Of a DNA stretch of 64,000 nucleotides, positions 1-64,000 are shown in pieces. Position 1 is the stretch's first letter. The number at the start of each line of letters is the position of its first letter. The stretch lies in assembly GCF_004011885.1 (NCBI RefSeq), contig NZ_SBEF01000005.1, positions 1 through 64,000 of the forward strand, in the 5' to 3' direction. This stretch comes from Serratia microhaemolytica. Its GTDB lineage: Bacteria; Pseudomonadota; Gammaproteobacteria; Enterobacterales; Enterobacteriaceae. Made by a program: the position numbers and the translations under genes. Under the pieces are notes generated by a model, which was not told the origin of the DNA, did no database searches, and saw only the letters and a program-made list of their open reading frames with translations.

Positions 1-164
1 CGGTGATTGAACACCCGTTATTTACCACACCAATGGGTGGCGAACATCTGCCGGATTTCTCGCGCTGGGAAGCCCCCGAGTGGTTCCACCCGCTGTTGGA
101 GCGATTAATCAAAGTCGATAACCGCTTTACCACCATTTATGGTTTGATTGGTCAACCTAAGTAG
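1..164 (+). CDS. C-terminal end of an unrecognised protein (5' truncated)
   Basis: An open frame enters from the left edge (codons from base 3) and stops at TAG 162-164. About 53 residues are visible, containing HPLFTPMGGEHLPDF and ending YGLIGQPK. I do not recognise the family. It does not look like the C-terminus of Cas6f or another Cas protein that might be expected beside a type I-F array. It is soluble in character, with several Trp, Pro and Phe residues and no membrane segment. A GC-rich hairpin follows 14 bases after the stop, which supports a genuine gene end. Function is unknown. Confidence 0.5.
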   Translation, partial: VIEHPLFTTPMGGEHLPDFSRWEAPEWFHPLLERLIKVDNRFTTIYGLIGQPK

Positions 165-177
165 CGAAAAGTGCCGG

Positions 178-206
178 GGGCAGGGTTCCAGTTCCCGCCC
201 GTTGTT
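178..206 (+). terminator. Possible terminator after the left-edge gene
   Basis: GGGCAGGG (178-185) pairs with CCCGCCC (194-200) across an 8-base loop, with one bulged A, and is followed by GTTGTT. The short, mixed T tract makes this a weak intrinsic terminator. Its position just after a stop codon is the main support. Confidence 0.35.
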
Positions 207-247
207 AAATATAGCTATCTACACCTCTCACTTCCTTAATATGAATC

Positions 248-276
248 GCTTAGCGGCCTCTTTGAAGCTGCTAAGC
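248..276. repeat. Hairpin in the gap before the CRISPR leader
   Basis: GCTTAGCGGC (248-257) faces GCTGCTAAGC (267-276), a 10-bp stem with one G-T wobble and a 9-base loop. It lies in the 600-base stretch between the left-edge gene and the CRISPR array, which otherwise holds only the dispersed repeat and the leader. No T run follows, so it is a structured intergenic element of unknown role. Confidence 0.4.
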
Positions 277-283
277 TCCTCTG

Positions 284-446
284 TTTAAAAGCATTTGATT
301 ATTTTGCAATAACCCCCTCCCAACCGCACCCGTCGCAGCGGGCGGAACTGGACAATGCTGTTGTTTTGATGAGGTGAAGCAGGTAAACGCGCGAACAGGT
401 CAAATACTGTTGTTGGTTGAAAAATGTTGGTGATCTTGCCCTGAGC
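284..446 (+). repeat. Dispersed repeat, copy A (about 160 bp)
   Basis: This stretch is collinear with 18813-18973. Both begin TTTAAA, carry TTTGATT at offset 9-10, AATAACCCC at offset 23-24 and ATACTG at offset 118-120, and end CCTGAGC. By hand the last 43 bases match at about 36 positions. A 38-base segment just before that end (372-409) matches at about 26. Overlapping short open frames here (for example minus 285-491) have no recognisable product. I infer a decayed non-coding intergenic repeat family. The copy lies directly upstream of the CRISPR leader. Confidence 0.55.
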
Positions 447-639
447 TGAACAGCGATACACAGCTAAGATACGCAGCCAGCGTGTTGACATCCGTTATCG
501 CGATTGACTGAGCAGCTCGACAGGGCAAAGGTAGCGTAACTTCTTTCTTTTTGGCCAAATGCAACAAACAGCGGTGAGTGAAACGTTTGCTGGGTATGGC
601 TTGAATCACACAGCGACGGTTGCTTGGGTTTGACCCTTT

Positions 640-764
640 ATTTTTGCGCTTTAAAAACGTTGTTTAAATACAAAAGGTTACAACAGGTGGTTTTTAATAG
701 GGTAAAAAGACGATTTTTATCCTAGCTAGCTGTTGTAACTTATTTTTATTGGTTTATTCTATCG
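640..764 (+). promoter_or_regulatory. CRISPR leader with a perfect 10-bp inverted repeat
   Basis: This AT-rich stretch ends exactly at the first repeat. The decayed repeat lies at the far end of the array, so the leader, with promoter and spacer integration side, should be here. It contains GTTACAACAG at 677-686 and its exact reverse complement CTGTTGTAAC at 730-739, separated by 43 bases, plus the palindrome CTAGCTAG just inside the right arm. Type I-F leaders are known to bind IHF and carry conserved integration motifs. I could not assign a consensus IHF site by eye. Confidence 0.6.
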
Positions 765-1702
765 GTTCACTGCCGCACAGGCAGCTTAGAAAGGGATATA
801 TATAATGCGGCCACGTCTTTATCCGTTCACTGCCGCACAGGCAGCTTAGAAACGCGTGAGCGCGGCACTTCGCTTCTCCCTTGTGTTCACTGCCGCACAG
901 GCAGCTTAGAAATCATCTTCGCATCCATCGAAGCCCATTTTAACGTTCACTGCCGCACAGGCAGCTTAGAAAAACTGGTTGCCAGCGGCAAAAGCCAAAC
1001 CATGGTTCACTGCCGCACAGGCAGCTTAGAAACAGTAACATGATTCGGCTGCCTTCTCCGAATCGTTCACTGCCGCACAGGCAGCTTAGAAAGTAATCCA
1101 TACGGGACTCTGTAGGCTTGTGCCGTTCACTGCCGCACAGGCAGCTTAGAAAACAAATTAATGTGATTACGTGCTTGAGTTAATGTTCACTGCCGCACAG
1201 GCAGCTTAGAAATTTATAGTGCGCGTCAATTGATGCTTGCAGCCGTTCACTGCCGCACAGGCAGCTTAGAAAGCTGCAGCGGTGAATTCAGAAAGTTCTT
1301 TTGGAGTTCACTGCCGCACAGGCAGCTTAGAAAGCGTGAAGCGCTTTCTTGATTTCTGATAATATGTTCACTGCCGCACAGGCAGCTTAGAAATTTTTGG
1401 CAATGCGGTTGTCATGGGCGTTGATGTTCACTGCCGCACAGGCAGCTTAGAAATGAAAATGAAGCCAAAACTCATCAGCGGCAATGTTCACTGCCGCACA
1501 GGCAGCTTAGAAAGCAAGGTATCAACCTCGCATGTGATGTGAGCTGTTCACTGCCGCACAGGCAGCTTAGAAAGCACTGTCCTGCTCGACGTTGATACCC
1601 GTGATGTTCACTGCCGCACAGGCAGCTTAGAAACGTCGGCAAGCAAAATGCTGCGCGGTGGGTATGCTCTTGTCCCTCACCACCGCACAGGCACGCTAAC
1701 CA
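765..1702 (+). CRISPR. Type I-F CRISPR array, 15 identical repeats plus a decayed terminal repeat
   Basis: The 28-base repeats begin GTTCACTGCCGCACAG and end GCAGCTTAGAAA. They start at 765, 825, 885, 945, 1005, 1065, 1125, 1185, 1245, 1306, 1366, 1426, 1486, 1546 and 1606, and all 15 are identical. The inner CTGCC/GGCAG pairs form the hairpin expected for Cas6f (Csy4) processing, and the sequence is the known type I-F repeat apart from one base in the loop. The 14 intervening spacers are all different and are 32 bases long except the ninth (1273-1305), which is 33. A decayed last repeat with CCGCACAGGCA at 1683-1693 lies 41 bases after the last intact one and overlaps the thiE stop codon. 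No cas gene lies in the window, so processing must come from cas genes elsewhere if the array is active. Confidence 0.97.
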
Positions 1703-2328
1703 TTTGCCGTTAACTGAGCCAGTAGGCGAGCGGTTTGTTCTGGTACGTTGCCGGTGATTGCTGCGGAGATCACCGCGATGCCGTTCACACCTTGTGCCAT
1801 CACTTGTGCTAGGTTTTCATGGTTAATGCCGCCAATCGCGACGGATGGTAATTGGGTTGCATTGGCTAACAGGTTAAGCGTTGTCAGTCCGATAACCTCG
1901 ATATCCTGTTTTGAAGCGGTAGCGAATACCGCGCCAAAACCGAGGTAATCAGCACCGGCTTCGGCGGCTTGTTGTGCTTCGTCAACACTCCCGGCGGAGG
2001 CACCAATAATAAACGGGCGCTTTGCCAGGTTTCGCGCTTGATTGATCGGTAAGTCACTCTGCCCTAAGTGAACGCCATCCGCGCCACAGGCCAAGGCAAT
2101 ATCAAGCCGGTCGTTAACCAAAAAAAGTGCACCATAAGCGCGACAAAGGGCTTGCATTCGCGTGGCGGTGGCAAACAGCGTTTTGCCGTCCATCCGTTTA
2201 TCGCGTAACTGGATCGCGCTGGCTCCGCCCTGCAACGCCAATTCGGTTTGTTTTTCCAGTGATAGCGGCGCACCGAGGGTGCTGTCCGGGATCACGTAGA
2301 GCAGTAATGCTTCAGCCAGGCTTTTCAT
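1696..2328 (-). CDS. thiE: Thiamine-phosphate synthase ThiE
   Basis: Joins HMP-pyrophosphate and thiazole phosphate to make thiamine phosphate, the last condensation of thiamine synthesis and salvage. The 210-residue TIM-barrel protein shows QLRDKRMDGK (diphosphate side), DGVHLGQSDLP, IGASAGSVDEA, YLGFGAVFAT and VAIGGINHEN near the C-terminus, all ThiE landmarks. The reading frame is open further upstream, but the ATG used here overlaps the thiM stop as ATGA and leaves MKSLAEALLLYVIPD at the N-terminus, as in the family. It is the last gene of thiD-thiM-thiE. Its stop codon lies inside the decayed last CRISPR repeat, so the array and this gene are convergent with no spacer. Confidence 0.95.
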   Translation of the reverse strand: MKSLAEALLLYVIPDSTLGAPLSLEKQTELALQGGASAIQLRDKRMDGKTLFATATRMQALCRAYGALFLVNDRLDIALACGADGVHLGQSDLPINQARNLAKRPFIIGASAGSVDEAQQAAEAGADYLGFGAVFATASKQDIEVIGLTTLNLLANATQLPSVAIGGINHENLAQVMAQGVNGIAVISAAITGNVPEQTARLLAQLTANG

Positions 2329-3149
2329 GCGGATTGCACACTCCAGCGTGTTTCGGTTGCCAAAAAGTCTTGCGGTGACAGGTGATACAGCGCGTCGATC
2401 AGGCAAGTTTGAAAAGAACCTGGCCCGCTACACTTTTGTTCGGCCCGTTCAGCAGCAATGCCGATCGCAATCAGGCCACACAGTGAGCCGAGTAGTGCAT
2501 CACGGGTTGCTGCCGCACATGTGAGCATGATGCTGCCCAAGGCACAGCCACTGCCAGAAAGCAGCGGTAGCCAGGCACTGCCACCATAGATCAGCGCCAC
2601 AGATTCGCCATCACTCAGATAGTCAACTTCGCCAGTGGCACAAGCAATACAGGCGTGGTGTTGTGCCAGTGTGATCACGCTTTGCCGCAGATCACCAGCC
2701 GTAACGGTATCAACGCCTTTGATGGTTCCACCTTCACCGGCCAGCAGCGATATCTCACCGGCGTTTCCTTTCAAAATGGAGAGTGGGAATTGTTGCAGCA
2801 GTTGTTGTGTGTGCTGAATACGACACGGCGAAGCGCCATAGCCGACCGGATCAAGCAGCGACAGGCAGTCTTGCCGTTTGGCGGCTGTAGCCAGGCCAAT
2901 TTCGGCGGCTTGCAGTGCCGCCTGGTTCGGTGTGCCCAGATTGATCAGCAAGCCTTGGCATAGCGTTAGCAGATCAGCCGTCTCTGTTGGGTATTGCGAC
3001 ATGATGGGCGAGCCGCCGACTGCCAGACAGATATTGGCTTGCAGTGGCATGGCGACGTCGTTGCTGATATGGAAAATTAACGGTCGTTCTGTTTTGACAC
3101 GCTGCCAAGCATCAACCAGGTGATCGGCGGTAATATGACGAAGTTGCAT
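2325..3149 (-). CDS. thiM: Hydroxyethylthiazole kinase ThiM
   Basis: Phosphorylates 4-methyl-5-(2-hydroxyethyl)thiazole with ATP so that ThiE can use salvaged thiazole. The 274-residue ribokinase-like protein has FHISNDVAMPLQANICLAVG near the start, LLDPVGYGAS, ILKGNAGEI and the C-terminal LSGSGCALGS anion-hole region. I start it at ATG 3149 (MQLRHIT) rather than at the longer open frame, because an AAGG element precedes it and the extra 23 residues are not family-like. It follows thiD by 28 bases and overlaps thiE by four. Confidence 0.95.
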   Translation of the reverse strand: MQLRHITADHLVDAWQRVKTERPLIFHISNDVAMPLQANICLAVGGSPIMSQYPTETADLLTLCQGLLINLGTPNQAALQAAEIGLATAAKRQDCLSLLDPVGYGASPCRIQHTQQLLQQFPLSILKGNAGEISLLAGEGGTIKGVDTVTAGDLRQSVITLAQHHACIACATGEVDYLSDGESVALIYGGSAWLPLLSGSGCALGSIMLTCAAATRDALLGSLCGLIAIGIAAERAEQKCSGPGSFQTCLIDALYHLSPQDFLATETRWSVQSA

Positions 3150-3177
3150 AATAATCAGCCTTATTGTTTTCTTTGGG

Positions 3178-3981
3178 TTATAACCACGGCACGTCAACTG
3201 CGTGCCCGAGTGGGCCATGCGAGTGGCCGGGTTTGAATGCGTGCTGAAGTGCTAGCCGTAAGTAGCGCCGTGCAAAATGCACCGCTTGTTTCAGATCGCG
3301 CCCGGCAGCGAGTTCAGCGGTTATCGCTGCGCTGAGTGTGCAACCGGTGCCATGGGTGTTCTGGGTGTTGATCCACTCGTCTTCAAACAGCGTGAATTCT
3401 CCATCGAGATAGAGTAGGTCGCACACTTTTTGCTGATGAGTTAAATGCCCACCTTTGATTAACACTGCGTTGCAGCCATGAGCGGCAATCGCCAGCGCAG
3501 CCTGTTTCATCTCCGCCACGCTTTCCACCCGTTGCCCGGTCAGTGTTGCGGCTTCTGGTGCGTTGGGCGTCACTAAGGTGGCTAGCGGGATCAACTCGTT
3601 TAACAGGGTGTTGACTGCACCGTCGGAGATCAGTTGGCTGCCACTCTGTGCGATCATGACTGGGTCGACCACTATTTGTTTAACGTGATGCTTTTTGAAA
3701 TGTTCGGCGACGGTGATGATGGTGTCCGGGCAGTGCAACATGCCGGTTTTTGCGGCGGGGATCTCAAAATCTGAGAACAGTGCATCAAATTGCAGCGCGA
3801 TCATCTGTTGTGGGGTGTCATGAATGCCGGTGACGCTGAGACTATTTTGAGCCGTCAAACCGACAACCACGTTCATGCCAAACACTTTCAGCGCTTGGAA
3901 GGTTTTTAAATCGGCCTGTATTCCAGCGCCACCTCCGCTGTCGCTGGCGGCTACAGACAGGGCGATTCCTCGGTAAAGCAT
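3178..3981 (-). CDS. thiD: Hydroxymethylpyrimidine / phosphomethylpyrimidine kinase ThiD
   Basis: Carries out two successive phosphorylations of HMP to HMP-pyrophosphate, the pyrimidine input of ThiE. The 267-residue ribokinase-fold protein shows ALSVAASDSGGGAGIQAD at the N-terminus, AKTGMLHC, VVDPVMIAQSG, TPNAPEA and the catalytic THGTGCTLSAA near residue 215. It is the first gene of the salvage operon thiD-thiM-thiE. The 190 bases upstream, to the end of citB, show no THI-box motif, so there is no visible TPP riboswitch control. Confidence 0.96.
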   Translation of the reverse strand: MLYRGIALSVAASDSGGGAGIQADLKTFQALKVFGMNVVVGLTAQNSLSVTGIHDTPQQMIALQFDALFSDFEIPAAKTGMLHCPDTIITVAEHFKKHHVKQIVVDPVMIAQSGSQLISDGAVNTLLNELIPLATLVTPNAPEAATLTGQRVESVAEMKQAALAIAAHGCNAVLIKGGHLTHQQKVCDLLYLDGEFTLFEDEWINTQNTHGTGCTLSAAITAELAAGRDLKQAVHFARRYLRLALQHAFKPGHSHGPLGHAVDVPWL

Positions 3982-4171
3982 GGCAGTGACCTCTCGTTAC
4001 GTAAAAGGAGTGTGCCGCATAGCGGCAGCAAGTGCTTTGTTGACGATTGCTGTTGCCGGTTTAATTTAACCTGTGTGTTGATTTGATATCACTTTATGTG
4101 TTGCAGATCTTTGTCAGAAAGCGTTACCAGCCGCGCGGGGCAATCACGCTAGCAGGCGAGTAACGCAGTGA

Positions 4172-4864
4172 TTAATCACGCTCGGGCGCGCAGTAGATGC
4201 GTTGTGGTCGGCCCACTTTGCCATAAATAATTTCCGCACAGAGTTGCTGATTGGCGGAGAGATATTCCAGATAGCGGCGCGCGGTGGTGCGGCTGAGGCC
4301 AATCTGCTGCGCGACCTGTTCTGCGGTATAACGTAATTGCGGCTCGTTAAACAGCGTGCGTACTTTGACTAGCGTCAATTCATCAATGCCGCTCGGTAAT
4401 GTGGGTTGTTCACCGCCACGGGCGTAGGCATTAAACATCTGATCAATGCCGCGCTGGCTGAGGCGCGTTTTGCCTTTCAGTGCTTGGCGGCGCTGGCTAA
4501 AACGCAACAGCGTTTGTGCCAGGCGGTCATAAGCTAATGGCTTGATCAGGTAATCAAATACACCATAGCGCAACGCTTCTGCTACGGTGTCCATATCACT
4601 GGCAGCGGTGATGAATACCAAGCCACCGCTATAGCCCTCTAATGTCAATTCACGTAGAAAATCAATTCCTTGCCCATCTGGCAGAAAGTTATCCAGCAGG
4701 ATCAGGTCTGGCTTGAAGCGTTCGGTCATACTACGCGCCAGAGCTAGCGAGTTGGCCAGCCAAATCTGGCGAGCACCGCCGTTCTGTTTGATAAACTCGA
4801 CATGCATTTCTGCCAGTGCGGTTTCATCTTCCACAATCAGAATATTGAGCCATTCCAATTTCAC
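4172..4864 (-). CDS. citB: Citrate two-component response regulator CitB (DpiA)
   Basis: Response regulator that turns on the citrate fermentation genes when its kinase CitA senses citrate. The 230 residues hold an N-terminal receiver domain (acidic pair in IVEDE, phospho-acceptor Asp58 in LILLDNFLPD, conserved Lys in YLIKPL) and a C-terminal helix-turn-helix (AEQVAQQIGLSRTTARRYLEYL near residue 190), the DcuR/CitB arrangement. It diverges from citC across a 449-base AT-rich control region. In E. coli dpiB and dpiA are adjacent. Here the kinase gene lies 7.3 kb away, beyond citT. Confidence 0.95.
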   Translation of the reverse strand: MKLEWLNILIVEDETALAEMHVEFIKQNGGARQIWLANSLALARSMTERFKPDLILLDNFLPDGQGIDFLRELTLEGYSGGLVFITAASDMDTVAEALRYGVFDYLIKPLAYDRLAQTLLRFSQRRQALKGKTRLSQRGIDQMFNAYARGGEQPTLPSGIDELTLVKVRTLFNEPQLRYTAEQVAQQIGLSRTTARRYLEYLSANQQLCAEIIYGKVGRPQRIYCAPERD

Positions 4865-5313
4865 TCTCCATCACTGGATCACTGCACCCAGGTAACCGAT
4901 TGGTAAGGAAATATTATTGTTTATTTTCAATCAGGTATTCTCAATGGCATCGCAAGTTACGTTAAGCGAAACCGCGTGTAAACCGGTTGCCGATTGATCG
5001 TGTTGCCGTGATTGACAATATCTGCTGGCGGTACTTTAGCAAAACAGTGGCGAAAATAAAAACAATAAAAATAATTAAGTAAATAAAAACCATAAAACAA
5101 CTTTTTAGCTGCAATATATTTGTGAGATCGGTCAATAATAATCTCTTTTTTTCTGTTTACCATAATCCAATTGCTATTTATTCCAACGCTGACGTCGTTA
5201 TTGGTTACATTCGCTAGTGATTAATGTGTCTTTATTTTTCAATTTACTACCGCATGTTTATTTTGTGTCATTTTTAACCACATCACCAGTGGGATTATTT
5301 TAGAGAGTGTGTC
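4865..5313. promoter_or_regulatory. Divergent citB/citC control region
   Basis: This AT-rich intergenic stretch of 449 bases must hold the promoters of both citB and the citC operon. TGTGAGATCGGTCAAT at 5121-5136 keeps TGTGA-N6-TCA of the CRP consensus, and related citrate operons are cAMP-CRP dependent, so it is a low-confidence CRP site. AT-rich blocks at 4905-4930 and 5055-5105 are the kind of sequence CitB binds. Short open frames inside it (for example minus 4957-5163) look spurious. Confidence 0.5.
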
Positions 5314-6348
5314 ATGTTCAGTGATGCCGTATTTAATTGTGTTAAGCGTTCTGACCATAAAAATATCGCGCTGATTAGTGCATTCTTGCGCAGCAATGAT
5401 CTCAATATAGACACCACGGTCGAGGTTTTTATTACCGTGACACAAGATGATCAATTAGTCGCCTGTGGGGGTATTGCGGATAACATTATTAAATGTATCG
5501 CCATTAGCCCACAGATGCGTGGTGAGGGGCTAGCGCTCTCACTGGCGACTGAACTGGTCAATCTGGCTTATGAACGTCAGCATACGGAGTTGTTTATCTA
5601 CACCAAGGCAGAGAATGAGCCGCTGTTTCGCCAGTGTGGTTTTTACCCGATTGCCAGCGTGCCGGGGGTGGTGGTGCTGATGGAGAATAGCCCGTGTCGG
5701 CTCAAACGCTACGCAACACAACTGGCAACGTTACGTCAGCCGGGCAAAAAAATTGGCAGTATTGTGATGAATGCCAGCCCATTTACCCGTGGACATCAAT
5801 ATCTGTTGCGTCAGGCGGCACAGTGTTGCGACTGGCTGCATCTGTTTCTGGTGAAAGAGAACACTTCACGCTTTCCCTATCAGCATCGACGGGAATTGGT
5901 GCTTAAAGGCGCGCAACAGATCAGCAATCTGACGGTGCATGAAGGGTCACAATATGTGATTTCACGCGCTACCTTTCCTTGTTATTTCATTAAAGAACAA
6001 GGCATTGCTGACCAGTGTTATACCGAGATTGATCTGAAGATTTTTCGCCAATACTTGGCACCGGCGTTGGCGATCACCCACCGTTTTGTCGGTACCGAAC
6101 CGTTCTGTGAAGTAACGGCAAAGTACAACCGAGATATGCGTTATTGGCTGGAAAGCAGCACGCTCAGCAGCCCAACGATTGAGTTGGTGGAGATTGAGCG
6201 TTTGCAGTATCAGGGGATGGCGATCTCTGCCTCTTGGGTGCGCAAGCTATTGGCGGCTGGCGATTTTCATGCTGCTGCGCCACTGGTGCCGGAAGATACC
6301 CTTTACTATCTGCAAGATCAGCAGCAACAACGTCGATCCAAACCGTAG
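5314..6348 (+). CDS. citC: [Citrate (pro-3S)-lyase] ligase CitC
   Basis: Activates citrate lyase by acetylating the thiol of the prosthetic group on CitD with ATP and acetate. The 344 residues split into an N-terminal GNAT-like half (CIAISPQMRGEGLALSLATE near residue 65) and a C-terminal nucleotidyltransferase half opening with IGSIVMNASPFTRGHQYLLR near residue 147, a HIGH-like nucleotide-binding motif. It is the first gene of the cit operon, with the typical order citC-D-E-F-X-G and then transporter. The ATG follows an AGAGAG ribosome site. Confidence 0.95.
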   Translation: MFSDAVFNCVKRSDHKNIALISAFLRSNDLNIDTTVEVFITVTQDDQLVACGGIADNIIKCIAISPQMRGEGLALSLATELVNLAYERQHTELFIYTKAENEPLFRQCGFYPIASVPGVVVLMENSPCRLKRYATQLATLRQPGKKIGSIVMNASPFTRGHQYLLRQAAQCCDWLHLFLVKENTSRFPYQHRRELVLKGAQQISNLTVHEGSQYVISRATFPCYFIKEQGIADQCYTEIDLKIFRQYLAPALAITHRFVGTEPFCEVTAKYNRDMRYWLESSTLSSPTIELVEIERLQYQGMAISASWVRKLLAAGDFHAAAPLVPEDTLYYLQDQQQQRRSKP

Positions 6349-6400
6349 CCTTAATCAAATAATCAGCGCATCAAGTTAACTTTGCACAACCAGGTGAATG

Positions 6401-6709
6401 ATGAAAATAGTCCGAGAAGCCGTGGCGGGTACGTTGGAATCCAGCGATGTGATGGTTCGTATCGCACCAGCGCAGGGGCCACAGCATGATCTGCTGATTG
6501 CCAGCAGTGTAGAGAAGCAGTTTGGTGAGGCGATCAGGCAGACGCTGTTGGAGCTGTTGCAGCGCTACCAGGTGTCACCGGTGCAACTGATCATTGACGA
6601 TAAAGGGGCGTTAGATTGCGTGTTACGGGCGCGCTTGGAAACCGCACTGATACGCGCCAGCGATAGCGACACACTACCGTGGGAGGTACCGGGTGAGAAT
6701 GCCAGATAA
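6401..6709 (+). CDS. citD: Citrate lyase acyl carrier protein CitD (gamma subunit)
   Basis: Small acyl carrier subunit that bears the 2'-(5''-triphosphoribosyl)-3'-dephospho-CoA arm of citrate lyase. Two ATG codons stand in tandem. Starting at the second gives 102 residues, correct spacing from the AGG ribosome site, and places the attachment serine at position 14 (AGTLESSD), as in E. coli. SVEKQFG and [15 protein letters not shown] are also conserved. The gene overlaps citE by 17 bases, suggesting coupled translation of the lyase subunits. Confidence 0.94.
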
Positions 6710-7613
6710 GAACCGTATGCGCCGTAGCATGTTATTTGTGCCGGGTGCCAATGCGGCAATGGTGAGCAACGCGTTTATTTACCAGGCGGATGCGGTGATG
6801 TTCGATCTGGAAGATTCGGTGATCTTGCGTGAAAAGGATGCCGCACGGCGTCTGGTCTATCACGCGCTACAGCACCCGTTGTATCGGGAGATTGAAACCA
6901 TCGTGCGGGTTAATGCGCTCGATTCGGCCTATGGCCTGGCTGATTTACAGGCGGTGGTGCGTGCGGGTGTCGACATTGTGCGGTTACCGAAGACCGACAG
7001 CGCACAAGACGTGATTGAGATGGAAGCTGAAATTGCCGCGATTGAACAGGCTTGTGGGCGTCCGCTTGGTAGCACTGGCTTGCTGGCGGCGATCGAGTCT
7101 GCACAAGGTATCACTCAAGCAGTGGCGATAGCGCAGTCGTCTGCACGCTTAATCGGCATTGCGCTGGGGGCAGAAGATTATGTGCGCGATCTGCGTACCG
7201 AACGTTCGCCAGAGGGGATTGAGCTGCTATTTGCCCGCTGTTCACTGCTACAGGCCGCACGTGCTGCTGGAATACAGGCGTTCGATACCGTCTATTCCGA
7301 TGCTAACAACGAAGCTGGCTTTTTACAGGAAGTAATGCAGATCAAACAGTTGGGCTTTGATGGCAAGTCGTTGATCAACCCGCGCCAGATTGAATTACTG
7401 CACAATTTATTTGCGCCAAGCAGCAAAGAGGTTGCTGCTGCACAGCGGGTGGTGGATGCCGCCGATAGCGCAGAGAAAGAGGGGCTGGGTGTGGTGTCGC
7501 TCAACGGCAAGATGGTCGATAGCCCGGTGATTGAACGCGCGCGCCTGTTGCTGCAACGTGCAGCCCTTTCTGGCATTCGTGAATCGAGCGACTTTAGCGA
7601 GGAGCAAGCATGA
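6693..7613 (+). CDS. citE: Citrate lyase beta subunit CitE (citryl-CoA lyase)
   Basis: Cleaves the citryl thioester on CitD to oxaloacetate and acetyl carrier. The 306 residues show [15 protein letters not shown] at the N-terminus, MFDLEDSV with Mg-binding acidic residues, [16 protein letters not shown] and [12 protein letters not shown], the HpcH/HpaI-like TIM barrel of the family. I use the GTG start because GGAGG lies six bases before it; an ATG two codons later is possible. It overlaps both citD and citF (ATGA). Confidence 0.95.
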
Positions 7614-9115
7614 AACGTCAACAACGCGTGATGACATTGACGCAAGACACCGAGTTAGCACGTTATCAGCCGATCTCGAAAGCGAATCAGCAGGCGCGCA
7701 AGCCGCGAGATGGCAAGTGCTGCGATTCGTTATCAGAGGCAATCCGGCGTAGCGGACTACAGGATGGAATGACCATCTCCTTTCACCATGCATTCCGTGG
7801 TGGCGATTTAACGCTTAACCAAGTGATGGAGGCGATTGCAGCAATGGGGTTCCGCAATTTAACGCTGGCTTCCAGCTCGTTAACTGACTGCCACGCGCCA
7901 CTGGTTGGGCATATTCGTAATGGTGTTGTCAGCCGTATTTATACCTCTGGCTTGCGTGGTCCGCTGGCGGAAGCGATTTCACACGGGTTGCTGAAACAGC
8001 CGGTGCAGATCCACTCACATGGCGGGCGGGTACAGTTGATTCACAGCGGTGAGTTGCAGATTGATGTCGCCTTTCTTGGTGTGCCGAGTTGCGATGAGTT
8101 TGGTAATGCTAATGGTCATAGCGGAGAAGCCTGCTGCGGTTCACTCGGTTATGCCAAGGTGGATGCGGCCGTGGCACGGCGTGTGGTGCTGCTGACCGAA
8201 GCGATAGTGGCTTATCCACATCATCCGGCTAGCTTGGCGCAGGATCAGGTTGATCTGATTGTGCAATTGCCTCGAGTGGGTGATGCCAACAAGATTGGTG
8301 CCGGTGCGACCCGGATGACCACCAATCCGCGAGAGCTGTTGATTGCCCGGCGAGCTGCCGAGGTGATTGTTGGCTCAGGCTATTTTACCGAAGGTTTCTC
8401 GCTACAAACCGGTACTGGTGGCGCTTCGCTGGCGGTAACGCGTTTTCTGGAACACAAAATGCGCGCCAGGGGAGTACGTGCCGGTTTCGCGCTGGGCGGT
8501 ATCACTTCGACTATGGTGGATTTGCATGAGAAGGGGCTGATTGACAAGTTACTCGATGTGCAGAGTTTTGATCGCGCTGCCGCCAGCTCGTTGGCGCGTA
8601 ATCCCAACCATATCGAGATTAGCGCTAATCAGTATGCCAACTTGAATGCCAAAGGCGCATCGGTTGATCGTCTCGATGTGGTGGTGCTCAGCGCACTGGA
8701 AATTGATGTCGAGTTTAATGTCAACGTGTTGACCGGCTCTGATGGCGTGATCCGTGGTGCTTCTGGCGGCCATTGTGATACTGCCGCAGCCGCTCGGCTG
8801 GCAATTATTGTCGCACCGTTGGTGCGTGGACGCATTCCGACGCTGGTTGAGCAGGTGACCACCTGCGTCACGCCCGGTTCCAGCATTGATATTCTAGTGA
8901 CCGATCATGGTATTGCTGTCAATCCGGCTCGCCCTGAGCTGGCAGAGCGATTGCAGCAGGCGGGTTTAACCGTGGTCACCATTGAAGCGTTACGTCAGCG
9001 TGCGTTACTGCTGACCGGTGAGCCGAAGCCGATTGCATTTAGCGACAATGTGGTGGCAGTGGTGCGCTACCGCGATGGTTCAGTGATCGACGTGGTGCAT
9101 CAACTTGTCCAGTAA
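7610..9115 (+). CDS. citF: Citrate lyase alpha subunit CitF (acetyl-ACP:citrate ACP-transferase)
   Basis: Transfers the acyl carrier from acetate to citrate, forming citryl-CitD. It has the normal family length of 501 residues, with [15 protein letters not shown] near residue 53, HSHGGRV, a CDEFGNANG loop, [19 protein letters not shown] and [11 protein letters not shown], all CoA-transferase-like signatures of CitF. Its last codons read LVQ-stop. This stop lies in the first unit of a 15-bp tandem repeat, and later units repeat the same ...VQ-stop in the citF frame, so the repeat looks like an amplification of the gene's own end. Confidence 0.96.
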
Positions 9116-9239
9116 CAGATTGTCCAGTAACAGATTGCCCAGTAACGCATTGTCCAGTAACACATTGCCCAGTAACACATTGTCCAGTAACGCATTGTCC
9201 AGTAACACATTGCCCAGTAACACATTGCTCACGAATGCA
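9105..9239 (+). repeat. 15-bp tandem repeat at the citF/citX junction (8 units plus a degenerate ninth)
   Basis: Units of the form TTGYCCAGTAACRSA begin at 9105 and recur every 15 bases to 9224, and a decayed ninth unit fills 9225-9239. Within the first eight units variation is confined to C/T at position 4 and to positions 13-14. Each unit carries a TTG codon in the citX frame and a TAA stop in the citF frame. The unit length is a multiple of three, so copy-number change would not shift citX. In the citX frame it reads LSSNT/LPSNA pentapeptides. Confidence 0.95.
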
Positions 9240-9272
9240 CTTCCTGCAGATGTGTTGCCTGGTGATGCCATC

Positions 9273-9809
9273 GTGCATCTGGTGCGTGAGTTGGCCGCCA
9301 ACCGAGCGGTCACCCTGCCGGAACTGCTGGCCAGCCGTGACAACCGGCAGCAGCGACAACAGGCGTGGCTGGCTCACTATGCTGCGCCGTTGCTGGTGTT
9401 GACACTGGTTGTGCCCGGTGCGGTGAAAGACAGCCAATTGACTCGCCAGATCTTTAACCGGGGGTGGCGGGCAGTACAGCGGATGTCGGTTCAACAGGGC
9501 TGGCACTGTCATCAACAACAGACGTTGGCATTGCCGACCGGTTGCGAGGGTTATCTGTCACTACAGGCAGATGCCTGGCAGATCAAACGGGCGGCAGTGG
9601 CATTGGAGCAACAGCAAGCGGTTGGCCGCCTGTGGGATATCGATGTGCTGACGCCCGAAGGGCAAATTATCTCGCGCAGTGATATTGGGCTGCCTGAACG
9701 CCGTTGCCTGCTTTGTGATCGACCGGCCAAACAGTGCGCCCGCCAGCGAACTCACTCTAATGAACAGCTAGTTAGCGAAATAGCGAGGATATTCTATGCC
9801 GCATCGTGA
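9273..9809 (+). CDS. citX: Apo-citrate lyase phosphoribosyl-dephospho-CoA transferase CitX
   Basis: Transfers the prosthetic group made by CitG onto serine 14 of CitD. The catalytic body is clear: [46 protein letters not shown] and the Cys-rich [15 protein letters not shown] near the C-terminus. The start is uncertain. The frame is open back to TTG 9105 through the 15-bp repeat, which would add 56 residues of SSN-type pentapeptides. I prefer GTG 9273, preceded by GGTGA, because it gives [13 protein letters not shown], aligned with the start of E. coli CitX, and 178 residues. The gene overlaps citG by 14 bases. Confidence 0.88.
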
Positions 9810-10719
9810 TCGTGCTCTGCGGTCGCTGCCACTTGCCTGCCAGCAGTTTGCTGATTTGGCATTTCAGGCGCTGTTGGTAGAGGTCAACCTAACGCCAAAG
9901 CCTGGGCTGGTTGATCGCAACAATAGTGGCGCACACCGTGACATGGAGTTAGGGCATTTTTACCGCAGCGCACGCACGATTGCAGCGTGGTTGCCACGTT
10001 TTATCCGCCAGGGTATCGAGGATGCGGAGTTGCCGGTTGAGCAGCAACTCGCTCGGCTGCGTCCACTGGGTGTGGTTTGTGAACAGCAGATGTTTCAGGC
10101 GACGGGTGGGATTAACACGCATAAAGGCAGCATCTTCAGTTTGAGCTTGCTGTGTAGCGCTTTTGGCCGGTTACAGCAACTGCGCCAGCCTATCGACGCG
10201 GAGAGTCTCTGCCAGCAGGTGGCGCAAATCTGCCGGGGCTTGGTCAAGCGTGAACTGATCGATAACAACCGTGGTAGGAGTGCTGGAGAGCGGTTATTCA
10301 ATCGCTTGGGGTTAAGCGGTGCGCGCGGCGAGGCAGAGTCCGGATTTCACCGCGTGATAGGTGGTGCATTACCGCACTACTGCCGACGCCTAGCGGAAGG
10401 CGCGGGCGAGCAGGCGGCACTGCTCGATAGCCTGCTGTGGCTAATGGCACATAACAACGACACCAACGTGGCAGCACGCGGTGGGCTTCAGGGGTTGCAT
10501 TGGCTACAACAGCGTGCGCTCCGTTTATTGGCACAGGGCGGTGCCGTGGCGCCTCAGGGTATCAGACAACTACAGCTATTCGATGCGGCTTGTATCCGTC
10601 GCAATCTAAGCCCGGGCGGTAGTGCCGATCTGTTGATCGTGACCTGGCTGTTGGCGCAGTTGGCACCGCCGCTGTTTTTAAAAGATCACAATGCGTTTAG
10701 GAGGTCTGTTTATGTCTGA
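9796..10719 (+). CDS. citG: Triphosphoribosyl-dephospho-CoA synthase CitG
   Basis: Makes the citrate lyase prosthetic group precursor from ATP and dephospho-CoA. The 307-residue protein has the family landmarks [19 protein letters not shown] near the N-terminus, [19 protein letters not shown] near residue 98, and the C-terminal [10 protein letters not shown] and [10 protein letters not shown]. It is a separate gene, not fused to citX as in some bacteria. It overlaps citX upstream and citT downstream by a few bases. Confidence 0.94.
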
Positions 10720-12175
10720 AACCAAAGAAAAAATCTGGAAGGCGCTCGCCCCGTTTGCGGTGCTGTTAGTGATTTTATTGATCCCCGCGCCAGAGGGGAT
10801 GCCACCACAAGCTTGGCGCTATTTCGCGATTTTCGTCGCGATGGTGGTGGGCATGATCCTGGAGCCAATCCCTGCGACGGCGATCAGTTTTATTGCGATG
10901 AGCACCTGTGTGCTGGGTGCCAACTGGGTGCTGTTTGGTGCGCAAGAGCTGGCTGATCCCGGCTTTAAGGCGAGCAAAGAGGCGTTAAAGTGGGGGCTGG
11001 CCGGTTTTTCCAGTACCACAGTTTGGCTGGTGTTTGGTGCGTTTATCTTTGCGCTTGGCTATGAGGCGACCGGATTAGGACGGCGCATTGCATTGTTTTT
11101 GGTCAAGTTTATGGGTAAACGCACGCTGACATTAGGTTATGCGGTGGTGATCATCGACATTCTGTTAGCGCCATTCACGCCTTCCAATACCGCACGCACC
11201 GGCGGTACCGTGTTTCCGGTGGTGAAAAACCTGCCAGCACTGTTTGATTCCTACCCGAATGATCCTTCATCACGTCGCATCGGTGGCTACCTGATGTGGA
11301 TGATGGTGGTGGGCACCAGTATCAGTTCGTCAATGTTTATTACCGGATCAGCCCCTAATGTGTTGGGGATTGAGTTTGTCAATAAGATCGCTGGGGTGCA
11401 GATTAGCTGGATGCAGTGGTTCCTGGCGTTTTTACCGGTCGGCCTGCTGTTGTTGGTGATCGCGCCGTTGCTCTCTTACTACCTCTATAAGCCGACCATC
11501 ACACACAGTAATGAGGTCGCCAGTTGGGCGGAAAATGCGCTGCAACAGATGGGAAAGCTGAGCCGCCAAGAGTATATGCTGATCGGATTGGTGCTGTTTA
11601 GCCTGTCGCTGTGGGTGTTTGCTGGCCAGTGGGTCAATGCTACTGCGGTCTGTTTATTGGCCGTGTCACTGATGCTGATGCTGCGTGTGGTGAATTGGAG
11701 CGAGATCACCAAGTACTCCAGTGCCTGGAATACCTTGGTTAATCTGGCGACGCTGGTGGTGATGGCCAGTGGCCTCAGCCGCTCTGGATTTATTGATTGG
11801 TTTGCCAGCATGATGAGCACGCATCTGGATGGTTTTTCACCCAAAATGACGGTGTTGCTGCTCGTGCTGGTGTTTTACTATGCACACTATCTGTTTGCCA
11901 GCCTTTCCGCCCATACTGCAACCATGTTGCCAGTGATTTTGGCGATCGGTAAGGGGTTGCCAGGGGTGCCGATGGAGCATCTTTCGATCCTGCTGGTGCT
12001 GTCGATCGGCATTATGGGCGTGCTGACACCGTATGCTACCGGGCCGGGGGTGATCATCTACGGTTGTGGTTATGTGAAATCGAAAGATTATTGGCGGCTT
12101 GGCGGTATCTTGGGGGCAATTTACATCTCTGCACTGTTGTTGATTGGGTGGCCGATCCTCAGTCTGTGGTATTGA
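10712..12175 (+). CDS. citT: Citrate:succinate antiporter CitT
   Basis: Inner-membrane DASS-family exchanger that imports citrate and exports the succinate formed by its fermentation. The 487 residues equal E. coli CitT in length, with about a dozen hydrophobic segments, [13 protein letters not shown] near residue 155, [17 protein letters not shown], and the second half [15 protein letters not shown] and [18 protein letters not shown] start at ATG 10712 because AGGAGG lies eight bases before it. It closes the cit operon and ends nine bases from the converging citA stop. Confidence 0.96.
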
Positions 12176-12184
12176 ATCTTGCCG

Positions 12185-13774
12185 TTAGGCATTGGGGATA
12201 AACAGCGAGAAGATTGCACCGTGCGGATCATTATCCGTTACTTCAATGCTACCACCGGCTTGCGCAACATAACGCGCTACCAAATGTAGCCCAATGCCGT
12301 GGTCACCTTTCTGTTTGCTGCTGATGCCCGGTTCAAATAGGGTGTCACGCAGTGCGGGATCAATGCCGCTGCCGTGATCGGCTACTTCGATAATCAACTC
12401 GTGTGTGTTGTCGACGAGGTAGAGTTCCACTACGCCATAGGGCGGCGCGGTGCGTAGTGTCGCTTCGACCGCGTTATCCAGCAGATTGCCGATAATTGAC
12501 ATCAGCTCGGTTTCGTTCAGTGAACGTGGCAGTTGCTGCAACTGGCAGGCTGGATCAAAGCAGAGCGTGATGCCTTTTTCGGCCGCACTGGCATATTTAC
12601 CCAGTAGCAGCCCACACAGAGGCGCGGAGTTGAAGCGTTGTGAGATGAAATCGAGCATCTCTTGTACCCCTTCCGATTGCGCGGTGATGTAGCGCATCGC
12701 TTCATCGTAGCGTTGCATATGCAGTAGGCCGGCCAGGGTGGCAGTCCAGTTCAACTGTTCATGGCGAATAATGCGCAGGCTGTCGGCATAGCGCTTGACT
12801 TGGCTGAGTTGGCTGCTGAGGGTGTTGATGTCATTTTTATCACGGAAGCTGATCACCCAGCCGAGCAGTTCATCATCCTGCATAATACGCACTCGGCTGG
12901 CAATCACGCGTACATGGTTGAAGCGGCAGACTTCATCATGCAGATCTTGGTGTTGATCAGCAGTAAAGAAGTCAGGTTGTGTCTGGATCACGCTGTTGAC
13001 CGGCTGCCCGAGTAGCTGGTGCAGTGGTTGCCGTAACGCGAGGCGTTCACGCGCGGCGTGGTTGAGGGTGATGATGCGTAGCTGGCGATCGACGGCAATC
13101 ACCCCTTCATAGATTGCTTCCAGTAGCGCTTTCTGTTGGCGCACCAGCAGGGCAATCTCTTTTGGCTCTAACGACAGCATTTGGCGCTTGAGGTTTTTCG
13201 ACAGTAGCCAAGAGAACAGAAATAGTGCGATCAGCAACAGCACAATCGATACGCTGATCTGCATCAGTATTCGTGTGTTGATGCTGTCAATGTAGGATTT
13301 CAGGTAGCCCACCGAGACGATACCGATCACCTGTTGGTTGCTATCCAGCAGTGGCGCTTTGCTGCGTAGCGAAACACCCAATCCCCCTTCACGGATCGAG
13401 ATAATGGTGTTACCTGCTAGCACTTCGCTATTGTCGCCACCGACCATTGGTTTGCCTAAGCGTTCTGGGTGTTCGGAGTGGTAAAGATGCAGTGTTTGAC
13501 GATCACCAATCACGATATAACTGGCATCACTGACAGCACGAATTTTTTGCATCAGTGCGGCGATCGCTGCGCTATCTTGCTGGATGACTGCACTGAGCAG
13601 GGTTGGCATCCGCGCGATCGCGCGTGCTTGTACTTGAGCGCGTGCGCCTAAATCGCGGTGTAGCTGCTGATCCCAGCGGTAGTAAGCATAACCACCAATC
13701 AGTGATAACAGCAGTGATGAGAAGGCGACCAAACAGAGGAACAGCTTAATGTGAAAAGAGAGTTTGATGGTCAT
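12185..13774 (-). CDS. citA: Citrate sensor histidine kinase CitA (DpiB)
   Basis: Membrane kinase that senses external citrate and phosphorylates CitB. In its 529 residues one sees a first membrane helix (LFLCLVAFSSLLLSLIGG), a periplasmic PAS-type citrate domain, a second helix near residues 175-195 (ISVSIVLLLIALFLFSWLL), a cytoplasmic PAS domain, the dimerisation box RHEQLNWTATLAGLLHM with the likely phospho-His near residue 337, and the ATP-binding boxes NLLDNAVEA, DHGSGID and GDHGIGLHLV. It converges on citT and lies on the far side of the operon from citB, an unusual separation. Confidence 0.94.
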   Translation of the reverse strand: MTIKLSFHIKLFLCLVAFSSLLLSLIGGYAYYRWDQQLHRDLGARAQVQARAIARMPTLLSAVIQQDSAAIAALMQKIRAVSDASYIVIGDRQTLHLYHSEHPERLGKPMVGGDNSEVLAGNTIISIREGGLGVSLRSKAPLLDSNQQVIGIVSVGYLKSYIDSINTRILMQISVSIVLLLIALFLFSWLLSKNLKRQMLSLEPKEIALLVRQQKALLEAIYEGVIAVDRQLRIITLNHAARERLALRQPLHQLLGQPVNSVIQTQPDFFTADQHQDLHDEVCRFNHVRVIASRVRIMQDDELLGWVISFRDKNDINTLSSQLSQVKRYADSLRIIRHEQLNWTATLAGLLHMQRYDEAMRYITAQSEGVQEMLDFISQRFNSAPLCGLLLGKYASAAEKGITLCFDPACQLQQLPRSLNETELMSIIGNLLDNAVEATLRTAPPYGVVELYLVDNTHELIIEVADHGSGIDPALRDTLFEPGISSKQKGDHGIGLHLVARYVAQAGGSIEVTDNDPHGAIFSLFIPNA

Positions 13775-13858
13775 ATCACGCCATTGATCGCTAGGTTCTG
13801 GTAATGGCTTACCTTATCACGTGCCAGTCAGCTTGGGTTAGTCAGTTGGTTGACGCAT

Positions 13859-14626
13859 TCAGGCACCCGGCGCAGTGAAACGGCCAAATAGCCGGTAACG
13901 GCTGCCAGGATAGAGCAGGCGAGAGGAGGAGACTACCGTTTTGCCAGACCAAGTACGGCGGTGGATCAGTAGCCCCGGCTCATGCTCTGCCAGTTGTAAC
14001 AGTTCGCGTTCATTTGCGCTCGGGATCACCGCTTCCACGATATGCTCACCGGCGGTGAGTGGTGCCGATTCAGTCAGATAGATGTAGGGTGTGAGTTGGT
14101 CGAAATCCTGCTGCATGTAGTCAGGCGCGGCAAGTGGATTGATGCAGCGATCTTCTACCTGTACCGGAATGTCATTCTCGTAGTGGACAATTTGTGAGTA
14201 GAACACCTGCTGGCCAGGGTGAATGTTTAACGCTGCGGCTTCTTCACTGCTGGCGGGGCGTGCGATCAGTTGCAGGATTTTGCTGCTGTGACGATGGCCG
14301 CGTGCGGCGATCTCATCGGCGATGTTATGGACTTCGAGTAATGCGGTATCGGCTTTCGCTTCCGCGACAAAGGTGCCGACGCCTTGCATTCGTACCAGAA
14401 AACCTTCGCTGGTCAGTTCACGCAGTGCGCGGTTGATGGTCATGCGGCTGACACCTAACTGATTCACCAGTTCACTTTCGGAGGGAACTCGCTGGTGCGG
14501 TTGCCAGTGCCCAGCGCGGATCTGGCTGATGATGGCTTGTTTAACCCGTTGATAAACAGGTGCTGGGGTGTCGCTCATCGCGGCAGCTAATTGCAGCAGG
14601 GGCTGTTGGTCGACCAAGATATTCAC
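13859..14626 (-). CDS. hutC: Histidine utilisation repressor HutC
   Basis: GntR-family repressor of histidine catabolic genes, released by urocanate. It has an N-terminal winged helix (YQRVKQAIISQIRAGHWQPH, then PSESELVNQLGVSRMTINRALREL, residues about 25-75) and a C-terminal UTRA ligand domain with VEDRCINP, ending RYRLFGRFTAPG. The frame begins with GTG 14626. ATG 14578 (MSDTPAPVYQ) matches the usual HutC N-terminus better, and neither has a strong ribosome site. A TGTA-N2-TACA palindrome lies about 50 bases upstream. The gene diverges from hutF. Confidence 0.92.
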   Translation of the reverse strand: MNILVDQQPLLQLAAAMSDTPAPVYQRVKQAIISQIRAGHWQPHQRVPSESELVNQLGVSRMTINRALRELTSEGFLVRMQGVGTFVAEAKADTALLEVHNIADEIAARGHRHSSKILQLIARPASSEEAAALNIHPGQQVFYSQIVHYENDIPVQVEDRCINPLAAPDYMQQDFDQLTPYIYLTESAPLTAGEHIVEAVIPSANERELLQLAEHEPGLLIHRRTWSGKTVVSSSRLLYPGSRYRLFGRFTAPGA

Positions 14627-14972
14627 CTCGATAAATAAAAAAAGAGTAGCAGTAGTTTACTGTTGATGTCCAAGCATGTATATACAAGTAAACATCAGTT
14701 CATCGCATCGGTGATCAACACTGGCTGATCGTGTTTATTTCATTAACGGTTGTTTAATTTTTTGCCTGAGCGCTGGCTGTTGATACTGCTTTTTGCGGCA
14801 GGAGAGTAGCATAACAGCCGAGGGCAGAAGTTTGCAGGTTAAATAGTAGCGTTTGATGCGGCGAGCTTCATGCCAGGGTTGAGCAATTGCTGAGACTGAA
14901 CTGCGGTTTTTCTGTTTGCGTCTGCGTGGTTGTTGCACGTGGTTACCTCATCGATCTCATTGGGAATTTCGT
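14627..14972. other. hutC/hutF intergenic region
   Basis: This 346-base gap between divergent genes holds the HutC operator palindrome at its left end. The right-hand 230 bases contain no clear motif. A minus-strand open frame of 67 codons (14735-14938) is Lys/Arg/Gln-rich, matches nothing I know and looks spurious. Confidence 0.5.
14677..14686. promoter_or_regulatory. Candidate HutC operator
   Basis: TGTATATACA is a perfect palindrome of the TGTA-N2-TACA form described for HutC operators in Pseudomonas and relatives. It lies upstream of hutC in the hutC/hutF intergenic gap, where autoregulation and control of hutF would be expected. I found no second copy between here and hutF or upstream of the permease. 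Confidence 0.6.
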
Positions 14973-16343
14973 ATGCCTGCCTATTTTGCTTCTCGTGCGC
15001 TGCTTCCATCTGGTTGGGCGCATAACGTGCGGTTGGATGTTGATGATCTGGGCCAATTCAGCCAGATCACCCCTGATGCTCTGCCCGATGGCGCGGTCTG
15101 TCTGCACGGCGATGTTGTGCCTGGGATGCCAAATCTTCATTCGCATGCTTTTCAACGTGTGATGGCCGGGCTGGCCGAGATTGCTGGCGATCCTCAAGAC
15201 AGTTTTTGGACGTGGCGTGATTTGATGTATCGCCTGCTTCAGCGTTTGACCCCCGATCAGGTCGCGGTGATTGCCCGTCAGTTATATATTGAGATGTTAA
15301 AAGGTGGCTACACCCAAGTGGCAGAGTTTCACTATCTTCATCATGCCCCAGGTGGCAAGCGCTATGCCGATCTGGGTGAGATGACGGCTCAGCTCAGTTG
15401 GGCGGCCGAGCAGGCCGGTATCGGTTTGACACTGTTGCCGGTGTTGTATAGCTATGCCGGTTTCGGTGCTCAGCCGGCGCAAGCTGGGCAGTTGCGCTTT
15501 ATTCAGGATGTCGACAGCTATTTGCGCCAGCAGCAGGTGGTGGCACGACAGGTTGCCACGCTTCGCGAGCAAAATCAGGGTATTTGCTTCCACTCATTGC
15601 GTGCGGTTGAGTTGCAGCAGATGCAGCAGGTGTTGGCACACAGCAGTGATCAACTGCCGGTGCATATCCATATCGCCGAGCAGCAGAAGGAAGTGAATGA
15701 TTGTTTGGCATGGAGTGGGCAACGTCCGGTGGCGTGGTTGTATCAGCAGTTAGCGGTCGATCAGCGCTGGTGTCTGGTTCATGCGACTCATCTTGATCAG
15801 GGCGAGATCCACTCGATTGCTGCCAGTCAGGCCGTGGCAGGCCTCTGCCCGAGCACCGAGGCCAATCTGGGCGATGGGATTTTCCCCGGTGTTGCTTATC
15901 TACAGCAGCAGGGGCGTTGGGGGATCGGTTCTGATAGCCATGTGTCACTCAGTGTGGTGGAGGAGTTGCGCTGGTTTGAGTATGGTCAGCGCTTGCGTGA
16001 TCAACGGCGTAATCGGCTTAGCACGCCCCAGCAGCCTTCGGTCGGTGATTGGCTCTATCAGCAGGCGCTACAAGGGGGTGCTCAAGCTTGTGGGGTAGCG
16101 ATTGGCAAACTGGCGATCGGTTATCGTGCGGATTGGCTGGTGTTGGATGGCGATGATCCCTATCTACAGGGGACGCCAGCGGTTTCTCTGCTCAATCGCT
16201 GGCTGTTTGCCGGTGGTCAGCAGCAGATCCGTGATGTGTTTGTCGCCGGGCGGCAAGTGATCGAACAGGGGCAGCACCACTTGCAGCAGCAGAGTGATGC
16301 GCAGTTTTTACAGGTGCTGAAGGCTTGTCAACAGGAGGTATGA
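14973..16343 (+). CDS. hutF: Formimidoylglutamate deiminase HutF
   Basis: Hydrolyses N-formimino-L-glutamate to N-formyl-L-glutamate and ammonia, the fourth step of the five-step histidine pathway, which is then finished by a formylglutamate deformylase. The 456-residue amidohydrolase shows the metal motif PGMPNLHSHAFQRVMAG, FHYLHHAPGG, HIHIAEQ near residue 230, HATH, CPSTEANLGDG and the metal Asp in GSDSHVS. The open frame extends further, but ATG 14973 has GGGAA six bases before it and gives a normal N-terminus. It overlaps hutD (ATGA). Most enteric hut operons use HutG formiminoglutamase instead, so HutF is less usual here. Confidence 0.95.
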   Translation: MPAYFASRALLPSGWAHNVRLDVDDLGQFSQITPDALPDGAVCLHGDVVPGMPNLHSHAFQRVMAGLAEIAGDPQDSFWTWRDLMYRLLQRLTPDQVAVIARQLYIEMLKGGYTQVAEFHYLHHAPGGKRYADLGEMTAQLSWAAEQAGIGLTLLPVLYSYAGFGAQPAQAGQLRFIQDVDSYLRQQQVVARQVATLREQNQGICFHSLRAVELQQMQQVLAHSSDQLPVHIHIAEQQKEVNDCLAWSGQRPVAWLYQQLAVDQRWCLVHATHLDQGEIHSIAASQAVAGLCPSTEANLGDGIFPGVAYLQQQGRWGIGSDSHVSLSVVEELRWFEYGQRLRDQRRNRLSTPQQPSVGDWLYQQALQGGAQACGVAIGKLAIGYRADWLVLDGDDPYLQGTPAVSLLNRWLFAGGQQQIRDVFVAGRQVIEQGQHHLQQQSDAQFLQVLKACQQEV

Positions 16344-16933
16344 TGCGCTTAACCCGATTTAGTTTTGCACAACTTGCAGTGAGCCGTTGGCGGAATGGTG
16401 GCGGTGAGACGCGTGAGATCACTAGCCAACCGCTAGGTGCGAGTCAATTTGACTGGCGAGCCAGTATCGCGACGATTGCGCAGGATGGGCCATTTTCTGC
16501 TTTCCCCGGTATTGATCGCTCGATCACGTTACTGGCGGGAGGTGGGGTACATCTGTTCGCCGCTGAAGGTGTTGATCACCGTCTGGATCAGATTGGTGTA
16601 CCGTTTGCTTTTGCGGGTGATCTGCCGCTACAGGCGCAATTGTTGGCGGGCAGTAGTCAGGATTTCAATATTATGACTCGGCGCGGTCGCCACAGTGCCA
16701 GCGTACAGCGACTGGTTAGCAGCCAGGTTATTGATCCTGCTCATGCCGGTGTGCTTTATGTACTTGGTGGTGAGTGGCTGTTGCCTGACCAAAGCTCACT
16801 GGTTGCCCAGCAGGGGGTTTGGTGGTTGGCCGGTGAGGGGCCGACAGCATTGCGGTTAAAACAGCAGGAGCGCGCCGATCCAGCGGCAGTATTGTGGGCT
16901 GAGATCAGAATAGTGTGCTGTCAACTGGATTAA
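16343..16933 (+). CDS. hutD: HutD family protein
   Basis: Cupin-fold HutD family, commonly found in hut operons and proposed to moderate histidine catabolism. The exact role is not settled. The 196 residues include SRWRNGGGETREI near the start, FDWRASIATIAQDGPFSAFPGIDRS and FNIMTRRG, typical of the family. ATG 16343 lies four bases after AGGAGG and overlaps the hutF stop; longer starts read through the ribosome site. A terminator hairpin follows about 110 bases downstream. Confidence 0.92.
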   Translation: MRLTRFSFAQLAVSRWRNGGGETREITSQPLGASQFDWRASIATIAQDGPFSAFPGIDRSITLLAGGGVHLFAAEGVDHRLDQIGVPFAFAGDLPLQAQLLAGSSQDFNIMTRRGRHSASVQRLVSSQVIDPAHAGVLYVLGGEWLLPDQSSLVAQQGVWWLAGEGPTALRLKQQERADPAAVLWAEIRIVCCQLD

Positions 16934-17044
16934 TTTTATTAAAAAACAAAAAATTAACTATTTTTAACCAAAAGGGCACTATTGGATTGCTTCAGGTGCT
17001 TGTGTTTTGGCTGGCAGTTAGGGCAAAATACGCCAAATGCAGAT

Positions 17045-17076
17045 AGCCGACGTGTTAAACCGTCGGTTATTTTTTT
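17045..17076 (+). terminator. Intrinsic terminator after hutFD
   Basis: AGCCGACG (17045-17052) pairs with CGTCGGTT (17061-17068) across an 8-base loop, with one G-T pair, and is followed by AT and a run of T. It should end the hutF-hutD transcript and separate it from the permease. Confidence 0.85.
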
Positions 17077-17407
17077 GCATTGCCTTTAAGCAATTTGCTT
17101 TTTATACACCAAGCGAGGCCGGTCATCGAGCCGGATAGATAAATAGTTCCGTTGCAATCAAACAAAACTTTATGGTTGCAACTTATGAGGATAACAATGA
17201 TGGGGCAATTTTTCACTTTAGCACCGGTGCCCGCCGGCATCCGCTGTGGCCGCAGCGATTATGGAGCAACCAAGGCAGCATTGCCTTGCCACCTTGCTTC
17301 CCTCATTCCCCTATTTGAATTTAGTCCCACGTTGCGAAGTTTCCCTGCAACCTTGAGTTTTGGCGTGTCTACTCTCCGTCAGGCTGAAGGTAAGGGGGGG
17401 CTTAGTA
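17077..17407 (+). promoter_or_regulatory. Structured leader of the permease gene
   Basis: Several elements stand between the hut terminator and the permease start. There is an inverted repeat GTTGCAA/TTGCAAC (17151-17157, 17176-17182), a small hairpin with CGCTG/CAGCG arms near 17242, and a perfect 7-bp hairpin CAAGGCA-GCAT-TGCCTTG near 17272. A ribosome site and ATG at 17186-17199 open a 73-codon frame that runs into the permease gene. I match none of this to a known riboswitch class. It may be an attenuation-type leader. Confidence 0.4.
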
Positions 17408-17418
17408 ATGTCCAATAA
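17197..17418 (+). CDS. Candidate leader ORF upstream of the permease
   Basis: ATG 17197 is preceded by GAGG seven bases away and opens 73 codons that end 11 bases inside the permease gene in another frame. The product (starting [14 protein letters not shown]) is mixed and has no recognisable domain. It could be a translated leader coupling ribosome movement to the hairpins, or a chance frame. The ribosome site and the overlap with the next start are the only support. Confidence 0.25.
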
Positions 17419-18778
17419 TATCCATACCGCTGCGACAGGCAGCCAACGCCCTCAACTACGTAAAACACTGACTTTAATTCCGGTGATCATGATTGGTTTG
17501 GCTTATATGCAGCCAATGACCATTTTCGATACTTTCGGTATCGTTTCACATATTACCGATGGTCATGTGCCGACAGCGTATGCGTTTGCTTTGCTGGCGA
17601 TCCTGTTGACTGCATTCAGTTACGGTAAGTTGGTGCGTAAGTATCCTTCTGCTGGCTCTGCATATACCTATGCCCAGAAGTCGATCAATCCGCATGTCGG
17701 GTTTATGGTTGGCTGGTCGGCGATGCTTGACTACCTGCTGATGCCGATGATCAACATTCTGTTGGCGAGAACTTATCTGGAAGAGATTCTACCGGGCATT
17801 CCGCCGTGGATCTTTGTGTTGGTGCTGGTCGGTATTATGACGTTCGCTAACCTGCGTGGGATCAAGCTGGTGGCTAACCTGAACTCGATTATTGTTGTGG
17901 TGCAGGTCGCTATCATGGTGGTGTTTTTAGGCTTGGTGATCCACGGCGTCTGGTTGGGTGAGGGCGGCGGTACTCTGGTCAGTAGTCGGCCATTCTGGTC
18001 TGACAATGCGCATGTTGCCGCTATGCTGACCGGAGCGACTATCCTCTGTTTCTCGTTCTTGGGTTTTGATGGCCTTAGCTCACTGTCGGAAGAGACTAAA
18101 GATGCCGAGCGGGTGATCCCGAAGGCGATCTTCCTCACTGTGTTGATCGGCGGTGTGATTTTTATTGCGGTTTCTTACTTCGTGCAGCTTTATTTCCCTA
18201 ATGTGTCACACTTTAAGGATATTGAGTCTTCACAACCCGAGATTATGCTGTATGTCGCTGGCAAGTTGTTCCAGTCGGTGATTTTGGTGATCTCTTGTGC
18301 CACCGTGTTGGCTTCTGGTATGGCGGCTCATGCGGGTGTCTCGCGCTTAATGTATGTGATGGGGCGTGATGGTGTGTTGCCTGAGCGGTTCTTTGGCTAT
18401 CTGCATCCTAAGTGGCACACGCCAACGCTGAATGTGTTGCTGGTGGGGGTGATTGCGATATCGGCGATCTCGTTTAATCTGGCCACGGCGACTGCGCTGA
18501 TCAGCTTTGGTGCGCTGTTTGCGTTCACCTTTGTTAACTTGTCTGTGATTGCACAGTTCTATATTCGTGACAAACTGAATCGTACGCTTAAAGAGAAGTT
18601 CAGCTATCTGATCATGCCAATGCTCGGTACCTTGACGGTGAGTATGCTGTGGATCCACCAGGAGCGTAATGCGATGATACTGGGCTTGAGCTGGGCTGCG
18701 TTAGGTATCATTTACCTGGCTATTGTGACGCGCAGTTTCCGTTTGCCCGTGCCGCAAGCCAGCGAAGATGTCGGCTAA
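17408..18778 (+). CDS. APC-family amino acid/polyamine permease, PuuP-like
   Basis: Inner-membrane permease of the amino acid-polyamine-organocation family with about 12 hydrophobic segments in 456 residues. It resembles the putrescine importer PuuP along its whole length: [72 protein letters not shown] and [21 protein letters not shown] 17408 lies seven bases after a GGGGGGG-type ribosome site. Its position after hutFD suggests, but does not prove, transport of histidine, urocanate or a related amine; putrescine is the family-based alternative. It has its own terminator. Confidence 0.9.
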
Positions 18779-18789
18779 CTGAGTATGTT

Positions 18790-18815
18790 CCCTCTCCTTG
18801 ATAAGGGGAGGGTTT
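18790..18815 (+). terminator. Terminator after the permease
   Basis: CCCTCTCC (18790-18797) pairs with GGGGAGGG (18805-18812) across a 7-base loop with one wobble, followed by TTT, 12 bases after the permease stop. The T tract is short but the position fits. Confidence 0.6.
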
Positions 18816-18973
18816 AAAGTCTTTGATTGTTTTTAAATAACCCCTTCCCAGTTCCCGGTTCGTAGTGGGAGCAGGGAAGGGGTTATTTTGCTTTAAGAAG
18901 GGGAATGACATAGACACGCACGCAGGTTACATACTGGTTTTGGTTAAAAAATGTTCGTTATCTTGTCCTGAGC
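18813..18973 (+). repeat. Dispersed repeat, copy B, with a 14-bp inverted repeat
   Basis: This is the second copy of the element at 284-446, in the same orientation and with the same landmark order. It contains AATAACCCCTTCCC at 18836-18849 and its exact reverse complement at 18874-18887, forming a strong stem with a 24-base loop that could also end the leftward sbcB transcript. It fills most of the gap between the permease and sbcB. No coding function is evident. Confidence 0.6.
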
Positions 18974-18989
18974 GCTCATTTCCACAAGG

Positions 18990-20420
18990 TCAACCAAGCA
19001 GATATTTGGCGTAATCAAACAGCGCTTTAAGTTGCTCTAACTTGGCTGGTTCACTGGCATAGCGGTGATAAAGTTCTTCCAGTTGCAGTAGATAGTGGCT
19101 GACGCGCTGTTCAGTTAATGTCTGCTGACGATACTGGAGCCAGCGGCGTTGTTCGCTGTCGTCCAGCGTATTCGGGTAGTTGCGTGCGCGGTAGCGAAAT
19201 AGCAGCTCGGCCATTCTGTTGTCGCTAAAGGTTAAATTGAGTGCCGGCAGATGTTGTGCTGGTGTTTGTTGGATGATCTGCATTGCGGCTTTATCGGCAT
19301 CACTGAAGAAACCGTCGTAGAGTCGGCGATCAACATCAGTCAGTGCGGGGAAGGGTTCTGCATCGGCAAACAGTGCCAGCACTTTTTCTCGCACTTCAGG
19401 GTGCTGTCGCAGCAGGTTGAGGTTGTCACGGCAACGTTGACGATCAATGCCCAGCCGCACCGCATTTTCTGGTAGCAGGGTTTTAGCCGGTGCTAACACC
19501 GGACATTTGTTGAGATGTACCAGTTTGATTGGTACTGCGGGTTCATCCGCTGACAAGTGATCTCGACGGGTGTAGAGGCGCTGGCGTAGTTCATCGCTGG
19601 TGAGTGTTAGCAATGGGCTGATATCTGTCGCCAGATCGCACATGATCACGGCATTTTTGTTGCTGGGATGCCAGGCAAGCGGTACCACCCAACTGGTGTT
19701 GCCGCGTAGCGCACCAAACATGCCAGAAACATGGACCAGTGGCGTCATTTCGGCAATGTTGATCAGCGGAGCCAGTTTGTGTTTGTGACGATGCTCAAAC
19801 AGATAGTTAAATAATCTGGGTTGCGCTTGCCGCACGAGGCGCGCAATTGCGATGGTGGCGTAGACATCAGACATTGCATCATGAGCCTGCTGATGTTCCA
19901 GATTATTGGCTTGTGTTAAGTGTTCCAGACGGAAACTCGGTAGTCCCTGTTCATTTTCCGGCCAGTTGATGCCCTCTGGACGTAGTGCATAGCAGGCACG
20001 CATCACATCCAGCAGATCCCAGCGTGAATTACCGTGTTGCCAACTGTAGGCGTAGGGATCATAGAAGCAGCGGTAGAAGATGTTGCGGCTTACTTCATCA
20101 TCAAAACGGATATTGTTGTAGCCGACGATGCAGGTGCCCGGTTGGCTGAAGGCGTGGTGGATTTGGCGGGCGAACTCCGCTTCATTGCTGCCTTTGGCGA
20201 GTGCTTGTTGTGGCGTGATGCCAGTTATCATCACCGCTTCCGGATCGGGCAGGTAGTCGTCGGCAGGCGCACAGTAACAGATCAGTGGTTGTTCAATCGG
20301 GTTGAGATCAGCGTCAGTACGAATACCGGCAAATTGAGCAGGGCGATCAAGCGATGGGCTTTTCCCAAAAGTTTCATAGTCATGGAAGTAGAATGTGTTC
20401 TGTTTCTGTTTGCCATTCAT
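18990..20420 (-). CDS. sbcB: Exodeoxyribonuclease I SbcB
   Basis: 3'-to-5' single-strand DNA exonuclease used in mismatch repair and recombination. The 476-residue length is normal. The DnaQ-type active site shows as FYFHDYETFG near residue 10 (Asp and Glu metal ligands), GYNNIRFDDEVSRNIFYRC near residue 98 and HDAMSDVYATIAIARL near residue 180. The C-terminal SH3-like and helical regions follow (NDNLR/RDNLNLLRQHPEVR). It is a single gene, followed by the dispersed repeat. Confidence 0.96.
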   Translation of the reverse strand: MNGKQKQNTFYFHDYETFGKSPSLDRPAQFAGIRTDADLNPIEQPLICYCAPADDYLPDPEAVMITGITPQQALAKGSNEAEFARQIHHAFSQPGTCIVGYNNIRFDDEVSRNIFYRCFYDPYAYSWQHGNSRWDLLDVMRACYALRPEGINWPENEQGLPSFRLEHLTQANNLEHQQAHDAMSDVYATIAIARLVRQAQPRLFNYLFEHRHKHKLAPLINIAEMTPLVHVSGMFGALRGNTSWVVPLAWHPSNKNAVIMCDLATDISPLLTLTSDELRQRLYTRRDHLSADEPAVPIKLVHLNKCPVLAPAKTLLPENAVRLGIDRQRCRDNLNLLRQHPEVREKVLALFADAEPFPALTDVDRRLYDGFFSDADKAAMQIIQQTPAQHLPALNLTFSDNRMAELLFRYRARNYPNTLDDSEQRRWLQYRQQTLTEQRVSHYLLQLEELYHRYASEPAKLEQLKALFDYAKYLLG

Positions 20421-20542
20421 GTTGTCTTGCTGTCCAGCAGTGGGCTACTCTGCCCAAGTTTTGCCAATATTTCATTGGTGAGTTCAGCCAGATGCTTAAC
20501 GGGCGATATGGCTGGTTTAACACGCTAGTGCTGAGAAGATGC

Positions 20543-20584
20543 GGCCATGATAGCGAGTGTATCTGCATCATGGCCAATTTTTTG
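20543..20584 (+). terminator. Strong plus-strand terminator without an upstream gene
   Basis: GGCCATGAT (20543-20551) pairs perfectly with ATCATGGCC (20567-20575), followed by AATTTTTT. In this orientation it would end rightward RNA, but both flanking genes (sbcB, roxA) run leftward and no plausible rightward gene precedes it. It could end a small RNA, or act on antisense transcription from sbcB. Confidence 0.6.
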
Positions 20585-20636
20585 TGTTGCTTTTTAATGC
20601 GTTGTCTTTGTTTGATTAAGTCGCTAATTGAGCGAT

Positions 20637-21758
20637 TTAATCTTTAAAGTACCAGTAACCACTGTTGATCAGTTCAGTCAGCGTAGACAAAAACGGTAGG
20701 TCGTGTAGCGCATCGGCGAGTTGATCGGCACTGATCACCCAGTGTTGGCATAACTGTTCACTGCCGTGTTGATGGTGGGCATTGATTTTTTCACCATTAA
20801 CAAACAGTTGCTCACCGATACTTAAGACACGTAAACCACCAAGACGTTGCAGACGTTCCCCTGCCAGCAATAGTTGATGCACTTCATCACACTGATAAGG
20901 CGGCTCGGGTGGTGCAACATCGAGTTCGTGCCGTGGCTGTGAGATAAATTCACCCAGCCAGTGTGTAAAGTGTTCAGGTTGTTGTACTAGGTCGATGATC
21001 ATCTGGCGCAGTTTATCGACTTCATGTGGCAAGATTTCAGCCGCTTGTCGCCGTGGCTGAAGATCAGCATCGCGGTAGCGTTCGCTCCCCAACTCTTGCT
21101 CCAGAATGTGATCGGCATAGCTGCTGAGCAGTTCGCGACCATTAGGGGCTCGTAGCCCAACCGAGTAGTTGAGCGAGTTTTCCAGTGAGTCGCCTTCATG
21201 CGGAAAGTTAGGCGGGATGTAGAGAATATCACCCGGTGCGAGCTCTTCATCAATGATCGCTTCAAACGGTGCCACTTGCAGGAGATCAGGATGGGGGCAG
21301 TGCTGTTTCAGTGGCAAGTTTTCGCCGACACGCCAGCGGCGGCGGCCACTGCCTTGGATGATGAAGACATCATACTGATCAATATGTGGACCAACACCAC
21401 CGCCAGGCACTGAGAATGAGATCATCAAATCATCAACACGCCAGTCCGGTAATTGGCGAAACGGTTGCATTAAGGCGCTAGAGGGTTCGTGCCAGTGGTT
21501 GACCGCTTGCACCAGTAACGACCAGTTATTTTCACCAAGATGGTCATAGCTTTCAAATGGGCCATGAGCCACTTGCCAGCGGCCATTATGATGGCTGACT
21601 AAACGGCTATCGACTTCATTTTCCATTGCAAGCCCGGCAAGTTCGTCGGCAGAGATGGGATCAACAAAGTTTTTGAAACCAGACTTCAGGACCACAGGGC
21701 GCTTTTGCCAATAATGTTGTAAAAAGTCGCTCCAGTTGAGATTAAGCAGGTAATCCAT
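20637..21758 (-). CDS. roxA: Ribosomal protein uL16 arginine hydroxylase RoxA (YcfD)
   Basis: JmjC-type Fe(II)/2-oxoglutarate oxygenase that hydroxylates an arginine of ribosomal protein uL16. The 373 residues show FWQKRP-like HYWQKRPVVLKS near the start, the iron-binding HIDQYDVF near residue 126 and the distal His in YIPPNFPHEGDS near residue 188, then a helical dimerisation region and a C-terminal winged-helix-like part. It lies next to phoQ as in E. coli. Confidence 0.95.
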   Translation of the reverse strand: MDYLLNLNWSDFLQHYWQKRPVVLKSGFKNFVDPISADELAGLAMENEVDSRLVSHHNGRWQVAHGPFESYDHLGENNWSLLVQAVNHWHEPSSALMQPFRQLPDWRVDDLMISFSVPGGGVGPHIDQYDVFIIQGSGRRRWRVGENLPLKQHCPHPDLLQVAPFEAIIDEELAPGDILYIPPNFPHEGDSLENSLNYSVGLRAPNGRELLSSYADHILEQELGSERYRDADLQPRRQAAEILPHEVDKLRQMIIDLVQQPEHFTHWLGEFISQPRHELDVAPPEPPYQCDEVHQLLLAGERLQRLGGLRVLSIGEQLFVNGEKINAHHQHGSEQLCQHWVISADQLADALHDLPFLSTLTELINSGYWYFKD

Positions 21759-21856
21759 AGGCTATTCCAAGAGTCAGTGGGCTGGCAGAAATTATACACT
21801 GAAATGGCTTGGAGTTGCTGCCTGCTAATTGGCTTTTGTCGGTGGATCCTCGGCTG

Positions 21857-23311
21857 TTATTTGCTGATTGTCGCAGTATCATGCTGGTTGCCAAAGGTAA
21901 CCGCTACCCGTGCGCCACCCAATGGGCTGTCAGTAATGGTGATGTGGCCGTTATACTGTTCGATGATTTCGGCAGCAACCGATAAGCCTAAACCTTGCCC
22001 GGGGCGCAGCGTATCGATGCGTTGGCCGCGCTGGAAAATAAGTTTGCGTTTGCTTTTGGGAATACCTGGCCCGTCATCATCGATCACGATAGTGAGGTAG
22101 TTGTTGGAGTGCAGTGAGCTGACTTCGACAAACTCTAGGCAATATTTGCAGGCGTTTTCTAGAATATTGCCCATAATTTCGACGAAATCATTTTTCTCAC
22201 CGACAAAGGTCACTTCAGGTGAAATGTCGATGGTGATCGCCACGCCTTTGCGCTGGTAAACTTTATTCAGCGCCAGGCTGAGTTTATCTAATAGTGGTGA
22301 TATGGAGTGAATTTCACGTGTTAGCGTGGTTTGCCCCGATTTAATGCTGGCTCGATGCAGGTAATAGCCGATCTGTTGTGATATTCGGCTAATTTGTTCC
22401 TGCATAATCGGTTCACACTCTTCAATCGAGGTGTGTTTACCTGAACGCAGGGAGCGCAGCGTGGTTTGCAGTACGGCCAGTGGTGTCTTCAGGCTGTGGG
22501 TCAGATCGGAGAGGGTGGTGCGATATTTGGTATAGCGCCGGCGTTCATTGCCGACCAGGATGTTGAGATTGCGCACTAGGCTGCGTAACTCGTTGGGTAA
22601 GTTCTCATTTAGCTGTTCGCGTTCGCCATTTTCCAGTTCCCGCACTTGCTTGACCAGCGTCTTAATCGGGCGCAGGCTCCAGTACGCGGCTAGCCATAAT
22701 AGCGGTAATACTAGCAGCAAATTAGCCAGTAACACGTAGCTGAACCATTCCCACACCATATCAGCATGTTGAAACTCTTGCGGGATGCTGTCTACCACAG
22801 CGATAGTGAGTGCCGGTAACAGCGGGGTGGCGGCATAGGTATTGACGGCAACTGAGAGTGTTAATCCGTTCTGGGTGTTGGTGTTGTAGTTTTTTAGCAG
22901 TGCCTGAGCTTTAAGATTGCCACTCAACAGTTGGCGACCGGTATGGGTGTCGGTGTCGATCTCATAAAAACCCGGCTCAGTTAACCACTCTTTGCGGATC
23001 AGTCTTTCCAGCTCCGGTATTTTGCGCTGGCTCCACAGTAGATTGCCTCTATCATCATAGATGAACACCAGGGTTGCGGAGTCGAGTATCTGATCGGGCG
23101 GGAGTACCAGAGTCAATTTTTGATCTTGCCACTGAGCGAGATTAAAAAAGAGATTGCTCTCTGTGCGTAGCAGTCGGAAGGAGGTTTTATCAAAGCTAAT
23201 CAGATAGCCAACCACCGCTACCACACCATAAGAGAGCGAAAGCGCCATGACCACCCCCGCAGTGGCCATGAGAAAACGTGCGCGAAGGGAAAAGGGTTTT
23301 TTATTGAACAT
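21857..23311 (-). CDS. phoQ: Sensor histidine kinase PhoQ
   Basis: Membrane kinase/phosphatase that senses low Mg2+, acid pH and cationic antimicrobial peptides and controls PhoP. In 484 residues it has a first membrane helix (residues about 15-40), a periplasmic PAS-like domain, a second helix near residues 190-215, a HAMP region, the dimerisation box [17 protein letters not shown] with the phospho-His near residue 270, and the ATP-binding boxes [18 protein letters not shown] and GQGLGLSVA. It follows phoP by five bases, so the pair is one operon. Confidence 0.96.
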
Positions 23312-23316
23312 ACTGT

Positions 23317-23994
23317 TCAGTCGGCTTCGAGATCAAAACGATAGCCTTGTCCACGAACGGTGGTGATCACCTCATGTGGATATTCAGCTTGTATTTTCCT
23401 GCGCACTCGACCCATTAAAACGTCAATGGTGTGACTTTCGCGTAGTTCGGCATCCGGGTAGAGTTGCAGCATTAAGGCATCTCTCTTCACCAGCTTGCCC
23501 GCATTACGCATTAGCGTTTCGACGATGGTGTATTCAAAACCAGTCAATTTTATCCGCTGCTCATTAACTTTGAACTCACGGCGCGATAGATCAATCTGGA
23601 ATGGCGGAATATCAATCAACTGTGATGCCAGGCCACTGTTGCGACGCAGCAGCACTTGCATTCGAGCGATCAACTCTTCTAGATGGAACGGTTTGGTGAC
23701 GTAGTCATCGGCACCGGCTTCTAACACAGCAACCTTATCTTGCCAGCTTTCGCGAGCAGTCAATACCAAAATAGGCAGTTTCATCTGGCGGTAACGCCAA
23801 CGCTCGATCAAGCTAAGGCCATCTTCATCAGGCAGCCCAAGATCGATAATGGCAATATCAGGAATGTGTTCTAGTAGAAAATAATCTGCTTCTTTTGCGT
23901 CCTGGGCTACATCAACCTGGTGCCCCAGTTCACGCATTTGCACAGAGAGATGGTGGCGCAATAAAGCATTATCTTCAACAATCAGCACTCGCAT
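23317..23994 (-). CDS. phoP: Response regulator PhoP
   Basis: OmpR-family regulator of Mg2+ transport and envelope modification genes. The receiver domain begins [16 protein letters not shown], with the phospho-Asp in [13 protein letters not shown] near residue 51 and Lys in YVTKPFH. The winged-helix domain ends with the recognition helix and wing in [17 protein letters not shown] and [12 protein letters not shown] 23994 follows AGGAG by seven bases and gives 225 residues; a longer open frame adds non-family residues. I found no clear PhoP box upstream. Confidence 0.96.
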
Positions 23995-24579
23995 GGAAAA
24001 ACTCCTGTTAATACATGGGTGAAATTCCAACAACCCAAGTTTGAGGGGAATGTATTTTCAGCACTTAAGATAACAACACGCAGAAACGTCATTGTTACTC
24101 AAACTCTTAACTATCTACCCTGATTACTCAAAAACAGCAGTAGCGCGGTTACCACAACATCACACCCGCTACAGCCGTAAGCACCTCGACGGTTCGACGA
24201 GGACGTCAATCCTTTGAGACTCAAACGAAAGAGAACGAACGTTATCATCTTGATTTGGCGGATTGATTATTAACCATCATGATTAAACGTGGGATAAATA
24301 ACACAATAGAAAAATTGAACCAAGATTAAGTGGTTAGCAGATATTAGCAGAATTGAAAGAATTGATACATATTAATTCTGAAAAAGGCAATAATGGACTG
24401 ATTAAACAGCATTATTGCCTTTTTTGTTACAGGAATGACACATAATTTCTAAACAAACAGACATCAATTTACCCGCTGCATTACGCAGTGCAGGCGAGTT
24501 ATTACTCTTTTATTGATCGTTATCGCAGCAAATTCTGTGTATAAAAAAAGCATACATTAATCTTAACGCTGAAATCCAC
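23995..24579. other. phoP/purB intergenic region
   Basis: This 585-base gap, unusually long for the neighbourhood, must hold the phoP promoter. It contains a bidirectional terminator at 24381-24425 and a short CCTCG/CGAGG hairpin near 24190. No protein-coding frame is convincing. I searched for the GTTTA-N5-GTTTA PhoP box in both orientations and saw only single half-sites. Confidence 0.5.
24381..24425. terminator. Bidirectional terminator between purB and phoP
   Basis: AAAAAGGCAATAATG (24381-24395) is the exact reverse complement of CATTATTGCCTTTTT (24410-24424), a 15-bp stem with a 14-base loop flanked by A and T tracts on both sides. It should end the leftward mnmA-hflD-purB transcript. 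Confidence 0.9.
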
Positions 24580-25962
<1,383 letters not shown>

Positions 25963-26598
25963 CTAGCAAGATTCACAGTGAGCGATCAGGTCTTTTGCCT
26001 GTTTGATCAGGCGGTTACGGGAAAAGATAAATTGTAGGCGTCTACCACCGACCTGCTTCCACAACACGGCAGCACGGATACCTGCGAGCAGGGTCGCACG
26101 CACTTTAGCTTGAACTAATGGGTTTTGCAGCATCGTAGCGGAACCGGTGACCTGTAGTCGCGGCCCCAATGGTGAGATAACATCGACATAAATTGAAGCT
26201 AATGCGTTGATGATGGTGTCTGAAGCCAACTCAAAGTGGCTGAGTTGGCGTTCGAGTTGCTTTAACCGTTCGGCCAGTTGTGCCATTACCGGTTGATTGG
26301 CTTTCAATTTGCTTTCCAGCATCATGATGCCCAGGCTGTACCGGGTCAGTTCAGCGCCTGCACCTTTGCCACCGCCGTAAAGCATCGTTAGCAGTGATTC
26401 TAGGCCGATCTGTAACTGCGACAGTTCTCCACCGAATACTTCCAGGGTTGAGTTGGGGTTGATTTGCAGCAGACTATTGAGCATACAGAGAAAAGCTGTT
26501 TGATCGGTTTGTCCTTCATGCGCGAGCTGTTGCACCAGTCGGGCAGATTGACTGATCCCGGCCAGTGCTAACGTGATGTCATAGTAGTTTTTCGCCAC
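25963..26598 (-). CDS. hflD: HflD (lysogenisation regulator family)
   Basis: Membrane-associated helical protein. In E. coli it interferes with lambda CII, and its wider cellular role is unclear. The 211 residues begin [27 protein letters not shown] and include LGPRLQVTG and [13 protein letters not shown], typical of the family. It sits two bases after mnmA and 12 before purB, the conserved operon position, so it is probably translated together with both. Confidence 0.93.
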
Positions 26599-26600
26599 GG

Positions 26601-27704
26601 TTACTCCTGCAAATGCTGTTCAATAATGCCGCCACCCAGGCAGATCTGATCACGATAAAACACGGCAGATTGACCCGGTGTGACAGCGGCAACCGGCTGT
26701 TCAAAACGTACCTCGATGCGGTCGCTGTCAATCGGTGTGATCAGGCAGGGAATATCTTGCTGACGATAACGGGTTTTTACCGTGCAATGCAGCGGCTGTA
26801 ATAGTGGTAGACGATCGACCCAGTGTAACTGCTGGGCGATGAGCCCGACGGACATTAACCGTGGGTGGTCATGCCCTTGTGCTACGATCAGCACATTGTT
26901 GGCCACATCTTTATCCACCACGTACCACGGTTCTTCGCTGGCTTCTTTCAGGCCACCAATGCCCAACCCTTTGCGCTGCCCCAACGTGTGATACATCAAC
27001 CCTTGATGTTCGCCAAGATGCTGCCCATCGACAGAGACAATCGCACCTGGCTGAGCAGGCAGATAACGCGCGAGGAAATCACGGAATTTACGTTCACCAA
27101 TGAAACAGATACCGGTCGAATCTTTTTTCTTGGCGGTGACCAGTTCCAACTGCTCTGCGATACGGCGCACTTGCGGTTTTTCTAACTCACCAATAGGAAA
27201 CAGGCTTTGCGCTACCTGCTGGTGGCTAAGGGTATAGAGGAAATAGCTTTGATCTTTGTTGCTGTCTACACCGCGCAGCAAACGGCTTTTTCCGTCCACG
27301 GTGTCGCGGCGAACATAGTGACCGGTGGCAATATAGTCTGCGGCCAGATCTTCAGCAGCAAATTGTAGAAAAGCTTTGAACTTGATCTCTTTGTTACACA
27401 GAATATCTGGGTTGGGAGTGCGTCCAGCTTGATACTCTTGCAGAAACAGGGCGAAAACGTTATCCCAATATTCGGCAGCAAAGTTGACCGTGTGTAATTT
27501 AATACCCAGCTTATCGCATACCGCTTGTGCGTCAGCGAGATCTGTCGCTGCTGAGCAGTACTCCTCGTTGTCATCCTCTTCCCAGTTTTTCATGAACAAC
27601 CCAGCGACTTGATAGCCCTGTTGTTGTAGCAGATAGGCAGCAACGGAGGAGTCAACACCACCGGACATTCCTACAATCACTTTTTTTTGGCTGTTGTCTG
27701 ACAT
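26601..27704 (-). CDS. mnmA: tRNA 2-thiouridylase MnmA
   Basis: Adds sulfur to U34 of tRNA-Glu, -Gln and -Lys, using ATP and the IscS/Tus relay. The 367 residues carry the PP-loop [18 protein letters not shown] near residue 10, the catalytic Cys in [11 protein letters not shown] near residue 102, and the second Cys in [15 protein letters not shown] near residue 199. In E. coli nudJ lies between mnmA and rluE. Here only 109 non-coding bases separate them. Confidence 0.97.
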
Positions 27705-27813
27705 CGGCGTCTCATCACTATATACGCTAAAAAACCATTAGCTAAAAAACCAGCGCCGGATTCTAGCATGTTGGTTAGGCGGCTGCATCACTGTCACTCG
27801 CTTCGGCTGCGTT

Positions 27814-28470
27814 TTACTTTAGTGTGAGGTATCGCCATTCACCAGGCGGCAAGGCATCAAGGGTAAAGTCACCGACCCGATAACGGATCAAACGGAGTGT
27901 CGGGAAGCCGATATGCGCAGTCATGCGGCGTACTTGCCGGTTTCTGCCCTCGTGTAGCGTTAGCTTTAACCAACTGGTAGGTATTGATAGACGCTGGCGG
28001 ATAGGTGGAAAGCGCGGCCATAACCACGCTGGTTCGGTGACTCGCTCCACAGTTGCGGGCAGTGTCGGCCCATCGTTGAGTGTGATGCCGCGACGCAGCA
28101 AGAGTAAATCGCTCTCTTGTGGCTCGCCCTCGACCTGTGCGTAATAGACTTTGCCGGTGCGTTTGCCCGGTTGGGTCAGTTGCGCCTGGAACTTGCCGTT
28201 GTTGGTTAAAACCAGCAGGCCTTCACTGTCACGATCAAGACGACCGGCAGCATAGAAGCCGGTATGTGGAATGAAATCTTTTAACGTGCTGCGACCATCC
28301 TGATCGGTAAACTGGGTCAGTACATCAAACGGTTTATTGAACAGGATCACCGCGCTGGCTGATGCAGGAAACACACGGCGAGGTGAGTAGCTGGGGTTTT
28401 TTCTTTTAGTTAATTGATTTTTAGCTGGATATTTTTGCATGATGGTCTGGGCCATGAATAACTGGCGCAT
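27814..28470 (-). CDS. rluE: 23S rRNA pseudouridine(2457) synthase RluE
   Basis: Forms pseudouridine 2457 in 23S rRNA. The protein is of the RsuA family without an S4 domain, with the catalytic motif [17 protein letters not shown] near residue 75, VEGEPQESD and [21 protein letters not shown] in the C-terminal half. The open frame extends 39 residues upstream. I start at [13 protein letters not shown] because it parallels the E. coli N-terminus and gives 218 residues. It diverges from icd. Confidence 0.94.
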
Positions 28471-28628
28471 TATACACCGGAAATGATTTAAAGTGGCAGT
28501 TACGATAGGTGACATTGTTACCAAATAGCTGTCGTCGTTGTGATTGGCGCAAGCGAGATATTCAAGTAGTATGAGCTGAGATCTCACAAGTCATTAACAA
28601 AATATGAATTTGAAGAAAGGAGAGGTTG

Positions 28629-29882
28629 ATGGAAAGCAAAGTCGTTGTGCCAGCAAAAGGTCAAAAAATTAAGGTGAACGATCAAGGTAAACTGGTTGTC
28701 CCCCTTAATCCTATCATCCCGTTCATCGAAGGTGACGGCATTGGTGTTGATGTGACTCCCGCAATGATCCGGGTGGTTGATGCAGCAGTAGAAAAGGCCT
28801 ATCAAGGTCAGCGCAAAATTTCTTGGATGGAGATCTATACCGGTGAGAAATCGACGCATGTTTATGGTCAGGATGTTTGGCTGCCAGATGAGACGCTGGA
28901 TCTGATCCGTGAATATCGTGTCGCGATCAAAGGTCCGCTAACCACACCGGTTGGGGGCGGGATCCGTTCATTGAATGTTGCTTTACGTCAACAGCTTGAT
29001 CTCTATATCTGTTTGCGCCCAGTACGTTACTATCAGGGCACGCCCAGCCCAGTAAAACAGCCTGAACTGACTGACATGGTAATTTTCCGCGAGAATGCGG
29101 AAGATATTTATGCCGGTATTGAATGGAAAGCGGGTTCAGCAGAAGCAGAAAAGGTGATCAAATTCCTGCGTGAAGAGATGGGCGTGAAAAAGATCCGCTT
29201 CCCGCAACAGTGCGGTATTGGCGTTAAGCCATGCTCTGAAGAAGGCACTAAACGCTTGGTGCGTGCCGCGATTGAGTATGCCATCACCAATGACCGAGAC
29301 TCAGTGACCTTGGTACACAAGGGAAATATTATGAAATTCACTGAGGGGGCGTTCAAAGATTGGGGTTATGAACTGGCGCGAGAAGAGTTTGCGGGTGAAC
29401 TGATCGATGGCGGGCCGTGGTTGGCAGTGACCAATCCGAATACAGGCAAAAAGATCGTGATTAAAGATGTGATTGCCGATGCTTTCCTACAACAGATCCT
29501 GTTGCGCCCGGCTGAGTATGATGTTATCGCCTGTATGAATCTTAATGGTGACTATATTTCTGATGCACTGGCGGCACAGGTCGGCGGTATTGGTATTGCA
29601 CCGGGTGCCAATATCGGTGATGAGTGTGCATTGTTTGAAGCCACTCACGGTACTGCGCCAAAATATGCTGGGCAAGATAAGGTAAATCCGGGTTCAGTGA
29701 TCTTATCGGCAGAGATGATGTTACGCCACATGGGCTGGATTGAAGCGGCGGACTTAATTGTTAAGGGCATGGAAGGGGCGATCGCTGCCAAGACCGTGAC
29801 CTATGACTTTGAACGCCTGATGGAAGGTGCCAAACTGCTGAAATGTTCAGAGTTCGGCGAGGCGATCGTTAAGCATATGTAG
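28629..29882 (+). CDS. icd: NADP-dependent isocitrate dehydrogenase Icd
   Basis: TCA-cycle enzyme converting isocitrate to 2-oxoglutarate with NADP+. The 417 residues include [14 protein letters not shown], the substrate and phosphorylation loop [17 protein letters not shown] with Ser114 (Ser113 in E. coli, the AceK target), [12 protein letters not shown], the catalytic Lys in [13 protein letters not shown], metal Asps in [17 protein letters not shown] and the NADP region [11 protein letters not shown]. The start is the ATG after AAGGAGAGG. A terminator follows at once. Confidence 0.98.
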
Positions 29883-29898
29883 GTTGTTTGACTCACAG

Positions 29899-29935
29899 AA
29901 AGCCAACATCATTATTCATTTTTTGTTGGCTTTTT
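29899..29935 (+). terminator. Terminator of icd
   Basis: AAAGCCAACA pairs with TGTTGGCTTT across a 15-base loop, ending in a run of T, 17 bases after the icd stop. Confidence 0.9.
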
Positions 29936-30075
29936 GTTTGTCGTACATACGGGATCGATTGCGCCATTCTATTAGCGGCTTTTTTCAGCGATTGCACTAA
30001 GAATTGAATTTAGCCGTTGACACTGTTTCAGTGGTTTCATATTATGCGCGCGGTTCATTGAGTTGTTTTATCGAT

Positions 30076-30151
<76 letters not shown>

Positions 30152-30264
30152 ACCTTATTGCCAGTTAGTATGACAGGTTGGTGTTGTAGGTTGATATTGC
30201 ACAGCATTGCAGCTCACAACTCGGTTAAGTCGACAACCACAGTGTACAACAACCACCCATTTAT

Positions 30265-30340
<76 letters not shown>

Positions 30341-30347
30341 AATTATG

Positions 30348-30372
30348 AAAGCCGCCTTTATTGGCGGCTTTT
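30348..30372 (+). terminator. Terminator of the tRNA-Ala pair
   Basis: AAAGCCGCC-TTTATT-GGCGGCTTTT forms a 9-bp stem with a T tail, eight bases after the second tRNA. It faces the end of the leftward hydrolase gene. Confidence 0.92.
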
Positions 30373-30413
30373 GCTTTGGTTGGCAACGATAATTGGTTTG
30401 CCACTATAGCTGG

Positions 30414-31508
30414 TTAGCAACCATCAGCACATTTTGCTGAGGGGTCGTTAAACAGGATGCGTACCAATAATGCATTGGATTCGCGCATCGGATCATCACC
30501 GATTGAGAGCACTTTGCCTGCATTTGGCGCGTAGTATTCACGTAACACGTCGCCAAACGCGTTGCGTTGAATGGCAACTTTTTGTCCTTTCTGCACCGAG
30601 TCACCGGTTTTAACCAGAATTTCTGCGAACCCACCCACTTCAGCACGAATCGAGTTCATGCTATTACCAATGTAGGTTTGTTGCTCTTTGGCAGTACGAC
30701 CAAGTTTGCCGGCAATCATCCCTTGTTCAATCAGAATGTTGTTTACCCCAGTGACGCTACGGGCAATGAGATCGGTTTGATAGAGTTTGGGCTTACCCAC
30801 TTCCAACGTAATTGCCGGGATATTGTGTTCAACAAAGGTGGTTTCTACCGAACCTTTTTCGCCTAGATCTTTTTTAATTTGATCGGCTGGGAACAGTTCC
30901 GCCATCTTTTTCACTTGTGGGTTGCGATAATCAGCATAAATGAATAGCGGGAAATCGTTACCGGTACTTTGGGTATGCATGTCAACGAAGAGTGTGACAT
31001 TGCCTGCCCAGAGATTATTCCACATTAACCAGGCGTGTTGCTGAGCGCTATTGCCTTTCTCTTTGCCTGGCCAGATACGGTTAAAGTCAACACTGCTGCC
31101 GCTGTCCATGGCAAACTGCCAGTGACGGTTATTGACTAACATTCCGGAAGGGTTTGCACCAACTGCGGCAACAACGGTGCCACTTAATTTTGCTGGTTCA
31201 AGTTTTTCAAATACCTGTTGTATCACCCGCACGCCGTTGAGTTCATCACCGTGAATAGCGGCTTGTAGCCCTAATTTAGGGCCGCTTTTAGCACCTTTAG
31301 CAACCAAAATGGGTACGTACCAATTTTGCCCAATACCGTTGCTGGCCCCTTGAAACATAAAGCGATAATGTTTTCCTGCTTCAAGATCATTCACATCCAG
31401 TTTTTTGATTACCGGATAGCCGTTAATCTTATCACCGGTATAGATTGTCTCTGCCTGGGCGCTGAATACACTGGTGAGTAATAGCGCTAATGTTGCCACT
31501 TTGTACAT
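30414..31508 (-). CDS. Exported succinylglutamate desuccinylase/aspartoacylase-family zinc hydrolase
   Basis: Probable periplasmic M14-like zinc deacylase or peptidase of unknown substrate. From ATG 31508 (after GGGGAAG) the 364 residues start with a signal peptide ending FSAQA, followed by the zinc motif LQAAIHGDELNG near residue 90 (His and Glu ligands), FVDMHTQ near residue 180 (third ligand) and the likely catalytic Glu in AITLEVGKP. A lipoyl-like C-terminal part (VKTGDSVQKGQKV) is typical of this family, and the protein ends with two Cys. It lies alone beside the tRNA-Ala pair, so lateral acquisition is possible. Confidence 0.85.
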   Translation of the reverse strand: MYKVATLALLLTSVFSAQAETIYTGDKINGYPVIKKLDVNDLEAGKHYRFMFQGASNGIGQNWYVPILVAKGAKSGPKLGLQAAIHGDELNGVRVIQQVFEKLEPAKLSGTVVAAVGANPSGMLVNNRHWQFAMDSGSSVDFNRIWPGKEKGNSAQQHAWLMWNNLWAGNVTLFVDMHTQSTGNDFPLFIYADYRNPQVKKMAELFPADQIKKDLGEKGSVETTFVEHNIPAITLEVGKPKLYQTDLIARSVTGVNNILIEQGMIAGKLGRTAKEQQTYIGNSMNSIRAEVGGFAEILVKTGDSVQKGQKVAIQRNAFGDVLREYYAPNAGKVLSIGDDPMRESNALLVRILFNDPSAKCADGC

Positions 31509-31795
31509 AAACTTCCCCATTTTTATCGGTTTATAACAAATAAAAACACGTCCTTGGTGATTGCCGAAAGTTGCGGGAAAAAGATCTGACCCACGCGATT
31601 GTTGAGTTGAATGCTTTCAATCATACGCCGTCATTTCCCTGAACGAGCGATACACCAACGCTTAGTAGATCACAGAATGACGTAACTGCAAAGTGATAAT
31701 AAACAGATTAATGCGCTAGTAGGTTATTGCGGTTGATTGATGGGAGAGGTAACCCGGCGGAATGTATGTTTGTCGTGGTACAGTGCGTAGGCAGT

Positions 31796-31845
31796 GCTTG
31801 CCTCCCAGTGCATAGAGAGGCAAGCGATGCTGGCTATTGCCAGCA
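31796..31845. repeat. Two hairpins downstream of ycaO
   Basis: GCTTGCCT (31796-31803) pairs with AGGCAAGC (31818-31825), and next to it TGCTGGC-TATT-GCCAGCA (31828-31845) forms a 7-bp hairpin. They lie 11 bases beyond the ycaO stop, without a T tract, so they are more likely mRNA 3'-end structures than a clean terminator. The rest of this 347-base gap, up to the hydrolase start at 31508, shows nothing else. Confidence 0.5.
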
Positions 31846-31855
31846 GCTTATCGTA

Positions 31856-33607
31856 CTAGCCACGACGTTTGGCACGTTGCAGTTTTTGATAAGCGGCGAG
31901 CAGTGCCTGATGTGCCGTCAGTTGCTGTAAGTTTTCATCTACAGCGAATAGTCCATAGAATGGAGCTTCTGCACTGATTGCCGCTGAAGCGGCTTCGACA
32001 GTCTGTTGCCCATACATGCGCACGAAAGCTGAGTAGTATTGCGTTGGCTCACGTTCAGGTTGCAGCGCTAACTCCAGCAGAGTTTTCAGGCAACGGTAGT
32101 AATTACTGCGTTCGGCACTGAACGTTGATGCGTTGAATTCCAGACTCCACTCGACCCAGGTCAGTGCCTCTTCAAGATCATGTCCAGCCAGTGCCAGCAT
32201 CGATTTCAGTTCTCCGACCCGTAAGCTGTACCAGGCATTGTCTTTGCCGGGAGCAATACCAAGCAGTTCGTGAACACGGGTGAAATCATCCAGACCTTCG
32301 TCATCCAACTGTTCTAACAGGGCGAGATACTCGTCAGCTTGCCACTGGCTGTCTGGCAGTTGCAGTAAGGTTGCACGCAGTTCTGCTGCCATGTTGTTAT
32401 TTGCCAGTAGTAGGTCTTCTACCGGATAAATTTCTGACATTCCCGGTACGATGATGCGGCAAGCGTAAACATCCAAATGCTGATAATCAGCAATGTAAAC
32501 TTCCGCTTGCTCATGCTGAAAGATGTTCATCAGGGCAGTGAATTCATCCGATGTGCTGCCACTGAAACTCCAGTCGACAAATGGGTAGTCGGCATCCTGT
32601 TTGAACATATCCCAACAGATCAGGCCACTGGAGTCGATAAAGTGGGTTTCCAGATTGGTGTGGTCAGCAACTTCACCGTAATCAAAGCTTGGGCAACTAA
32701 ATACATCGAGATCTTTTAGGCTGCGCCCTTGCAGGAGTTCGGTGACGGTGCGTTCTAATGCGACACCAAAATCAGGGTGGGCACCGAATGAGGCAAAGCA
32801 ACCGCTATTGGCGGGGTTAAACAGCACTACGCAGATCACGGGGTAGACACCGCCCAGTGAGGCATCGTAGGCGAAGATCGGGAATCCCTCATCTTCTAAA
32901 CGGCTGATAGCTTCCACGACATGCGGATAGCGCTGTAGCACACTGTCTGGGATCAGGGGCAGGCTGACGGCATCAGCAATAATGCGATTTTTGACATAAC
33001 GCTCAAAAATTTCTGCCAAAGCCTGCACTCTGGCTTCATTGGCATTATTTCCGGCAGACATGCCGTTGGAGACATATAAATTTCCAATAATATTCATTGG
33101 AATATAAACAGTTTGCTGATCAGACTGGCGACAGAATGGTAGGGCGCAGATCCCGCGCTCAGCATGACCTGATTGTAGATCAATCAGGTCACTGGCAACC
33201 AGTTGTTGGTGTGGATCGTAGAACTCACGCAGATAGGGGTCTAGCATCTCGGCCGGCAGAACATCGTCGTCAGTGATCGGAAACCAGCGTTCGTTCGGGT
33301 AATGGACAAAGTCACCGTGTGCGATTTGCTGCCCTAAGTAGAAGTCGGCAAAAAAATAGTTGGTTGACAGCCGCTCAAAGTATTCACCCAGTGCTGAGGC
33401 GAGCGCCGCTTTTTTGCTGGCGCCTTTGCCATTGGTAAAGCACTGAGGGCAGTCACGATCGCGAATATGCACCGACCAGACATGTGGAACAGGATTGAGC
33501 CAGGAGACCTCTTCAATGTTAAAACCCAGCTCAGCGAGTTTTTGTTGAAAGTGGGCGATGGAGTCTTCCAGCGCGGCATCTTTACCAATAATAAATGTTT
33601 GCGTCAT
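31856..33607 (-). CDS. ycaO: YcaO (ribosomal protein uS12 methylthiotransferase accessory factor)
   Basis: ATP-dependent YcaO-domain enzyme. In E. coli it supports RimO methylthiolation of ribosomal protein uS12. The 583-residue protein has the YcaO domain in its N-terminal two-thirds: GKGASKKAALASALGEYFERLS near residue 65, IPMNIIGNLYVSNGMSAGNNANEARVQAL-type core near residue 175 and SLKDLDV. A TPR-like C-terminal region follows. I start at MTQTFI as in E. coli; a GTG three codons earlier is possible. It diverges from serC across a 451-base gap. Confidence 0.95.
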   Translation of the reverse strand: MTQTFIIGKDAALEDSIAHFQQKLAELGFNIEEVSWLNPVPHVWSVHIRDRDCPQCFTNGKGASKKAALASALGEYFERLSTNYFFADFYLGQQIAHGDFVHYPNERWFPITDDDVLPAEMLDPYLREFYDPHQQLVASDLIDLQSGHAERGICALPFCRQSDQQTVYIPMNIIGNLYVSNGMSAGNNANEARVQALAEIFERYVKNRIIADAVSLPLIPDSVLQRYPHVVEAISRLEDEGFPIFAYDASLGGVYPVICVVLFNPANSGCFASFGAHPDFGVALERTVTELLQGRSLKDLDVFSCPSFDYGEVADHTNLETHFIDSSGLICWDMFKQDADYPFVDWSFSGSTSDEFTALMNIFQHEQAEVYIADYQHLDVYACRIIVPGMSEIYPVEDLLLANNNMAAELRATLLQLPDSQWQADEYLALLEQLDDEGLDDFTRVHELLGIAPGKDNAWYSLRVGELKSMLALAGHDLEEALTWVEWSLEFNASTFSAERSNYYRCLKTLLELALQPEREPTQYYSAFVRMYGQQTVEAASAAISAEAPFYGLFAVDENLQQLTAHQALLAAYQKLQRAKRRG

Positions 33608-34058
33608 GGTTTTCACTTATCGGTCATCGGCGGTTGCGGAGGGTTTGTGCTGGAGCGTACCGAATGGCAACTCAGTGTGGTAACAAACCTGTTGGAAAAT
33701 TGGCGTGCAGTAACGATGTGCGATGATACGGGGTTTTTATGCCAAGCTCCAGCGCTTCTGGGATCGGCAATCGCATCACATTCTTTATCGTAGCGTAATA
33801 GAATCATCCAGCCTGGTATTTATAACGGAGAAACATAATAAAAACAGTAAAACCAGCGGGATTGGCAGCATTGCTCATCAGGATAGTATTGGCATTCAAT
33901 CAAGACTGAGCCGGATCGGCGTGCTGCGTTCACAAGCTGGCGTAACAGGCTGCATCACACCTGTAATTTCAACTCATAACGGTATAGTATCAGGGGCGAC
34001 GTTTGGCTTATTTTAACCAGCCGATTTTTACGACCAACAGTGAGCGTGGTGAGAGAAA
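33608..34058. other. ycaO/serC intergenic region
   Basis: This 451-base gap between divergent genes should hold both promoters. I see no structured element, repeat or convincing small gene in it; the short open frames are low-complexity shadows. Confidence 0.45.
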
Positions 34059-35144
34059 ATGACTCAGGTTTACAATTTTAGTTCTGGGCCGGCAATGTTG
34101 CCGACAGAGGTGTTACGCCAGGCACAGCAGGAGCTTTGCGACTGGCAGGGGTTAGGTACCTCAGTCATGGAGGTGAGTCACCGGGGAAAGGAATTTATTG
34201 CAGTGGCACAACAGTCCGAGCAGGATCTGCGTGATCTCCTTAATGTCCCTGATAATTATCAAGTTCTATTCTGTCATGGTGGTGCGCGCGCTCAGTTTGC
34301 CGCTGTGCCTCTGAATCTGTTAGCGCCAGGCCGCTCGGCGGATTATATTGATGGCGGCTACTGGGCACACAGTGCACTGAGTGAAGCAGAAAAGTATGGC
34401 TCAGTGCGAGCAGTCAATGTCAAAACCACGCGTGATGGCTTGCATGCCATTAAACCGATGTCTGAGTGGCAGGTGAGTGAAGATGCCGCTTATATCCACT
34501 ACTGCCCGAATGAAACCATCGACGGTACAGCCATCGATGAGTTGCCCGATTTCGCCGACAAAGTGGTGGTGGCAGATTTCTCATCCTGTATTCTCTCACG
34601 CCCGATCGATGTTAGCCGCTTTGGTGTGATTTATGCTGGTGCGCAGAAGAACATCGGCCCTGCGGGTTTGACGCTGGTGATTGTGCGTGAAGATCTGCTG
34701 GGTAAGGCTCGACGTGAAACGCCGTCAATTCTTGATTATCAGGTGTTGGCACAAAATGAGTCGATGTTTAATACCCCACCGACGTTTGCCTGGTATCTCT
34801 CTGGTCTGGTCTTTCAGTGGCTGAAGAAGCAGGGCGGGTTAGCCGTGATGCAACAACGTAATCAGCAGAAAGCTGAGTTACTGTATAACACCATTGATCA
34901 ATCAGGTTTTTACCGTAACCAGGTTGCGGCAGCCAATCGTTCTTGGATAAATGTGCCGTTCCAGCTTGCCGATCCTCAGCTTGATGCACAATTTTTGGCA
35001 CAGGCACAAGCAAACGGATTACATGCTTTGAAAGGGCACCGTGTGGTTGGCGGGATGCGCGCTTCAATCTACAATGCGATGCCGCTCGCGGGTGTGCAGG
35101 CGTTAACTGAATTCATGCTCGATTTTGAGCGTCGCCACGGTTGA
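34059..35144 (+). CDS. serC: Phosphoserine aminotransferase SerC
   Basis: PLP enzyme making 3-phosphoserine (serine synthesis) and also acting in pyridoxal phosphate synthesis. The 361 residues show [19 protein letters not shown] at the N-terminus, [14 protein letters not shown] near residue 75 (PLP phosphate side), [17 protein letters not shown] and the Schiff-base Lys in [13 protein letters not shown] near residue 198. It is the first gene of the conserved serC-aroA pair, separated by 196 bases that contain a hairpin. Confidence 0.97.
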
Positions 35145-35281
35145 GGGCTAGGGTAGCCTGTTGGCTAATGGTATGCTGGCGAACGGCAGTTTACCACTTA
35201 GTGAATTGAACACGTTGTCGACTGGCTGTTGTTGTTGGTCCGTTTTGTTGACAACAAGCTATTAAAGAGTGTGCGATCAAG

Positions 35282-35314
35282 CGGCTCCAGTGTCAGCGCG
35301 GAGCCGTTTCGTTT
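35282..35314 (+). terminator. Attenuator-like hairpin between serC and aroA
   Basis: CGGCTCC (35282-35288) pairs with GGAGCCG (35300-35306), followed by TTTCGTTT, 27 bases before the aroA start. It looks like a partial terminator that could lower aroA expression relative to serC. Confidence 0.6.
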
Positions 35315-35340
35315 ATTAGATGCTGGAGAGTTTTATTAAT

Positions 35341-36627
35341 ATGGTCGATTCCCTGACGTTACACCCTATCGCTTTGGTTAATGGCACCATCAATTTACCT
35401 GGCTCAAAAAGCGTATCAAATCGTGCGTTGCTGTTGGCTGCATTGGCACAGGGAACTACACGCCTGACCAATCTGTTAGACAGTGACGATGTGCGTCACA
35501 TGCTGAATGCGTTACAGGAGTTGGGAGTCAACTATCAGCTTTCTGCCGATCGCACCGTCTGCCAGATAGAGGGTAAAGCGGGGGCACTAGTAGCACCTCA
35601 CCCCCTTGAGTTGTTCCTTGGCAATGCGGGCACGGCGATGCGCCCGCTCACGGCCGCACTCTGCCTGGGTAGTGGTGATGTGGTGCTGACTGGTGAACCA
35701 CGTATGAAGGAGCGACCGATTGGCCATTTGGTTGATGCGTTGCGCCAAGGCGGGGCAGATATCGATTACCTTGAGCAGCCAGAGTATCCACCAATACGTC
35801 TGCGCGGTGGTTTTATGGGTGGTACGGTGAGTGTTGATGGCAGTGTTTCCAGCCAGTTTCTGACGGCTTTGCTGATGATGGCGCCACTGGCAGCACAAGA
35901 CACGCAGATCCAGATCAAAGGGGAACTGGTTTCTAAACCCTATATCGATATTACATTGCATCTGATGCGTAGGTTTGGGGTTGCCGTGCATCACGATAAC
36001 TATCGTGTATTTCATATTGCTGGGCGGCAGCAGTATCGTTCACCCGGTGATTATCTGGTGGAGGGCGATGCCTCTTCCGCTTCCTATTTCCTTGCAGCTG
36101 CTGCGATCAAAGGTGGAACGGTGCGCGTGACAGGGATTGGCAAAAACAGTGTGCAGGGTGATATTAAATTTGCCGACGTGTTGGCGAAAATGGGGGCGAA
36201 CATCCATTGGGGGGAGGATTATATTGCGTGCAGTCGCGGTGAATTGCACGGTATTGATATGGATATGAACCATATTCCAGATGCTGCAATGACGATTGCT
36301 ACCACCGCGCTGTTCGCTCAAGGGACAACGACTATCCGTAATATCTACAATTGGCGTGTGAAAGAGACTGACCGGCTAGCAGCGATGGCGACAGAATTGC
36401 GTAAAGTGGGTGCAGAGGTAGAGGAAGGGCAGGACTATATTCATATTGTGCCACCAAGGCAGTTGCAGTTGGCACAGATTGAGACTTATAACGATCACCG
36501 TATGGCGATGTGTTTTTCGCTGGTTGCTCTTTCTGATACTGCGGTGACGATCCTTGATCCCAAGTGTACGGCCAAAACCTTTCCCGACTATTTCCAGCAG
36601 TTGGCTGCATTAACACAACACGATTAA
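35341..36627 (+). CDS. aroA: EPSP synthase AroA (3-phosphoshikimate 1-carboxyvinyltransferase)
   Basis: Sixth step of the shikimate pathway, the target of glyphosate. The 428 residues carry [20 protein letters not shown] near the start, [16 protein letters not shown] near residue 94 (class I EPSP synthase loop), [24 protein letters not shown] and [10 protein letters not shown] near the C-terminus. I use ATG 35341, which fits the E. coli N-terminus and has GGAGAG upstream, instead of the seven-residue longer frame. Confidence 0.97.
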
Positions 36628-36660
36628 GCCATTTGCTATTCGTGGCTGCACGCTGAATAA

Positions 36661-36689
36661 AAAAATGGCACCTTGAAGGTGCCATTTTT
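36661..36689. terminator. Bidirectional terminator between aroA and ihfB
   Basis: AAAAATGGCACC-TTGAA-GGTGCCATTTTT is a perfect 12-bp stem with A and T tracts on either side, serving the converging aroA and ihfB. Confidence 0.95.
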
Positions 36690-36746
36690 ATGTTTTACCA
36701 GCAATAACAAAACATTACTAATAACAACACCATAAGTGGTCAGCGA

Positions 36747-37031
36747 CTAGCCGTAAATATTGGCTCGGTCACGTAACTCTTTACCCGGTTTAAAGTGAGG
36801 GACATATTTGCCATCCAATTCAACTTTTTCACCGGTTTTAGGATTACGGCCAATGCGCGGAGCACGGTAGTGAAGAGAAAAACTGCCGAACCCTCGGATC
36901 TCAATGCGATCACCCCCGGCTAATGTCGCCGCCATGTGTTCTAGCATTTCTTTCACCGCATCCTCAACAAGCTTTGCAGAAAGGTGAGTCTGTTGCCCGG
37001 CAATTCTTTCAATCAGTTCCGACTTGGTCAT
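36747..37031 (-). CDS. ihfB: Integration host factor beta subunit IhfB
   Basis: DNA-bending nucleoid protein that pairs with IhfA. The 94 residues are normal in length, with [11 protein letters not shown], the DNABII signature [21 protein letters not shown] (residues about 46-66) containing the intercalating Pro in the beta arm, and [12 protein letters not shown]. It follows rpsA as in other enterics. IHF is also a known factor in type I-F spacer acquisition, relevant to the CRISPR array in this window. Confidence 0.98.
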
Positions 37032-37093
37032 TGCTCCTCCAAGTTTTATAGCTCAACTACCGTATTAAGGGCGACTAATCGTCGCCCCGGTTA

Positions 37094-38767
37094 TTACTCG
37101 CCTTTGGCCGCTTTGAAGGCTTCAGCCATCGCGTTAGAGAAGTTGCCTTCTTCCTGCTTATTATTCACAGTCGCCATTGCATCTTTCTCGTCTGCCTCGT
37201 CCTTAGCACGGACAGAGAGGCTGACAACGCGGTTCTTACGGTCAACACCAGTGAATTTAGCTTCCACTTCGTCGCCCACTTTCAGAACTTGCGTTGCATC
37301 TTCAACGCGGTCACGAGAGGCTTCAGATGCACGTAGATAACCCTCTACACCACCTGCTAATTCAACTGTAGCACCTTTCGCGTCAACTGCAGTGACTTTA
37401 CCGGTAACAATAGCACCTTTCTTATTCACAGTAAGGTAGTTATTGAACGGATCTTCAGCAAGTTGCTTCACGCCAAGAGAGATACGCTCACGCTCTGCAT
37501 CAACTTGCAGCACTACTGCGGCGATTTCATCTCCCTTCTTGTATTCACGCACTGCTTCTTCACCAGCGACATTCCAGGAAATATCAGACAGATGTACCAA
37601 GCCGTCGATGCCACCGTCCAGGCCGATGAAGATACCAAAATCAGTAATAGACTTGATTTTGCCTTCAACACGGTCGCCCTTGTTGTGAGTCTCGGCGAAT
37701 TGCTGCCAAGGATTAGATTTGCACTGCTTGAGGCCAAGAGAGATACGACGACGCTCTTCGTCGATGTCCAGAACCATCACTTCAACCACATCGCCGACAT
37801 TAACAACTTTAGACGGATGGATGTTCTTGTTGGTCCAGTCCATTTCTGAGACGTGTACTAGCCCTTCAACGCCTTCTTCGATCTCCACGAAGCAGCCATA
37901 GTCAGTCAGGTTGCTGACACGACCCGTTAACTTGGTGCCTTCTGGATAACGTTGTGCGATAGCAACCCACGGATCTTCACCCAGTTGTTTCATACCCAGA
38001 GATACGCGGGTACGGTCACGATCAAACTTCAATACTTTAACTGGGATTTCATCGCCAACACTGACGATTTCACTTGGATGCTTAACGCGTTTCCATGCCA
38101 TATCGGTGATATGCAACAGACCGTCAACACCACCGAGGTCAACGAATGCACCGTAGTCGGTCAGGTTCTTAACGATACCTTTGACTTCCATACCTTCTTG
38201 CAGGTTTTCCAGCAATTGGTCACGTTCGGCGCTATTTTCTGATTCAATCACCGCACGACGAGAAACCACAACGTTGTTGCGCTTCTGATCGAGTTTGATT
38301 ACTTTGAACTCAAGCTCTTTGCCTTCTAAGTGCAGAGTATCACGTACTGGACGCACATCAACCAGTGAACCTGGCAGGAATGCACGAATACCGTTCAGCT
38401 CTACAGTGAAGCCACCTTTAACTTTTCCGTTGATGATCCCCACTACGGTTTCAGCTTCCTGATAAGCTTTCTCAAGCGTGATCCAAGCTTCGTGACGCTT
38501 AGCTTTTTCACGTGAGAGCAGGGTTTCGCCGAAACCATCTTCAACGGCATCCAGTGCAACATCAATTTCGTCACCAACCTGGATTTCTAACTCGCCTTGG
38601 GCATTTTTGAACTGTTCTACTGGAATGGCTGACTCAGATTTCAGGCCGGCATCAACCAGTACGACATCTTTATCGATAGCAACCACGACGCCGCGAACAA
38701 TGGCACCAGGACGAGTTTCGATAGTTTTCAGGGATTCTTCAAAGAGTTGAGCGAAAGATTCAGTCAT
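37094..38767 (-). CDS. rpsA: 30S ribosomal protein S1 RpsA
   Basis: Binds mRNA on the small subunit and promotes initiation on structured leaders. The 557 residues equal the E. coli length and consist of six S1 (OB-fold) repeats, with recurring [43 protein letters not shown] and [23 protein letters not shown]-type cores. I start at [13 protein letters not shown]; the longer frame adds 12 residues not found in the family. It lies in the cmk-rpsA-ihfB block. Confidence 0.98.
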
Positions 38768-38964
38768 GTTGTTAATCTTCAGGATTTTGGGTTTAACTGC
38801 CATCCGACATCCGGCCGAAATGGGGTTGTTTCACATACCCTGTTATTGGCTCCGTGCCTACAGGGCGTTGGGTAGAAAGCCTACATTCTAACTGATATAT
38901 TTAGAGACTGCTATGCAATACGGTGACTAATATAGCAAAAAGTCGCCTGCATGAGAATTCGTTG

Positions 38965-39648
38965 TTATTGATTTGTTAATTTTTGTTTGATGTATGCTAA
39001 GGCCTGTTGCCTAACTTGCTGAATTGACATTTCGGTGGCATCGATAATCAGGGCATCTTCTGCCGGTATTAATGGGGCGATTGCGCGGTTGCGATCACGA
39101 TCATCCCGTTGTTTTATCTCTGCTAATATTGTTTCAATGCTACCGCTAAAACCTTTTTCTTGCAGTTGTAGCAGTCGACGTTTTGCCCGTTCTTCTGCGC
39201 TGGCGTCGAGAAAAATTTTTACCGGTGCATCGGGGAAAACGATGGTCCCCATGTCTCGACCATCGGCAATCAGCCCCGGCAACTCACGAAATGCACGTTG
39301 ACGACGCAGTAATGCCTCACGCACACGCGGGAAAGCGGCAGCTTGTGATGCGGTATTGCCCACCGCTTCGGTGCGGATTTGATGACTGACATCTTCCCCT
39401 TCCAGCATGATCTGCATGTTGCCGTTTTGTGTTACAAAGCAGACATCCAGGTGTGCGGCTAATGGAACTAGCGCTTCTTCAGAGCTGATATCTACCTGAT
39501 GATGTAATGCAGCCAGAGCCAACACGCGATAGATCGCTCCCGAGTCCAGCAGATGCCAGCTTAGTGTTTCAGCCAGCGCTTTACACAGCGTGCCTTTACC
39601 CACACCACTTGGGCCATCAATGGTGATAACCGGGGCTAATGTCGTCAT
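38965..39648 (-). CDS. cmk: Cytidylate kinase Cmk
   Basis: Phosphorylates CMP and dCMP. The 227 residues have the P-loop [17 protein letters not shown] near residue 10, [15 protein letters not shown] with the substrate-binding Asp and Arg, and [15 protein letters not shown] near residue 127. It is first in the leftward cmk-rpsA-ihfB block, which is inverted with respect to serC-aroA compared with E. coli. Confidence 0.97.
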
Positions 39649-39738
39649 TTCTCTTTCCTTTAGCTAAAAAGACTTTGTTTATGCGCTTTTGTTAGCGGAT
39701 TGCCTGGCATTATATACGTAAAGTAGTGTAAAGAGCAG

Positions 39739-39969
39739 TTATCTGCTTTTCGGTTCATAAGGCAGACAGGAAAACTTGCTTGATTCAGCTCGGTAGTGCA
39801 TCACGCGTTGGCGAAAGTAGTCGCGCAGTTCTGCCGGTTGTTCGCGTTCGACCAGATCAGCAACCACTGGCATATTGTAGCGTTCCTTAAATGCCACACC
39901 AGCAGCCGCGAGGTCGACATTAATTTTGTCCATTTCCAGTTTTGGTAGCTCGGCTAGGTTATATCCCAT
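39739..39969 (-). CDS. holE: DNA polymerase III theta subunit HolE
   Basis: Small subunit of the replicase core that stabilises the epsilon proofreading subunit. From ATG 39969 the product has 76 residues, as in E. coli, with [20 protein letters not shown] and a C-terminal LPYEPKSR, which match HolE closely. The longer open frame adds 28 unrelated residues. It stands alone between cmk and mfd. Confidence 0.95.
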
Positions 39970-40103
39970 GTGTTCTCTCTTGTGTGACTTAACGGCTCTC
40001 TCAGTCGCGCCATGTTCGTTGGCTGGTTGCCTTGGATAGCGGCAGGTTGACATTGCTGCTGCCGGTTTGGGCCATCAGCAGCAGTCAATATCTATCGAGA
40101 GGC

Positions 40104-43100
40104 TTAGATTGTGGCTGGGAGTTGGTGTTGCGCAAACTCCTGAACTAATTGTTCAACAAAGCTTAACCGTGTGGCTCGTTGGCTGAGATCTTGGGTAAAT
40201 TTCAGTTTGCTTGAGCCATCCAGACGATAATTTTGTGGCTGTTGCAACAAGCTAATTAGATAAGCTGGGTCGACACGGTTATTGCTGCTGAACTCAATAA
40301 AGCCGCCACGTTCGTTAGCTTCAATACGCTTAATGCCCAATTGCTGTGCTTGCTGGCGTATTTGTGCGCAATGTAACAGATTACGTGTGGCATCCGGCAG
40401 TGGACCGAATCGGTCAACCAACTCCACTTTGATCTCGTCCAATTGCTGGCTATCTTTGGCGGTAGCCACACGCTTATAGAATGACAGGCGTGTATTCACA
40501 TCAGGGACAAAATCCTCTGGCAGTAGCACCGGTAGACGTAATTCAACCTCAATCTGTTGACTAATCAAATCATCCAGTGACGGTTCACGGCCATTTTTCA
40601 GTGCCTCAACGGCATTTTCCAACAACTCCATGTAGAGTGAGAAGCCGACACTGTTCATCTGCCCACTCTGATCTTCGCCCAACAACTCACCAGCACCACG
40701 GATCTCTAGATCGTGAGTGGCTAATGCAAATCCAGCCCCTAACTCCTCTAGTGAGGCGATCGCTTCCAGCCGTTTATGAGCATCCGCATTCAGGGCTTTG
40801 GGTGGCGGTGTTAACAGGTAAGCATAAGCCTGATGGTGTGAACGACCGACCCGACCACGTAGCTGATGCAGTTGAGCAAGGCCGAAGCGATCTGCCCGCT
40901 CAATAATAATGGTGTTGGCATTCGGAATATCAATGCCGGTTTCAATAATGGTGGTGCAGACCAGCACATTAAAACGCTGGTGATGAAAATCGTTCATCAC
41001 CCGTTCCAAGTCACGTTCACGCATTTGGCCATGACCAATGGTAATGCGTGCTTCCGGTACCAGTTCAGCCAGTTTCCCGGCAGCAGCATCAATATGTTCA
41101 ACGTCGTTGTAGAGGTAGTAAACTTGGCCACCACGCAATATTTCACGCAATATGGCTTCTCGTACCACTAGATTGTCATATTCCCGCACAAAGGTCTTCA
41201 CTGCCAAACGTCGCGCCGGGGGGGTGGCGATGATTGACAGATCACGCATACCACTCATTGCCATATTCAGCGTTCTGGGTATCGGTGTGGCGGTGAGTGT
41301 TAAGATATCAACATGGGCACGCATCGCTTTGATGCGCTCTTTGTGCCGCACTCCGAAGCGGTGTTCTTCATCGATAATCAGCAAGCCCAAATCTTTCCAG
41401 CGTAGATCGCTCTGCAACAGTTTATGAGTACCAATGATGATGTCGATCTTCCCTTGTTCAGTTTCCGCCAGGATCTGCTGCTGTTCTTTGGTGGTGCGGA
41501 AGCGGGAGAGCATCTCGACACGGATCGGCCAACTGGCAAAGCGATCACGAAAATTATCGAAATGTTGTTGTGCCAGTAGTGTGGTTGGTACTAACACTGC
41601 CACCTGTTTGTTGTTCTCTACCGCCAAAAAGGCTGCACGCATTGCCACTTCGGTTTTACCAAAACCGACATCACCACACACTAGGCGATCCATCGCCAGT
41701 GGTCGACACATATCACTCAGTACCGCATTGATTGCCTGCTCTTGATCCACGGTAGTTTCAAAGGGAAAAGTTTGACAAAACAGTTGGTATTGCTGGCGAT
41801 CATGCTTGAAGGCAAAGCCGGTTTTAGCGGCACGCTGTGCATAAATATCGAGGAGTTCAGCAGCGACATCACGCACCCGTTCGGCGGCTTTCTGCCTGGC
41901 TCGAGACCAGGTATCTCCGCCCAGTTTATGCAGTGGCGCGTTTTCGCTATTGCCGCCGGCATAGCGGTTGATCAGATGGAGTGAAGAGACGGGGACGTAG
42001 AGCTTATCCTCGCCGGCATAGGCCAGGATCAGATATTCAGCTTTGATGCCTCCCGCTTCTAAGGTGGTTAACCCGACATAGCGGCCAACGCCATGTTCCA
42101 GATGTACCACCGGTTGCCCTGGGTGCAGTTCTGCCAAGTTGCGGATCAGGGTGTCGGTGTTGATGGTGCGGCGGTTATCTTGCCGCCGACGGCTGATGCG
42201 TTCTCCGAGCAGATCACTCTCGCAAATCATCGCACAGTCACGCACACTGTCGATAAAACCATGTTCAGCAGCACCAACCATAATGTAGTGGCCGGGGGCG
42301 GTGATTTGCTCTCGCTGTTTGATCAATTGCGGATTGAGTTTAATGCGAGCCAGCAGTTCCAGCAGTGTTTCGCGTCGCCCCTCGCTCTCAACCGAGAACA
42401 GGATGCTGCCGCTAAACTGCTCAACAAAACGACGTAATTTATCCAGTGGTGCTTTCTGCGCTGCCTGTATCCCCAGATCGGGCAGCGGTTGATAACCCAG
42501 ATTGCGGCAGCCGCTCTTGTCTGGCAGAGGCTCTGTTTTGAGTACCACGCGTGGCCAGGCTTTTAATTCGCCAAACAGCGCGTCGACACGTAGCCAGAGC
42601 CGTTCGGGTGATAATAGCGGCCGCATGGGATCACCGCTGCGGCTCTGATAACGCTGTTCGATATCCTGCCAAAAGCGAATTGCCGCACTTTCCAGTGGTT
42701 CGGTATTAATAATCAAGCTGTTTGCCGGTAAATAGCTAAACAGTGATACTAGCGGCTGGCTGAAAAACAGAGGTTGCCAATATTCGATACCGGCCGGCCA
42801 ACTCCCTTTGCTGACTTGTTGATAGAGGTGCTCGGCGTCACGTCGCACATCGAACTGTTCTCGCCACTGGCTGCGGAATAGCTCGATGGCACTTTTATCG
42901 GTCGGAAACTCGCGTGCAGGTAGCAGATTGATGTTGTCAACTTCGAGCAGTGTACGTTGGCTGTCGATATCAAAAGTGCGTAAGCTATCTACTTCATCAT
43001 CAAAAAAATCAATTCGATAGGGAAGATCACTACCCATTGGATAGAGATCAAACAGTGCGCCTCGGGTAGCAAATTCACCATGTTCCATCACTTGATCCAC

Positions 43101-43586
43101 ACAACGGTAACCGGCCTGTTCTAACTGGGCGCGTAACCGATCGCGCGATAATTTCTGGCCTTTGCGCATCACTAAGGCATGGCGATGGAGAAACTCATGT
43201 GGGCAGACGCACTGCATTAAGGTGTTGACCGGCAAGATCAGCGCACCTGTGACTTGTGTGGGCAGGTGATAAAGGCGAGCAAGGCGTGCAGAGATAATCT
43301 CTTGATGTGGAGAGAAACTGTCATAAGGCAGTGTTTCCCAGTCCGGCAGGGTAGTCACCGGTTGCTCGGTAAACTGTCGGATTTCGTCACGCAGTCGCAG
43401 TGCAGTTTGCATATCAGGGGTAATTAACAACACTGGGCCGTGATGTCGCTCAATGATTTCAGCACACTCTACCGCACAGGCTGAACCCTGTAGTTGGCCA
43501 AGTTGCCGCACATCACCGGGCTGCTCTGGCAGTGAGTAACGGTAGGTGGGTGAGATCGAGTCACGGCGGTTTTCAGAGTTGCTCAT
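40104..43586 (-). CDS. mfd: Transcription-repair coupling factor Mfd
   Basis: DNA translocase that removes stalled RNA polymerase and recruits UvrA. The 1160 residues include the UvrB-homology N-terminus (LPDWETLPYDSFSPHQEIISARL near residue 75), an RNA-polymerase-interaction domain with VVHLEHGVGRYVGL near residue 500, and the RecG-like motor with Walker A CGDVGFGKTEVAMRA near residue 640, DEEH box near residue 740 and motif VI QLHQLRGRVGRS. A C-terminal regulatory domain follows. Length is slightly above the E. coli 1148. Confidence 0.98.
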   Translation of the reverse strand: MSNSENRRDSISPTYRYSLPEQPGDVRQLGQLQGSACAVECAEIIERHHGPVLLITPDMQTALRLRDEIRQFTEQPVTTLPDWETLPYDSFSPHQEIISARLARLYHLPTQVTGALILPVNTLMQCVCPHEFLHRHALVMRKGQKLSRDRLRAQLEQAGYRCVDQVMEHGEFATRGALFDLYPMGSDLPYRIDFFDDEVDSLRTFDIDSQRTLLEVDNINLLPAREFPTDKSAIELFRSQWREQFDVRRDAEHLYQQVSKGSWPAGIEYWQPLFFSQPLVSLFSYLPANSLIINTEPLESAAIRFWQDIEQRYQSRSGDPMRPLLSPERLWLRVDALFGELKAWPRVVLKTEPLPDKSGCRNLGYQPLPDLGIQAAQKAPLDKLRRFVEQFSGSILFSVESEGRRETLLELLARIKLNPQLIKQREQITAPGHYIMVGAAEHGFIDSVRDCAMICESDLLGERISRRRQDNRRTINTDTLIRNLAELHPGQPVVHLEHGVGRYVGLTTLEAGGIKAEYLILAYAGEDKLYVPVSSLHLINRYAGGNSENAPLHKLGGDTWSRARQKAAERVRDVAAELLDIYAQRAAKTGFAFKHDRQQYQLFCQTFPFETTVDQEQAINAVLSDMCRPLAMDRLVCGDVGFGKTEVAMRAAFLAVENNKQVAVLVPTTLLAQQHFDNFRDRFASWPIRVEMLSRFRTTKEQQQILAETEQGKIDIIIGTHKLLQSDLRWKDLGLLIIDEEHRFGVRHKERIKAMRAHVDILTLTATPIPRTLNMAMSGMRDLSIIATPPARRLAVKTFVREYDNLVVREAILREILRGGQVYYLYNDVEHIDAAAGKLAELVPEARITIGHGQMRERDLERVMNDFHHQRFNVLVCTTIIETGIDIPNANTIIIERADRFGLAQLHQLRGRVGRSHHQAYAYLLTPPPKALNADAHKRLEAIASLEELGAGFALATHDLEIRGAGELLGEDQSGQMNSVGFSLYMELLENAVEALKNGREPSLDDLISQQIEVELRLPVLLPEDFVPDVNTRLSFYKRVATAKDSQQLDEIKVELVDRFGPLPDATRNLLHCAQIRQQAQQLGIKRIEANERGGFIEFSSNNRVDPAYLISLLQQPQNYRLDGSSKLKFTQDLSQRATRLSFVEQLVQEFAQHQLPATI

Positions 43587-43708
43587 GTGATTATCTTTAT
43601 TCTTTTAAAATCAGTTTGTTGTATGGTTTTGTGTCAGGTGTAAATGCGATTAGGCAGATACGTTGCTGAGTCTTATTTTAGCCTGACAGGCCAAGGTATC
43701 GGCGGCAG

Positions 43709-44521
43709 TTAGAACTGTTCGCCATCTCTGCGCCAGGCATCAGCAGTCAATGCTTCACCAAAGTGAGCGGCAATTAGCCGCCTGGTGAGATCATGTAGCG
43801 GTGCTGCCAGTACTTCGGCGGTGTTGCCACGTTCAACCACTTCGCCCGCATGCATCACCAGTACCTGATCACTAATATGCTTCATCATGCCGAGATGCTG
43901 AGTAACATAGATATACGAAATACCATGTTTTTCCTGGAGTTCCAGCATCAGATTCGTGATTTGTGAGCGCATTGACATATCAAGCGAGGCTAACGCTTCA
44001 TCAGCGACAATCACTTTGGGTTGTAAGATCAGCGCGCGTGCCAATGCGACACGCTGCTTCTGCCCAGCCGCTAGCATATGCGGGTAGTAGTAGGCGTGAT
44101 CAGGTAGCATCCCCACTTGGCGCAGTGTTTGGTTAATTCGCTCTTCCCGTTCATGTGCCTCAAGTGCAGTGTTGAGGCGTAGTGGCGTCTCCAGCAGTTG
44201 GCCGACCCGCTGGCGCGGGTTGAGGGAGGTGGTTGGATCTTGAAAAATCATGCGAATACGTTGGCTTCGATAGTGATAGTCGCCAAACTCCAGTCGATGA
44301 TCGTCGATCAGTAACTCACCGGATGAAGGCTCGATCATTCCGGCCAGCATCTTAGCCAGTGTTGATTTGCCAGAACCATTTTCACCGATGATCGCCAGCG
44401 TTTGCCCTTCACGCAGTGTAAAGCTGACTGCTTTGACCGCTTCAATATGTTGGCGGCGAAAAAGCCCAGTGCGATAGCGGTAGGTTTTGGTCAAATTGCG
44501 CACTTCCAGCAACGTCTCCAT
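43709..44521 (-). CDS. sapF: Peptide transport ATP-binding protein SapF
   Basis: ATPase of the SapABCDF importer, linked to antimicrobial peptide resistance, and with SapD to potassium uptake. The 270 residues show Walker A IIGENGSGKSTLAKM near residue 44, the Q-loop FQDPTTSLNP, and Walker B VIVADEALASLD. The signature reads LAAGQKQRVALARAL, where the usual LSGGQ is changed to LAAGQ. ATG 44521 falls just after the sapD stop; a longer frame overlaps sapD. It is the last gene of the operon. Confidence 0.95.
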   Translation of the reverse strand: METLLEVRNLTKTYRYRTGLFRRQHIEAVKAVSFTLREGQTLAIIGENGSGKSTLAKMLAGMIEPSSGELLIDDHRLEFGDYHYRSQRIRMIFQDPTTSLNPRQRVGQLLETPLRLNTALEAHEREERINQTLRQVGMLPDHAYYYPHMLAAGQKQRVALARALILQPKVIVADEALASLDMSMRSQITNLMLELQEKHGISYIYVTQHLGMMKHISDQVLVMHAGEVVERGNTAEVLAAPLHDLTRRLIAAHFGEALTADAWRRDGEQF

Positions 44522-44522
44522 G

Positions 44523-45515
44523 TTACTGCTCCTCAATGTTCAGCGGAAAATGGCAGGCGAATGAGCGATTTTTCATCGTGCGTAAGCGTGGTGTTTCAAT
44601 ACATTTTTTTTGTGCATAAGGGCAACGTGGGCCTAAGCGACAACCGATAGGTAAGCGCTCGAGTGAGGGGATGGCACCATGCAGCGTGTTCAGTCGGCTT
44701 TTATGGGGCAACGCACGGCCAAAATCCGGCATGGCGCGGATCAGCGCCTGTGTATAGGGATGGTGCGGGGTTGCAAGCAATTCTTCACACTGTGCGCTCT
44801 CTACCGTTTGGCCACAGTAGAGCACATCGACCCGATCTGCCCATTTACTCATCATCTGTAGATCATGGCTAATCAGTAGGATGGTGGTGTTATTGTTTTG
44901 ATTCAACCTGGCTAACAGCCGGAAAATTTGTGCCTGAGTGGTTGGCTCCATCGCATTGGTTGGTTCGTCAGCAATCAGCAATCTCGGCTGATTCGCTAGC
45001 GCAATCGCGATCATCACTTTTTGGCACTCACCTTCGGTCAATTCGTAAGGGAAGCAGCCCATGATATCTTTATGATCTTTAATGCCAACACGGTGCAGTA
45101 GCTCAATTGCTCGGCGTTTGCGCCAGTTAAGACGTTGCCACCAGCGCCCTTTGTAAGTCCAGCCAGGAATTGCCTGCATCAGTTGACGGCCGATATTCTC
45201 TGCTGGATCGAGACAGGATTGCGGTTCCTGGAAGATCATCGACACATCCTGCCCTAACAGTTTGCGCCGTTTACGCGGGCTTAAACGTAATAGATCAATA
45301 TCGTCAAAGCGAAAGCGATCGGCACTGACACGCCAGTTATCTTTGGTAACGCCACAAATCGCTTTTGCAATCAGGCTTTTGCCTGAGCCAGACTCGCCAA
45401 CAATGCCACGTACTTCTCCTTCAGTTAAGCTCATGCTGATGCGATCCACGGCTTTTACTGGGCCTTGCGCGGTCATAAATTCAATGGTGAGGTTACGAAT
45501 ATCGAGTAATGGCAT
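44523..45515 (-). CDS. sapD: Peptide transport ATP-binding protein SapD
   Basis: Second ATPase of the Sap transporter; E. coli SapD also activates Trk potassium uptake. The 330-residue Dpp/Opp-type ATPase has Walker [16 protein letters not shown] near residue 41, Q-loop [10 protein letters not shown], a divergent signature [15 protein letters not shown] instead of LSGGQ, and Walker [14 protein letters not shown]. The C-terminal Cys-rich region ([13 protein letters not shown]) is typical of oligopeptide ATPases. Its start overlaps the sapC stop by one base. Confidence 0.95.
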
Positions 45516-46405
45516 TATTCTACTCCGGTTGTAACAGCACGGCGTATGCCATCGCCCAGCAGGTTAACGAGCAATACACTCAACATAATCGCAGCACCGG
45601 GCAGCATAACACTCCAGGGCGCGACATAGATCAATTCCAATGAATCACCGAGCATGGTGCCCCATTCGGCACTGGGCAGTTGTGCGCCTAAATCGAGAAA
45701 CCCAAGCGCGGCAAGATCGAGAATTGCCATCGACAGCGCACGGGTAAACTCATTGATGAGCACTGCGCTGATATTCGGCATTACCGCATACCACAAAATG
45801 TGGGCGGTGGTTGCACCATCCAGCCGAGCAGCAATAATGTACTCTTTTTCCAGTTCATCATGTACAGCACTGTAGATGGTACGAACCATGCGCGGCAGCA
45901 GAGCCAGCCAAATGGCTAACATGGCGTGCTGTAGAGAAGGGCCAACAAATGCCACGATAATGATTGCCATCAGTAGTGAAGGAATGGCAAGCAAAATATC
46001 TAACATGTGTTTGAGTAATGCGGAGAGTAACCCACGTGTAATACCGGCAAAAACGCCGAGTAATATCGCACAGAGTGCAGCCGCAATGGTCACCAGCCAG
46101 GCACTGCCAAAAGTAGCGCGGGCACCATTGAGCAGACGGCTGAGCAAATCACGGCCAAGATCATCGGTGCCGAGAAAGAACGAGACATTGCCATGATTTG
46201 ACCAAGCGGGCGGTGCCAACTGATAACCAATAAATTGCTGATCCAGCGGATAGGGTGCCAGCAGGTTGCCGATCAGACAGAGTAGCAATAGTATTGATAC
46301 GCCATAAAAGCCGATCATGGCTAAGGTGTCAGCGTAGAAAATACGCCAAATATAGAGCAGGCGGCTGGGCATTTTATTTTCTCGATACACACTATCGAAC
46401 AGCAT
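45515..46405 (-). CDS. sapC: Peptide transport permease SapC
   Basis: Inner-membrane subunit of the Sap peptide importer, DppC-like, 296 residues. Six hydrophobic helices are visible. The N-terminal part includes [20 protein letters not shown] near residue 78, the conserved DppC loop, and the EAA-type coupling motif appears in [22 protein letters not shown] near residue 190. It overlaps sapB by 14 bases, so translation is probably coupled. Confidence 0.95.
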
Positions 46406-47357
46406 ACCATTCCTTATGTTTTAGCGGGTTAGCTGCAGCGCCGATAATCTCGGCCAGCGTGTTAATCATCATCACTAGCGCACCGAAAATCATCACGCCG
46501 GCAGAGAGAGCAGCAAAATCCTGTTGGCGAATCGCATCGATCATCCAACGGCCAAGCCCTGGCCAACTGAAGATCACTTCAGTGATGATGGCGAGTGTGA
46601 GCATGGTAGAAAATTGCAGGCCAAGTTTCGGGATGATTGGCGGTAGCGCGTTATGTAGCACATGACGGCGAATGATGGTAAAGCGCGACAAGCCGCGCGT
46701 GTTGGCAGCTTTGATGTAGTTTTTGGCAAATACCTCACTGGCGCTTATCCGTAGTAGGCGGATCACTTCGGTGGTGGGGACAACACAGAGTGTGGCGACC
46801 GGCAGAATAATGTGGCGCAATACACTGTTGATCATTTCGCTACGGTATGGCGAATCTGAGAGCCAGGTGTCAATTAACGCGAAGCCGGTCACCGGTTTGA
46901 CTTGGTAGAGCAGATCGAAACGGCCGGAAACCGGCAACCAACCAAGATTTAACGAAAACAGCAGTATTAGCAACAGCGCTAACCAAAATACTGGGATCGA
47001 GAAACCGAGTAAGGCTACCGTGCTAATAGCGCGATCCTGCCATTTTCCACGTAATACACCGGCGATAATCCCCAATGGGATACCGATCAGTAACGCCAGA
47101 CTAAATGCCAGCAAGCAGAGTTCAACAGTAGCTGGCAGCACTTCTTTTAACTGATCTTTAATCGGCTGACCATTAACAATCGAAAACCCGAAATCACCTT
47201 TGATCAAGTTGTTGACATAAAAAAGGTAAGCATCCGGTAACGTAGAACCGGCTAGTGGCGCATGTGGTGTAAAATAGCTCAGACTAAAGCTGATCATGGT
47301 CAACAGTAGCAACGTGATCAGCAGCAACAGCAGGCGACGTAAGATAAAAATAATCAC
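46392..47357 (-). CDS. sapB: Peptide transport permease SapB
   Basis: Inner-membrane subunit of the Sap importer, DppB-like, 321 residues as in E. coli. It opens with a hydrophobic helix ([25 protein letters not shown]), then [18 protein letters not shown], and carries the EAA-type motif [22 protein letters not shown] near residue 220 for contact with SapD/SapF. It overlaps sapA by four bases. Confidence 0.95.
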
Positions 47358-49039
47358 TTGGTCTGTTCTTCCTTTAACGGGGTGCGATGCACCCCCGCGA
47401 ATGAGGCGTTACCGAATGGACTAAAGATAAGCCCATTAATATCATGCCGATAAGCCTGTAGGTGTAATGAGGAGGCGAGCGGCAAGATCGGTAATTGTTC
47501 GGTCAGGATCTTCTGTGCCTGTCGATAATAGCTAATACGCTGTGACAGCTCACTGGTGAGTTGGGCATTTTGCAAGATGTCGTCAAAGCCGGGATTGCAC
47601 CAGTGGGCATAGTTGGTTTGTGAGCGAATTGCCGCACAACTGAGTAATGGGCGGAAAAAGCTGTCAGGGTCATTGCTGTCGGTAGCCCAGCCAGTGAGCG
47701 TCAGATCGTGGTGCATTTCCATCAACCGTTCCTGACGGTAGTGACCATCGACCGGAACAATACTAAGCGTAATGCCGAGCGGCGCTAAGCTGGCCTGCAA
47801 TAGCTCGGCCATTTTCATCGGGCTTGGGTTGTAGGACTGCGATGCGATCGGTACCCAAAGTGTCAACGATAGGTGTGTAATACCGGCCTGTTTCAACAGT
47901 TGGCGAGCCTGGGCAAGATCATATTTCTCTGGTTTAGCTTCACTGTCATAGGCCCAGGAAGCACGCGGCAAGATCGAACTGGCGGTTTCAGCACTGCCAT
48001 AATAGATCGACTGCATCAGGTGTTCGCTATCGATTGCCAGTGCAATTGCCTGACGAACCTTCAGGTTATCCAACGGCGGTTTAGCCGTATTAAAAGCCAA
48101 ATAAGCGACATTCATTCCTGGACGTAACGTTAAACTGAGGCGTGGATCTTTGCGCAGCACCGAGATCTGGCTGGCAGCAGGATAAGCCAGCACATCACAC
48201 TCACCAGTCAGCAACTTGGCTAGTCGCCCAGCACCACCGGCGCTCATATCAATCACCACTTGAGGCATCTGCGGTTTACCTTGCCAATAACTGTCATGGC
48301 GCGCTAGACGCAAATATTGCCGGGCATGATATTCACTCAACAGAAAGGGGCCGGTACCGACCGGTTTGCGATCAAGGAGTTGTGGTACGCCAGCTTGCGC
48401 AAGCTTGGTGGCATATTCGGCCGATAGGATCGGGGCGTAATGGGTAGCAAGATGCCACAAGAAGGAGGCATTCGGTGCCCGTAGGCGAAATTCGACAGTA
48501 TAGTCATCCAGTTTGTTGATCGACTGAATTGAATTCGCTAACTGTAAACTATCGAAATAGGGATACTCACCCCCATTGAGCGCATGAAATGGGTGATTGA
48601 CCTGAAAGATGCGTCGAAAACTAAACAACACATCTTCAGCATTCATGTTGCGGGTGGGTTGGAACCAAGCAGTGGTTTGAAATGGAACATTGTTGCGTAG
48701 ATGAAAGCGATAGGTGGCGCCATTGTCCAGCACAACCCAACGTTCAGCCAATCCAGGCAGTAAACGGTAGGTATTGGGATCGACAGTCAGCAGCCGATCA
48801 TAGAGTTGTGCCGAAAGGGTATCAACCACCAATCCACTACTGGCCATCTGTGGATTAAAGGTGTTCAAAATGCCGTTGACACAATAGACGAAACCACTAC
48901 GGCGAATATCTGTCGGTGAATGGTAGGTTGCAGGTGTATAGGATGTTGGCCGGATGGAAGCCGATAGCGAACCAGCCAGGCAGATAAATGAGTTTGCCAA
49001 GCAACCAAACGAGATGAACCAAAGCCAAAAGATGCGCAT
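47354..49039 (-). CDS. sapA: Periplasmic peptide-binding protein SapA
   Basis: SBP family 5 binding protein that captures antimicrobial peptides (and haem in some species) for SapBCDF. The 561 residues start with an export signal ([20 protein letters not shown]), followed by [20 protein letters not shown], the family 5 core [14 protein letters not shown] near residue 220 and [18 protein letters not shown] near residue 325. It is the first gene of sapABCDF and lies downstream of pspF in the same direction, as in E. coli. Confidence 0.95.
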
Positions 49040-49168
49040 ACAGGTGTCAGTGAGTTATCCAGTGATGGACTTAGTGTATCGCACTATCGGCAACAGCCCA
49101 ATTGCTGACACAAAATGGTTTTGATTGTGACAGTCAGCAAAAGAGCTGTAGAGCCATCATGGCGGTAC

Positions 49169-50152
49169 TCAACCAATGTCTTCATGTTTTTTCAGTAAAC
49201 CGCGTAACTGGTGGTAACTTAAACCGAGCAATTTGGCCGCATTACGCTGATTGAAACGCCCTTGTTGCAGTGCTGCCTTCAATAAAGCGGCTTCCTGCTG
49301 ATGTTGCCAGAGTTTCAGATCCAGCGGCAAGGCTGGCAGTACTGTGTGGCTATCAGCGGGCGCGACAATTGGCGCTAATTGCCGGTTAAAGGGATCGATG
49401 ATGATCTGATCCAGTGCCTCCTGGCTGGAGCCGTGCCGATAAACCGAACGCTCAACAGCATTTTTCAGCTCGCGGATATTACCCGGCCATTGATAGTTCA
49501 GCAAGCTATCCTGAGCTTGTTGGCTAAAGCCCGGAAATAACGGCAATGACAACTCGCGGCACATCTGAATGGCAAAATGTTCGGCCAGCAACAGAATGTC
49601 TTGCTGTCGCTGGCGCAGTGGAGGCAACTGCACCACATCAAATGCCAAGCGATCGAGCAGATCAGCACGGAATTTGCCTGCTTTGGTCAAAGCGGGTAAG
49701 TCGTCATTGGTTGCGCACACCAAACGGACATCGACTTTTAATGGCTGGCTACCGCCGACACGTTCCAACTGCCCATACTCGATCACTCGCAACAGTTTAT
49801 CTTGTACCAACATTGGCGCAGTCGCTAACTCATCAAGAAATAACGTACCGCCATCAGCACGCTCAAAACGGCCAAGATGACGCTTTTGCGCACCAGTAAA
49901 CGCACCGGCTTCGTGGCCGAACAGTTCGGAATCAAGCAGATTTTCATTCAGTGCAGCACAGTTGAGTGAGATAAATGGCCCTTGCCAACGAGGTGACAGG
50001 TAATGTAAACGATGAGCGATCATCTCTTTACCGGTTCCACGTTCGCCGATAACCAGCGCGGGTTTACTGAGCTTTGCCAGTTTTGAGACTTGCTCTAGCA
50101 TTTCGACAAAGCAATTGGCTTCGCCTAATAGGTTTTCTTGCTGCTCATGCAT
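49169..50152 (-). CDS. pspF: Psp operon transcriptional activator PspF
   Basis: Sigma-54 enhancer-binding protein that drives pspA expression and is held inactive by PspA. It lacks a receiver domain. The AAA+ core has VIGERGTGKEMIAHRL near residue 36, the sigma-54 contact loop HEAGAFTGAQKRH with an intact GAFTGA near residue 80, Walker B GGTLFLDELATAP, and a C-terminal Fis-type helix-turn-helix (NQRNAAKLLGLSYHQLRGLL). I start at MHEQQENLLGEAN by family alignment. It diverges from pspA. Confidence 0.95.
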   Translation of the reverse strand: MHEQQENLLGEANCFVEMLEQVSKLAKLSKPALVIGERGTGKEMIAHRLHYLSPRWQGPFISLNCAALNENLLDSELFGHEAGAFTGAQKRHLGRFERADGGTLFLDELATAPMLVQDKLLRVIEYGQLERVGGSQPLKVDVRLVCATNDDLPALTKAGKFRADLLDRLAFDVVQLPPLRQRQQDILLLAEHFAIQMCRELSLPLFPGFSQQAQDSLLNYQWPGNIRELKNAVERSVYRHGSSQEALDQIIIDPFNRQLAPIVAPADSHTVLPALPLDLKLWQHQQEAALLKAALQQGRFNQRNAAKLLGLSYHQLRGLLKKHEDIG

Positions 50153-50248
50153 GACGAAATTCACCAACATTTAGCGTAAATGGCTACTTTAAACCATAGA
50201 TTATCAGAGGTAAAAACAAAAAATCATTTATTTTCATTGTGATAAAAG

Positions 50249-50265
50249 TTGGCACGCTTCTTGAT
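50249..50265 (+). promoter_or_regulatory. Sigma-54 promoter of pspA
   Basis: TTGGCACGCTTCTTGAT matches the -24/-12 consensus TGGCACG-N4-TTGC with a perfect -24 element and one change at -12. It lies 55 bases before pspA, just where PspF-dependent transcription is expected. The upstream AT-rich stretch (50210-50240) is suitable for IHF bending and PspF binding, but I could not define those sites. Confidence 0.85.
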
Positions 50266-50319
50266 TAAATCGAGAGGCAATTAACTTAATCAATGTTCAG
50301 TATCAAGAGGATGTGAATC

Positions 50320-50985
50320 ATGGGAATTTTCTCTCGTTTTAGCGATATTGTGAATGCCAATATCAATGCGTTATTAGATAAAGCCGAAGACCCACAGAAA
50401 TTGGTGCGGCTGATGATCCAAGAGATGGAAGATACACTGGTTGAGGTACGTTCGATTTCAGCTCAGGCGCTGGCAGAGAAAAAACATCTGTTACGTCGAG
50501 TTGAAGATGGCAAACGTCAACTGAATGACTGGCAGGAAAAAGCTGAACTGGCAATACGCAAAGACAAAGAAGAGTTGGCGCGATCAGCATTGATTGAAAA
50601 GCAGAAAGTGGCCGATGTTGTCGGAACGCTGGAGCGGGAAGTTGCAGTCATCGATGAGAAATTAATACGCATGAAAAGCGAAATCGGTGAATTGGAGAAT
50701 AAATTAACTGAAACGCGCATACGTCAGCAGGCATTGACATTACGGCATCAGGTGGCAGCATCATCATCGGAAGTGCGTCGACAGTTGGATAGCGGTAAAC
50801 TGGATGCCGCGATGGCCCGATTTGAACAGTTTGAACGCCGGATCGACCATATGGAGGCTGAAGCGGAAAGTTTTAGCATCGGTAAGAAGAAAAACTTGGA
50901 GCAGGAGTTTGCAGAGCTGAAAGCCGATGATGCTATTAGTGAGCAATTAGCTGCGCTGAAAGCCAAAATAAATCGTACTGAATAA
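50320..50985 (+). CDS. pspA: Phage shock protein A PspA
   Basis: Peripheral membrane coiled-coil protein of the ESCRT-III/Vipp1 family. It supports damaged inner membrane and inhibits PspF. The 221 residues are almost entirely helical, beginning with the amphipathic membrane-binding helix [25 protein letters not shown] and continuing with long heptad stretches such as [25 protein letters not shown]. It is the first gene of pspABC, with a strong sigma-54 promoter upstream and a hairpin right after it. Confidence 0.97.
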
Positions 50986-50992
50986 TATTCCA

Positions 50993-51011
50993 GCGGCCAC
51001 CATGTGGCCGC
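50993..51011 (+). repeat. Hairpin between pspA and pspB
   Basis: GCGGCCAC-CAT-GTGGCCGC is a perfect 8-bp stem with a 3-base loop, eight bases after the pspA stop. Without a T tract it is not a full terminator. It could stabilise pspA mRNA or reduce read-through, fitting the higher need for PspA than PspBC. Confidence 0.6.
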
Positions 51012-51043
51012 CGCTAACCTATTGCCAACAATAAGGAAGTCAA

Positions 51044-51271
51044 ATGAGTGGTTTCTTTCTCTTTATCCCGCTGACAATTTTCGTCGTGTTTATTGTTCCA
51101 ATTTGGCTTTGGCTGCATTACCGCGCTCAGAAACAGAGTGGAGGGGAGTTGGATGCACAGGAAATGAGTCAGTTAACGCAACTGAGTGAGCAGAGTGCAC
51201 GAATGCGCGCACGTCTCCAGGTTTTGGAAGACATTCTTGATGCGGAACATCCAAATTGGAGACAGTCATAA
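51044..51271 (+). CDS. pspB: Phage shock protein B PspB
   Basis: Small inner-membrane protein that with PspC relays envelope stress to PspA. The 75 residues have one N-terminal membrane helix (FLFIPLTIFVVFIVPIWLWLHY) and a cytoplasmic leucine-zipper-like helix (QLTQLSEQSARMRARLQVLEDIL). The stop overlaps the pspC start as TAATG. Confidence 0.95.
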   Translation: MSGFFLFIPLTIFVVFIVPIWLWLHYRAQKQSGGELDAQEMSQLTQLSEQSARMRARLQVLEDILDAEHPNWRQS

Positions 51272-51702
51272 TGCGTGATTGGCAAAACAGAACGCGCAGT
51301 AATAGCACGCAGTACCGCAGAACATCATCTAGCTGTTCCAGTTCTCATACAAGTTATTCGGGCAGAAAGTTGTACCTTATGCCGCAACAGGGGATTATCA
51401 AGGGAGTCTGTGCCGGTTTGGCGCACTATTTTGGTCTGCCGGTACGTTTGGTAAGGGTACTTGTGGTGATCTCGCTGTTTTTTGGTGTGGTATTAACTGT
51501 GGCAGCATACGCTATCCTGGCCTTTTTCCTGGACAAGGCACCAACATCAGAAGTTGAAACAGATGGTTATCAACCAACATCACGGCAATTACTGGCACAG
51601 CTTGAACTTGAGTTAGAGCAAAGTGAACAGAAACTGCGTCAACTTGAGCGTTATGTTACCTCTGATACCTTCACCGTGCGTGGCCGTTTTCGTCAATTGT
51701 GA
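51271..51702 (+). CDS. pspC: Phage shock protein C PspC, with a Ser-rich N-terminal extension
   Basis: Inner-membrane stress sensor that binds PspA. The conserved part runs from LYLMPQQGIIKGVCAGLAHYFGL through VRVLVVISLFFGVVLTVAAYAILAFFLD (membrane segments) to the C-terminal ERYVTSDTFTVRGRFRQL. At 143 residues it is longer than the E. coli protein (119). The excess is mostly an N-terminal segment of about 35 residues rich in Ser, Arg and Thr. The ATG overlaps the pspB stop. pspD is not found next to it. Confidence 0.94.
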   Translation: MRDWQNRTRSNSTQYRRTSSSCSSSHTSYSGRKLYLMPQQGIIKGVCAGLAHYFGLPVRLVRVLVVISLFFGVVLTVAAYAILAFFLDKAPTSEVETDGYQPTSRQLLAQLELELEQSEQKLRQLERYVTSDTFTVRGRFRQL

Positions 51703-51713
51703 TTTTAGCTAGC

Positions 51714-51741
51714 GGTTTGCCACTGTTGGCATTGGCAAACC
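51714..51741 (+). repeat. Hairpin after pspC
   Basis: GGTTTGCCA (51714-51722) pairs perfectly with TGGCAAACC (51733-51741), 11 bases after the pspC stop and about 60 before ycjX. There is no T run, so transcription may continue into ycjXF. Confidence 0.5.
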
Positions 51742-51804
51742 GTGGTGGATCACAAAAGCTGAACAATGTTGGTGACAATTTAGTGCGCTAAGCAGAGAGG
51801 ATGA

Positions 51805-53202
51805 ATGAAACGACTGCAAAATGAATTGACCTCGCTGATTAATCGCGGGGTTGATCGTCATCTGCGCCTGGCGGTAACCGGATTAAGCCGCAGTGGTAAA
51901 ACGGCTTTTATCACTTCGTTGGTAAATCAGTTACTTCATGCCCACCACGGCGCGCGTTTACCGCTGTTCTCCGCACTACGCGAGGGACGTTTACTCGGAG
52001 CTAAACGTATCCCTCAGCGCGATCTTTCCATCCCCCGTTTTAGCTATGATGAAGGTTTGGCTCAACTCTATGCCACTCAGCCTGAGTGGCCAACGCCGAC
52101 TCGTGGGGTGAGTGAAATCTGTTTGGCACTGCGTTACCGTTCGACAGATTCACTACTGCGCCATTTCAAAGACACCGCGACACTCTATTTGGAAATTGTT
52201 GATTATCCTGGAGAGTGGCTGCTTGATTTACCAATGCTAGAACAGGACTACCCGAGTTGGTCACGGCAGATGGTCGAATTATTGCGTGGCGATCGTGCGC
52301 AATGGGCAGAACCGTGGTTGGCGTTGTGCCGGGATCTCGATCCTTTGGCCGCTGCCGATGAAAACCGCTTGGCAGCCATTGCCAATGCCTACACCGACTA
52401 TCTATTACGCTGCAAACAGAATGGGTTGCATTTTATCCAGCCCGGCCACTTCGTATTACCCGGTGATTTGGCTGGGGCTCCAGTGTTGCAATTTTTCCCC
52501 TGGCCAAATTCAACGGCGTTAACCAGTACACAATGGGCACAAGCTGATGAACAGAGCAACATCGGCGTGTTACGCACACGGTTCAACTACTACTGTCAGG
52601 CAGTGATCAAAAAATTCTATCGTGAACACTTCTCACAGTTTGATCGGCAGATTGTACTTGTTGACTGCCTACAGCCATTGAACCGTGGCCCTGAAGCATT
52701 TAACGAAATGCGCCTGGCATTGACGCAACTGATGAAGAGTTTTCATTACGGTAAGCGCACGCTGTTTCGTCGTCTATTCTCACCGACAATTGATAAATTG
52801 ATGTTTGCTGCGAGCAAAGTCGACCATATCACTGCTGACCAGCACGGAAATCTACTCTCACTGCTCAGACAGTTAGTGCATGATGCTTGGCAAAATGCTG
52901 CTTTTGAGGGCATCACGATCGACTGTGCCAGCCTGGCTTCGGTACAAGCCACGGAAACAGGTAGTGTTGAACACCAAGGAGCGCGCGTTCCGGCGCTAAA
53001 AGGGCACCGATTGAGTGATAACACGCCACTGACGCTGTTTCCTGGTGAAGTACCGCCACGCTTACCTGCTGCTTCTTTTTGGCAGCAACAGGGATTTCAT
53101 TTTGAACAATTTCGGCCACGGATAATGCCTGTTGATGCCCCATTGCCACACATTCGATTGGATGCAGTGATGCATTTTCTGCTGGGGGATAAATTACGAT
53201 GA
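51805..53202 (+). CDS. ycjX: YcjX, DUF463 P-loop NTPase
   Basis: Predicted GTPase-like protein of the psp neighbourhood, membrane-stress linked but of unknown biochemical role. The 465 residues show Walker [18 protein letters not shown] near residue 20, [15 protein letters not shown] near residue 132 (switch II-like) and a [10 protein letters not shown] stretch near residue 290. ATG 51805 has AGAGAGG just upstream and matches the E. coli N-terminus. It overlaps ycjF by four bases. Confidence 0.94.
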
Positions 53203-54251
53203 ATGATCAGCTAAAAGGGCGGATCGATTTTACATCATCTCCGCAACTGGAACACTCTTCGCAGTTGCGTACTGGAAGCGCTTTTAGTCAGCCAGCGAGT
53301 GAGCAGTTTGTTCCATCGCCACCGGATGATGGGTTGGCGTCGCAACAGGTGGAGCAGATCATGCATAGCGCACTGTTACCTAAACGCAGTTTGTGGCGAA
53401 AAATGGTCACTGTGGCGCTGGTATTGTTTGTGGTTAGTGCGCTACTACAGAGTGGGCAATGGCTCTATCACGCTTGGCAACAACAGGATTGGGGGGTGCT
53501 TGTTGCTGGCGGAGCAACAGCGCTGGTGCTGTTTGCCACAGTGGGAACGGTGATTGCCGAGTGGCGACGTTTATACCGGTTACGCCATCGCAATCAGATA
53601 CGTGATCAGGCAAGGGAGTTGCTGCAGAGTCACGACGTGGGCAACGGGCAACTGTTTTGCCAGAAATTGGCGCGTGAAGCGGGTTTGAATGCAGAACATC
53701 CGGCATTGCAGCGCTGGCGGTTATCACTGCATGAAAGCCAGAGTGACGGTGAGGTATTGACGTTATATGCTCAGATAGTTCAGCCAGAGATTGATAGCCA
53801 TGCTCGGCGTGAAATTAATCGCTCAGCAGTAGAATCGGCTTTGATGATTGCGGTTAGCCCACTGGCATTATTGGATATGGCGTTTATTGCCTGGCGGAAT
53901 ATTCGGCTGATCAATCGTATTGCTGGATTATACGGTATCGAATTGGGCTATTTTAGTCGGATCCGTCTATTGAAACTGGTGTTACTCAATATTGCTTTTG
54001 CTGGAGCCAGCGAATTGGTGCGCGAAGTGGGTATGGATTGGATGTCTCAGGATATGGTTGCTCGCCTTTCCACTCGTGCTGCTCAAGGGATTGGGGCCGG
54101 ATTGTTAACTGCACGACTGGGAATTAAAGCGATGGAACTTTGTCGACCACTGCCCTGGTTGGCTGATGAAAAACCTAAACTTAGTGAGTTTCGCCATCAC
54201 TTGCTTAGCCAACTGAAGGAGACGGTAAAAAGTAGTGGCAGTAAAGCATAA
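53199..54251 (+). CDS. ycjF: YcjF, DUF697 inner-membrane protein
   Basis: Partner of YcjX in the psp regulon, function unknown. The 350 residues have a polar N-terminus, two membrane helices near residues 70-120 ([20 protein letters not shown] and [20 protein letters not shown]), and the DUF697 C-terminal part with [23 protein letters not shown] near residue 210. The stop codon lies in a 17-bp direct duplication. Confidence 0.93.
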
Positions 54252-54267
54252 GTGGCAGTAAAGCATA
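54234..54267 (+). repeat. 17-bp perfect tandem duplication across the ycjF stop
   Basis: AGTGGCAGTAAAGCATA occurs twice in immediate succession (54234-54250 and 54251-54267). The first unit ends inside the ycjF stop codon, and the second restores an identical downstream sequence. It leaves the protein unchanged. Confidence 0.9.
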
Positions 54268-54397
54268 ATCAGAGAGAACGACAAGGCGTGGCTGATTGAG
54301 ACAAAGTGACTGGATTTGTAACTCACCATGAGCAGCAATAATAGGCTGCTCTTGGTTTTTAAATTGGTCATAGGGGCTGTTTGTTAGTTGAAAATAG

Positions 54398-54454
54398 CAA
54401 TATGTTAAAATTAACCAGATATAAGTTTTGCTTTTTTTTGATTTTAACATATTG
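54398..54454. promoter_or_regulatory. Perfect 14-bp inverted repeat upstream of tyrR
   Basis: CAATATGTTAAAAT (54398-54411) and its exact reverse complement ATTTTAACATATTG (54441-54454) flank 29 bases containing a run of eight T. It lies in the 315-base ycjF/tyrR gap, about 110 bases before the tyrR start. It may be a protein-binding pair or a transcript-end structure for psp-ycjXF. The rest of the gap holds the tandem duplication and the TyrR box candidate. Confidence 0.7.
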
Positions 54455-54478
54455 ATGTAAATTGAAATGCGTTAAAGA

Positions 54479-54496
54479 TGTCAACTTTTACTGACA
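54479..54496. promoter_or_regulatory. Candidate TyrR box upstream of tyrR
   Basis: TGTCAACTTTTACTGACA resembles the TyrR box TGTAAA-N6-TTTACA. The invariant G and C are 14 bases apart and 9 of the 12 defined positions match. It lies 70 bases before tyrR, fitting the known autoregulation of TyrR. One such match by eye is weak evidence. Confidence 0.4.
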
Positions 54497-54566
54497 GATA
54501 ACTTCTTCTGCGTCGGCTGAGAGGGTATTATCATCCGCAGTACTCGTAAAGATGAGGCCAATATTG

Positions 54567-56132
54567 ATGCGCTTAGAAGTGTTTTGCCAAGACCGTCTCG
54601 GTCTTACCCGAGAGTTACTTGATCTTTTGGTATCACGCAATATCGATTTGCGCGGCATAGAAATCTACGCTGCTGGCCGGATCTACCTCAAATTTTCTGA
54701 GCAGGATTTTGACAGTTTTCGCACTTTGATGGCGGAAATTCGCCGAATTAGCGGTATTAGTGATGTTCGTACCGTGAGCTTTATGCCTTCTGAACTTGAA
54801 TTAGGGGCGTTAAGGACATTACTACAGGCGCGCACAGAACCGGTATTGGCAATAGATATCAAAGGGCGTCTGGTGTTGGCAAATAGCGCAGCGCTGCAAT
54901 TGTTCCAGATTTCGCAGGATAAGATTTCACATCAAACCCTGGCACAGTTGATCAATGGATACAATTTTGGCCGCTCTTGGGATAGTGAAAATATTCAGGT
55001 TCATACTGAGCAAGTGCTGATCCGCAATCAGAAGTTTTTGATGGAAATTACCCCAGTTCAGCCTGAAGAAGAGGAGGCACCTGGCCTGCCGATTGGCGCA
55101 TTGGTCACATTCAACACGGTGGCTGCTAAGCGCAAGTCTGCTGAGCAAGCGCTGCAAAAAGTGGCAGAATTTGATCAGATCATTGCCGTGAGTGCAAACA
55201 TGCGCCAGGTGTTGGAACAAGCACGCAAACTGGCCATGCTTGACGCACCGTTGTTGATAGTCGGTGATACTGGCACCGGCAAGGATATGTTGGCTAGGGC
55301 GTGTCACCTACACAGCACACGTGGCCAACAACCCTTTTTAGCTCTCAATTGTGCCGCACTGCCTGACGATGTGGTTGAAAGCGAGCTGTTTGGACATGCT
55401 CCTGGTGCCTATCCTAATGCGATTGAAGGGAAGAAAGGTTTTTTTGAACAAGCAAATGGTGGTTCGGTACTGTTGGATGAAATTGGCGAGATGTCACCAC
55501 GAATGCAGACTAAACTGCTTCGTTTTTTGAATGACGGTACATTTCGACGTGTGGGCGAGGAACATGAGGTTCAGGTTGATGTCCGCGTGATTTGTGCGAC
55601 ACAGAAAAATCTGATCGAACTGGTGCAGAGTGGCGCGTTTCGTGAAGATCTCTACTATCGACTGAATGTCTTGACCATTCATTTGCCACCTTTGCAGGAG
55701 CGTTTGCAGGATATCATGCCGCTCACTGAACTGTTTGTTGCACGCTTTGCCGATGAACAGGGGGTTGCTCAGCCGAGATTGGCTCCCGGCCTTGATGAAT
55801 TTCTGATCCAATACAGTTGGCCAGGTAATGTGCGTCAGCTTAAGAATGCTATCTATCGTGCCTTGACACAGATGAACGGCTACGAATTGACAGCAGAAGA
55901 CATTGAACTACCAACATTTGATGTCGATATGTCGTTCGGTGACGATGTGCTGGAAGGCTCATTGGATGAGATCAGCAAACGTTTTGAACGCTCGATTTTA
56001 ACCCGCCTTTATCGTGCCTACCCAAGTACCCGTAAGTTGGCTAAACGCTTAGGGGTTTCTCATACGGCGATTGCGAACAAGTTGCGTGAATATGGATTAA
56101 ATCAGCGTAAGTCTCCGAAAGGTGATAAATAA
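54567..56132 (+). CDS. tyrR: Aromatic amino acid regulator TyrR
   Basis: Regulates aromatic amino acid biosynthesis and transport with Tyr, Phe or Trp and ATP. In 521 residues: ACT domain at the N-terminus (MRLEVFCQDRLGLTRELLDLL), PAS domain, AAA+ domain with IVGDTGTGKDMLARA near residue 232, Walker B GGSVLLDEIGEMSPRMQ, and a C-terminal helix-turn-helix STRKLAKRLGVSHTAIANKLREYG. Between ELFGHA and EGKKGFFEQ it retains a loop reading PGAYPNAI, a degenerate GAFTGA position that, as I recall, is missing in E. coli TyrR. I start at ATG 54567, family-like and after GAGG. Confidence 0.95.
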   Translation: MRLEVFCQDRLGLTRELLDLLVSRNIDLRGIEIYAAGRIYLKFSEQDFDSFRTLMAEIRRISGISDVRTVSFMPSELELGALRTLLQARTEPVLAIDIKGRLVLANSAALQLFQISQDKISHQTLAQLINGYNFGRSWDSENIQVHTEQVLIRNQKFLMEITPVQPEEEEAPGLPIGALVTFNTVAAKRKSAEQALQKVAEFDQIIAVSANMRQVLEQARKLAMLDAPLLIVGDTGTGKDMLARACHLHSTRGQQPFLALNCAALPDDVVESELFGHAPGAYPNAIEGKKGFFEQANGGSVLLDEIGEMSPRMQTKLLRFLNDGTFRRVGEEHEVQVDVRVICATQKNLIELVQSGAFREDLYYRLNVLTIHLPPLQERLQDIMPLTELFVARFADEQGVAQPRLAPGLDEFLIQYSWPGNVRQLKNAIYRALTQMNGYELTAEDIELPTFDVDMSFGDDVLEGSLDEISKRFERSILTRLYRAYPSTRKLAKRLGVSHTAIANKLREYGLNQRKSPKGDK

Positions 56133-56208
56133 ATGCTGATCTGCAAGTGATACAACTTGATAGTCACGCTAGACTTTCTGTTAATGCTACAGAAACAGAG
56201 GGGGGGCA

Positions 56209-57192
56209 ATGGAGACAATTATTGGGCGTGAATTACAGGTTGTTGATGCAACTTATGCTTGTCAATTCGATGGTAAGGGGGGATGTACCCCGATTGATAA
56301 TGAAGAGACTGCGACCAGTGAGAAGCCCTGCTGGTTACACTTGGATTATCAGCATCCAGCGAGCATAGACTGGATATCGACGACAGCAGTGCTACCTCAG
56401 TTAGTGAGAGAACCGTTATCGGGTGCCAGCACAAGGCCAAGGGTAAACCGGCTATCAGAAGGAATGATGCTTACACTGCGAGGCATCAATTTAGACAGTG
56501 ACTCACGTCCGGATCAATTGGTCACGGTACGCATCTATCTTACTGATAAATTAATTGTTTCTACCTGCCATCGAAAATTTTACGCTATCGAAGCCGTGAT
56601 GAGTGATTTGTATAATCACAGTGGAGCCAGTTGCACTGCGCAGTGGTTGGTGGAAATGATTGATGCTTTAACTGACCAGGTAATTGAATTTATTGAGCAA
56701 CTTCATGATCAAATTATCGATCTTGAAGATGCATTACTTGAGCAGCTCATTCCTGAACGTGGTCAACTGGCGTTAATTCGCAAGCAACTGATTGTGTTGC
56801 GTCGTTATATGGCGCCTCAGCGCGATGTGTTTTCTCGCTTGGCAATAGAACGTCTTGCTTGGATCACTGATGAACAGCGCTATCGTCTGCAAGCCTTAGC
56901 GGATCGATTAGGGCGGGGATTGGATGATGTCGATGGCAGTATTGCACGTACCGCCATTCTGGCGGATGAAATTACCGTACTAATGGCAGATGCGATGAAC
57001 CGGCGCACTTATACCATGTCAATCATGGCGATGATCTTTCTGCCGACCACATTCCTAACTGGACTGTTTGGTGTAAACCTCGGAGGCATTCCTGGTAATG
57101 CCAGCCCAGTTGCTTTTGCTACCTTTTGTGTATTACTGCTGTTGCTGATTGCTATTGTGGCTTGGTGGTTAAGACGCAGTAGGTGGTTGTAG
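56209..57192 (+). CDS. zntB: Zinc transporter ZntB
   Basis: CorA-superfamily channel-like transporter for Zn2+ in the inner membrane. The 327 residues have a large cytoplasmic N-terminal domain and two C-terminal membrane helices (YTMSIMAMIFLPTTFLTGLFGVNLGGIPG and FATFCVLLLLLIAIVAWWL) separated by the signature GVNLGGIPG, the GxN loop of the family. The ATG follows a GGGGGG ribosome site. It is followed by a small open frame and a terminator. Confidence 0.95.
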   Translation: METIIGRELQVVDATYACQFDGKGGCTPIDNEETATSEKPCWLHLDYQHPASIDWISTTAVLPQLVREPLSGASTRPRVNRLSEGMMLTLRGINLDSDSRPDQLVTVRIYLTDKLIVSTCHRKFYAIEAVMSDLYNHSGASCTAQWLVEMIDALTDQVIEFIEQLHDQIIDLEDALLEQLIPERGQLALIRKQLIVLRRYMAPQRDVFSRLAIERLAWITDEQRYRLQALADRLGRGLDDVDGSIARTAILADEITVLMADAMNRRTYTMSIMAMIFLPTTFLTGLFGVNLGGIPGNASPVAFATFCVLLLLLIAIVAWWLRRSRWL

Positions 57193-57226
57193 GTTGTCGT
57201 GGTGGTAAAAAAGCAAAGATTGAGCA

Positions 57227-57346
57227 ATGTCAACACTCACAACGGCAGAAGCGAGTACTGTCACTGGCGCAGGTGAATACAACGCTAAGCGATGGGCGTT
57301 GTGCTCGGTGATTGTCTTACTTCTCTATTTTGTTGTTGTCAAATAG
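57227..57346 (+). CDS. Candidate 39-residue single-pass membrane protein
   Basis: ATG 57227 opens 39 codons ending TAG. The product starts MSTLTTAEASTVTGAGEYN and ends with a basic residue pair plus a membrane helix (KRWALCSVIVLLLYFVVVK), the layout of many enteric small membrane proteins: polar N-terminus, positive flank, about 16 hydrophobic residues. A strong terminator begins 16 bases after the stop. The ribosome site is weak (TGAG). It follows zntB by 34 bases in the same direction and may be co-transcribed. I do not recognise the family. Confidence 0.5.
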   Translation: MSTLTTAEASTVTGAGEYNAKRWALCSVIVLLLYFVVVK

Positions 57347-57362
57347 CAGGTTTCTTCATACT

Positions 57363-57390
57363 ATGCCGACAGTTATGTCGGCATTTTTTT
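57363..57390 (+). terminator. Terminator after zntB and the small ORF
   Basis: ATGCCGAC-AGTTAT-GTCGGCAT is a perfect 8-bp stem followed by six T. It ends the zntB or small-ORF transcript before the leftward VOC gene. Confidence 0.92.
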
Positions 57391-57451
57391 CGGTCTGTAT
57401 CTGTCTTATCCGCACTGGAAATCTGGGATGTAACCTAATCCAATCTGCCAG

Positions 57452-57853
57452 TTAACTGACTGTAGTATCCCAGAAACTGGCTTCGATTTTGTGTCCATCC
57501 AAGTCACGCACGAAACAACCATAGTATGCATTACCATACAGGGGACGTGGCCCTGGTGCTCCATCATCTTTAGCACCAGCGGCTAATGCCTGCTGATAGA
57601 AATCATCAACCTGCTGTTTGTTAGCGGCAAAAAAAGCGATATGAACGCCATTTCCAGTGGTAGCAGGTTGACCATCGAACGGTGCTTGTATCCAGAATTC
57701 AGGGAACGCTTTGCCATAAGCGATAGCGGCTGGATATTCGAATAGACGTTGGCAACCGAGTGTGCTGAGCACACGATCATAAAATTGAGCTGCTGCCTCG
57801 AACTGATTGGTGCCTAATGAAACATGACATAGGCAAGGTGTAGTTGTACTCAT
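57452..57853 (-). CDS. VOC-family (glyoxalase/dioxygenase-like) protein
   Basis: Metal-binding vicinal oxygen chelate fold protein of unknown substrate. The 133 residues include LCHVSLGTNQFEAAAQFYDRVL near the start, GVHIAFFAANKQQVDDFYQQALAAG in the middle and the C-terminal YGCFVRDLDGHKIEASFWD, with His and Glu positions typical of VOC metal ligands. ATG 57853 follows GGAGAG. The longer open frame adds 21 unrelated residues. It stands alone downstream of ttcA. Confidence 0.85.
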   Translation of the reverse strand: MSTTTPCLCHVSLGTNQFEAAAQFYDRVLSTLGCQRLFEYPAAIAYGKAFPEFWIQAPFDGQPATTGNGVHIAFFAANKQQVDDFYQQALAAGAKDDGAPGPRPLYGNAYYGCFVRDLDGHKIEASFWDTTVS

Positions 57854-58062
57854 AATGCTCTCCTTTTCACTGTATATATAAACAGTATTCATTACTTTAA
57901 TACTACTGCCAATCAACTTGCTTGATAAATGTGAACTGCTTCACGACTTTTTATTTTGATCGGCAAGTCGATAAAAACGGGATGGCAGAATTGAGAGACT
58001 ATGCTGGTGGGATTGGCAAGCGTTGTTAACTCTATGAGAAAAAATGGAAAAAAACAGAATGT

Positions 58063-58098
58063 AAAAAAACAGCGCCTGGGTAAAGAAGCAACCCAGGC
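58063..58098 (-). terminator. Terminator of ttcA
   Basis: Read on the minus strand, GCCTGGGT-(9)-ACCCAGGC forms an 8-bp stem, followed by GCTG and seven T, 24 bases after the ttcA stop. Confidence 0.85.
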
Positions 58099-58122
58099 AA
58101 ATTTAGCTTGAATCAAGACAGA

Positions 58123-59031
58123 TTATTTGATCTCAACAATCTCTAAACGCAAATTATCATCATCGTCTTCTTGCCAGCGTTGCGTTTGAGCAGGTAACTC
58201 TTCGCGATCAAAAGCCAGATCGCCCCCATGCGCTATGGCATCACCATGAGCGATTGACTTAAAGTCAAACAGCGTACCGTCACACAGGTGCGATGGCACC
58301 ACATTTTGCATTGCGCTAAACATAGTCTCAATTCGCCCGGGGTAGCGCTTATCCCAGTCACGCAGCATTTCAGCGATCACTTGGCGCTGCAAATTGGGTT
58401 GTGAACCACAAAGATTGCACGGAATGATAGGGAACGCTTTGGCGATAGCAAAACGTTCAATATCTTTCTCTCGGCAATAAGCGAGCGGCCTGATGACAAT
58501 ATGTTTACCATCATCGCTGATCAGCTTCGGCGGCATCCCTTTTAGTTTGCCACCGTAAAACATGTTTAATAGCAGTGTTTGTAGGATGTCATCACGGTGA
58601 TGACCTAGCGCGATCTTCGTGGCGCCTAACTCACTGGCCGTGCGGTAGAGAATGCCACGGCGTAGGCGTGAGCAGAGCGAGCAGGTGGTTTTTCCCTCAG
58701 GAATTTTTTCTTTCACGATGCTGTAGGTATTTTCCTGCACGATTTTGTATTCAATACCTAATTTGGAAAGGTAATCAGGCAGAATGTGCTCAGGAAAACC
58801 AGGCTGCTTTTGATCAAGATTGACAGCAACCAATGAGAAATTGATTGGGGCACTTTGCTGAAGGTTACGCAGGATTTCCAACAGGGTGTAGCTGTCCTTG
58901 CCACCAGAGAGACAGACCATAATGCGGTCGCCTTCCTCAATCATGTTAAAGTCGGCGATCGCCTCGCCGACATGACGGCGCAAACGCTTCTGCAGCTTAT
59001 TCAGGTTGTATTGCTGTTTTTGATTTAGCAC
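58123..59031 (-). CDS. ttcA: tRNA 2-thiocytidine synthetase TtcA
   Basis: Thiolates C32 of certain tRNAs, using ATP and a [4Fe-4S] cluster. The 302 residues show the PP-loop [17 protein letters not shown] near residue 38, the CxxC pair [11 protein letters not shown] near residue 116, the C-terminal cluster Cys in IPCNLCGSQ near residue 207, and ALGHHRDD. It is monocistronic with its own terminator. In E. coli zntB and ttcA are also near one another. Confidence 0.97.
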
Positions 59032-59548
59032 GGGCTTCTCTTGCGGGTATCAGATTCACGGTAATGATGAGCGGTATGGTACCGATTGCATCGCTGAATG
59101 TCAGTGCTTAGTGCATTTTTTCCTTGTGATGATCACTTGGCTCGATGGTGTGATGTGCGAGTGTTGACAACAATTTCAATCACCCTACAAGCGATCGGGG
59201 TGATAAATATATTTACATTATTTCTTGATTTGAAGTATTCCCATTCAATTAACGCTTCTTCTGTTATCTACTTTATTTATTTTTTTGTTACAAAATAAAC
59301 CATTATGTCACTGGATAGTCACTTGATTGACCTGATGCTGTATTGATTTGCTATTAATACATAAGTAATAATTAATTTATTAATGGAGGTGATTTTACAG
59401 GGTGATTCAGTGCCGAGGCACATCAGGTAAATTTTTTATTTGGGCTATTAGCCAGGGGAATGAATGACTGTTTTTGATCGGTGATAGTTAAAATCAGCCG
59501 CCTGGTGTGCAGCTCGTCAACCAGAATATAACCAATGAGATGATAGAT
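59032..59548. other. ttcA/clpV intergenic region
   Basis: This 517-base AT-rich gap holds the ttcA promoter and whatever drives clpV. GGAGGTG at 59385-59391 resembles a good ribosome site but is followed only by a 21-codon frame from a GTG. I see no remnant of tssG, tssB/C or other type VI secretion genes and no terminator. Confidence 0.45.
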
Positions 59549-62182
59549 ATGGAAAATCGGACAGCCGTGTTATTACGCCGTTTAAATGAGTTTTCTGCGC
59601 GTGCATTAGAAAGTGCCGTGTCATTGTGCCAAACACGCGCACACGCCCAGGTGACGCCGGAGCACTGGTTATTAAAGTTACTTGAATTAGGTGAGGGAGA
59701 TTTAACGGTGATCGCACGACGTTATGAGTGGGATCTGGAAGCGATTTGGCAAGCACTGCTGCAATGGCTTGAACAGCAGCCGCGATCTGTGCGGAGTAAG
59801 CCAGAACTCTCCCCAACACTACAGCAGTTACTGACACAGGCTTGGCTGATGGCGACATTGGCAGACGATCACCAGATACGCAGTTATCACCTGCTGGCAG
59901 CGATGATTGAAAACCCAAGTTTGGTTAATTGTCATGGCTTGTGGCGATTGCTAACCGTAACTCCAACGCAACTTTCCAGATTACGCCCAATACTTGATGC
60001 GCAATCAGACGAAAAAATTGAGCCTGGATCAGCGCAAGTCGCTACTTCAGTCCATGTTGCTCAGCAGCCTGGTGAAAGTACAGGCGTGGAAAAAGCCGCA
60101 ATCACCTCCCAGCAACCCGATGCCAGTTTAACGCGTTTCACCATTGATGTGACTGCACGAGCCAGAGAGGGAAAAATTGATCCGGTATTTGGCCGTGATA
60201 GTGAAATCCGCCAAATGATGGACATCCTCTGTCGTAGAAGAAAAAACAATCCGATCTTGGTTGGTGAACCCGGTGTCGGTAAAACCGCGTTAGTCGAAGG
60301 TTTGGCACTGCGCATTACCGAGGGTAATGTTCCTGAAAGCCTAAAAAGTGTCACCTTACGTACGCTGGATTTAGGTCTGTTACAAGCTGGAGCGGGTGTT
60401 AAAGGCGAGTTTGAACAACGGTTGAAAGGCATTATCGAGGCGGTACAACAATCCACCACTCCGATTTTATTATTTATTGATGAAGCACATACCATTATTG
60501 GGGCAGGCAATCAGGCGGGGGCTGCTGATGCGGCGAATTTATTAAAGCCAGCACTGGCACGCGGTGAACTACGGACGATTGCAGCAACTACTTGGAGTGA
60601 ATATAAGCAGTATTTTGAACGTGATGCGGCGCTTGAACGGCGCTTCCAGATGGTAAAGGTTGATGAGCCCGATGATCAGACAGCTTGTTTAATGTTACGT
60701 GGCTTGAAAGCACGTTATGCCGAACATCATGGTGTTCACATTAGTGGTGCAGCGATCCAGGCGGCGGTGACGTTGTCACGTCGTTATCTGGCTGGACGAC
60801 AACTGCCGGACAAGGCAGTCGATCTGCTCGACACAGCGGCAGCACGAGTGCGCATGAGCCAGGATACGCTCCCAGAACCACTGACAGTGCTACAGGCAGA
60901 ATCGATGGCACTTGAGATGGAACAACAAGAACTCCTTCAAGATCAAAAAGTAGGTGGCCAGATCGATACTGCTCGCATAGCAGCGATTGAACGACGTCAG
61001 CTTGAATTGCAGCAGCAACAGCAGCAGTTGAGTAAGCAGTTTGAAGATGAAAAACAGTTGGTTGAAAAGCTAAAAGCGTGTCGCAGTGGTGACATGAGCC
61101 ACGCTCAACAGCGTGCACTCTATGCTGAACTGGACACTCTGCATCGTGGCAATCCACTACTGACACTCGATGTTGATGCGCGTGCAGTCGCGGCAGTGAT
61201 CGCAGACTGGACCGGAGTACCGCTATCGAGTCTATTAAAAGATGAACAAAATGACCTGTTGATGCTGGAACAACAACTAGCGCACAGGGTTGTTGGACAA
61301 TCGACAGCACTCAACGCAATTGTGCAGCAGCTACAAGCGGCGAAAACCGGTTTAAGCGCAGAAAATGCACCACTGGGCGTATTTTTACTGGTGGGGCCGA
61401 GTGGGGTAGGCAAAACGGAAACGGCACTGGCGCTAGCGGATACACTTTATGGCGGTGAAAAATCGCTAATTACGATTAATCTTTCTGAGTATCAAGAACC
61501 ACACACAGTTTCACAGTTGAAGGGCGCACCGCCGGGATATGTCGGTTATGGACAAGGTGGTGTGCTGACCGAAGCGGTGCGTAAGCGACCGTACAGTGTC
61601 GTGCTGCTGGATGAGGTAGAGAAAGCCCATCGCGATGTCATCAACCTGTTTTATCAAGTGTTTGATCGAGGATTCATGCGCGACGGAGAAGGACGAGAAA
61701 TTGATTTCCGTAATACAGTGATATTAATGACTGCCAATCTCGGCAGTGAGCAATTGATGCAGCAACTTGAATTACAACCTGAAACAACAGAGAGTGAATT
61801 GCATCAGTTACTGCATCCTATTTTACGTGCCCACTTCCAGCCGGCGCTGTTGGCGCGCTTCCAAACTGTGATCTATCGTCCGCTCGACCAGCAAGCGATG
61901 CGCACTATCGTTGAGATGAAGTTGGCACAAGTCTGCCAGCGTTTGCAACGCCATTACGCAATCAGCACGGAGATAGGGGAACAGTTGAGTGTTAACCTCA
62001 CGGCCGCCTGCCTGTTACCAGATAGTGGCGCGCGCAATATCGATAGTCTGCTCAACCAGCAAATTTTGCCGATCCTGAGTCAACAGCTGCTTTACCGTTT
62101 GTCGGAAAAGCAGCCGTTAAGTAGATTACTACTTGATTGGGATGAGGAAGAGGGGATAGTGTTAGAGTTCGGCACCGAGTAG
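59549..62182 (+). CDS. clpV: Type VI secretion ATPase TssH (ClpV), stand-alone
   Basis: AAA+ unfoldase that recycles contracted TssB/TssC sheaths. The 877 residues have a ClpV-type N-terminal domain (RRLNEFSARALESAVSLCQ and VTPEHWLLKLLE), a first AAA+ domain with Walker A LVGEPGVGKTALVEGLAL near residue 235, GAGNQAGAADAANLLKPALARG, a coiled middle domain, and a second AAA+ domain with LVGPSGVGKTETALALADTL near residue 615. ILLFIDEAHT and the gap after the middle domain distinguish it from ClpB. No other type VI gene lies within 4 kb on either side, so its sheath partners, if any, are elsewhere. Confidence 0.93.
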   Translation: MENRTAVLLRRLNEFSARALESAVSLCQTRAHAQVTPEHWLLKLLELGEGDLTVIARRYEWDLEAIWQALLQWLEQQPRSVRSKPELSPTLQQLLTQAWLMATLADDHQIRSYHLLAAMIENPSLVNCHGLWRLLTVTPTQLSRLRPILDAQSDEKIEPGSAQVATSVHVAQQPGESTGVEKAAITSQQPDASLTRFTIDVTARAREGKIDPVFGRDSEIRQMMDILCRRRKNNPILVGEPGVGKTALVEGLALRITEGNVPESLKSVTLRTLDLGLLQAGAGVKGEFEQRLKGIIEAVQQSTTPILLFIDEAHTIIGAGNQAGAADAANLLKPALARGELRTIAATTWSEYKQYFERDAALERRFQMVKVDEPDDQTACLMLRGLKARYAEHHGVHISGAAIQAAVTLSRRYLAGRQLPDKAVDLLDTAAARVRMSQDTLPEPLTVLQAESMALEMEQQELLQDQKVGGQIDTARIAAIERRQLELQQQQQQLSKQFEDEKQLVEKLKACRSGDMSHAQQRALYAELDTLHRGNPLLTLDVDARAVAAVIADWTGVPLSSLLKDEQNDLLMLEQQLAHRVVGQSTALNAIVQQLQAAKTGLSAENAPLGVFLLVGPSGVGKTETALALADTLYGGEKSLITINLSEYQEPHTVSQLKGAPPGYVGYGQGGVLTEAVRKRPYSVVLLDEVEKAHRDVINLFYQVFDRGFMRDGEGREIDFRNTVILMTANLGSEQLMQQLELQPETTESELHQLLHPILRAHFQPALLARFQTVIYRPLDQQAMRTIVEMKLAQVCQRLQRHYAISTEIGEQLSVNLTAACLLPDSGARNIDSLLNQQILPILSQQLLYRLSEKQPLSRLLLDWDEEEGIVLEFGTE

Positions 62183-62298
62183 GTTCTGACACTATCGAAT
62201 CAGTCTACGCTAGACGCCAGGTGCAGTGGCGGACGGTGCTCAGACACGCCTTAGCTGAAATTTTTCATCCAACAGAAAGAACGACATTATATACTGCT

Positions 62299-62339
62299 AA
62301 AAAACCCAGTGACCTTTCCAGGATGTCGTTGGGTTTTTT
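62299..62339 (+). terminator. Terminator downstream of clpV
   Basis: AAAAAACCCA (62299-62308) pairs with TGGGTTTTTT (62330-62339), extended by weaker pairing inside. It lies about 115 bases after the clpV stop. The remaining 370 bases to the pilin gene are AT-rich and show no gene. Confidence 0.85.
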
Positions 62340-62707
62340 ATCGCGATAGCTTCTACTTTATATTTTTATTAGCCGATATCTAACGCTATTTCCCTCGGTT
62401 GTTATTATTTGTGAATCCAGGTAAAAAAATCTAGCAATAACAAATTACTTCTTGGTATTTTTGCTTTTTATAGTGAAATTGACTGCCAATGTCGATTGCT
62501 GTGACAGTTTATAGCTATTTTAATTTGTCAAAAGGTCGTATAGAATCCGTTTCAAGCTCTTCAGAGTGGAAATGATCGGAGAAATAATTATCACAACACG
62601 GAAAGTATGGTGTTGATTTTAATTGCGACTATCGTTAAAAAGAGCGTCGTTCGTTGACTTTTTTGTTTTTTAAATTTTTTCATATAAACCAAGGGAATGA
62701 ATATAAC

Positions 62708-63223
62708 ATGTCTACTAAAAAAAATGTAATTCTGGCCGTACTGTTTTCATCTTTAGCCGGTAGTGCAATGGTCGCTAATGCTGCTCCTTATGCAGAAGTA
62801 CTGTTGTATGGTGTTATCACTAATAGCACCTGTGACGTGGTGGCGAATAAAGGGCAGGCAACATTGAATGTTGGTGTCTTCAAAACCAAAGAGTTCGCTG
62901 TAGATACACAAACAGCGCGCACTGTCGCTTTACCGGTTGAGTTGACTAACTGTGCTGGCGATGAAGTGGGGGAGTTGATCATTCAAGGACAGGCATCAGG
63001 TAATAACGAGAATCTTTTTGTCTCTAAAGCTGATAATACTGTCGGGTTTATGATCAAAGGAAATGCTAATCAACAAGTTCAGGTCGGCAAAGGTGTCACT
63101 GTTCCGGTTAGCAAATCGGGGCCGAACAAGTATGAGTTCCGTGTTGGTATGGGCTCGACTACTGCGTCACCAAAAACAGGTAATTATAGTGTTCCAATCA
63201 CTGTTGCTTACATCGTTAACTAG
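62708..63223 (+). CDS. Pilin-like (type 1 fimbrial family) exported protein, isolated
   Basis: The 171 residues begin with a signal peptide (VILAVLFSSLAGSAMVANA). The mature part has the two Cys of chaperone-usher pilins (NSTCDVV and ELTNCAGD, about 40 residues apart), beta-rich sequence, and the C-terminal penultimate aromatic pattern SVPITVAYIVN. I use ATG 62708 because the upstream extension is not signal-like. AAGGGA lies 11 bases before it, a long spacing. No chaperone, usher or adhesin gene is adjacent, so it may be an orphan fimbrial subunit or a spore-coat-U-like secreted protein. A terminator follows. Confidence 0.8.
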   Translation: MSTKKNVILAVLFSSLAGSAMVANAAPYAEVLLYGVITNSTCDVVANKGQATLNVGVFKTKEFAVDTQTARTVALPVELTNCAGDEVGELIIQGQASGNNENLFVSKADNTVGFMIKGNANQQVQVGKGVTVPVSKSGPNKYEFRVGMGSTTASPKTGNYSVPITVAYIVN

Positions 63224-63249
63224 CGTGTGACTTTGACATTAGACTATAC

Positions 63250-63277
63250 AACGCCGGAAAATTCCGGCGTTTTTTTG
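63250..63277. terminator. Terminator between the pilin gene and znuB
   Basis: AACGCCGGAA-AA-TTCCGGCGTT is a perfect 10-bp stem with a T tract on the plus strand. It ends the pilin transcript and may also slow the converging znuB transcript. Confidence 0.92.
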
Positions 63278-63290
63278 CGACAAAGATAAG

Positions 63291-64000
63291 TTAACTCTCT
63301 GCTTTTTTTAATAAACTGAATATAAAAAGCAATGATGAGGCTAAAACTACGGAAGGGCCTGCGGGGGTATCGTAATAGGCTGAAAAAGTAAGACCCGCCG
63401 TTGTTGCTATCATTCCGACGGTTATTGCATACACGGCCATCTGTTCAGGCGTGCGGGCAAAACGACGAGCCGTTGCGGCTGGAATGATAAGCAGTGAAGT
63501 AATAATTAAAGCGCCAACAAATTTCATCGCTAAACCAATCGTTAGCGCGGTAAGCAGCATTAAAATGATGCGTGTCCGTGCCAGATTGACGTGATCAACA
63601 TGAGCCAGTTCAGGGCTGATGGTTAATGACAGCAGATTACGCCATTGCCAGCACAATACCAGCAACACAGCACCAACACCGAGTGCAATGATTGCAAGAT
63701 CGTCATGGGTAACAGAGAGTAGATCACCAAACAGATAACCCATCAAATCAACGCGTACATTAGCAATAAGTGCAACCACAACCAGTCCTAGAGACAGTGA
63801 ACTGTGAGCGAGAATACCCAGTAGCGTGTCAAGCGAGAGTTGCGGATAACGCTCCAGCCAAACCAGTACCAGAGCAAGCAAAATCGTGACAGCAACAACC
63901 GCATAGAATGGATTGACATTAAGTAACAAGCCGATGGCGACACCAAGTAGAGAAGAGTGTGCTAGGGTGTCGCCAAAATAAGACATGCGCCGCCAGACAA
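63291..64000 (-). CDS. znuB: High-affinity zinc uptake permease ZnuB (5' end outside the window)
   Basis: Membrane subunit of the ZnuABC zinc importer. The visible 236 residues include [21 protein letters not shown], continuing through several hydrophobic helices, [23 protein letters not shown] near the C-terminus and [14 protein letters not shown]. The frame continues beyond base 64000: the codons before MSYFG read VWRR as in E. coli ZnuB, so that Met is internal and about 28 residues are missing. znuC would be expected immediately to the right. Confidence 0.95.

What the first reader, a model, noticed from the sequence alone, without database searches (positions are those of the whole stretch)
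59549..62182. Intact ClpV gene with no type VI secretion neighbours
The gene is full length with both Walker A motifs, yet it is flanked by ttcA and a pilin-like gene with no tss genes nearby. It may serve a secretion cluster elsewhere, be the survivor of a lost one, or have a new substrate.
Basis: partly seen in the sequence, partly recalled or inferred. Interest (0 to 1): 0.5.

Follow-up and report, generated by a model that had tools for sequence, protein, structure and literature searches.

The report
Stray ClpV of a scattered T6SS
This gene makes the recycling motor of a bacterial protein-injection machine, and it sits far from the rest of that machine's genes, apparently because three of the machine's core parts now lie alone at separate places in the chromosome.

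Summary
In detail: window 59549-62182 encodes a full-length TssH/ClpV with no type VI neighbour. The genome carries two type VI systems. The contig 19 cluster has its own, different ClpV. The contig 1 cluster has the core components except Hcp, ClpV and TssE; orthologues of these three lie as single genes on contigs 2, 5 (the finding) and 10. In relatives this ClpV lies beside hcp and an ompA-like gene in 56 of 56 unnamed loci; of 80 named loci 79 have the ompA-like gene and 79 have hcp. The contig 1 TssC keeps SVYASLFEKINL, the segment shown in enteroaggregative E. coli to bind this ClpV type; the contig 19 TssC has FLLDEI instead. Most likely the finding is the sheath-recycling ATPase of the contig 1 machine, working from an unlinked gene. 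Its nearest relatives and third-position GC differ from those of the contig 1 cluster, so it may be an older or separately acquired copy rather than one simply moved out. Nothing was tested at the bench. Split clusters, lone hcp or vgrG genes and clusters without clpV are in print; my searches found no lone clpV. New variant of a known kind, modest interest.

The parts
59549..62182 (+). tssH/clpV, 877 aa, the finding
   Evidence: TIGR03345 1096 bits over cut-off 885; Walker motifs; N domain matches PDB 4hh5, E 1e-66
59549..60043 (+). ClpV N domain expected to bind the TssC N-terminus; Glu21 and Lys84 align with Glu24 and Arg87 of EAEC ClpV1
   Evidence: alignment to 4hh5, positions checked, role of Glu24/Arg87 from PMC5048182
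62298..62340 (.). inverted repeat with T runs, possible terminator after clpV
   Evidence: 16-nt arms, 88% complementary; one search lists a terminator-like site here on the minus strand only, and the region had 6 such sites against 4.1 expected, so this is weak
58123..59031 (-). neighbour, not part of the system: ttcA-like
   Evidence: PF01171
62708..63223 (+). neighbour, not part of the system: pilin-like gene
   Evidence: ORF; no Pfam match; three paralogues at 50-55% identity in the genome

Best explanation
The gene is the TssH (ClpV) of the type VI system whose main cluster lies on contig 1. That cluster has tssB, C, K, L, an ompA-like gene, vgrG, tssM, A, a PAAR gene, tssF, G and J, but no hcp, clpV or tssE; these are encoded as unlinked single genes (hcp on contig 2, clpV here, tssE on contig 10). 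After the contig 1 sheath contracts, the N domain of this ClpV would bind the N-terminal segment of the contig 1 TssC and its two ATPase rings would pull the sheath apart for reuse. Shown here: gene content, absence from the cluster, orthology, conserved motifs, conserved binding segment. Inferred: expression, binding, sheath recycling, and that the system fires.
For: Contig 1 cluster content. Genome-wide matches to TssC, ClpV, Hcp and TssE: only two TssH, one here and one in contig 19; Hcp and TssE matches all lie outside contig 1. Relatives: ompA-like gene and hcp within 4 kb of clpV in 56 of 56 unnamed loci; in 80 named loci 79 and 79 (L055 cut by its contig end, L093 without hcp). tssJ beside tssE in 27 of 28 relatives' loci. 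Contig 1 TssC has QSVYASLFEKINL against EAEC DSVYASLFEKINL; contig 19 TssC has FLLDEI. EAEC's two ClpVs are not interchangeable (PMC5048182), so the contig 19 ClpV, 46% identical to this one and 26% in the N domain, is an unlikely stand-in. Only 10 of 430 near-invariant positions changed on a long branch of 0.54.
Against: No expression or binding data. The clpV tree and third-position GC disagree with the contig 1 cluster, so the partners may not have co-evolved. Hcp departs at 25 of 117 near-invariant positions, more than any of 53 relatives; TssK at 9 of 115, more than any of 84; TssE at 8 of 76, more than any of 29: the system is divergent or relaxing. SLFEKINL is in 58 of 79 relatives' TssC, so it marks the subtype, not this pair. 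ClpV is not strictly needed in some systems (PMC5363822, passages).
Confidence: 0.72

Rival explanations
1. Relic: the gene is the last piece of another, lost cluster of the same subtype and serves no working machine; the contig 1 cluster is itself losing parts.
For: ClpV groups with Lelliottia-type ClpVs while TssK groups with Rahnella rivi. GC3 of clpV is 0.102 below the mean of contig 1 tssC and tssK; none of 79 relatives is that low. IS1 remnant at the contig 1 edge. Hcp, TssK and TssE are unusually divergent. A decaying cluster of this kind exists in G034, with truncated tssB and tssC.
Against: An open 877-aa frame with 420 of 430 near-invariant positions kept on a long branch means selection for most of that branch. 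The other core genes of contig 1 and the lone hcp and tssE are also open frames that match their families.
Confidence: 0.17
2. It serves the contig 19 system as a second ClpV, or both systems.
For: It is in the same cell; sharing of ClpV between systems has been considered for P. putida (PMC5363822, passages).
Against: Contig 19 has its own ClpV; its TssC segment is of the other class; in EAEC ClpVs do not cross-bind (PMC5048182).
Confidence: 0.05
3. A new substrate outside type VI secretion.
For: Only its isolation.
Against: N-domain match to the EAEC ClpV1 structure with Glu24 kept and Arg87 replaced by Lys; a partnerless sheath in the same genome.
Confidence: 0.03
4. Assembly artefact: clpV, hcp and tssE belong in the contig 1 cluster and were misplaced.
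For: 134 contigs; reads could not be checked.
Against: All sit inside contigs of 93 to 216 kb with intact genes on both sides, and the two gaps lie inside the 227,884-base contig 1.
Confidence: 0.03

Closest known systems
ClpV1 of the Sci-1 type VI system of enteroaggregative E. coli (PDB 4HH5/4HH6; PMC5048182)
   Same: N domain matches over 155 residues, E 1e-66; Glu24 kept; partner TssC segment 12 of 13 identical
   Different: In EAEC clpV is encoded within its own cluster (abstract); here it is alone. Arg87 is Lys here.
tssB-C-K-L-ompA-hcp-clpV clusters of Enterobacterales such as Lelliottia sp. WAP21
   Same: ClpV 75% identical; same subtype of machine
   Different: There hcp and clpV are inside the cluster
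P. putida K2 and K3 type VI clusters (PMC5363822)
   Same: A cluster without its own clpV (passages)
   Different: No lone ClpV-family gene was found there; the authors say the whole group lacks clpV
Neisseria T6SS-A, core genes in two loci (PMC10210955)
   Same: A core set split over the chromosome, with ompA-tssD-tssH together (passages)
   Different: There blocks are split; here three single genes are

Membership tests
TssH/ClpV (TIGR03345) | Full-length match above the curated cut-off, better than ClpB and ClpA relative to their cut-offs | tested here: met
   1096 against 885 bits; ClpB 765 against 1232, ClpA 628 against 993
TssH/ClpV (TIGR03345) | Two AAA modules with Walker A and B motifs | tested here: met
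   Motifs at 239, 307, 616, 684
TssH/ClpV (TIGR03345) | ClpV-type N domain with TssC-binding groove | tested here: met
   E 1e-66 to 4hh5, E 8e-12 to 4uqw, E 3e-11 to 3zri; Glu24 kept, Arg87 to Lys. Sequence only; no structure predicted
TssH/ClpV (TIGR03345) | Gene lies within a tss cluster | tested here: not met
   No other type VI gene in the 64-kb window. Usual for the family but not required by the protein's definition
TssH/ClpV (TIGR03345) | Binds TssC and disassembles contracted sheath | not testable with these tools
   Needs a bench test
Complete type VI system (contig 1 type) | All 13 core genes tssA-M present in the genome, apart from those of contig 19 | tested here: met
   A, B, G, K, L and VgrG (I), C (84), D and E (34), F and J (86), H (6). 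TssM was scanned in two halves: the second gives 202 bits to a full-length model with cut-off 388, the first only a Pfam hit of 26.5 bits against 27; identified also by position and a continuous frame
ClpB disaggregase | Score above the ClpB cut-off | tested here: not met
   765 bits against 1232

The most novel reading that the evidence does not exclude
A chimeric, dispersed machine: the contig 1 system lost its own hcp, clpV and tssE and now runs on unlinked copies, with a ClpV from another sub-lineage whose dose and timing are set apart from the sheath, so that sheath recycling, tube supply and baseplate assembly are under separate control.
Probability: 0.25. Interest if true: 0.5.

Novelty: new variant of a known kind. 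Interest (0 to 1): 0.35.

Why it matters
Read gene by gene, the contig 1 cluster looks incomplete and this gene looks like an orphan; together with the lone hcp and tssE they make a full core set. It is a natural case for asking whether ClpV must be encoded with its sheath, whether a ClpV of another sub-lineage can serve it, and how far a type VI core set can be broken up and still work.

Tried and rejected
Remnants of hcp or clpV in the contig 1 gap (L005 11393-12033): tblastn finds only the flanking ompA-like gene and vgrG and chance-level scraps. The gap has weak 27-31-nt direct repeats, no tandem array, and one 104-aa ORF on the other strand that was not searched. Insertion marks beside clpV: no direct repeats in either flank and no insertion sequence noticed by eye. 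Promoter scan: 6 sites found, 6.7 expected. The contig 36 PF04965 hit as tssE: 20.3 bits against 53.2, in a block that looks like phage tail genes (phage reading from recall). A second TssA/VasL-like gene for contig 1: a partial query matched only contig 19. E. coli genomes: 382 of 5426 match, in the rows listed only at ycjF. No structure was predicted: the N domain has a close solved relative and only single proteins can be modelled.

Limits of the trees: they are quick trees on 46 relatives, of which up to 20 were picked by me and the rest drawn at random from 74 loci. AU tests reject ClpV with L071 (p 1.4e-5) and TssK with the five Lelliottia-type rows (p 1.9e-25) but not ClpV lying outside those five (p 0.12); the groups were chosen after seeing the trees. 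TssC gives a third neighbour, Edwardsiella piscicida (98), so mosaicism is general in these clusters. TssE and Hcp trees were too weak to place the genes.

Rows dropped: searches left out ORFs covering under 85% of the query. One search was cut at E 1e-250. One search lists the best 80 of 574 confirmed stretches. One search left out the weakest TssE rows and one second fragment. L141, L142, L212 and L213 were fetched and not used.

Papers: passages only for PMC5363822, PMC9134191, PMC3942780, PMC3554697, PMC7108748, PMC13098142, PMC4239648, PMC13129497, PMC10210955, PMC9048695; abstract, passages and two sections for PMC5048182; the other titles as search listing only. Searches behind 'no lone clpV found': in an open-access library only.

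Full report
OBSERVATION. The window is bases 1-64000 of contig 5 (124,754 bases) of a 3.26-Mb, 134-contig genome, 99.94% complete by the tool's figure and the only one held for its genus. The ORF at 59549-62182 is an uninterrupted TssH: 1096 bits to TIGR03345, cut-off 885, with both Walker pairs. Its neighbours are a ttcA-like and a pilin-like gene, and tblastn with the type VI proteins of both clusters and six relatives finds nothing else of the kind in the 64-kb window.

TWO TYPE VI SYSTEMS. TssC matches two loci. Contig 19 holds tssB, C, E, F, G, J, K, L, M, TssA- and VasL-like genes, hcp and its own ClpV (a VgrG was not looked for there). Contig 1 holds tssB, C, K, L, an ompA-like gene, vgrG, tssM, A, a PAAR gene, tssF, G and J. 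Genome-wide matches to ClpV, Hcp and the TssE family all lie outside contig 1. There are two TssH proteins; the other two ClpV-like genes pass the ClpB and ClpA models.

THREE LONE GENES. hcp: contig 2, about 39506-40036, minus strand, between a CTP synthase gene and a molybdopterin-binding-domain gene, followed by a 136-aa ORF without family match. clpV: the finding. tssE: contig 10, about 13746-14180, minus strand, between polA and an IclR-type regulator. TssE passes TIGR03357 (82 against 53 bits) and Hcp TIGR03344 (163 against 59). Two other Hcp-like genes (contigs 6 and 14) match the family more weakly.

WHERE THEY BELONG. Of 149 genomes drawn from the family, G000 included, 50 have this ClpV at E 1e-250 or better; the 49 others hold 56 such genes, and in 56 of 56 hcp and the ompA-like gene lie within 4 kb (in L101 the hcp match is only 56% identical). 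Of the 80 best named loci, 79 have the ompA-like gene (L055 is cut by its contig end) and 79 have hcp (not L093); 71 have a vgrG within 4 kb. For tssE, tssJ lies beside it in 27 of 28 loci fetched. On contig 1 an IS1 transposase remnant begins about 40 bases after tssJ, where tssE would be, and a 640-base stretch without recognised gene lies between the ompA-like gene and vgrG, where hcp-clpV would be. Scattering is not unique: 14 of 56 ClpVs have no tssE within 45 kb on their contig. Many of these lie near contig ends, but G108 has tssA-tssE 348 kb from the rest on one contig. A lone clpV was seen only in G000 among the 137 loci looked at (1 + 56 + 80).

SPECIFICITY. In enteroaggregative E. 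coli (EAEC) the two ClpVs cannot replace each other because each N domain binds only its own TssC; the Sci-1 segment is DSVYASLFEKINL, and Glu24 and Arg87 of ClpV1 matter (PMC5048182; abstract, passages, two sections). The contig 1 TssC carries QSVYASLFEKINL; the contig 19 TssC carries FLLDEI, like the LLDEII motif of the V. cholerae class (PMC4239648, passages). SLFEKINL is in 58 of 79 relatives' TssC, so it marks the subtype. The finding's N domain matches 4hh5, the EAEC structure, at E 1e-66; Glu24 is kept (Glu21), Arg87 is Lys84. It is 26% identical to the contig 19 N domain and a median of 62% to 86 relatives. By sequence the finding pairs with the contig 1 sheath; binding was not measured.

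CONSTRAINT. The finding departs from 85 relatives at 10 of 430 near-invariant positions; 4 of the 85 depart as much or more. At its branch length (0.54 changes per site) this means selection for most of that time. Same count: TssB 0 of 57; TssC 5 of 311 (7 of 78 relatives as high); TssL 2 of 32 (2 of 47); TssK 9 of 115 (0 of 84); Hcp 25 of 117 (0 of 53); TssE 8 of 76, above all 29 relatives (slightly looser rule). Hcp, TssK and TssE are the weak points of the functional case.

HISTORY. ClpV groups with Lelliottia sp. WAP21, G048, G081 and G122 (SH-aLRT 99-100), while the contig 1 TssK sits with Rahnella rivi (94) inside another strong clade (100). AU tests reject exchanging the two placements, but not that ClpV lies just outside its group. 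TssC gives a third neighbour, so mosaicism is general. GC3 of clpV lies 0.102 below the mean of contig 1 tssC and tssK; in 79 relatives the difference averages +0.039 (sd 0.040, lowest -0.056). Its GC3 of 0.454 falls within that of seven chromosomal genes of the window (0.405-0.518). So excision from the present contig 1 cluster is not the only reading: the gene may be an older resident or come from another cluster and have taken over when the contig 1 copy was lost.

NOVELTY. Lone hcp and vgrG genes and cores split into blocks are in print (PMC3942780, PMC10210955, PMC13098142; passages), as are clusters without clpV (PMC5363822, PMC9048695; passages). Searches for a lone clpV, tssH or tssE gave only the P. 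putida discussion, which looked for one and found none; not every listed paper was opened. The protein is ordinary; three single scattered core genes are the variant.

Noticed in passing
L007:8218-8677 (contig 1): IS1 transposase remnant directly after tssJ, with three further near-identical copies on contigs 13, 43 and 65; beyond it an ORF with a lantibiotic-dehydratase-like match.
   Followed up: partly
L005:11393-12033 (contig 1): 640-base stretch of degenerate 27-31-nt direct repeats where hcp and clpV sit in relatives.
   Followed up: partly
L005:12033-13121 and 13118-17095 (contig 1): A truncated VgrG (362 aa) directly before a 1325-aa VgrG with a long C-terminal extension.
   Followed up: no
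L007:3602-4777 (contig 1): PAAR protein whose C-terminal part weakly matches EspK/GogB-type models, well below their cut-offs.
   Followed up: no
L137:1-1899 (contig 10): A second VgrG on the other side of polA from the lone tssE.
   Followed up: no
L135:5023-5433 (contig 2): 136-aa ORF after the lone hcp with no NCBIfam or Pfam match; possible effector or immunity gene.
   Followed up: no
window 62708-63223: Lone pilin-like gene; three paralogues at 50-55% identity on contigs 16 (two) and 37.
   Followed up: partly
L138 (G034 contig 2): A relative's cluster with truncated tssB and tssC beside an intact clpV: a cluster in decay.
   Followed up: no
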